This document shows, piece after piece, positions 1 through 32,597 of a DNA stretch of 32,597 nt (position 1 is the stretch's first letter; every line of letters starts with the position of its first letter). Under the pieces are notes generated by a model. It ran no database searches and was not told the DNA's origin. It was given only the letters and a program-made list of their open reading frames with translations. Made by a program: the position numbers and the translations under genes. The DNA comes from Myxococcales bacterium (lineage in GTDB: Bacteria > Myxococcota_A > Polyangia > GCA-2747355). The stretch is taken from assembly GCA_020431405.1 (NCBI GenBank), contig JAGQIK010000676.1:1-32597 (forward strand), read 5' to 3'.

Positions 1-1
1 C

Positions 2-823
2 ACCGCGTTGGTGCCGGCGTCGGCGGCGACGGCAGCGCCCGCGCGCCCGGCCGCGAGCGGCGACGCCAGCGGCATCCCGTTCTTCGAGCTCGAGCCTTCG
101 CCCAACTTCGAGGCGTGGGGCCCCACCGAGCGCGAGCCGCTGCGCAGCATCCGGCGCAAGGTCGCCCACAAGATGGTCACCTCGATGGTCGTGGTGCCGC
201 ACGTCGCGCACATGGACGAGGCCGACGTCACCGACCTCGACGCCTTCCGCCGCCGCGAGCGCGCGCGCCGCGCCGACCAGCCCGGCGGCAAGCTGACGTT
301 TCTCGCCTTCGTGATCAAGGCGGCCGTGGCGCAGCTGCGCCGCCGGCCAAACCTCAACGCCAGCATCGATCCCGACCGCGGCGAGATCGTCTACAAGAAG
401 TACTACAACATCGGCTTCGCCGCCGACACGCCCAAGGGGCTGATCGTGCCCGTGGTGCACGACGCCGACCGCAAGAGCATCATCGAGGTCGCCGCCGACA
501 TCGAGCGCCTGGCGAGCAAGGCGCGTGACGGCAAGCTCGAGATCGACGAGATGCGCGGCGGCACGTTCACCGTGACCAACGTCGGCAGCCTCGGTGGCAC
601 GGGCATGATCCCGACCATCAACTACCCCGAGGTGGCGATCCTCGGCATGGGCATGGCGCAGGACAAACCCGTCGTGCGCGACGGCCGCATCGTGGTGCGC
701 AAGATCCTGCCGCTGACGCTCGCCTTCGACCACCGCATGATCGACGGCGCCGACGCGGCACGCTTCATGACCGCGCTCACGCAGACGCTCGCCGATCCCA
801 ACGCGCTGATGCTGGAGTGCTAG
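2..823 (+). CDS. Dihydrolipoamide acyltransferase (E2), 3' part, 5' end outside window
   Basis: This is the catalytic C-terminal part of a 2-oxoacid dehydrogenase E2, which transfers the acyl group from lipoyl-lysine to CoA. The frame is open to the window edge, and an Ala/Pro-rich linker (about residues 1-20) suggests the lipoyl domain(s) lie upstream. Visible are the catalytic-domain opening (RSIRRKVAHKM), the GTFTVTNVGSLGG stretch and the active-site motif DHRMIDGADAARF near the C-terminus, with the HxxxDG His and Asp present. The dihydrolipoyl dehydrogenase gene starts 4 nt downstream, so both are one operon. Acetyl (pyruvate) specificity is likely because a homodimeric-type E1 (aceE) lies at 19.4-22.1 kb, but a branched-chain E2 cannot be excluded from this fragment. 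Confidence 0.93.
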   Translation, partial: TALVPASAATAAPARPAASGDASGIPFFELEPSPNFEAWGPTEREPLRSIRRKVAHKMVTSMVVVPHVAHMDEADVTDLDAFRRRERARRADQPGGKLTFLAFVIKAAVAQLRRRPNLNASIDPDRGEIVYKKYYNIGFAADTPKGLIVPVVHDADRKSIIEVAADIERLASKARDGKLEIDEMRGGTFTVTNVGSLGGTGMIPTINYPEVAILGMGMAQDKPVVRDGRIVVRKILPLTLAFDHRMIDGADAARFMTALTQTLADPNALMLEC

Positions 824-827
824 TCCG

Positions 828-2243
828 ATGGTGATGGGCAGCCTCGAGCAACAGGTAGATGTCGTCGTCGTTGGCAGCGGCCCCGGCGGCTACGTGGCGG
901 CGATGCGCGCCGCCGATCTCGGGCACGAGGTCACGCTGGTCGAGGCGCGCGAGCGTCGCGGCGGCGTGTGCCTGCTCGAAGGCTGCATCCCGTCGAAGGC
1001 GCTGATCTCGACGGTGGAGCTAGCGCACGCCGCGCGGGACGCGGCCAAGATGGGCCTGACGTTCAAGGACCTCGAGGTCGACCACGAGAAGCTGCGCGGC
1101 TTCAAAGAAAAGGTAGTCGCCGGGCTCTCGGGCGGCATCGACTTTCTGCTCAAGAAGCGCGGCGTCGAGGTCATCACCGCGCGCGCGCGCTTCGACAGCG
1201 GCGACACGTTGTTTCTCGACGGCGGCGCGCGCATCAAGTTCAACCACTGCATCCTCGCCGTGGGCTCGCGCCCGTCGCGCCTGCCGCCGGCGGGCGAGCT
1301 CGAGCTGTGGAGCTCCACCGAGGCGCTCGAGCTGCGCGAGATCCCCGGGCGCCTGCTGGTGGTCGGCGGCGGCTACATCGGCCTCGAGCTCGGCTTCGTC
1401 TACGCGGGCCTCGGCTCCAAGGTCTCGGTGGTGGAGCTTCTGCCGGGCCTTCTGATGGGCGCCGACCGCGACCTCGTCAAGTTCGTCGACCGCAAGGCGA
1501 AGAAGCGCTTCGAGAAGGTGATGCTCGGCGCCAAGGTGACCAAGGTCGTCGAGGCGCCCAACGGTGGCTACCGCGTCTCGATCGAGTCCGACGGCAAGGT
1601 CACCGACCACGAGTACGATCGCGTGCTCGTCGCGGTCGGGCGCCGCCCCAACACCGACAACATCGGCCTCGAGAACACCAAGATCGAGGTCGACAAGCAC
1701 GGCCTGATCCAGGTCGACCAGACCATGCGCACCGCCGAGCCGCGCGTCTTCGCCATCGGCGACATCGTCCCCGGCCCCGGGCTGGCGCATAAAGCGATGC
1801 GCGAGGGCAAGGTCGCGGCCGAGGTCATCAACGGCAAGCCGTCCGCCGCCGACTACGTCTCGGTGCCCGCCATCGTCTTCACCGACCCCGAGGTCGCCTG
1901 GGTCGGCCTCACCGAAGACGAGGCCAAGGCACAAGGCCGCGACGTGCACGTCGGCCGCTTCCCGCTGACCGCCCTCGGCCGCGCCAAGACCATCGACCGT
2001 ACCGACGGCATGTCCAAGGTCATCTCCGACGCCCAAACGGGCCTCGTGCTCGGCGTCGGCGTCGTCGGCCCCCACGCCTCCGAGCTCATCGCCGAGGCCA
2101 CCCTCGCGCTCGAGATGGGCGCCACCGTCGAAGACATCGCCGCCACCATCCACCCGCACCCGACGCTGTCGGAGTCGGTAGGCGAGGCCGCCGAAGTCGC
2201 CGAAGGCGTGGCGGTGCACATCTATCCGCCAACGGGGATGTGA
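828..2243 (+). CDS. lpdA: Dihydrolipoyl dehydrogenase (E3)
   Basis: This FAD flavoprotein re-oxidises dihydrolipoamide with NAD+ in 2-oxoacid dehydrogenase complexes. The 471-aa length is normal. The FAD-binding GSGPGGY motif is at residues 16-22, the redox disulfide is C48-x4-C53 in GGVCLLEGCIPSK, the NAD-binding GGGYIGLE motif is in the middle, and a second FAD motif (FAIGDI) follows. The C-terminal interface carries the active-site HPHPTLSE. It begins 4 nt after the E2 stop, so translation is probably coupled; Met3 is an alternative start. The ORF is intact with no odd residues. Family assignment is firm; which E1/E2 complex it serves is inferred from the neighbouring E2. Confidence 0.96.
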   Translation: MVMGSLEQQVDVVVVGSGPGGYVAAMRAADLGHEVTLVEARERRGGVCLLEGCIPSKALISTVELAHAARDAAKMGLTFKDLEVDHEKLRGFKEKVVAGLSGGIDFLLKKRGVEVITARARFDSGDTLFLDGGARIKFNHCILAVGSRPSRLPPAGELELWSSTEALELREIPGRLLVVGGGYIGLELGFVYAGLGSKVSVVELLPGLLMGADRDLVKFVDRKAKKRFEKVMLGAKVTKVVEAPNGGYRVSIESDGKVTDHEYDRVLVAVGRRPNTDNIGLENTKIEVDKHGLIQVDQTMRTAEPRVFAIGDIVPGPGLAHKAMREGKVAAEVINGKPSAADYVSVPAIVFTDPEVAWVGLTEDEAKAQGRDVHVGRFPLTALGRAKTIDRTDGMSKVISDAQTGLVLGVGVVGPHASELIAEATLALEMGATVEDIAATIHPHPTLSESVGEAAEVAEGVAVHIYPPTGM

Positions 2244-2571
2244 CCTAGGCGTCGACGACTGCGTGGAAGGGCTTCAGGCCTCGGGCCTCAGGCTTCAGGT
2301 CGCGCCGTAGGCTCGCGCTTCGCGCCTCGCAGTTTGACGCGCTCGTGCGAGCATCGCCCGGGTGCCGTAGCGCTCTTCGATCGCAGCGGCGCGGCTCGCG
2401 ACCGCCGCCAGCTTCGCGCGCCGCGGCGCGTTCGAGACCTATGTGACGTTGTGGACGCCGAGCGTTGGACACTGCATCGCCGCGCGTGCCCAGTGGCTGG
2501 TGGTGCTCACGCAGCGCCGCGGCAAGTGAAGGCCGACAGCGTGGTACCATCGAAGGCTCGGCGGAGGCGAC
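2244..2571. other. Intergenic region with dispersed repeat and a possible coding remnant
   Basis: This 328-bp gap carries a copy of a dispersed repeat at 2274-2330. Beyond it, a frame opens after an in-frame TAG near 2370 and closes with TGA at about 2527-2529. It ends in a protein-like stretch (AFETYVTLWTP, then WLVVLTQRRGK) but has no good start or ribosome-binding site. It may be the tail of a decayed gene. I do not recognise the family and do not call it a gene. A GGAGG at 2563-2567 belongs to the next gene. Confidence 0.5.
2274..2330 (+). repeat. Dispersed intergenic repeat, copy 1 (GGCCTCGGG family)
   Basis: The copy starts with GGCCTCGGGCCTCAGG-type units and continues into GGTCGCGCCG and GCTCGCGCTTCGCGC. 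The same order of modules, reverse-complemented and with more GGCCTCG units, occurs at 23713-23783, and a partial copy lies at 23569-23601. All lie at or next to gene ends. No protein is implied. It may be a REP-like or other non-autonomous element. Confidence 0.65.
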
Positions 2572-3588
2572 GTGAGGTCGGATTCTCTCATCGATCTGGT
2601 CGAGGCAGCCTACGCGACTGACCTCGACGTCCAGCAGTGGCAAGAACAGCTGACGGGGATGATGGCCGAGCGTTGGGGCGCTGGCGTCTATTCGTTTCGC
2701 TATGACGCCAGAGACGCGAGCACCTTCTCGGCGAGTGGTCACTACGGCGTCGGCGTGTCGGACGAGCTGGTCGCCGGCGCCCGTGACTTTCACCAGGTGC
2801 TGCCCGCTGACGCCGTCAACGCCATCTTCGGCGGCGGCGCCGTCGTGACCTCGCTCAACGCGGTGCTCTCCACCGACTTCTCGGTCGTTCGCATGAGCGA
2901 GGAGTACGGCCTGAGCTACGAGTGGCCGGAGACCAAGTTCGACCAGCTCGGCCTGCGCACGCTCGACGCCAACGGCCAGGGCGTGACGTTCGCGATGCCC
3001 TTCGACGGTCCTTTTCCGCTCTCGGCGCGCGAGCAGGCGCAGTGGACGCAGGTGGGGGTTCACATCGCTTCGGCGTATCGCATGCGCAGCACGCTGTCGG
3101 CGGGCGCGGAGGCCATCGGCGAAGCGGTGCTCGATAGCGATGGGCGCTGCCATCACGCCGAGGGCGAGGCGCGTGCGAGCGATAGTCGCGAGGTGCTGCG
3201 GGCAGCTGCCCGCTCCGTTATCCGCGCGCGCGGCAAGCAGCAGCGCCAAGACATCGACGAGAGCCTCGCCATCTGGCAAGGCCTCGTCTCGGGGCGCTGG
3301 TCGCTCGTCGATCGCTTCGACGCCGACGGAAAGCACTTCCTGATCGCACATCGCAACGCGCCGGCGGCGCGCGATCCCCGCGCGTTTAGCAAGCGCGAGG
3401 CGGAGGTCGCCAGCTACCTCGGCATGGGGCACAGCAACAAGCTGATCGCCTACACGCTGGGCCTCAAGACCTCGACCATCGCGTCGCACATCGCGTCGAT
3501 CCAGCGCAAGCTCGGCGTGGGGACACGGGTGGACGCGGTGCGCGTGCTCGCCGCGACGCGCGAGGCCGACGAGCCGGACGACGGTTAG
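2572..3588 (+). CDS. LuxR-type transcriptional regulator with N-terminal sensory region
   Basis: The protein has 338 aa. The last ~65 residues form a LuxR/GerE helix-turn-helix: it opens with FSKREAEVASYLGMGHSNK, has the recognition-helix region LKTSTIASHIASIQRKLGV and ends with RVDAVRVL. The first ~250 residues are a sensory region that could be GAF/PAS-like; I see no receiver aspartate pocket, so it does not look like a response regulator. The start is GTG, chosen because GGAGG (2563-2567) sits 4 nt upstream. Its stop overlaps by 4 bp the stop of a second, convergent LuxR-type gene (3585-3588). The ligand and targets cannot be told from the sequence. Confidence 0.85.
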   Translation: MRSDSLIDLVEAAYATDLDVQQWQEQLTGMMAERWGAGVYSFRYDARDASTFSASGHYGVGVSDELVAGARDFHQVLPADAVNAIFGGGAVVTSLNAVLSTDFSVVRMSEEYGLSYEWPETKFDQLGLRTLDANGQGVTFAMPFDGPFPLSAREQAQWTQVGVHIASAYRMRSTLSAGAEAIGEAVLDSDGRCHHAEGEARASDSREVLRAAARSVIRARGKQQRQDIDESLAIWQGLVSGRWSLVDRFDADGKHFLIAHRNAPAARDPRAFSKREAEVASYLGMGHSNKLIAYTLGLKTSTIASHIASIQRKLGVGTRVDAVRVLAATREADEPDDG

Positions 3589-3878
3589 TCAGCGCGCCGC
3601 CGTCCGCGCTCGAGCGCCAGCACGACCAGCTCCGAGCGCGAGAACACGCCGAGCTTTCGGAAGATCGACGTGGTCTGGTTCTCGATGGTCTTGGGCGAGA
3701 CGCCGCGCGCCTCGGCGATCTCGACGGTGCTGAGGCCCGCGAGGATGTGCACGCACACGGCGCGCTCCTCGCTCGTCAGCTCGGGGTAGTCGCGATCGCT
3801 CGGCGCGTCGATCGCGATGCAGGCGAACTCTTCGTCGCCGATCTTGAAGCGCGCGCCGTTAGCCATCCGCGCTTCCAT
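3585..3878 (-). CDS. Small LuxR-type helix-turn-helix protein
   Basis: A short protein (97 aa from the chosen start) that is mostly a LuxR/GerE DNA-binding domain: YPELTSEERAVCVHILAGLS, then EIARG-like spacing, SPKTIENQTTSIFRKLGV and RSELVVLALERG. The N-terminal ~35 residues are too short for a receiver or ligand domain. The start is ATG at 3878, preceded by GAGGCAGGTAGG. A TTG 51 nt upstream in frame would give 114 aa, and ATG at 3866 would give 93 aa. It converges on the larger LuxR-type gene with a 4-bp overlap of stops. It probably acts as a stand-alone DNA-binding regulator; targets are unknown. Confidence 0.8.
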   Translation of the reverse strand: MEARMANGARFKIGDEEFACIAIDAPSDRDYPELTSEERAVCVHILAGLSTVEIAEARGVSPKTIENQTTSIFRKLGVFSRSELVVLALERGRRRAD

Positions 3879-4021
3879 CCTACCTGCCTCGCGCTCCCGA
3901 TCGGCAAATCCCCTATGCCGATTCGTCAAAACCCCTACGCCCGACGCGTCGTGGCCCGCCTACATTGAGACTCGGCCCAGCGTCCGCTGCGCGCCGTCAA
4001 CATTCGATCCGGAGTCGTTCA

Positions 4022-4393
4022 ATGAAACGCTGTTTCATCGTCGCCCTCGTCGTCGTCTCGGTCGGGGCCTGCAAGAAGGCAGACAAGCACGAAGACTTCT
4101 GCACGAGGGCTGCGAAGTTGAAAAGCGACGAGGTCACCGCGGAGGGGATCAAGCGCTGCACCGCCGGGCTCGTGCTGTTGCAGAAGCTCTCCCCCAAGAA
4201 ACACGACTGCATGATGGGCTGCACCGAAAGCGGCTCGGCCCTGCGCGGCTGCTTGGCCCGCTGCAGCCCGCCAGCTCGCGTGGGCAAGAAGACCGCTCGT
4301 GGCCGCTACATCGACTGCTTGAAGGGCTGCCCTGGCGGGAACATGGCGTGCGCTCGAGCGTGCAGAGACAAGGCCGCACGCGGACATAGGTGA
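4022..4393 (+). CDS. Cys-rich lipoprotein with four CX3C motifs
   Basis: The protein has 123 aa. It starts with a lipoprotein signal peptide (MKRCFIVALVVVSVGACKK); the lipobox is VGAC with acylated Cys at residue 17. GGAG (4011-4014) precedes the ATG. The mature part has paired cysteines with fixed spacing, CMMGC, CLARC, CLKGC and CARAC: four CX3C units in two pairs separated by 9 and 6 residues, in otherwise Lys/Arg-rich helical sequence. This pattern suggests two disulfide-linked helical hairpins, like the twin CX3C fold, exposed in the periplasm or at the surface. Function is unknown. The gene is followed 55 nt later by another lipoprotein gene on the same strand. Confidence 0.8.
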   Translation: MKRCFIVALVVVSVGACKKADKHEDFCTRAAKLKSDEVTAEGIKRCTAGLVLLQKLSPKKHDCMMGCTESGSALRGCLARCSPPARVGKKTARGRYIDCLKGCPGGNMACARACRDKAARGHR

Positions 4394-4448
4394 CCGCGCT
4401 GCTTTCCCGCATTCGTCGCTGCGTTGACTACAAGGAAGAGAGGCCATC

Positions 4449-5642
4449 GTGTTTCGCCAAGCCACCACGCTCATGTTCACGCTCGCGCTCGGCGCGGCCA
4501 CCCTCCTCGGATGCAAAAAAACTGCGCCTCCGTCTGGGGCCAAAGAGACAACCGCGGCCAAGCCCGAGGCGCCCGCCTTCACGCCGCGCGCCAAGAAGCT
4601 CGCGATCGACGGCCTCCACAAGGTCACGTACGACGCAGACGGCCGCCTTTACGTCGCGATCTGGGGCAAAAGAAACGCGCGCCTGCGGCCCGCTGCAGGC
4701 GCGCCGCCGATCCATCGATGGAGCAAGGAGAAGCTCGCTGACGACGGCGGCTACAAGATCTTCGCGGGCACGAACCTCGGCAGCATCTACTTCGACGTAT
4801 CCAAGCTCGCCAAGGGCAAACACAGCCTCTCCGTGATCGTATACACGGACCAGGCGCAGGCGACGGTGAAGGTGCCCTTCGCCGTCGGCGATCAGGTCGT
4901 CGTCACGAAAGGCCGCTACTTCGTCAACATCGCCTGCGTCGGCAAACACGTGTGCAAAGGAAAGTACGTCAACCTGTCGACCTCGACGTACATCGAGCTC
5001 GAGGCGCCAGCCGGCACAGCGCTGCGCGTGGGCAAGGCGAACGCCACGGCGGGCGCGAACAAGAAGCTCAAGCTCGTCATCGACACCAAGGCCCTCGTGC
5101 TCGGCGCCGAGTCGCTCGCCGCGACGCGTGCGCTCGCACTGCCGCTCGAGCTGTCTTTTCCAGGCGGAGCGAAGCTCGCTGCGACGATCCCGGCGAAGCT
5201 GACGGGCGCACGCAAGTGGCTCTGGAGCTGGCTCTACGAGGCGACATTCAAGGGTCTGGCAGTGCCGGGCGAGCAGCCCCACAGCGGCCAGGCGCGCGGC
5301 GTTTACGCGACCTACACGTCGTCCGCGTCGCTCGGCTTCTATGGCAAGGCCAAGACGCTTGCCGAGGTCGACCTCGTCGCCGTGCGGCGCTCGCGCACCA
5401 GCAGCAAGTCGTGCGGGCGCTACCGTGGTCGCTCGGGCCGGACCAAGCGCTACTACGTCAAGCGCGAGACCTACACCTTCAAGGTCCACGACCGCCGCAC
5501 GGGTCGCGTGGTCAAGCAGCGCAGCTTTAGCGCCAGCTTCCCCAAGTGCCCGCGCTCGATCAAGTCGAGCTGGTCCGCGGACGTCAACACCCCCGAGCAC
5601 GGCAAGGTCACCGCGTGGCTCGAGAGCCTGGTGGCGGGGTAG
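4449..5642 (+). CDS. Putative lipoprotein of unknown function
   Basis: The protein has 397 aa. The N-terminus is a type II signal peptide with lipobox LLGC (acylated Cys22), followed by a Lys/Pro/Ala linker (residues 23-45). The rest is predicted mixed beta/alpha and basic, with a pair of cysteines around residue 160 (CVGKHVC) and a second pair in the C-terminal third (one in KSCGR, one in FPKCPR), which could be disulfides in the periplasm. A Trp-rich stretch (KWLWSWLYEATF) opens the C-terminal domain. GTG is the start, with GAAGAGAGG upstream. It follows the CX3C lipoprotein and may share its transcript. I do not recognise the family; no catalytic motif is visible. Confidence 0.78.
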   Translation: MFRQATTLMFTLALGAATLLGCKKTAPPSGAKETTAAKPEAPAFTPRAKKLAIDGLHKVTYDADGRLYVAIWGKRNARLRPAAGAPPIHRWSKEKLADDGGYKIFAGTNLGSIYFDVSKLAKGKHSLSVIVYTDQAQATVKVPFAVGDQVVVTKGRYFVNIACVGKHVCKGKYVNLSTSTYIELEAPAGTALRVGKANATAGANKKLKLVIDTKALVLGAESLAATRALALPLELSFPGGAKLAATIPAKLTGARKWLWSWLYEATFKGLAVPGEQPHSGQARGVYATYTSSASLGFYGKAKTLAEVDLVAVRRSRTSSKSCGRYRGRSGRTKRYYVKRETYTFKVHDRRTGRVVKQRSFSASFPKCPRSIKSSWSADVNTPEHGKVTAWLESLVAG

Positions 5643-5652
5643 GCACGCGAGC

Positions 5653-6792
5653 TCACGCCGATTCGAGCGGCGCGCGTATCGGCAGCACCACCGTGAACGT
5701 GCTGCCCTCGCCAGGTGCGCTCTCGAGCTCGATGCGTCCGCCGTGGCGCGTGACGATGTTTTGCGTGACGAACAGGCCGATGCCGGTCTTGACGCGCTCG
5801 CCGCCCTGAAACGTCGGCGTGAAGAGGTGCGTGCGCAGCTGCTCGTCTATGCCGCAGCCGTTGTCGCGCACCGACACGCGCGCTTCGCCGGCCCGCTGTT
5901 CCGTGATGATCTCGATGCGGCCGCGCTCGCCAACCGCGACCATCGCGTTGGTCAGCAGGTGCATGAAAGCCTGGTTGAGCTCGCCCGGTCGGCACGTGAT
6001 CGGAGGCAGGTCGCCGTAGGTGCGCACCAGCTCGATATGCTCGCCGCGCAGGTGCTGGGTGAGGGCCACGACGTTGTCGATGCTGGCGTGGATGTCGGCG
6101 ACCTGCAGCTCGGCCTGGTCAACCTGGCTGAAAGCACGCAGCCGTTCGAGCAGCCCGCGGATGCGCTCGACGGCGTCGGCGTTGACCGCCGCGATGTCGC
6201 TCAACGCCGCGACGCAGCGCTTCAGTCCCGATGTCACCGCGGGCTCGGGCATCGCCGCGATCTCGCGCTCGGCGCGCGCCGCCAGCGTGCCGAGGCTCTC
6301 GGCGCTGGCGCGCACGGCGCCCACCGGCGTGTTGAGCTCGTGCAGAAGCCCCGCCACCAAGCGCCCGAGCGACGCCATCTTCTCGGCCTGGATCAGGGCC
6401 GCACGGGAACGCTGAAGCTCCGTGACGTCCTGCGTGAAGGTCCAGCTGCCCACGACCTCGCCGCTGGCGTCGCGGTGCGGCACGTAGGTGTTGATCACAC
6501 CGACGTCGCCAAACATGAACTCGATGGTGAGCAGCTCGCCGGCGAAGGCGCGTTGGAGGTTGGGGCGGATGACGTTGGCGCGCTCGCCCCAGATCTCGTC
6601 GATGGTCTTGCCCAGAATCTCCTCGGGGTCCAGGCCGAGCCTGTCGCGATAGACGCGGTTGACGAGCCGATAGCGGAACGAGCTGTCGACGTAGGCCATG
6701 AAGGAGGGCATGGCGTCGGCCAGCACGCGGACGGCGGGGTCGCGATGTAGCGCGTCAGGCGAGAGCGTCCTGGAAGAGTCGTCCGTGGGCAT
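5653..6792 (-). CDS. PAS-domain sensor histidine kinase (soluble)
   Basis: The protein has 379 aa. An N-terminal PAS domain (about residues 25-125: FMAYVDSSFRYRLVNRVYRD, then LGKTIDEIWG) is followed by a dimerisation helix with the H-box LVAGLLHELNTPVGAV, phospho-acceptor His151. The ATP-binding domain has the N-box LLTNAMVAV, the G1 box DNGCGID, the G2 box TGIGLFVTQNIVTRHGG and a closing GEGSTFTVVLP. There is no membrane segment or receiver domain, so it senses a cytoplasmic cue. No cognate response regulator lies beside it. The gene ends 10 nt after the convergent lipoprotein gene and starts about 100 bp from a divergent gene. The ligand is unknown. Confidence 0.93.
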   Translation of the reverse strand: MPTDDSSRTLSPDALHRDPAVRVLADAMPSFMAYVDSSFRYRLVNRVYRDRLGLDPEEILGKTIDEIWGERANVIRPNLQRAFAGELLTIEFMFGDVGVINTYVPHRDASGEVVGSWTFTQDVTELQRSRAALIQAEKMASLGRLVAGLLHELNTPVGAVRASAESLGTLAARAEREIAAMPEPAVTSGLKRCVAALSDIAAVNADAVERIRGLLERLRAFSQVDQAELQVADIHASIDNVVALTQHLRGEHIELVRTYGDLPPITCRPGELNQAFMHLLTNAMVAVGERGRIEIITEQRAGEARVSVRDNGCGIDEQLRTHLFTPTFQGGERVKTGIGLFVTQNIVTRHGGRIELESAPGEGSTFTVVLPIRAPLESA

Positions 6793-6892
6793 AGCCGGCG
6801 ATACTACGCCTCGCTGCCTGCAATGACGATCATCATCCCGCAGGCGCGCCTTCCGTGGTAGTCGATAGGGTCGCTTTCACGGGAGAGCCGCC

Positions 6893-8461
6893 ATGCAAAG
6901 AGAACAGGTCGTCAACTCGGCGCTGATGCCCATCGACTGGGCGCTCGGCAAGTCCATCGAAGGGCTCGAGCGTGCGGGCGTGCTCGAGCGCGCCTCGGAC
7001 CTCGTCTACAACGGCCTCGCCGCGGCGATGCGTACGCAGTTCAAGCTCGCCAACGAGCTGACCGTCTGCGGCGCCGAGAACGTGCCGACGCAAGGCGGCG
7101 TGCTGCTGGCACCCAATCACCAGAGCTGGCTCGACGTGCAGGTCATCGGCGCGGCGTCGCCGCGGCGGCTGCACTTCATCGCCAAGTCCGAGCTCGGCCA
7201 GTGGCCGGTGCTGCGCCACCTGATCAAGCTCTCCGAGTCGGTGTTCGTCAAACGCGGCGGTGACAACGACGCCCTGGCGCAGATCGCCGACGCACTGCGC
7301 AATGGCTGGGCGCTCGTGATCTTCCCCGAGGGCACCATCCCTGGCGAAGAGAACGTGCCGCGCCGCGCGGTGGATCCACGCACGGGTCTTCTGCCTGGCC
7401 ACACCGGCGTGGTGCGGCTCGCCATCGAGGCTGGCGTGCCGATCGTGCCTGTGGGTCTGTCGGGCACCGGGCGCGCCTTTCCGCCCGAGGCCTACCCGCG
7501 CCTCGAGATGCTGCGCATGCCGGCATCGACGCCGATCCGCATCCGCTTCGGCGAGCCGATCTACCTCGACGAGTACCGCGGCCGCGACCTCTCGCGCGGC
7601 GACTATCGCGCGCTCACCGACGACGTGATGCACAAGATCAGCGCGCTGGTCGACCACCGCGCCAACTACGCACCGATCGAAGTGCCGATCCCCGAGCCGC
7701 CCAAGCACGAGCGTCTCGGCGTGCTGGTGCTGCACGGCTTCACGTCGGACGTCGCCACGGTCGACGGTTTGCTGCCGCACCTCGAGGCGGCCGGCATCCC
7801 CTACGCGCGGCCGGTGCTGCGCGGTCACGGCACGCACTATCAGGACCTCTGCGGCGTGACGGCTGCCGACTGGTACATCGACGCCGAGTACGCGCTGATC
7901 GATCTGCTCAACCGCTGCGATCGCGTCGTCGTGGTGGGCCTCTCCATGGGCGGCCTGGTCGCCCTCGAGCTCGCCATGCGCCACCCAGAGTGGATCTCGG
8001 GCGTCGTCACCGTGGCCGCGGCGCTCAAGTTCGCCGATCCGCTCGCGCGCCTCACCGGCCTGATCTCGCCGCTGGTCAAGTACTGGCCAAGCCCCGAGTC
8101 GTTCAACGACAAGTCGCTCGCCACGGCCTGCAAGAACTACTCGAAGTTCCCCACCAAGACGTTCGCCTCGCTCTACGGCTACGCCCAGCACATCGCGGCG
8201 CGCCTACGCGAGGTGCACGTGCCGATCCGCGTGCTGCAGAGCAAGAAGGACCAGATCGTCGCGCCCGAGGCGGCTAACATTATCTACCAGCACGTCAGCT
8301 CGCCGCTGCGCGAGATCTACTGGTACGAGCAGAGCGGCCACGAGATGATGCAGGACCTCGAGGCGGACAAGGTCTTCGCCGACATCATGGACTTCGTCGA
8401 GCGCTTCCACGCGCGACCGGCTGCCGACGAAGCGAACGTTACGTTGACCGCCGCGTCCTAG
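6893..8461 (+). CDS. PlsC-type acyltransferase fused to an alpha/beta-hydrolase
   Basis: A 522-aa two-domain protein. Residues ~1-255 are a 1-acyl-glycerol-3-phosphate acyltransferase domain with the catalytic NHQSWLD (H76-x4-D81) and the phosphate-binding FPEGT (144-148). Residues ~270-505 are an esterase/monoacylglycerol-lipase-like alpha/beta-hydrolase with nucleophile elbow GLSMGG (Ser351), a likely acid in KKDQIV and the catalytic His in SGHEMM. A GAGAG precedes the ATG. The pairing suggests lipid remodelling: one half adds an acyl chain and the other removes one, or hydrolyses a different ester. No signal peptide is visible, so it probably works at the inner membrane face. Domain calls are firm; substrates are inferred. 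Confidence 0.92.
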   Translation: MQREQVVNSALMPIDWALGKSIEGLERAGVLERASDLVYNGLAAAMRTQFKLANELTVCGAENVPTQGGVLLAPNHQSWLDVQVIGAASPRRLHFIAKSELGQWPVLRHLIKLSESVFVKRGGDNDALAQIADALRNGWALVIFPEGTIPGEENVPRRAVDPRTGLLPGHTGVVRLAIEAGVPIVPVGLSGTGRAFPPEAYPRLEMLRMPASTPIRIRFGEPIYLDEYRGRDLSRGDYRALTDDVMHKISALVDHRANYAPIEVPIPEPPKHERLGVLVLHGFTSDVATVDGLLPHLEAAGIPYARPVLRGHGTHYQDLCGVTAADWYIDAEYALIDLLNRCDRVVVVGLSMGGLVALELAMRHPEWISGVVTVAAALKFADPLARLTGLISPLVKYWPSPESFNDKSLATACKNYSKFPTKTFASLYGYAQHIAARLREVHVPIRVLQSKKDQIVAPEAANIIYQHVSSPLREIYWYEQSGHEMMQDLEADKVFADIMDFVERFHARPAADEANVTLTAAS

Positions 8462-8519
8462 CGCGGCCGTGTCCTGGCGCGGCCGTGTCCTAGCGCGGCC
8501 GTGTCCTAGCGCGGCCATG
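8456..8519. repeat. 16-bp tandem repeat, four copies, at a convergent gene junction
   Basis: Four head-to-tail copies of TCCTAGCGCGGCCGTG occupy 8456-8471, 8472-8487, 8488-8503 and 8504-8519. Copy 2 has TCCTGG and copy 4 ends CCATG. Each CTAG reads as TAG on both strands: copy 1 provides the stop of the PlsC-esterase gene and copy 4 the stop of the convergent CBS gene. Confidence 0.9.
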
Positions 8520-8970
8520 CCTCGTCGCCGAGGATGCTGGCCAGCCCGGCGACCTGCGCCGCCATGGCGCTGCTGTCGACGAAGGCTTTCATGCGCACAA
8601 CCAACGCGCGGTAGAAATCGCGCGCCGAGACCATGCCGATGGGCAGGCCGGCGTTGTCGACGATGGGCAGGTGGCGAAAGCCGCCGCGCTTGATCAGCTC
8701 GAAGCAGTCCTCGAGCTCGGCGTCGGCGTCCACCGTGGTGACTTCGCGCGTGGCGACCTCGGAGACCTTGGTGCTGTCGGGATCGCGCTTGGCCGCGACC
8801 ACGCGCGTGAGCAGGTCGCGCTCGGAGAAGATGCCGAACAGCGCGCCGCCGTCGCGAACGAGCACCGCGCCGCAGTTGTGCTCGACCATGCGTGCCACGG
8901 CGTCGGTCACCGACGCGTCGGTCGCGACGGAGATGAGCTCGGTGTTCATGATCGCGTTGATGCCGGTCAT
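8506..8970 (-). CDS. CBS-domain pair protein
   Basis: A 154-aa stand-alone protein made of two CBS motifs (about residues 8-65 and 75-130): DAVARMVEHNCGAVLVRDGG then GIFSERDLLTRVV, and LEDCFELIKRGGFRHLPIVD then GMVSARDFYRALV. Such pairs bind adenine nucleotides (AMP, ATP, SAM) and report energy state. The start is ATG at 8970 with AAGGAGA 9 nt upstream; an upstream-extended frame was discarded because this ribosome-binding site is so good. It is divergent from a lipoate-ligase-like gene (48-bp gap) and convergent with the PlsC-esterase fusion. No partner enzyme is fused, so its client is unknown. Confidence 0.9.
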   Translation of the reverse strand: MTGINAIMNTELISVATDASVTDAVARMVEHNCGAVLVRDGGALFGIFSERDLLTRVVAAKRDPDSTKVSEVATREVTTVDADAELEDCFELIKRGGFRHLPIVDNAGLPIGMVSARDFYRALVVRMKAFVDSSAMAAQVAGLASILGDEAWPR

Positions 8971-9018
8971 CGCTGGTCTCCTTGCCACGCGGGCGTAGGG
9001 TGTCGAGGACGCAGGACG

Positions 9019-9738
9019 ATGGCATGCCGGTCGCACGCGGTGAAAGAGCCAGGATGGCTCACCAGCGCGTTGGCAGCCGGGGCCACTTTGGTCTATGAGC
9101 AGCGGGTGAGCGCCGAAGCCCTCGACATCGCCGACTACAATGCCGACGAAGACCTGCTCGACGCGCTGCGCGCCGACGGCCGCGCGCGCGTGCGCGTCTA
9201 CCGCCCAGCGCGCCCGCTGGTGGTGCTCGGACGCGGCAGCAAGCCGCATGTGGAGCTTCACATCGACGCGTGCCTCGCCGACGGCGTGTCCGTGACGCGA
9301 CGGCGCGGCGGTGGCTGCGCCGTGGTGCTCGACGAGGGCAACGTGATCGTCGCCGCGGTGCACCGCGAGGCGGGCTTTGGCGCCAACAAGCGCCTGCTCG
9401 ACGACTACTCGCGCTGGCTCATCGACGGTCTCGCGCGCAGCGGCGTGCCCGAGGTGCGCTTCGCCGGCATCTGCGACCTCGCCGTGGGAGAGCGGAAGAT
9501 CGCCGGCGCCTGCCTCTATCGCGCGCGCGACGTGGTCTTCTACTCGGCCTCGCTGCTGGTGGCGCCGCGCCTCGAGCTGCTGTCGCGCTACCTCGCGCAC
9601 CCGCCGCGCGAGCCCGACTATCGTCGCGGGCGCGCCCACGACGCCTTCGTCACCACCCTCGACGCGCACGTCGGCGGGCTCGCCGCCGAGACGCTCGAGG
9701 CCAGGCTGCGCGCGACGCTCGATCCCTTCGACAGCTGA
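9019..9738 (+). CDS. Lipoate-protein ligase A family protein
   Basis: The protein has about 240 aa with a BPL/LplA/LipB catalytic fold. The diagnostic motif RRRGGGCAVVLDEGNVIVA (adenylate/lipoate binding) is near residue 95, and the conserved Lys of GERKIAGAC follows at about residue 160. These enzymes attach lipoate or octanoate to E2 and GcvH lysines, which suits a window that also codes for lipoate-dependent E2, E3 and E1. It lacks the ~90-residue C-terminal accessory domain of classical LplA, so it could be an octanoyltransferase or amidotransferase instead of an ATP-dependent ligase. The ATG at 9019 was chosen because AGGA sits just upstream; a GTG at 9040 is possible. Confidence 0.82.
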   Translation: MACRSHAVKEPGWLTSALAAGATLVYEQRVSAEALDIADYNADEDLLDALRADGRARVRVYRPARPLVVLGRGSKPHVELHIDACLADGVSVTRRRGGGCAVVLDEGNVIVAAVHREAGFGANKRLLDDYSRWLIDGLARSGVPEVRFAGICDLAVGERKIAGACLYRARDVVFYSASLLVAPRLELLSRYLAHPPREPDYRRGRAHDAFVTTLDAHVGGLAAETLEARLRATLDPFDS

Positions 9739-9742
9739 AAAT

Positions 9743-9761
9743 TAGGACCAATTTGATACTA
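9743..9761. promoter_or_regulatory. AT-rich palindromic operator candidate upstream of korAB
   Basis: TAGGACCAA-T-TTGATACTA is an imperfect inverted repeat: 7 of 9 arm positions match around a central T. It lies in a sharply AT-rich patch, 5 nt after the lipoate-ligase stop and 137 bp before korA. Size and layout resemble Rrf2/IscR-family operators, and the downstream operon encodes three Fe-S proteins. The identity of the regulator is inference. Confidence 0.45.
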
Positions 9762-9898
9762 TTTGCGCGCGGCCTGCGCACGCGCGGATCGGACGTCGCA
9801 TCCGCCATCGCGTAGGGCGCCAATGTTGTTGAGAATGCGAGCTATCTTGCTAAGCTCGCCCCGTTCCACCCGAGGCTTGCCAGGAGCTGATCACACCC

Positions 9899-11773
9899 AT
9901 GACGACTGCCAGTAGTACAACGACCAAGTCGGGCGATAAGCGGGAGCTCGACCGCGTGACCATCCGGTTCGCGGGCGACTCGGGCGACGGGATGCAGCTG
10001 GTCGGATCGCACTTCACCACCACCTCCGCCGTCATCGGCAACGACGTGCAAACGTTGCCCGACTTCCCCGCGGAGATTCGCGCGCCCGCCGGCTCGCTGC
10101 CGGGCGTGAGCGCGTTTCAGATCAGCTTCGCTGCCGAGGACATCTTCACGCCGGGCGACCGCCCCGACGTGCTCGTCGCGATGAACCCCGCCGCGCTCAA
10201 GGCCAACCTCTCCGAGCTTCCGCGTGGCGCGACGATCATCGTCAACGACGACGAGTTCAACAAGGCCAACCTCAAGAAGGCGGCCTACGAAGAGAACCCG
10301 CTCGACACCGACGCGCTCGACGGTTTCACCGTGCACCGCGTGCCGATCACGTCGATGACCACGCGCGCGCTCGAGGACAGCGACCTCACCGCGCAGCAGA
10401 AGGCGCGCTGCAAGAACTTCTTCGCGCTGGGGCTGATGTACTGGCTCTTCGATCGTCCGCTCGACTCGACGCTCGACATGATCAACGAGAAGTTCGCGAC
10501 GCGCGCGACGCTGCGCGAGGCCAACGTCGCGGTGCTCAAGGCCGGTCACGCCTACGGCGAGACCACCGAGATGTTCCACGAGACGTTCCACGTGCCGCCC
10601 GCCGAGCTCGAGCCCGGTCTGTACCGCAACATCACCGGCAACGCCGCCACCGCGCTCGGCTTCCTCGCCGCCTCGCAGCAAGCCGGCACGCCGCTGTTCT
10701 ACGGCAGCTACCCGATCACGCCGGCGAGCGACGTGCTGCACGAGCTGGCGCGCTTCAAGAACTTCGGCGTCAAGACGTTCCAGGCCGAAGACGAAATCTC
10801 GGCCGTCTGCGCCACCGTCGGCGCGGCGTGGGGCGGTGCGCTCGCGCTCACCGGCACCAGCGGTCCGGGCCTCGCGCTCAAAGGCGAAGCCGTCGGCATG
10901 GCGGTGATGGTCGAGCTGCCGATGGTGATCATCAACGTGCAGCGCGGCGGGCCGAGCACCGGCTTGCCCACCAAGACCGAGCAGGCCGACCTGCTGCAGG
11001 CGATCTACGGCCGCAACGGCGAGTCGCCGCTGTGCATCGTCGCGCCGTGCACGCCGAGCGACTGCTTCACGATGGCCATCGAGGCCTTCCGCATCGCCGT
11101 CAAGCACATGACGCCGGTTATCTACCTCTCGGACGGCTACCTCGGAAACGGCGCCGAGCCGTGGAAGATCCCAGACGTCGCGTCGCTGCCCGCGATCAAG
11201 GTCGCCTACGCGACGCAGCCGGGCGAGGGCGAAGAGTTTCTGCCCTACAAGCGTGACGAGTGGCTCGCCCGCCCGTGGGCGATTCCCGGCACGGAAGGGC
11301 TCGAGCACCGCATCGGCACGCTCGAGAAGCAGGACCTCACCGGCAACGTCAGCTACGACCCGGCCAACCACCAGCACATGACCGACCTGCGCGCCGCGAA
11401 GATCGAGCGCATCGCCGACGACATTCCGCCGCTCGAGGCGTTTGGCGGCGACAGCGGCGAGCTCGCGGTCGTCGGTTGGGGCGGCACCTACGGCGCGCTG
11501 CGCTCGGCCGTCACGCGCGCGCAGCGCAGGGGCGCCAAGGTCTCGCACATCCACCTGCGGCACCTCAACCCGATGCCGAAGAACACCGGCGAGCTGTTGT
11601 CGCGCTTCGACAAGGTGCTCGTCGCCGAGCTCAACTGCGGGCAGCTGCGCGCGCTGCTACGCGCGAAGTTCCTCATCGACTGCGCCGGCCTCAACAAGGT
11701 CGCTGGCCAGCCGTTCCGTGTCTCCGAAGTCGAGGCCAAGATCGACGAGCTTTGCGCCGGGGAGAAGAACTGA
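9899..11773 (+). CDS. korA: 2-oxoacid:ferredoxin oxidoreductase, fused gamma-alpha subunit
   Basis: The protein has 624 aa. The N-terminal ~200 residues are the gamma domain (RFAGDSGDGMQLVGS, FPAEIRAPAGSLPGVSAFQI). The alpha domain follows, with the substrate/pyrimidine-binding YPITPASDVLHE at 271-282, then GTSGPGLALKGEAVGMAV and VNVQRGGPSTGLPT-like sequence. The enzyme oxidatively decarboxylates a 2-oxoacid to acyl-CoA and reduces ferredoxin; the two-gene KorAB type usually uses 2-oxoglutarate. AGGAG lies 12 nt before the ATG. It overlaps korB by 1 nt (TGATG), and a ferredoxin gene follows, giving enzyme and electron acceptor in one operon. Substrate choice (2-oxoglutarate or pyruvate) is inferred. 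Confidence 0.95.
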   Translation: MTTASSTTTKSGDKRELDRVTIRFAGDSGDGMQLVGSHFTTTSAVIGNDVQTLPDFPAEIRAPAGSLPGVSAFQISFAAEDIFTPGDRPDVLVAMNPAALKANLSELPRGATIIVNDDEFNKANLKKAAYEENPLDTDALDGFTVHRVPITSMTTRALEDSDLTAQQKARCKNFFALGLMYWLFDRPLDSTLDMINEKFATRATLREANVAVLKAGHAYGETTEMFHETFHVPPAELEPGLYRNITGNAATALGFLAASQQAGTPLFYGSYPITPASDVLHELARFKNFGVKTFQAEDEISAVCATVGAAWGGALALTGTSGPGLALKGEAVGMAVMVELPMVIINVQRGGPSTGLPTKTEQADLLQAIYGRNGESPLCIVAPCTPSDCFTMAIEAFRIAVKHMTPVIYLSDGYLGNGAEPWKIPDVASLPAIKVAYATQPGEGEEFLPYKRDEWLARPWAIPGTEGLEHRIGTLEKQDLTGNVSYDPANHQHMTDLRAAKIERIADDIPPLEAFGGDSGELAVVGWGGTYGALRSAVTRAQRRGAKVSHIHLRHLNPMPKNTGELLSRFDKVLVAELNCGQLRALLRAKFLIDCAGLNKVAGQPFRVSEVEAKIDELCAGEKN

Positions 11774-12783
11774 TGACGCCGACCTACACGCGAAAAGACT
11801 TTACCAGCGACCAGGACGTACGCTGGTGCCCCGGCTGCGGCGACTACTCGATCCTCGCGCAGATCCAACGCGTGCTGCCCGACATCGGCAAGCCGCGCCA
11901 CGAGATCGCGTTTGTCTCGGGCATCGGCTGCTCGAGCCGCCTGCCGTACTACATGAACACGTACGGCTTCCACACGATCCACGGCCGCGCGCCGGCGATC
12001 GCCACTGGGCTCAAGTCGGTCAACCCGAACCTCTCGGTGTGGGTTGTCACCGGTGACGGCGACGGGCTGAGCATCGGCGGCAACCACCTGCTGCACGTGA
12101 TGCGGCGCAACGTCGACCTCAACATCATCCTCTTCAACAACCAGATCTACGGGCTGACCAAGGGCCAGTACTCGCCCACGTCGGAGTTCGGCAAGCAGAC
12201 CAAGTCGTCGCCGGTGGGCAACATCGATCACCCGATCCGACCGATCGGCGTCGCGCTGGCCGCCGAAGCGAGCTTCGTCGCGCGGACGATGGACCGCGAC
12301 ACCAAGCACCTGCAGCAGACGCTGCTCGCCGCCGCCGCGCACAAGGGCACCTCGTTCGTCGAGGTCTACCAGAACTGCAACATCTTCAACGACGGGGCCT
12401 TCTTCCCGCTCACCGAGAAGGCCACCAAGGCGGACAATACCGTCGTGCTCGAACACGGCAAGCCGCTCATCTTCGGCAAAGAGCGCGAAAAAGGTATTCG
12501 TCTCAACGGTCTCACGCCCGAGGTGGTCAAGCTCAGCGAGGTTGACGAATCCGAGCTACTGGTGCATGACGCCGAAAGAGCCGATCCGGTGCTCGCCATG
12601 CTGCTCGACCGAATGACCCATCCCCAGTTTCCCGTACCCCTCGGAGTGTTCCGTCGTGTCGAGCGCCCGTGCTACGAGCAGCTGATGCAGGGACAGGTCG
12701 ATCGCGAGCGCAAACGAAAGACCCCTGACCTCGCTCAGGTGTTCCGCCGCGGCAACACCTGGGAAGTTACCAAACGTAGCTAG
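11773..12783 (+). CDS. korB: 2-oxoacid:ferredoxin oxidoreductase, beta subunit
   Basis: The protein has 336 aa. It carries the thiamine diphosphate site (VTGDGDGLSIGGNH, then NNQIYGLTKGQYSPTS) and cysteines for one [4Fe-4S] cluster: CPGCG (C19, C22), GIGCSS (C53) and the later NCNIFND Cys. This subunit performs decarboxylation and passes electrons to the cluster and then to ferredoxin. It begins inside the korA stop (TGATG), so the subunits are translationally coupled. The sequence is intact and typical of aerobic-type KorB, with a ~60-residue C-terminal extension after the Fe-S/TPP core. Confidence 0.95.
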   Translation: MTPTYTRKDFTSDQDVRWCPGCGDYSILAQIQRVLPDIGKPRHEIAFVSGIGCSSRLPYYMNTYGFHTIHGRAPAIATGLKSVNPNLSVWVVTGDGDGLSIGGNHLLHVMRRNVDLNIILFNNQIYGLTKGQYSPTSEFGKQTKSSPVGNIDHPIRPIGVALAAEASFVARTMDRDTKHLQQTLLAAAAHKGTSFVEVYQNCNIFNDGAFFPLTEKATKADNTVVLEHGKPLIFGKEREKGIRLNGLTPEVVKLSEVDESELLVHDAERADPVLAMLLDRMTHPQFPVPLGVFRRVERPCYEQLMQGQVDRERKRKTPDLAQVFRRGNTWEVTKRS

Positions 12784-12805
12784 TCCCGATACGCGGAGAG
12801 CCAAA

Positions 12806-13105
12806 GTGACCTACATCATCGCTGACCCCTGCATCGACGTCATGGATACCGCTTGCGTCGAAGTCTGCCCGGTGGACTGCATCCACTACGAGGAAGGCGT
12901 CGACCGCAAGCTCTACATCGACCCCGACGAGTGCATCGATTGCGGCGCCTGCGAGCCCGCCTGCCCGGTGACGGCGATCTTCGCCGAGGAAGACATCCCC
13001 GAAGACCAGATGCCCTACCTCGAGATCGACGCCGAGTGGTTCTCCGACAAGGACGCCGCTCGCAAGAAGGTCGACGATCTCAAGCCTCCCGGCGAGAAGG
13101 GCTAG
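12806..13105 (+). CDS. fdxA: Seven-iron ferredoxin (FdxA type)
   Basis: The protein has 99 aa. It begins TYIIADPCIDVMDTACVEVC, giving C-x7-C-x3-CP for a [3Fe-4S] cluster, then CIDCGACEPACP for a [4Fe-4S] cluster. The acidic C-terminal ~35 residues (DAEWFSDKDAARKKVDDL) are typical of FdxA ferredoxins. It starts with GTG 22 nt after korB and is very likely the electron acceptor of KorAB. Cytoplasmic. The Cys next to the first cluster motif (PVDC) also serves the second cluster, as usual in the family. Confidence 0.95.
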   Translation: MTYIIADPCIDVMDTACVEVCPVDCIHYEEGVDRKLYIDPDECIDCGACEPACPVTAIFAEEDIPEDQMPYLEIDAEWFSDKDAARKKVDDLKPPGEKG

Positions 13106-13145
13106 GCCGCGGGCCAGAGCGCGCGTCCGCTGACGTGTGCGCCAC

Positions 13146-13167
13146 GACTGGCACAGCTGTGCCAGTC
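13146..13167. promoter_or_regulatory. Perfect 22-bp palindrome
   Basis: GACTGGCACAG joined directly to CTGTGCCAGTC is a perfect 11+11 inverted repeat without spacer, 40 bp after the ferredoxin stop and 104 bp before the next gene. Without a T-tract it is a poor terminator. An operator for a dimeric regulator of the downstream secreted protein is the best guess. Confidence 0.6.
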
Positions 13168-13194
13168 AATCCTGCTGTAAACTGTCGAAATACT

Positions 13195-13212
13195 GTGCCG
13201 CTCACGCGGCAC
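13195..13212. other. Short hairpin (7-bp stem, 4-nt loop)
   Basis: GTGCCGC-TCAC-GCGGCAC forms a perfect stem-loop between the 22-bp palindrome and the MYXO-CTERM-like gene. No T-run follows on either strand. It could be an mRNA leader structure or part of a factor-dependent terminator for the kor operon. Confidence 0.4.
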
Positions 13213-13270
13213 GCGGGTTGCTCTATGCCTCGGGCGTCGGCGCTGTGCCACCGCCGCTCTGGAGGCCATC

Positions 13271-13849
13271 ATGAAAGCAACCATCCATCTCGTGCTCGCC
13301 GTCGCCCTCGTCGCGAGCAGCGCCACCAGCGCCAACGCCGAGAGCTACTACCCCCGCGACTGGGGCGCCGATATCGCGCCGGCTTGCAGCTGCAACTACG
13401 AGTGCAAGGTCTACGGCTATAACTATTGGTGCATCGCCAATCGCTGCATCTGGTCGACCACCAACCAAGGCAAGACGTGCGGCGGCCCCGGTGGCGACCC
13501 TGGCTACCCCATCGAGGGCGGGCCCGCCTACAACGAGGCAGGCACGAGCTACCTCGACTTCGGACCGTCGCCCTACTACGAAGGGGACGACCCGTCACCG
13601 TACTGGGAAGGCAACAGCGGCAGCTTCGAAGACGGCGGCTACTATCCGCCTAGCCCCGATGCCGGCGTCGGCAACGGCAATGGCAATGGCAACGGCTCGA
13701 ACCTCTCCGAGCGTCCCGGCTGCAACGTGGCGCCCGGCGGGTGGCCTTCGCTCGCTTCGCTGATGGTGCTCGCGATGCTGGCGGGACTATGGTGGCTCGG
13801 CCGCCGATCGCAGCGCGCGTGTCAGTCCCAGAGGCGCGTCGAGAAGTAG
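13271..13849 (+). CDS. Secreted Cys-rich protein with MYXO-CTERM-like C-terminus
   Basis: The protein has 192 aa. A Sec signal peptide (cut after ANA, residue 23) leads a cysteine-rich segment (five or more Cys between residues 37 and 75) and a Pro/Gly/Tyr-rich region with a (Gly-Asn) run coded by 13668-13697. The C-terminus has a Gly-Cys (RPGCNVAPGGWPSL), a hydrophobic helix (LMVLAMLAGLWWLG) and an Arg-rich tail, the tripartite layout of MYXO-CTERM sorting signals, whose invariant Cys is processed and lipid-modified for surface display. GGAGG (13261-13265) precedes the ATG. The last 28 bp overlap the convergent cysteine synthase gene. Its function is unknown; a surface structural or adhesive role is inferred. 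Confidence 0.8.
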   Translation: MKATIHLVLAVALVASSATSANAESYYPRDWGADIAPACSCNYECKVYGYNYWCIANRCIWSTTNQGKTCGGPGGDPGYPIEGGPAYNEAGTSYLDFGPSPYYEGDDPSPYWEGNSGSFEDGGYYPPSPDAGVGNGNGNGNGSNLSERPGCNVAPGGWPSLASLMVLAMLAGLWWLGRRSQRACQSQRRVEK

Positions 13850-14796
13850 CGCTCGCCGATGTCGCAGAAGAGCGTGACGATGCGCGCGCCCGGGTTGGCC
13901 TTGGCCGTCTCGACGGCGGCCTTGAGGTACGCCCCAGACGACTGACCGACGAAGATGCCGCGCCGCGCGAGCGCGTTGCAGTAGTCGAAGGCGTCCTCGA
14001 TCGAGACGCGCACTTGCTCGTCGACGACGCGGGTGTCGAGGATCTTGGGCACGATGTCTTCGGGTGACTCGAGCGGCTTGAGGCCTTCGATGCCGGGAAA
14101 CACCTCCGGCAGCACCTGCACGATCTTGATCGAAGGGTCGTGCTCCTTGAGGCGCCTGCCCACGCCGGTGATCGTGCCGCCGGTGCCGATGCCCGAGATG
14201 AAGTGCGTCAGCTCGCCGCCGGTCTGCTCGAGGATCTCGACCGCCGTCTCGTCGTAGTGCGCGCGCCAGTTGCCGTCGTTGGCGTACTGGTCGGGCATGA
14301 AGTACTTGTCGGCGTGCTCCTCGGCGAGCCGATGCGCCTCGCGAAGCGCCGCGTCGTAGCCTTCCAGCGGGTCGGTCTGGATCAGCTTCGCGCCGTGCGC
14401 GAGGATGCGCTTCTTGCGCTCGGCTGACGCGTTGCCAGGCAGAACCAGCGTGACGTCGTAACCCATCATGGCGCCGATCATCGCGTAGGCGATGCCCGCG
14501 TTGCCGCTCGACGAGTCGATGATCGACCGTTCCCGCGTAAGTCGCCCGCGCTCGATCTCTTCGAGCAGCATGCGCCGCACCGGGCGGTCTTTGAGCGAGC
14601 CGCCCGGGTTTGTCCACTCGCACTTGGCGTGCAGCGTGGCGCCGTTGTCGGGCCACGCGTCGAGACCTTCAACCGAGAGCAGGCGCGTGCCGCCGATCAG
14701 CCCCAGCGTGGGGTAGCGCTCGACGTACTTGCGCAGGTTCTCGGGCAGCATGGATGTCGCGCCTTGGCCTCGCCTGAGGGGGATGACAACGTTCAT
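13822..14796 (-). CDS. cysM: Cysteine synthase, CysM-like (PLP enzyme)
   Basis: The protein has 324 aa, a fold-type II PLP enzyme. The Schiff-base Lys69 is in NPGGSLKDRP, the substrate loop is SSSGNAGIAYAM, and the phosphate-binding SGIGTGGTITGVGRRL follows. It makes cysteine from an activated serine and a sulfur donor. Position as third gene after a CysO-like carrier (5-nt gap to the E1 gene) matches the pathway in which CysM joins O-phosphoserine to thiocarboxylated CysO, as known in mycobacteria. O-acetylserine/sulfide cannot be excluded from sequence. The start at 14796 gives a 15-residue leader before Met16, which is an alternative start. The 3' end overlaps the convergent surface-protein gene by 28 bp. 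Confidence 0.9.
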   Translation of the reverse strand: MNVVIPLRRGQGATSMLPENLRKYVERYPTLGLIGGTRLLSVEGLDAWPDNGATLHAKCEWTNPGGSLKDRPVRRMLLEEIERGRLTRERSIIDSSSGNAGIAYAMIGAMMGYDVTLVLPGNASAERKKRILAHGAKLIQTDPLEGYDAALREAHRLAEEHADKYFMPDQYANDGNWRAHYDETAVEILEQTGGELTHFISGIGTGGTITGVGRRLKEHDPSIKIVQVLPEVFPGIEGLKPLESPEDIVPKILDTRVVDEQVRVSIEDAFDYCNALARRGIFVGQSSGAYLKAAVETAKANPGARIVTLFCDIGERYFSTRLWD

Positions 14797-14801
14797 CTAT
14801 T

Positions 14802-15968
14802 TTATCCGTTGGGATTGCTGCAGAAGAATTCGTAGTCGATGAACCCCGGGAACTCTTTGCCGTCGCCGCAGTAGGCGCACTCGGGGTCGCGGCGCAGCTT
14901 GAGCGTGCGAAACTCGTTGTCGAGCGCGTCGTAGTGCACGAGCTTGCCTACCAGCGGCTCGCCAACGCCGAGGATCAGCTTCACCACCTCGACCGCTTCC
15001 ATCACGCCGACCACGCCGGGCAGCACGCCGAGCACGCCGGCGTCGGCGCACGAGGGCGCCAGCTCAGGCGGCGGCGGCTCGGGATACAAGCAGCGGTAGC
15101 AGGGGCCGTGCGGCGGGTGAAAGACCGTCACCTGGCCTTCGAAGCGATAGATGCTGCCGTGCACGTTGGGGATGCCCAGCTTGACGCAGGCGTCGTTGAC
15201 CAGGTAGCGCGTGGGGAAGTTGTCGGTGCCGTCGACGACGATGTCGTAGCCCGAGAAGTACTTCTCGACGTTGCCCGAGTGCAGGCGGTCCTCGTGGGGC
15301 ACGACGTTGATCGTCGGGTTGAGCCCGAGCAGCGTCTTCTTTGCAGACTCGGTCTTGGGCGTGCCGACGCGATCGGCGGTGTGGATGATCTGGCGCTGCA
15401 GGTTGCTCTCGTCGACGACATCGAAGTCGATCACGCCGAGGGTGCCGACACCGGCCGCGGCGAGGTAGAGCGCCGTCGGGGAGCCGAGCCCGCCGGCGCC
15501 GATGCACAGCACCTTCGACTCGAGCAGCTTGATCTGGCCTGCTTCGCCGACCTCGGGGATCGCCAGGTGCCGCTTGTAGCGGTTGCGCTGGTCGGTGGTC
15601 AGCGACTTGGGCTTGAACACCGGGTGGCCCTGCTGCTGCCAGCGCGAAAAGCCGCCCGACATCGAAGACACGTTGGTGTAGCCGAGCCGCTGCAGCGCGT
15701 CGGCCGCGAGCAGCGAGCGCACACCGCCGGCGCAGTAGGCGATGATCGGCGTGTCGCGCTCGGGGATGGCTTGCTCGACGCGCAGCTCGAGGAAGCTCTT
15801 GGGCAGGTGCACTGCGCCGGGGATCAGGCCCGCGTCGACCTCGTCCTTGTCGCGAACGTCGACGATGACGGTGCCGTTGCCCTTGCTGTGGATTTCGCGG
15901 GTCTCGTCGGGCGTGACCTCGCGAACGCGCTGCCGGATGCTGCCCAGCATGTCTTGAACGGTGCCCAT
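14802..15968 (-). CDS. Rhodanese-E1 fusion: sulfur-carrier adenylyl/sulfurtransferase (MoeZ/MoeB/ThiF family)
   Basis: The protein has 388 aa. Residues ~20-120 are a rhodanese domain (active loop AYCAGGVRS, Cys79) that can hold a persulfide. Residues ~130-388 are an E1-like enzyme: ATP motif GAGGLGSPTALYLAAAGVG, Arg finger in NLQRQIIH, the conserved SCADAGVLGVLPG and a zinc site from CYRC and CAYC. It would adenylate the C-terminal Gly of a ubiquitin-like carrier and convert it to a thiocarboxylate. In MoeZ/MOCS3 the rhodanese is C-terminal; here it is N-terminal. The start is 9 nt after the CysO-like gene, whose product is the obvious substrate. Confidence 0.93.
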   Translation of the reverse strand: MGTVQDMLGSIRQRVREVTPDETREIHSKGNGTVIVDVRDKDEVDAGLIPGAVHLPKSFLELRVEQAIPERDTPIIAYCAGGVRSLLAADALQRLGYTNVSSMSGGFSRWQQQGHPVFKPKSLTTDQRNRYKRHLAIPEVGEAGQIKLLESKVLCIGAGGLGSPTALYLAAAGVGTLGVIDFDVVDESNLQRQIIHTADRVGTPKTESAKKTLLGLNPTINVVPHEDRLHSGNVEKYFSGYDIVVDGTDNFPTRYLVNDACVKLGIPNVHGSIYRFEGQVTVFHPPHGPCYRCLYPEPPPPELAPSCADAGVLGVLPGVVGVMEAVEVVKLILGVGEPLVGKLVHYDALDNEFRTLKLRRDPECAYCGDGKEFPGFIDYEFFCSNPNG

Positions 15969-15977
15969 CGGTAGCCT

Positions 15978-16256
15978 CTAGTACGCCCCGCCGGCGATGG
16001 CGGGTACGATGGAGATGACGTCGCTTTCCTTGACCTCGGTGTCGAGCCCGGAGAGGGAGCGCACGTCCTCGTCGTTTACGAACATGTTGACGAAGCGCCG
16101 CAGCTCGCCCGCGTCGTCGCAGATGCGCGCGCGAAAGCCGGCGTGGGCCTCGTCGAGGTTGGCGAGCAGCTCGCGAACCGTCGCGCCGCCGACCTCGACG
16201 GTGCTCTGGCCTTTGACCAGCGGTCTCAGCGGGGTAGGGATGCGTACGTTGGGCAT
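15978..16256 (-). CDS. cysO: CysO/ThiS/MoaD-like sulfur carrier with C-terminal Gly-Gly-Ala-Tyr
   Basis: A 92-aa ubiquitin-fold sulfur carrier. It has the CysO-like core RRFVNMFVNDEDVRSLSGLD and ends AIAGGAY: the diglycine that is adenylated and thiocarboxylated is followed by two extra residues. Carriers with such tails need a JAMM-type peptidase to expose the Gly-Gly, and none is in the window. The start is ATG at 16256 with AGGAG 10 nt upstream, not the longer open frame that runs through the leader. It heads the carrier-E1-cysteine synthase operon, just behind a leader terminator. It probably serves cysteine synthesis and may also donate sulfur to the adjacent TfuA/YcaO thioamidation pair. 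Confidence 0.92.
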   Translation of the reverse strand: MPNVRIPTPLRPLVKGQSTVEVGGATVRELLANLDEAHAGFRARICDDAGELRRFVNMFVNDEDVRSLSGLDTEVKESDVISIVPAIAGGAY

Positions 16257-16280
16257 GGTCTCCGGGCTCCTGAAAAACAA

Positions 16281-16317
16281 AATAAAAAAGCGGCACTCCC
16301 TCGAGGGTGAGTGCCGC
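16281..16317 (-). terminator. Intrinsic terminator / attenuator in the cysO leader
   Basis: On the minus strand a GC-rich hairpin (stem arms GCGGCACTC and GAGTGCCGC, with an inner CCTCGAGG stretch) is followed at once by TTTTTTATT, continuing TTGTTTTT. It ends only 25 nt before the cysO ATG, so it sits inside that operon's leader. It could end transcripts from the RiPP genes and also act as an attenuator. Confidence 0.85.
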
Positions 16318-16387
16318 CGCCTTCGTCTGTCTGCGCTGCGTGAGCTGCTATGGAGCCGCGCGCGGGACAGAGGCTTCGGCCTCGCCC
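16305..16387 (-). promoter_or_regulatory. Candidate antiterminator pairing in the cysO leader
   Basis: The segment GGGCGAGGCCG (16387 to 16377), directly after the poly-Cys codons, can pair with CGGCACTCACCC (16316 to 16305), the 5' part of the terminator hairpin: ten pairs, one mismatch, one bulge. The same segment can instead fold into GAGGC-CGAA-GCCTC (16383 to 16370). These three structures exclude one another, as in ribosome-mediated attenuators. Pairing was judged by eye only. Confidence 0.5.
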
Positions 16388-16428
16388 GAGCAACAACAAC
16401 AACAACAGCAGTCACAGTTCCAGCGCAC
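16348..16428 (-). CDS. Poly-cysteine leader peptide (26 aa)
   Basis: A short frame from GTG (16428) to TAG encodes a peptide beginning MRWNCDCCCCCCCS: a Cys, an Asp, then seven consecutive cysteine codons (16410 to 16390). It is followed by the attenuator-type terminator and the cysO operon. There is no Shine-Dalgarno sequence; a promoter candidate places the transcript start at the GTG, i.e. leaderless translation. Leaderless poly-Cys ORFs are known cysteine-sensing attenuators in mycobacteria. The same frame also stays open upstream to an ATG at 16479 that overlaps the TfuA stop (ATGA) behind a GAGG, giving 43 aa. Either a leader peptide or a coupled small gene; the leader reading is preferred. 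Confidence 0.65.
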   Translation of the reverse strand: MRWNCDCCCCCCCSGEAEASVPRAAP

Positions 16429-16434
16429 GAGATG

Positions 16435-16463
16435 AGTGTTTACTACCAAAAGAGGGCTGTCAA
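16435..16463 (-). promoter_or_regulatory. Promoter candidate for the poly-Cys leader and cysO operon
   Basis: TTGACA (16463 to 16458) matches the -35 consensus exactly. After 17 bp comes AACACT (16440 to 16435) as a weak -10; TAAACA two bases earlier is the alternative. The predicted start falls at about 16428, the GTG of the leader ORF. It lies just after the TfuA stop. Confidence 0.45.
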
Positions 16464-16475
16464 GCAAGAGGGCGA

Positions 16476-17888
16476 TCATCTGACCTCGGCGGCGAAGCGG
16501 CTCGCGTCGTGCTCGTCATCGAAATCGCGGTCGATGGCCTCCCCCAGCGTAGTCGGCAGCACCGGCTCGCGCTCGCCACGCATCACGGCGCGGGCGTCGT
16601 CCGTCACGCCGCACAGCGCGAGGCCGACGTGAAGCCACACCGTCGACGAGATGCGCGGCGCCGCGACCACGTGACCGTGGGCCAGCGCGCGCTCGCGGTA
16701 GCAGCACGAGAGCAGCGCGCCGAGCTCGGCGTCGCTTTCGAGGCCGTGCTCCGCGCGCCACTGGGCAAGCGCGGCACTGTCGAGCAGGCCGCGGGCGAGG
16801 CGAAGCTCGTGCAGAAGCTCTTTCACTTCGACGGGCCGCGGCGTGACGCCCGCCTCGGCGGCGGCGCGGTCGATGGCTCGCAGCAAGCGGGCAGTCAGCT
16901 CGGCGCTCGCGGGCGACGTCGGGCCGAGCGCGCGCAGCCAGCGCTGGTAGCGCGCGACGCCAAACAGCACGCGCTGCGAGGGGGGTAGGCGCGCCACGAG
17001 CGAGCTCGTGCAGCGCTCGAGCTCGTCGAGCGTGCTGCAGTTGTCGGCGCCGGCGAGGTCGGCGACGCAGGCGAGCAGGCGCGCGACGCGCTTGGCTTCG
17101 ACGTAGCGGCGGCCGACGAGCCGCGCCGCTTGCGCCACACGCTCGGCTTCGGGTAGCGCGCTCTCGAAGCGGCGAAAGGGCGCGAGGCTGGCGTGTCGCC
17201 ACAGCTCGCGCAGGTTGCCGGTGCGAGGCACCTGCTGCGCGTGCGCCGGCGTCGCGTTCGCGGCGGTCGCGCGCGCGTCGTCGGCAACACGTCGCAGCGC
17301 TTGCTCGGCGTCGCGGCGCTTGAGCGAGACCCAACGCCGGCGCGCCCAGCGGGCGAAGTCGCTCAGCCCGGCCCGTGCCGCCGCTTGCTCGATGGTGCGC
17401 TGTGGGTAGAAGAGGCGCTTGGCCGCGTCGATCAGCGCCGCCGCTTGGTCGCGCGCGAGCACGCGCTCGTTTACGGCGCTGGCGATGGTGGCGCGCAGGT
17501 CGACCATCGCGTCGCTGCGCGCGTCTCCGCTGGGCGCGTGCACCACGGCGACCTCGTCGTCGTCGCGGAGCTCGCCGGCGGCGTAGCGCCGATAGACCTC
17601 GCCGACACCGATCATGCCGAGCCGATCGAGCTCGCTGGCGCGCAGCGCGCCCATGCTCGCCGCGCCGTAGACGCGCACGCCGCGCTCGATGGCGAGCAGC
17701 AGCTCTTTGTGCCAGACCGAGCCGCTGCGCTCGAAAACGCCGTCGACGAGCAGCAGCGCGCGCGGCTCGAGGCGCAGCGCGAGCAGCACGTCGCCGCAGC
17801 GCGCTGGCGGCAGGCACAGCGCATCGGGCAGCACCGCGCGCACGTCGTCGACGCTCAGTGTCGGGCCGCAGAACACGGCGACGCTCAC
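16476..17888 (-). CDS. TfuA-like thioamidation protein with long C-terminal extension
   Basis: The protein has 470 aa. Residues ~1-130 carry the TfuA core: VFCGPTLSVDDVRAVLP, PPARCGDVLL, LLVDGVFERSGSVWHKELL, GAASMGALRASELDRLGM and a DDEVAVVHAP end. TfuA partners with YcaO for backbone thioamidation; a studied archaeal TfuA hydrolyses thiocarboxylated ThiS using a Ser-Lys pair. Here the Ser of AASMGA and the Lys of WHKE are the candidate residues. The ~340-residue, mostly helical, Arg/Ala-rich C-terminal part is well beyond the core and I do not recognise it. The GTG start overlaps the YcaO stop (GTGA, 17885-17888), so the two are translationally coupled. Confidence 0.9.
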   Translation of the reverse strand: MSVAVFCGPTLSVDDVRAVLPDALCLPPARCGDVLLALRLEPRALLLVDGVFERSGSVWHKELLLAIERGVRVYGAASMGALRASELDRLGMIGVGEVYRRYAAGELRDDDEVAVVHAPSGDARSDAMVDLRATIASAVNERVLARDQAAALIDAAKRLFYPQRTIEQAAARAGLSDFARWARRRWVSLKRRDAEQALRRVADDARATAANATPAHAQQVPRTGNLRELWRHASLAPFRRFESALPEAERVAQAARLVGRRYVEAKRVARLLACVADLAGADNCSTLDELERCTSSLVARLPPSQRVLFGVARYQRWLRALGPTSPASAELTARLLRAIDRAAAEAGVTPRPVEVKELLHELRLARGLLDSAALAQWRAEHGLESDAELGALLSCCYRERALAHGHVVAAPRISSTVWLHVGLALCGVTDDARAVMRGEREPVLPTTLGEAIDRDFDDEHDASRFAAEVR

Positions 17889-18940
17889 GAAAGCGCCTCG
17901 AGGGCGCCTGGCACGAAGACGAAGGCCACCGGCACGCCGACGTCTGCCCGCGTGAGGTCGACGCGCACGACCTGCTCGAGGCCCGCGGCGGCAAGGCGCG
18001 CCACCAGCTCGTCGAGGCCGCGCTCGAAGCTCGGCACGTCGATGCTCTCGGCGCAGGCCGCGAAGGGACGGCCGCCCGTGGGCCGCTGGTCGGCGAGCGC
18101 CAAGCCGCGGCTGACATCGAGGCGCGCGGCGTCGTAGCTCCACGGCTGCATGTCGTCGCGGCTTCCTGCGATCATCGTCAGGCGTGACTGCGCCGCCTCG
18201 GTGATCGCCCGGCAAGCGGCGACGCCACGGTCGAAGTGTGCGCCGTAGCCGGCGAAGCGCGTCAGCTCGCGAAGCTCGGCGCCGCCACCGAGCTCGCAGC
18301 CAAAGGCCGGCACGCCGACCGCGCTCGTCTCCTCCCAGAGCCTCAGCCAGTGACCTGCAACACGCACGCGCTCGCAGAGCTCGGCGGCGGCGCCGTCCAG
18401 GCTGTCGAGCGCGACCTCTCGCGCCGCGCGTTCGTCGACGGAGCGCGCCGCGTGGCGCGCGCTGGCGTCACGCTCGATCACTTCGAGCAGGGCGTGGGCG
18501 CTCGCTTCGGCGAGCGTGTTGCCCGAGGCGAGGCCGTTGGAGGTGTGAAGGTAGGCACGCGCTGCGGGGCGCGGCTCGTCGTCGCGAAGCACGCAGCAAA
18601 GCTCGGGCACCAGCACGGCGCGCCCGTCGGCGAGCGACAGCCCTTCGTGCCATCCCGTCTCGAGCGCGTGCAGGTTCGTAGTGTGCGGGAAGCGGCCCGG
18701 CTTGAGCTGCGTCACGTCGAGCAGCGCGCGGCCGCCGAGAAGCTCGCGCGTGGTGGCGCGCAGGGCCGAGGGCGGCAGCGTCTCGGCGTGCCATAGCTCC
18801 ACCGACTCCATCGCCGCCGAGATGTCGGCCAGCGTCTCGGTGAGCCCCTTGCCTTGCGAGACGCTCAGCGTGCGCGAGAGCGGGCGCACCGCGACGCTGA
18901 CGGGGATGCCGATGTCGTCGAGGCCGGTGATGCGCGCCAC
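17885..18940 (-). CDS. YcaO-type ATP-dependent peptide-modifying enzyme
   Basis: YcaO enzymes phosphorylate a peptide amide oxygen with ATP to make azolines or, with TfuA, thioamides. From the first standard start (GTG 18940) the protein has 351 aa: ARITGLDDIGIPVSVAVRP, LSVSQGKG, MESVELWHAE, the second ATP-site helix ASAHALLEVIERDAS and the C-terminal VDLTRADVGVPVAFVFVPG. It does not end in the Pro-rich tail of azoline-forming YcaOs. The conserved family N-terminus (RLPEQTRAWLWPLLERCGVT) is coded upstream of 18940 in the same frame, back to the precursor stop at 19046, with no ATG, GTG or TTG. A CTG start (19039, 19033 or 19024) or amber readthrough is therefore likely. Confidence 0.92.
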   Translation of the reverse strand: MARITGLDDIGIPVSVAVRPLSRTLSVSQGKGLTETLADISAAMESVELWHAETLPPSALRATTRELLGGRALLDVTQLKPGRFPHTTNLHALETGWHEGLSLADGRAVLVPELCCVLRDDEPRPAARAYLHTSNGLASGNTLAEASAHALLEVIERDASARHAARSVDERAAREVALDSLDGAAAELCERVRVAGHWLRLWEETSAVGVPAFGCELGGGAELRELTRFAGYGAHFDRGVAACRAITEAAQSRLTMIAGSRDDMQPWSYDAARLDVSRGLALADQRPTGGRPFAACAESIDVPSFERGLDELVARLAAAGLEQVVRVDLTRADVGVPVAFVFVPGALEALS

Positions 18941-19045
18941 GCGCGTGACGCCGCAGCGTTCGAGCAGCGGCCATAGCCAGGCGCGCGTCTGTTCGGGCAG
19001 GCGGCTGCGAACGCTGCCGCCCAGGTGATGCAGGCTCAGCGCTCG

Positions 19046-19375
19046 CTAAACCTTGTAGAAGCCGAGGGAGCCGCCGCCGAAGCGCGCCTTGAAGCCAACT
19101 TCGCTGCCGCCGCCGAGGCCGCTGAAGGGTTTGGTTAGGCCGTCTTGGCCGACTAGGCCACTCGATGCGCCGCCGGCCACGCCGGCGAGCAGCTCGTCGG
19201 TGAGCTCGACCGTGTAGCTCGAGAGGTCGTCTGCCGCGCAGTCGAAGCCCTCGTCCTGGGCGAGCTTGGCGATGTCATCGAGGCCGGCTTGCTCGCCGAG
19301 CGCTTCGACCTTCTTCTGCAGGTCGCCGTCGCTGTCGAGCTTTTCGAGAAACGCGATCGCTCCGTCTTTGCTCAT
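19046..19375 (-). CDS. Nif11-type RiPP precursor peptide
   Basis: The protein has 109 aa. Residues 1-69 are a Nif11-like leader: SKDGAIAFLEKLDSDGDLQK, IAKLAQDEGFDCAADDL and the closing LTDELLAGVAGG. Cleavage is expected after Gly69. The 40-residue core (70-109) is rich in Gly and Ser, has no Cys, and contains two related units, GGGSEVGF and GGGSLGF, ending in FYKV. It sits directly upstream of YcaO and TfuA genes, so it is the obvious substrate; with no Cys in the core, backbone thioamides fit better than thiazolines. AAGGAGA precedes the ATG. It begins 45 nt after the aceE stop and may be cotranscribed with it. No export or peptidase gene is near. Confidence 0.88.
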   Translation of the reverse strand: MSKDGAIAFLEKLDSDGDLQKKVEALGEQAGLDDIAKLAQDEGFDCAADDLSSYTVELTDELLAGVAGGASSGLVGQDGLTKPFSGLGGGSEVGFKARFGGGSLGFYKV

Positions 19376-19420
19376 CTTTGTCGTGTCTCCTTGGATCCTC
19401 TTATCCCGATGCGCGCCGGC

Positions 19421-22096
19421 TCAAGCCGTCGCGGGATCCGGCTTGTCGCGGTCGATGCCGAGGTCATCGATGGCCTTGGCCACCTCGGCGCGGTCGATGA
19501 CCTTGCGCGTGGCGAGCGCCTCGAGGGCGGCGACGGCGATGCACTCGGCGTCGATCTCGAAGTGGCGGCGCAGCGCCTGGCGCGTGTCGGAGCGGCCGAA
19601 GCCGTCGGTGCCGAGGCTGGTGAGCTCGATCCACGGCGCGATCTGGTCCGGCACCAGCTTCATGTAGTCGGTGGCGGCGACGATCGGGCCTTCGACGTTG
19701 CCGAGCACCTGCTCGACCTTGGGCACGCGCTGCTCGGCCGTCGGATGCAGCCGGTTGTAGCGCTCGCAGGCGACGGCCTCGCGGCGCAGGCGGTTGTAGC
19801 TGGTGACGCTCCAGACGTCGGCGGTGACGTCGAAGCGCTCGGCCAACAGGTCGCGCGCGCGCCGCACCTCCATCAGGATCGAGCCGCTGCCGAGCAGCTG
19901 CACGTGGCGCTTCTTCTTGGGCGCATCGGCCTTCTCGAAGAGGTAGATGCCGTCGAGGATGCCTTCGCGCACGCCGTCGGGCATCGGCGGCTGCTGGTAG
20001 CTCTCGTTCTGGATCGTCAGGTAGTAGATGACGTTTTCCTGGTCGACGGACATGCGCCGCAGACCCTCGCTGATCAGCACCGCGATCTCGTAGGCGAAGG
20101 CCGGATCGTAGGCCTCCACTGCGGGGTTGGTCGCCGCCAGCACGTGGCTGTGGCCGTCGCAGTGCTGCAGCCCCTCGCCGGTGAGCGTGGTGCGCCCGGC
20201 GGTGGCGCCGAGCAGAAAGCCGCGGCAGCGCTGGTCGCCCGCGGCCCAGACCTGATCGCCGACGCGCTGGAAGCCGAACATGCTGTAGAAGATGTACATC
20301 GGGATCATCGGCTCGCCGAAGTTCGAGTACGAGCTTCCAGCGGCGATGAAGCTAGCCATGGCGCCGGCCTCGCAGATGCCCTCCTCGAGCACCTGGCCGT
20401 CCTTGGCCTCGCGATACGACAGCAGCATGTGCGCGTCGACGGGCTCGTAGAGCTGTCCAACCGACGAGTAGATACCCCACTTGCGAAACAGCGCGTCCAT
20501 GCCGAAGGTGCGCGCCTCGTCGGGGATGATCGGCACGATGCGCGGGCCGATGCTCTCGTGCTGCAAAAGCTGCCCGAGCATGCGCGAGAACGCGCCGGTG
20601 GTGGGCACCTCCTGCGATCCGGAGCCCTTGAGGTAGCGCTTGAACCAGTCGACCTCGGGGGTCGGGATCGAGTAGGCCTTCTCGCGCCGCTCGGGCAGAA
20701 AGCCGCCGAGCGCTTTGCGGCGCTCGACGAGGTACTCGTACTCGCGGCTGCTCTTGTCGAAGCGGATGTAGGGCGGATCGAGCAGCTGCTTGTCGGGAAT
20801 CTCGAGCTCGAGGCGGTCGCGGAAGATCGCCAGCTCCTTGAGGCTGAGCTTCTTTTGCTGGTGCGTCACGTTGCGGCCGGCGATGTCCTCGCCGAGGGTC
20901 CAGCCCTTGACCGTCTTGGCGAGCACCACCGTGGGCTTTTCGGTCTCGCGCACGGCAGCGTGGTAGGCGGCGTAGACCTTGTGGAAGTCGTGGCCGCCGC
21001 GGCGCAGGCGCGCGATGTCGTCGTCGCCCATGTCGCGCACGAGCTTCTTGAGCTTGGGGTGCGTGCCGAAGAAGTGCCGCCGGATGTAGTCGCCGTCCTC
21101 GACGGAGTACTTCTGGAACTGGCCGTCGACGACCTCGCCCATGCGGCGCACGAGCAGGCCGTCCTCGTCGGCTTTGAGCAGCGGGTCCCACTGACGGCCC
21201 CAGATGACCTTGATCACGTTCCAGCCGGCGCCGTGGAAGACGGCCTCGAGCTCCTGGATGATCTTGGCGTTGCCGCGCACCGGGCCGTCGAGGCGCTGAA
21301 GGTTGCAGTTGACGACGAAGATCAGGTTGCCCAGCGCCTCGCGCGAGGCGATCTGGATCGAGCCGAGCGTCTCGGGCTCGTCGGTCTCGCCGTCGCCGAC
21401 GAAGCACCACACGCGCGAGCGCGAGGTGTCGGCGATGCCGCGGTGGTGCAGGTAGCGCGCGAAGCGCGCCTGGTAGATCGCGGCGCAGGGGCCGAGGCCC
21501 ATCGAGACCGTCGGGAACTGCCAGAAGCTTGGCATCAGGTGCGGGTGCGGATAGCTCGACAGGCCCTGGCCGCGCACCACCTCGCGGCGAAAGTGGCTCA
21601 GCTGGTCGTCGCTGATGCGCCCCTCGAGGAACGCGCGCGCGTAGATGCCGGGCGAGGCGTGGCCCTGAAAGAAGACCAGGTCGCCCATCTGGCCGTTGTC
21701 GTAGCCGCGGAAGAAGTGGTGAAAGCCCACCTCGTAGAGCGTCGCGGCCGACGCGTAGGTCGAAAGGTGGCCGCCCAGGCCGGCGAAGCGCTCGTTGCCG
21801 CGCATCACCATCGCCACCGCGTTCCAGCGGATGTAGCGGCGGATGCGCAGCTCGATCTCCTCGTCGCCGGGGTACTCCGGCTCGTCGTCGACGTGGATCG
21901 TGTTGATATATGGCGTCTGGACCAGCGGCGGCAGCTGCACGCCCTCGACGTGCGCGCGCTTGAGCAGCGAGGTCAGGATGAAGTGAGCGCGCTCCATGCC
22001 GTGCGCGTCGACGAGCGCGTCGAAAGAGTCGAGCCACTCCTGCGTCTCGACGGGATCGATATCTTTCAGGTTCTGAGCAAGCTCGGCTTGCATCAT
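19421..22096 (-). CDS. aceE: Pyruvate dehydrogenase E1 component, homodimeric type
   Basis: The 891-aa length matches AceE. It decarboxylates pyruvate with thiamine diphosphate and acetylates the E2 lipoyl group. The TPP-binding region is at about residues 225-265 (CFVGDGETDEPETLG, then NLIFVVNCNLQRLDGPVRGN), the N-terminal H/P-rich substrate loops (GHASPGIYARAF) are present, and the C-terminal TK-C domain ends with EIDAECIAVAALEAL. The gene stands apart from E2 and E3 (about 20 kb away) and on the other strand. Two Met codons open the frame; the second is equally possible. It is followed after 45 nt by the RiPP precursor gene. Confidence 0.96.
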   Translation of the reverse strand: MMQAELAQNLKDIDPVETQEWLDSFDALVDAHGMERAHFILTSLLKRAHVEGVQLPPLVQTPYINTIHVDDEPEYPGDEEIELRIRRYIRWNAVAMVMRGNERFAGLGGHLSTYASAATLYEVGFHHFFRGYDNGQMGDLVFFQGHASPGIYARAFLEGRISDDQLSHFRREVVRGQGLSSYPHPHLMPSFWQFPTVSMGLGPCAAIYQARFARYLHHRGIADTSRSRVWCFVGDGETDEPETLGSIQIASREALGNLIFVVNCNLQRLDGPVRGNAKIIQELEAVFHGAGWNVIKVIWGRQWDPLLKADEDGLLVRRMGEVVDGQFQKYSVEDGDYIRRHFFGTHPKLKKLVRDMGDDDIARLRRGGHDFHKVYAAYHAAVRETEKPTVVLAKTVKGWTLGEDIAGRNVTHQQKKLSLKELAIFRDRLELEIPDKQLLDPPYIRFDKSSREYEYLVERRKALGGFLPERREKAYSIPTPEVDWFKRYLKGSGSQEVPTTGAFSRMLGQLLQHESIGPRIVPIIPDEARTFGMDALFRKWGIYSSVGQLYEPVDAHMLLSYREAKDGQVLEEGICEAGAMASFIAAGSSYSNFGEPMIPMYIFYSMFGFQRVGDQVWAAGDQRCRGFLLGATAGRTTLTGEGLQHCDGHSHVLAATNPAVEAYDPAFAYEIAVLISEGLRRMSVDQENVIYYLTIQNESYQQPPMPDGVREGILDGIYLFEKADAPKKKRHVQLLGSGSILMEVRRARDLLAERFDVTADVWSVTSYNRLRREAVACERYNRLHPTAEQRVPKVEQVLGNVEGPIVAATDYMKLVPDQIAPWIELTSLGTDGFGRSDTRQALRRHFEIDAECIAVAALEALATRKVIDRAEVAKAIDDLGIDRDKPDPATA

Positions 22097-22192
22097 CGCG
22101 GCACCCCGTGTGTTTTTGATACGCCCTGCGGAGGAACGTGGAGCGAAACGATACGCTCTGCGTCCGGTCGAGGTCTAGTGCCGGCTTGGGAG

Positions 22193-23119
22193 CTAGTCGT
22201 CTCGCGCCCAGGCGCGCGCGACGAGGGGGGTGAGGAAAACGACCATCAGCAGCATCGGCCACAGCCGCCCGCTGCCAATGTCGTAGTTGGCGAGCAGGCC
22301 CGAGATGGGGTGGCCCATCACGAAGCCGAAGAAGAAGAACTCGAAGGCCACCGTGGCGGCGACCCAGGCTGCGCCGACGGCGAGCAGCCGCAGCGTGGAC
22401 TCGCGCCCGGCCACGCTGCGCATGCTCAGCGCGCCGGCGTAGAGCAGCAGCGTGGCGGCGAAGATGGTGCCGATGAAGTGCGCCACGTAGGGCTCGACGT
22501 AGGGCTCGAGCAGCACGGTGCGCAGCGCGCCGGCGGTGAAGGCGATGGCGAGCAGCAGCAGCCAGGTCCAGGCCGCCATCGGCCAGAGCGCCTTCTGCTC
22601 GTGCGGCGGCACGACAGCGCCGGCGGGGCAGGCGGCGCGCTCGGGGTAGCGGCGCACGAGCTTCTTGAACCAGCGGTGCACGCGGTGCGGGCCGCGGTCG
22701 CCGTCGATGAACATGTAGGGGCACTGGCCAGGCACGACCTTGATGCCGCGCTCGCGCGCGACGGCGAGCGCTTCGTCGCTGACGGCGCCGCGCCCGGCGC
22801 CGCGGTGAAGCCACACGCGCTCGATGCCGGCGTCTGCGCACTCGCGCACCAGCTCGGCACTCTGCTCGGCGGGCGTCATCAGCAGCGCGCCTTCAGGCGG
22901 CGGGTCGATGTCGGCGACGTGCGCGTAGCAGCGCTGCCCGGCGATGGCGTCGGCGCCCGGGTTGACGGGCAGCACCTCGTAGCCTTTGTCGGCGAGGTCG
23001 CGCATGAGCAGGCGCGAGAAGTCGCGCTCGTCGCGCGAGGCGCCCACCAGCGCGATGCGGTGGTGAGCCAGGAAATCATCGATGGCGGCGCGTTCGGCCG
23101 CCCGCTGGGAAGTGTTCAT
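22193..23119 (-). CDS. CoA-binding domain protein fused to a membrane domain
   Basis: The protein has 308 aa. Residues ~10-140 are a CoA_binding (YccU-type Rossmann) domain: IALVGASRDERDFSR, GYEVLPVNPGAD, then ALLMTPAEQSAELVRECADAG and VWLHRGAGRG. A cysteine-containing loop (GQCPYMF) follows. From about residue 175 come four hydrophobic helices (WTWLLLLAIAFTAGALR, FIGTIFAATLLLYAGAL, LLAVGAAWVAATVAFEFFFF, MLLMVVFLTPLVARAW). The ATG at 23119 was chosen because GGAGGT lies upstream. YccU-type domains normally stand alone; here one is tethered to the inner membrane. Role unknown, possibly sensing acyl-CoA or nucleotide at the membrane. Confidence 0.85.
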   Translation of the reverse strand: MNTSQRAAERAAIDDFLAHHRIALVGASRDERDFSRLLMRDLADKGYEVLPVNPGADAIAGQRCYAHVADIDPPPEGALLMTPAEQSAELVRECADAGIERVWLHRGAGRGAVSDEALAVARERGIKVVPGQCPYMFIDGDRGPHRVHRWFKKLVRRYPERAACPAGAVVPPHEQKALWPMAAWTWLLLLAIAFTAGALRTVLLEPYVEPYVAHFIGTIFAATLLLYAGALSMRSVAGRESTLRLLAVGAAWVAATVAFEFFFFGFVMGHPISGLLANYDIGSGRLWPMLLMVVFLTPLVARAWARDD

Positions 23120-23237
23120 CGACGCACCTCCAGCGTGAAAGAGATGCAAGGCATGCGCCCGCGCGCGCGCGTCGGGATCACGGGGCCTAAAGGCAACGTC
23201 GCCGCGCAGAGCGTGTCGCGACGCCACGCTTTGCGCG

Positions 23238-23504
23238 TTAGCGTCGCCGGCGGTGGCGCACGTAGAGCGCGAGGCTCACGGCGGCCGAGATCCAGGCCGC
23301 CACGCGCGGAAACCAATACAGCGCCACGCCGCCGAGGGTCAGCCGCGGCGCCCACAGGCGCAGGCTGAACGCGATCACCAGCAGCGCGAAGGTCACCGTC
23401 ACCACGACGAAGCGCAGCTCGCGACGCTTTACGGCGAGGCGGCCGAAGGCGACGAGGTGCACGGCGAAGACCACGAGCAGCGCGCTGACGAGCCATCGGG
23501 GCAT
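23238..23504 (-). CDS. Small membrane protein of unknown function
   Basis: The protein has 88 aa with three predicted transmembrane helices (WLVSALLVVFAVHLVAFG, FVVVTVTFALLVIAFSL, ALYWFPRVAAWISAAVSLAL) joined by basic loops and a C-terminal run of arginines. It starts with ATG at 23504, 118 bp upstream of the CoA-binding membrane protein on the same strand, and may be cotranscribed. I do not recognise the family. Confidence 0.65.
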   Translation of the reverse strand: MPRWLVSALLVVFAVHLVAFGRLAVKRRELRFVVVTVTFALLVIAFSLRLWAPRLTLGGVALYWFPRVAAWISAAVSLALYVRHRRRR

Positions 23505-23568
23505 GCGTGGTTATCATGCCACCTCGCGCGTTCGTTGACCCGTCGTCAGCCTTGGCGGCGCGAGCTTG

Positions 23569-23601
23569 TCGGGCCTCGGGCCTCAGGCCCCAGGCCTCAG
23601 G
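23569..23601 (+). repeat. Dispersed intergenic repeat, partial copy 2
   Basis: A run of GGCCTCGGGCCTCAGG-type units, preceded by GCGCGAGCTTG, which also occurs in the copy at 23713-23783. It is oriented opposite to that copy, so the two form the outer arms of a large inverted structure in this intergenic region. Confidence 0.6.
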
Positions 23602-23614
23602 ATCGTTCGCGGGC

Positions 23615-23695
23615 GCTGAGGCAGCTTCGCCGGAAGTCCCGCGACGCCGCGTCTCGACGGCGCCGTCGTGGCGGCCACAAGAAACGCTGCCTCAG
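23615..23695. repeat. Inverted repeat inside the repeat-rich spacer
   Basis: CTGAGGCAGC (23616-23625) and GCTGCCTCAG (23686-23695) are exact reverse complements about 60 bp apart, nested between two inverted GGCCTCG-type repeats. The arrangement resembles a REP/BIME-like or MITE-like element. Confidence 0.55.
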
Positions 23696-23712
23696 TCGAC
23701 GCGAGCTATCTC

Positions 23713-23783
23713 CTACCGCGAAGCGCGAAGCGCGAGCTTGCGGCGCGACCCGAGGCCCGAGGCCCGAGGCCCGAGGCCTGCTA
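23713..23783 (-). repeat. Dispersed intergenic repeat, copy 3, reaching the stop of the PEP-synthase-like gene
   Basis: Read on the minus strand it has four GGCCTCG-type units, then GGTCGCGCCG and GCTCGCGCTTCGCGC, the same order as the copy at 2274-2330. It abuts the TAG of the large phosphotransferase gene. Unit number differs between copies. Confidence 0.65.
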
Positions 23784-26700
23784 CGCCTGGTGCGGCTTCT
23801 CCAGCGCGCGCGAGCCGAGCCACACGTCGCCCGACGTACCGTCGATGGAGAGCACGTCGCCGCGGCGAATGCGGGATAGCTCTCGGCCGCTCTCGTCGTG
23901 CAGCGTGGCGATCTTTTGTTGGTGGTCGACGCGCAGGCCCTCGGCGCTCATCACGGCGAAGAACTCGCGCTCCTCGATGCCGTTGGCGGCGACGGCGGCG
24001 TGCGAGGTCGAGCCGCCCTTGGCGGTGAGCAGGCCGTGGGCGCTGATGATCGTGGGGATGTCGGCGGGCGTCGGGTTTTCCAGCACCACCAGCACGCCGT
24101 CGACATCGTCGCGCGTTGCCAGGTCGATGCCGCGCAGCACCTCGAGGTCCTCGTCGTCGAAGGCGACCAGGCCGCGGAAGGCGCCGCCGCACACGCCGAG
24201 CCCACGGGTGATGGGCTCGCCGGCGTCGAGGAAGCCGACGCGGTGACGGTCGGCGGGCGTGACGGCGCTGCGCGTCTGCAGCACGGCGAGCACGCCGCGC
24301 TCGACGGTGAGCTCGATCTCTTGGTCGGTGCCCATCAGTCGGCGCAGCTTGGCGACCACGTGGCGCAGGCGCGTGTCGAGCATCGGCATCAGCTCGGGCA
24401 TCTCGTCGATGTCGCGGATCGAGCGCGAGACGGTCACGCCGGCGACGAGGTCGTCGCCCGCCGCGGAGAACTTGAACTCGCCGCGCAGGCGGCGCTCGCC
24501 GAGCGCGCTGGCGTAGGTGCCGGTGACGACGCCGGTGAGCGAGGCGCGTGTCTCGTCCATGCCCGCCGCCACGGGGGCGTTTTCGTGGTTGCCGAAGGCC
24601 ATCTCCTGCACGATGCAGGGCGTCTGCCAGCTGTGCGCGCGCCCTTTGATCTCGCGAAAGCGCTGCGCCGTCGGGCGGTCCCAGCTGCGAAAGACGGCGC
24701 GCGTGGCCTGCTGCAGCTGCCACATGGGATCGGCGAGGGCGCGCTCGAGCAGCTCGCCGTAGCCCTCCTCGCGCAGGATGTCTTTGGAACGCTCGGCGAT
24801 GGCGCGCATCGCCTCCCACGGTAGGTCGCGCTTGTAGCGCACGCCGTGCTCTTTCTTGGTGGCCTCGACGATGCCGAAGCCGTCGACGTCGACGCCCCAT
24901 ACGGCGTTGGCGAAGGAGTCGATGAAGCGCCGATAGGAGTCGTAGGCGCGCCACGGGCCGTCGTTGGCGAGCGCCTCGACGATGGTGTCGTTCATGCCGA
25001 CAAACACCACCGTGCTGAGAATGCCCGGCATCGAAAAGACCGAGCCGCCGCGCACCGACAGCAGCAGTGGATCGCTCGCGTCGCCGAAGCGCGAGGGGCG
25101 ACCTTCGCGCGCGACGTCCTGCTGCAGGTGGTCGAGGTTGTCGCGCAGCATCTTGTCGAGGATCTCGTCGTCGCGCTCGTGCAGGCGTGCGCGCGGGATC
25201 GTGGCCGGCAACACGAACGCGTGGCGCGTGGGGATGTTGAGGTGGCTGATGTACATCAGGCCGGAGCCTTTGCCGCCGTAGTCGCCGCGCAGGTTGCGGT
25301 GGCCGGGCGCGCCGGCGACGTGTCGCCCGATGCGCGACCGCTCGCAGAGGTGGATCACCTGGTGCGCATCCGCCTCGGGCTGCTGCGGCGGCGGGTCATG
25401 CGCTACGAGCACCTCGTCGGGGGCGCGCTGCCGCAGCGCTTGGCGCGCGTGGTTGCAGAAGTTCACCATGCTGTTGAGGTCGTGCATGTAGCGCTGCATG
25501 TTGGCCAGCACGTGGCGCAGCTCCTCGTCGTCGAGGCGCAGTTTCTCCTGCATGCGCTCGAAGGGCACCGTCACGCGCTGCCGCACGCGGTGATAGGCGC
25601 GCTCCATGGCATCGAGCAGGTCGAGCAGCTCGGCGACGGTGCGGCCGGGCTCGTCGGCGACCGCGGCGAAGTCGAGCAGCACCTGCGAGGTGAGCCCGTC
25701 GAGCGGCAGGTTGTCGATGCAGCGATGCGCGAGCTCGATGCACAGCATCACGTCGACCTGGGCGCCGGGCGTCTCGGCCCTTTCCTGCTCGCCGCTGGCG
25801 ATGTGGCGCAGGGCGAGGTAGCCGAGCTCTTCGAGCAGGCAGTCGACGTGATAGAGCAGCCGCCGCTGGTGGGCGAAGCCGCCGCGCGCGATGGCTTTCT
25901 GTACGTCGCGACGCAGCGCGGCGCTGGCGCGGAACGTCTCGTAGTAGCGGCTCTCGCGGTAGAGCTCGACGACGCGCTCGAGGGGATCGAGCAGCGGCGC
26001 GGCGTGCTGCGCGCGCGCGGCCTCGAGCAGCGCGGCGGCGTGCTGGCGCAGCGGCGCTTCGAGCTCGAGCGTGGGTGTGTCGGCGGCGCGGATCTGCTCG
26101 AGCACGGCGACAAACGGCGTGGTGACGTGCTCGGGCAGCGCCAACGAGCACGCTTTGGCGTGCAGCTCGGCGACGTGATGGCGCGCGCTCCAGCGGTTGT
26201 TGTCGCGCAGGCCCTTTTCGACAGTCGCCTCGACTTCGTCGGACAGACTGCGCCCGCTTTCGCAGCGCAGCAGCGTCTCCTCGTAGTTGTGACGCCACTC
26301 GTCGATGCGGCCGAAGGTCTCCTCGGTGCCGAGCAGGCGTTCGAGGTCGCTGGCGATGCGTGCCACCAGCGCGCGCGGCGTTTCGGGCTGCGCGCGCGCG
26401 CGCTCGTCGGCCTCGGAGACGCGCTCGTAGCCGAGCTTGGCGAGGGCGGCGGTGTCGCCGTTGTCGAGATAGGCCAGGTAGGCGCGCGTCAGCTCGAGCG
26501 TGCGGCGGCCGAGCGCGTGGTGGGCCGTGCGCCGGATCTCGGTGACCACGCGGCTGCCGCGGATCTCGACCTCGGCGAGGCGGATCGCGTCGTTCCAGAG
26601 CCGATCGATGAGATTCGGCTTGCCCACGATCATCGCCAGATTGCGCACCAGGATGCGCATCAGCATCTGCAGGCGTCGCGCCAGTGGCCCGTCGAGCAGC

Positions 26701-27341
26701 CGAGACATCTGGTCGCCGAGCGCGGCCAGCTCGGGCTGCAGGTTTTTGGCCTGCGTGATCGCGCCGAGGTCGAGGTTGCAAAGCCGCGCCACCAGCTGGC
26801 GCAGCCAGTAGACCGCCTCGTTGCGGTTGGCGGTGGCGTTGACGCGTTCGAGCAGCGCGACGATGTCGCGGATGCGCACGATGTGCAGCGTCTCGGCGGC
26901 GCCGGCGTCGACGACGAAGATGCGATGCTCGAGGTCGACCGTGCGCGCGCCATCGAACTCGGCGAGCGCGCAGAGCAGCGCGTCGGTGTAGATCTGGCCG
27001 GCGGCGAAGCGCCGCGCGCTGCTGCGCAGCAGGCCGCTGGCGTCGCGCAGCCTGAGCACGATCGAGGCGTCGGCGATGTAGGGCACGAGCAGCACGTCGC
27101 CGCGCATGTAGAAGCGATCGTTGACCAGACCGAACGGGCGCAGCCTGCGCGCCACCAGCGCCTTGGCGTTGAGATAGGCGCGGATCGCGCTGTCTTCGGC
27201 CTTCGGCCCAGCGTCGCCGACGAACGCCCCGTAGAGCGCCACCTCGGCCTTTTCCAGCGCGCGAAGCTCTTCGGCTTCGAGCTCTGGCGCGTGCACTTCG
27301 AGTGCGCGAGCAGTCACACGCCGATCGTACGGGGCGGGCAC
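23781..27341 (-). CDS. Large PEP-synthase/PPDK-family phosphotransferase
   Basis: The protein has 1186 aa. The N-terminal ~660 residues are helical, charged and unrecognised. From about residue 670 a pyruvate-phosphate-dikinase ATP-grasp domain begins (NLRGDYGGKGSGLMYISHL). Near the C-terminus is the swivelling phosphohistidine domain with TAKGGSTSHAAVAANG (His1114), the signature of PEP-utilising enzymes. The PEP/pyruvate TIM-barrel that ends PPDK and PEP synthase is absent: the protein stops about 70 residues after the His. It may act like dikinases with a different acceptor (as glucan water dikinase or rifampin phosphotransferase). The GTG start at 27341 has a weak ribosome-binding site; a GTG eight codons in is possible. 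The acceptor is unknown. Confidence 0.85.
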   Translation of the reverse strand: MPAPYDRRVTARALEVHAPELEAEELRALEKAEVALYGAFVGDAGPKAEDSAIRAYLNAKALVARRLRPFGLVNDRFYMRGDVLLVPYIADASIVLRLRDASGLLRSSARRFAAGQIYTDALLCALAEFDGARTVDLEHRIFVVDAGAAETLHIVRIRDIVALLERVNATANRNEAVYWLRQLVARLCNLDLGAITQAKNLQPELAALGDQMSRLLDGPLARRLQMLMRILVRNLAMIVGKPNLIDRLWNDAIRLAEVEIRGSRVVTEIRRTAHHALGRRTLELTRAYLAYLDNGDTAALAKLGYERVSEADERARAQPETPRALVARIASDLERLLGTEETFGRIDEWRHNYEETLLRCESGRSLSDEVEATVEKGLRDNNRWSARHHVAELHAKACSLALPEHVTTPFVAVLEQIRAADTPTLELEAPLRQHAAALLEAARAQHAAPLLDPLERVVELYRESRYYETFRASAALRRDVQKAIARGGFAHQRRLLYHVDCLLEELGYLALRHIASGEQERAETPGAQVDVMLCIELAHRCIDNLPLDGLTSQVLLDFAAVADEPGRTVAELLDLLDAMERAYHRVRQRVTVPFERMQEKLRLDDEELRHVLANMQRYMHDLNSMVNFCNHARQALRQRAPDEVLVAHDPPPQQPEADAHQVIHLCERSRIGRHVAGAPGHRNLRGDYGGKGSGLMYISHLNIPTRHAFVLPATIPRARLHERDDEILDKMLRDNLDHLQQDVAREGRPSRFGDASDPLLLSVRGGSVFSMPGILSTVVFVGMNDTIVEALANDGPWRAYDSYRRFIDSFANAVWGVDVDGFGIVEATKKEHGVRYKRDLPWEAMRAIAERSKDILREEGYGELLERALADPMWQLQQATRAVFRSWDRPTAQRFREIKGRAHSWQTPCIVQEMAFGNHENAPVAAGMDETRASLTGVVTGTYASALGERRLRGEFKFSAAGDDLVAGVTVSRSIRDIDEMPELMPMLDTRLRHVVAKLRRLMGTDQEIELTVERGVLAVLQTRSAVTPADRHRVGFLDAGEPITRGLGVCGGAFRGLVAFDDEDLEVLRGIDLATRDDVDGVLVVLENPTPADIPTIISAHGLLTAKGGSTSHAAVAANGIEEREFFAVMSAEGLRVDHQQKIATLHDESGRELSRIRRGDVLSIDGTSGDVWLGSRALEKPHQA

Positions 27342-27389
27342 CTGCGGAATATGACAGATGCTAGGTGCGCAGCCTGCAGCCCGAGGCCG

Positions 27390-28190
27390 CTACTTCTTCT
27401 TGCGCCTCTGCTCGCGCTTCTTGCGCCGCTCCTCGGCCTCGCGCTTGCGGCGCGCGGCCTCGCGCTTCTGGTCGGCCTCCCAGACCTTGTCCGACTCCGA
27501 CTTGGGCTCGGGCTTGTCGCGCTCGGCGGCGGCTTTCTTGCGCGCGTCGTTGCGCGCCTTCTTGCGCGCCAGCGCGCGGTGGACCTTGCGGATCAGCGTG
27601 TCGAGCTGCTGCGCGAGGATCTTGCTGATCAGGCGCGCGATCTCTTGCGGGTGGCGGCGCGTGGCGGGGCGGGTCACGTCGAAGGCATGGCGCAGGATCA
27701 CGCGCGCGCTGCGTTCGTCGCGCAGCACGAAGACCATTGCAAGCCGCGCGTTCCAGTGGTCGTTGTCCTTGTCGACCTCTTCCATGGCGACCACGCGGCC
27801 TTCGAGCAGCGCGTCGACGGCGCCCTCGCTCTTGCTGCTCGACTGCACCGCCGAGAACATGCCCGAGGCGCGCAGATGGCGGATCGTCATGTCGCGCACC
27901 AGCGAGGCCGGCTCGGCGAGCCAGCGACGGTAGCCGTAGTAGCGCAGCTCGTTGTCGCCGGTGCGGTAGGCCAGCGAGCGCGCGTCGTAGCCGGGCGAGT
28001 GCGAGAACGAGTTGACGGCCAGCGTCGGGCCGTCGCCTTTCTTTTCGACCACCGCCGTGGGGCCGCTGAGGAAGTAGTAGTACTCGGGTTTGGCGGGCGA
28101 GCCGAAGCAGCCGGCGCACAACAGCGCGGCTACGCTGGTGGTGATCGCGGCCGCGGCCAGCAGAGCGTTGCGAAGGGTTGGCGTCGTCAC
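27390..28190 (-). CDS. ABC-transport auxiliary lipoprotein (MlaD-operon partner, PqiC/ABC_trans_aux type)
   Basis: The protein has 266 aa. A lipoprotein signal peptide ends in CAGC, followed by the family opening YYYFLSGPTAV and a beta-rich domain (LAVNSFSHSPGYDARSLAYR, ELRYYGYRRWLAEPASLV, LLEGRVVAMEEVD). The last ~70 residues are an extremely basic/acidic Lys/Arg/Glu tail (KREAEERRKKREQRRKKK). Such lipoproteins complete MCE-type lipid transporters at the outer membrane. The GTG start overlaps the MCE gene's stop (GTGA, 28187-28190), so translation is coupled. It is the last gene of the operon. The charged tail is unusual and may bind peptidoglycan or lipid head groups. Confidence 0.85.
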   Translation of the reverse strand: MTTPTLRNALLAAAAITTSVAALLCAGCFGSPAKPEYYYFLSGPTAVVEKKGDGPTLAVNSFSHSPGYDARSLAYRTGDNELRYYGYRRWLAEPASLVRDMTIRHLRASGMFSAVQSSSKSEGAVDALLEGRVVAMEEVDKDNDHWNARLAMVFVLRDERSARVILRHAFDVTRPATRRHPQEIARLISKILAQQLDTLIRKVHRALARKKARNDARKKAAAERDKPEPKSESDKVWEADQKREAARRKREAEERRKKREQRRKKK

Positions 28191-29236
28191 CGGACGGGCC
28201 GCTCCTTTCTCGTGTTGCCGCGCAGCAGCAGCGATGGCCGCTCGCGGATCGAACGCGCGAACTCTTTGAGGTCGCGCGCGGCCTTGTTGAGGTTGCCGAG
28301 CAAGCCGGAGAGCTGGCGATCGCGGCGGCGCAGCATCTTGCCCAGCGCGCCGGTGAGCCCAGCGATGCGATTGGCTGCCTTGCCCAGCGACGTGATCGTC
28401 AGCGAGATGGCGGGGTCGTTGATGCGGTTTCTGAGGCCGGCGGCGGCGCCGGTGATCGCGTCGAGGGTCTTCTGCGGACGCAGCCCGCGCACGGCGCGGC
28501 TGATCGAGCGCGCTGCCTGCTCGGCGGCCACCAGCGTGTTGCTCAGGCGCGTGCTGTTCTTCTGCGCCACGCCGGAAAACGACTTGGCGGCGTCTTCGAG
28601 GGCGCGCGTCATGCGCTGCGCGCTGCGCAGGATGTTGCGGATGCGTTTGGGGGCGTCGCCGGCGGCGAGCTCGGTCCAGGCGACCACCAGATCGTCGCTG
28701 TGCTCGAGCAGGCGCGCGATGGAGGCGCGGTTGCGCGCGTTGGTCAGCGCCAGCACGTTGTTGAGGATGCTCTCCATCTTCTTGGCGATGTCGGTGGCCT
28801 TGCCGGTCAGCGACTGCAAGGTCGACTCGCCTTCGGGGATCCATGACGAGCTTTCGTTGTTGGGCGAGCGCACCGCGGCCTTCTTCGAGCCGCCGGTGAG
28901 CTCGATGAACTTGAGGCCGGTGATGCCGATGGCGGTCATCACCGCGCGCGCGTCGACCTTTACGGGCGTCTTGGGTGCCAGCGAGAGGGTGACGATGACG
29001 GCGCCGACGTTTTTCTCGTCGATGCGGATCGCCTCGACCTGGCCGACGCGCACGCCGTTCATCTTGACCGTGGAGCCCGTCTCGAGGCCGCTGACGGACT
29101 CCTTGAAACGGACCCAGTAACGATCGCGAGGGTTCCACAGCTTGAGCCCAGCCAGCGTCACGATGCTGCCGAGCAGGATCAGCACGGCGAGCAGCATGAA
29201 CACGCCGAGGCGGATCTTTTGTGCGCGCGTTGTCAC
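28187..29236 (-). CDS. mlaD: MCE-domain (MlaD) lipid transport substrate-binding protein
   Basis: The protein has 349 aa. One N-terminal membrane helix (about residues 10-31, LGVFMLLAVLILLGSIVTLAG) anchors it in the inner membrane. The MCE domain follows (about 38-115: YWVRFKESVSGLETGSTVKM, NGVRVGQVEAIRID, AIGITGLKFIEL). The remaining ~230 residues are long helices that would extend into the periplasm, as in the longer MlaD/PqiB/Mce proteins. GTG start, GTGA overlap with the ATPase gene at 29233-29236. It takes phospholipid between the permease/ATPase pair and the outer membrane partner. Confidence 0.93.
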   Translation of the reverse strand: MTTRAQKIRLGVFMLLAVLILLGSIVTLAGLKLWNPRDRYWVRFKESVSGLETGSTVKMNGVRVGQVEAIRIDEKNVGAVIVTLSLAPKTPVKVDARAVMTAIGITGLKFIELTGGSKKAAVRSPNNESSSWIPEGESTLQSLTGKATDIAKKMESILNNVLALTNARNRASIARLLEHSDDLVVAWTELAAGDAPKRIRNILRSAQRMTRALEDAAKSFSGVAQKNSTRLSNTLVAAEQAARSISRAVRGLRPQKTLDAITGAAAGLRNRINDPAISLTITSLGKAANRIAGLTGALGKMLRRRDRQLSGLLGNLNKAARDLKEFARSIRERPSLLLRGNTRKERPVR

Positions 29237-30060
29237 GGCGCCTCCAGTGCGTCGAGTAAGCTCGTCTCGCCGCGCTCGTCGTGCGGCGCGGTGCGCGCGA
29301 AGAACTCGCGCACCTTCTCTATGTCGCTGTGCTTCAGCTCGTCGACGGTCCCATGCGCGAGCACCTCGCCGGCGTCGAGCATCACCACCTGGTCGGCGAT
29401 GATCTCGATGCTGGCCAGCTCGTGCGTGACGACAATGATCGTCATGCCGAGCTCGCGCTGCAACTGCCTGAGCGTGTGGTCGAGTCCGGCGGCGACGATC
29501 GGGTCGAGCCCCGCCGAAGGCTCGTCGCAGAACAGGAGCTCGGGGTCGAGCGCGATCGCGCGCGCCACGCCGGCGCGCTTGAGCATGCCGCCCGAGACCT
29601 CGGAGGGCAGCCGGTCGAGCGCGTGGCCGAGGCCCACCAGCGCGAGCTTGGCCTCCACCACGCGGCGGATCACGCGGTCGCTCAGCGAGGTGTGCTCCTT
29701 GAGCGGCAGCGCGACGTTTTCGGCGAGGGTCAGCGAGCCGAGCAGGGCGCCGTGCTGGAACATCATCCCAGTGCGGCGCAGCAGCTCGTTCTTGCGGCCC
29801 TCGTCGGCGTCGACGATCGACTCGCCGAAGAGGCGCACCTCACCGGCCATCGGCTCGAGCATGCCCGTCAGCGTGCGCAGGGCGGTCGACTTTCCGCAGC
29901 CGCTGCCGCCGCACAGCGTGACGATGCTGCCGCGCTCGATGTCGAAGGTGACGTCGCTGAGGATCACGTTGTCGCCATAGCCGGCGCGCACGTGCACCGC
30001 CTCGACGATCGCATCCGTCGCGGAGCTCGCCGTGGCCTGCGGTGGCGTTTCTGCGCTCAC
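29233..30060 (-). CDS. mlaF: Lipid-transport ABC ATPase (MlaF-like)
   Basis: The protein has 275 aa. It has Walker A GGSGCGKST, the Q-loop in MMFQHGALLGSLTLAENVALP typical of MlaF/Mkl, signature SGGMLKRAGVARAI, Walker B LLFCDEPSAGLDP and the H-loop VVTHE. It powers the permease encoded just upstream. The start is the GTG at 30060, overlapping the permease stop (GTGA, 30057-30060); a much longer open frame upstream is antisense-type noise over the permease gene. It ends in another GTGA overlap with the MCE gene. Confidence 0.95.
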   Translation of the reverse strand: MSAETPPQATASSATDAIVEAVHVRAGYGDNVILSDVTFDIERGSIVTLCGGSGCGKSTALRTLTGMLEPMAGEVRLFGESIVDADEGRKNELLRRTGMMFQHGALLGSLTLAENVALPLKEHTSLSDRVIRRVVEAKLALVGLGHALDRLPSEVSGGMLKRAGVARAIALDPELLFCDEPSAGLDPIVAAGLDHTLRQLQRELGMTIIVVTHELASIEIIADQVVMLDAGEVLAHGTVDELKHSDIEKVREFFARTAPHDERGETSLLDALEAP

Positions 30061-31199
30061 TTGAGCACCGTCGAGAGGGTGGTGAAGATGCTGTCGACGA
30101 TGATGATCGAGAAGATGCTCGCCACCACCGACGCCGTGGTGGCGCGGCCGACGCCCACCGATCCGCCCTTGACGCGCAGGCCGGTGAAGCAGCCGATGAT
30201 CACGATCACCCAGGCGAAGCAGAGGCTCTTGGCCAGGCCGGTGGTCAGGTCGTCGAGGGTCAGCGCCTGCACGGTTTGGTTGAGGTAGGCCGCCGCGCTC
30301 AGGTCGAGATAGAAGACCGCGATCAGAAAGCCGCCGAGGATGCCGAGGGCGTTGGCGTAGATCGTCAGCGCCGGCTGCGTGAAGGTGATGGCGTAGATGC
30401 GCGGCACGACGAGAAAGCGGATCGGCTCGATGCCCATCGTGCGCAGGGCGTCGATCTCTTCGCCGACCACCATCGTGCCGAGCTCGGCGGTGATCGCCGA
30501 GCCGCTGCGGCCGGCGACGATGATCGCGGTCATCAGCGGCCCCAGCTCGCGCACCATCGCGACGCCGACGAGGTTGGCGACGAAGATGTTGGCGCCGAAC
30601 TGGCGCAGCTGATAGGCGGCCTGAAACGCCATGATCAAGCCCAGCAGAAAGGCGATCAGACCGACGATGGGCAGGCCGTCGGCGCCGATGAAGCTCATCT
30701 GCTGCGACGTGGCGCCGGGCGGCGGGAAGCGTCCGCGCAGCGGGGCGATGATCGCCCAGTAGGCCGTGTCGGCGAGCAGCTGCGCCATGTCGCGCACGCC
30801 GGCGCCGAGGCGCATGCCCTTGTCGCCGAAGCGCTCGAAGAAGCCGGGGCGCTCGCGGCCTTCGCCGACGGTGCCCGGCGCGGGGGTGCGGGCGAGGGCG
30901 GGGCGGATGTTGCTCGGGACGGCGACGGCGCGCAGCGTGCGGCCGCGCTCGCTGGCGAGCACGAGCGCTTCGGCGAGCGCGGCGATGCCGGCGCTGTCTG
31001 CGCTCGCCACACGGCCGAGGTCGAGCGTGACGTCGTGCCGCTTGATCAGCGGGCGCAGCTGCTTGAGCAGCGCGGTGGCGGCGGCAGCGTCGAGCGTACC
31101 GCTGAGCACCAGGCGCACTCCTGCCACGGAGCCGCCCGCACCGCCCTCCGAGCCCGAGGACGGCGCGTCCTCGGTGCGGACTTCGATGTCCACTGGCAC
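30057..31199 (-). CDS. mlaE: MlaE-family lipid transport permease with N-terminal STAS domain
   Basis: The protein has 380 aa. Residues ~25-115 are a STAS domain (VRLVLSGTLDAAAATALL, DLGRVASADSAGIAALAEAL), the role played by separate MlaB in E. coli. Residues ~140-380 are the MlaE permease with five or six helices and the family motifs MVRELGPLMTAIIVAGRSGS, ELGTMVVGEEIDALRTMGI and LVVPRIYAI. It starts the mlaEFD-lipoprotein operon. The start codon is GTG; the region upstream (31200-31329) is shared with the divergent kinase gene. Confidence 0.93.
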   Translation of the reverse strand: MPVDIEVRTEDAPSSGSEGGAGGSVAGVRLVLSGTLDAAAATALLKQLRPLIKRHDVTLDLGRVASADSAGIAALAEALVLASERGRTLRAVAVPSNIRPALARTPAPGTVGEGRERPGFFERFGDKGMRLGAGVRDMAQLLADTAYWAIIAPLRGRFPPPGATSQQMSFIGADGLPIVGLIAFLLGLIMAFQAAYQLRQFGANIFVANLVGVAMVRELGPLMTAIIVAGRSGSAITAELGTMVVGEEIDALRTMGIEPIRFLVVPRIYAITFTQPALTIYANALGILGGFLIAVFYLDLSAAAYLNQTVQALTLDDLTTGLAKSLCFAWVIVIIGCFTGLRVKGGSVGVGRATTASVVASIFSIIIVDSIFTTLSTVLK

Positions 31200-31248
31200 G
31201 TTCTCGAACCCTAAAGGTCGCCGGTTCGCGTGTCAATTTGCGACGTTC

Positions 31249-31254
31249 TATAGA
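31249..31254 (+). promoter_or_regulatory. Possible -10 element for the kinase gene
   Basis: TATAGA stands out in an AT-richer patch of the 130-bp divergent gap between the permease and kinase genes, about 75 bp before the kinase start. A -35 partner is weak (TTCGCG, 18 bp upstream). Low confidence. Confidence 0.3.
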
Positions 31255-31329
31255 TCATGCGCCCCTTTGGACTCGCGAGGGGCGGATCGGGCACGCTAAT
31301 ATCCCAAGACACTCGAGGTCCATGGCCGC

Positions 31330-32597
<1,268 letters not shown>

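Follow-up and report, generated by a model that had tools for sequence, protein, structure and literature searches.

A predicted poly-cysteine transcription attenuator ahead of a cysO-moeB-cysM operon in a Myxococcales bacterium, with counterparts before sulfur genes in other phyla

Gene content of the locus

The window, by which we mean the whole 32,597-nucleotide stretch of DNA that was analysed, carries a cysO-moeB-cysM operon, the features of which are listed in Table 1 together with those of its leader. The leader lies on the minus strand between tfuA, which ends at 16476, and cysO, which starts at 16256. A short Cys-rich ORF therefore precedes an operon for the same amino acid, as is expected of an attenuator.

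Table 1. Leader, RNA segments and operon genes, in window coordinates
Feature	Position	Strand	Remarks
Alternative ATG	16477..16479	-	43-aa form of the leader; overlaps the tfuA stop (ATGA)
TTGACA, candidate -35	16458..16463	-	sequence reading
Leader peptide ORF, MRWNCDCCCCCCCSGEAEASVPRAAP	16348..16428	-	26 codons, GTG 16428 to TAG 16348
Seven adjacent Cys codons, TGC TGT TGT TGT TGT TGT TGC	16390..16410	-	proposed sensor
Segment 2, GGGCGAGGCCGAAGCCTCTGTC	16366..16387	-	predicted antiterminator 5' strand; self-folding is the alternative
Protector	16332..16347	-	just past the stop codon; in the ribosome-free leader, predicted to pair with the start of the ORF and the Cys run
Antiterminator 3' strand, GACAGACGAAGGCGGCGGCACTCACCC	16305..16331	-	predicted; contains the terminator 5' arm
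Intrinsic terminator, stem-loop 16317-16290 and U6	16284..16317	-	folding
cysO, ThiS/MoaD-like sulfur carrier	15978..16256	-	proposed first regulated gene
moeB/E1	14802..15968	-	N-terminal rhodanese domain
cysM-like cysteine synthase	13822..14796	-	

Immediately upstream of the leader (16476-19375, minus strand) are genes for TfuA, YcaO and a Nif11-type precursor, which, next to the operon of a ThiS-family carrier, probably constitute a thioamide RiPP cluster. Since some thioamide YcaO enzymes take sulfur via ThiS homologues and TfuA (PMC13063428, 2026), CysO could by analogy provide sulfur to this cluster. The C-terminus of CysO reads GGAY, two residues beyond the GG that closes the aligned stretch of its relatives, and such an end would need trimming. 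There is no JAB protease gene within the cysO-moeB-cysM operon; JAB-family genes are present at other sites of the genome (C709 and C253). A distant CysO paralogue of 34% identity (G000:C732:10757-11017) has one in-frame TAG within the matched stretch.

The leader ORF

Read from the minus strand with its GTG start, the leader translates as V(M)RWNCDCCCCCCCSGEAEASVPRAAP followed by the stop. The window contains a single run of seven Cys codons, and 100 dinucleotide shuffles contain none. Control codons of attenuators are typically a rare synonymous codon. TGT is rare in the window genome, with one TGT against 52 TGC in nine ordinary genes, and it accounts for 16 of the 25 Cys codons across the three poly-Cys leaders of that genome. 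TGY repeats alone are not rare in this GC-rich genome, where four in succession give 768 matches compared to 571 for a reversed control. The number of such repeats in the genome is by itself uninformative, and what is not chance is the pairing of the repeat with a terminator.

A weak AACACT is positioned 17 nt past the candidate TTGACA, at 16440-16435 of the minus strand. Together, going by the letters only, the two would set the start of transcription at or beside the GTG at 16428, making the transcript leaderless. A consensus promoter scan gave this candidate no score and it is a weak promoter. The first of two tandem leaders on another contig of the same genome, C509, shows TTGACG-17-CATCAT a few bases ahead of its ATG, and leaderless starts, as in mycobacteria, are possible. 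On transcripts that read through from upstream, translation of the leader could be coupled to that of tfuA via the overlapping ATG.

Terminator and competing RNA structures

The leader stop codon is followed, 30 nt on, by a hairpin composed of GCGGCACTCACC-CTCGA-GGGAGTGCCGC (16317-16290) and then by TTTTTT (16289-16284); the end of the T-tract region is separated by 25 nt from the cysO ATG at 16256. The energy of the hairpin is -22.2 kcal/mol, with a z of -3.6 against shuffles, and none of 200 shuffles equals it. A simple terminator scan did not list the hairpin (16317-16284), probably because a bulge interrupts the stem. An Rfam search of 13700-19500 gave no family up to the gathering score.

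A ribosome placed on the Cys run leads the folding model to predict a 19-pair antiterminator. In this equilibrium treatment of what is really a kinetic process, and with the terminator 3' arm not yet made, the probability of the antiterminator is 0.75 when the ribosome is stalled as opposed to 0.23 when the leader is ribosome-free, and 0.3% of shuffles match the switch in both values. In the model, then, the antiterminator excludes the terminator and is favoured by ribosome stalling. A ribosome parked at the stop codon still leaves the antiterminator at 0.75, so the off state would rest on ribosome release and refolding. Complementarity of the duplex alone is not significant in the window (p 0.13).

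The initial annotation had described a 26-codon ORF with seven adjacent Cys codons, then a strong hairpin with a T-tract, spaced by 30 nt from the ORF and by 25 nt from cysO. Coordinates, description and both distances hold. It had also proposed two alternatives for the segment following the Cys codons, pairing to the terminator 5' arm or folding on itself, with RNA folding as a check; folding agrees, and mutually exclusive pairings are found in silico.

A second locus in the same genome

Contig C509 (L063) carries two tandem poly-Cys ORFs, MSHRFVCCCCCCCPGAVFASGER and MTRTARDLSQHRTTKACACCCCCCCCPCGAVAPRHGPSNGGFG, each with its own terminator. The first gene after them is cysH, which has a PAPS reductase domain; second comes a SUMT-type methylase and third a protein of 759 residues that shares approximately 37% identity over most of its length with a sulfite-reductase-like protein from one of the loci discussed below (L138). 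All three poly-Cys/terminator units of the genome thus precede sulfur assimilation or cysteine synthesis. Modelled in the same way, the first C509 leader has an antiterminator probability of 0.64 with a stalled ribosome and 0.21 without a ribosome, a result reached by 1% of shuffles. For the second (C509_2) the model gives no difference between ribosome states; its antiterminator is unusually stable, none of 300 shuffles being its equal. We note that TGATGGCCTAG is common to both ORF ends (L063 5930-6380) and gives a possible mini-ORF, ATG GCC TAG, across the stop codon.

A scan of 379 genomes of the phylum, which asked for five or more Cys codons together with a GC-rich stem and U6 inside roughly 100 nt, found the run with a terminator only in the window genome, at these two loci, both ahead of sulfur operons. 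The reversed control pattern gave eight matches in four other genomes of the phylum and none in the window genome. A less stringent scan, of the class, gave the same two window-genome loci. Shortening the gap and loosening the T-tract in a scan of the window genome for further regulon members yielded only chance-like matches. The second locus, ahead of cysH, settles much of the matter.

Relatives within the class

The leader is absent at all other cysO loci fetched from the window's class, and the 29 closest cysH orthologues in the class likewise have none, with the exception of one doubtful case (L241). Because the regions upstream of cysO and cysH in the nearest relatives are without it, there is no covariation to be read for the window leader. 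CysO is 63-67% identical to two of the closest class relatives and 33-40% identical to Bacteroidota proteins. The leader therefore does not track the ancestry of cysO; it may have originated independently, or it alone may have been transferred.

The doubtful case, at L241 1142-1297, is a short, Cys-rich ORF that ends in MCCCCICAARVRVSA; it lies roughly 250 nt ahead of cysH, has no strong terminator and is possibly an attenuator of the translation type. Another candidate, genome G010, has an 11-nt string in common with a C509 leader, yet there is no leader-plus-terminator there.

The same architecture in other phyla

In a scan of named genomes, 17 of the 119 matches listed have a poly-Cys unit preceding sulfur genes on the same strand, with leader sequence alone separating the two. 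These 17 come from Bacteroidota, Ignavibacteria, Planctomycetota and Acidobacteriota; genes were named by similarity to query proteins or by reading the translation. Four loci precede cysM-JAB-cysO-moeB (L100, L112, L129 and L171, in Saprospiraceae, Paraflavitalea and another Bacteroidetes genome). Seven in Bacteroidota precede sulfite reductase, with SUMT and cysH next in those stretches that extend far enough (L111, L124, L138, L165, L177, L203 and L210). Others are ahead of cysK (L145, L204, L208) or, with a weak terminator, of metY (L166). One from a Phycisphaerae genome (L135) precedes cysH-cysK-sulfite reductase, and one from a Holophagae genome (L126/L249) precedes cysH and a cysD-like gene. 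Several of the named-genome loci have two poly-Cys units in series, and the L112 genome has a second tandem pair, ahead of a sulfite reductase.

Two further arrangements are of note. In a Flavobacteriales genome (L217/L256) two serial poly-Cys leaders with terminators stand ahead of a peroxiredoxin-like gene, hinting at control of thiol defence. In an Oribacterium genome (L182) a poly-Cys ORF and terminator, MVMRANSSTANMNQACCCCCCCMDIHIAALACR, lie at least some 600 nt upstream of apparent ABC-transporter genes.

Conservation was assessed on the L171 cysM operon, using the best 30 orthologues that 120 genomes of the order Chitinophagales, to which L171 belongs, provided. Of the 30, 20 have four or more successive Cys codons within 500 nt upstream, and 3 more have three in a row. 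The leader peptides vary outside the run and most are then followed by a hairpin and U-tract. Counted on the sense strand, the 14.5 kb of upstream sequence contain 23 runs of four or more Cys codons and 98 kb outside it contain 5; the antisense strand has none in 113 kb. Cys codons that are kept while the rest diverges are thus seen in Chitinophagales, the leader being absent at the cysO loci fetched from the window's class.

Complementarity links the terminator 5' arm to the stretch that follows the Cys codons, with a Fisher p of 6e-13 over 22 Chitinophagales leaders and of 6e-7 over 18 leaders that include those of the window genome and other phyla (one L100 row having a wrong T-tract), values that are too small because the rows are related. 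Pairs that vary keep their complementarity, as in GGTGAG/CTCAC(C), GGTGG/CCAC and GGAGAGG/CCTTTCC.

Proposed mechanism

We hold with considerable confidence that the minus-strand region 16428-16284 senses charged tRNA-Cys and acts as a ribosome-mediated transcription attenuator. We infer that the leader ORF is translated, that ribosomes stall on it, that termination occurs in vivo and that the system responds to cysteine. When cysteine is ample the ribosome would pass the Cys codons and then depart, whereupon the leader would refold with segment 2 tied up, the terminator would form and transcription would halt ahead of cysO. When cysteine is scarce the ribosome would stall at the Cys run and leave segment 2 free; pairing of free segment 2 with the terminator 5' arm would then allow the polymerase to continue into cysO-moeB-cysM.

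That stalling at low Cys-tRNA lets transcription enter cysO-E1-cysM had been put forward in the initial annotation, and the second locus, the other phyla and the Chitinophagales runs support the idea. The test of conservation that it suggested has a divided outcome; the Cys runs are conserved in Chitinophagales and there is no leader at the cysO loci fetched from the class.

Alternative explanations

Is the hairpin a terminator, or is control exerted on translation? Attenuation of the mycobacterial kind, in which the hairpin does not function as a terminator and a stalled ribosome alters a structure that masks the ribosome-binding site of cysO, is the best of the alternatives although we judge it improbable. 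In its favour, the poly-Cys leaders of M. smegmatis have been reported to be translation attenuators (Canestrari et al. 2020, Mol Microbiol, cited via PMC13236596) and the leaderless start predicted here resembles the mycobacterial case. However, a hairpin of -22 kcal/mol with U6 immediately after it is a standard intrinsic terminator, which this explanation would not include. The Shine-Dalgarno region of cysO is outside the hairpin, and a hairpin with a U-tract is likewise present at the genome's other two leaders and in most relatives.

Could the sensor be a chance TGT trinucleotide repeat in a short frame, and the hairpin merely the terminator of the tfuA transcript? TGY repeats are common in the window genome and the relatives have no leader, but among the 379 genomes the repeat and terminator are found together elsewhere only at the window genome's other sulfur operon, and they recur ahead of the same genes in other phyla. 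Coincidence is, on these grounds, very hard to credit. It is just as difficult to accept that the poly-Cys peptide is itself the product, as a metal-binding peptide or a YcaO-TfuA precursor; the YcaO-TfuA pair and Nif11-type precursor are directly upstream and the long form of the leader overlaps the tfuA stop codon, but that pair already has its Nif11 precursor, the cysH locus has the same architecture with no YcaO or TfuA among its Pfam-identified genes, and there is no conservation of the peptide outside the Cys run.

A possible wider cysteine regulon

Beyond transcription attenuation at the window operon, we lean towards the view that poly-Cys leaders with intrinsic terminators make up a widespread, undescribed, ribosome-controlled cysteine regulon, present at least in Bacteroidota, Acidobacteriota, Planctomycetota and one lineage of the window's phylum, arising or spreading independently of the genes and often deployed as two units in series. 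Our literature search, the coverage of which was partial with some leader-peptide surveys outside it, found no paper on a cysteine attenuator in Bacteroidota or myxobacteria. If these readings are right, direct ribosomal sensing of cysteine supply on poly-Cys ORFs recurs in bacteria and is no mycobacterial peculiarity, and such sensing can act on transcription via an intrinsic terminator. A testable sulfur regulon also becomes available in a lineage whose sulfur control has received little study. The combination of poly-Cys run and terminator offers a simple signature for locating sulfur genes of unknown function, and the tandem units of Bacteroidota provide a natural case of serial attenuators.

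Comparison with known systems

Poly-Cys leaders have been predicted ahead of sulfur operons in Mycobacterium, Propionibacterium and Bifidobacterium, with no obvious terminators (Seliverstov et al. 2005, PMC1262725). The window leader resembles the leaderless polycysteine ORFs of mycobacteria in having a short ORF with a Cys run before operons for cysteine or sulfate assimilation, in there being several per genome, and in the likely leaderless start. The mycobacterial precedent invoked in the initial annotation stands as regards poly-Cys leaders at sulfur genes; it does not extend to the mechanism, which the literature describes as translation attenuation, at leaders with no obvious terminators. 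Unlike those leaders, which have no conserved terminator, the window leader has an intrinsic terminator and a predicted antiterminator, and belongs to a different phylum.

The uORFC-8-2 motif upstream of cysS in Rhodobacterales has been reported as a Cys attenuator with a terminator (PMC8632094). The two share Cys codons in a short ORF, an intrinsic terminator and read-through expected on stalling. That motif, however, is a conserved RNA motif of alphaproteobacteria with two tandem Cys codons ahead of a cysteinyl-tRNA synthetase gene, whereas the window has seven Cys codons and cysO; membership of the cysS motif is ruled out by the downstream cysO and the seven codons.

With the trp, leu and his attenuators the window system has in common a leader peptide with many residues of the regulatory amino acid, control codons that are rare, and mutually exclusive antiterminator and terminator. 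It differs in sensing cysteine and in an off state that is less well explained by simple masking by the ribosome. Because the mycobacterial precedent is described as translation attenuation and its leaders are without obvious terminators, the intrinsic terminator places the proposed window mechanism nearer to trp-type attenuation and the Rhodobacterales cysS motif than to the mycobacterial leaders. The principle is classical; the window case joins a poly-Cys sensor to an intrinsic terminator before cysO and cysH operons.
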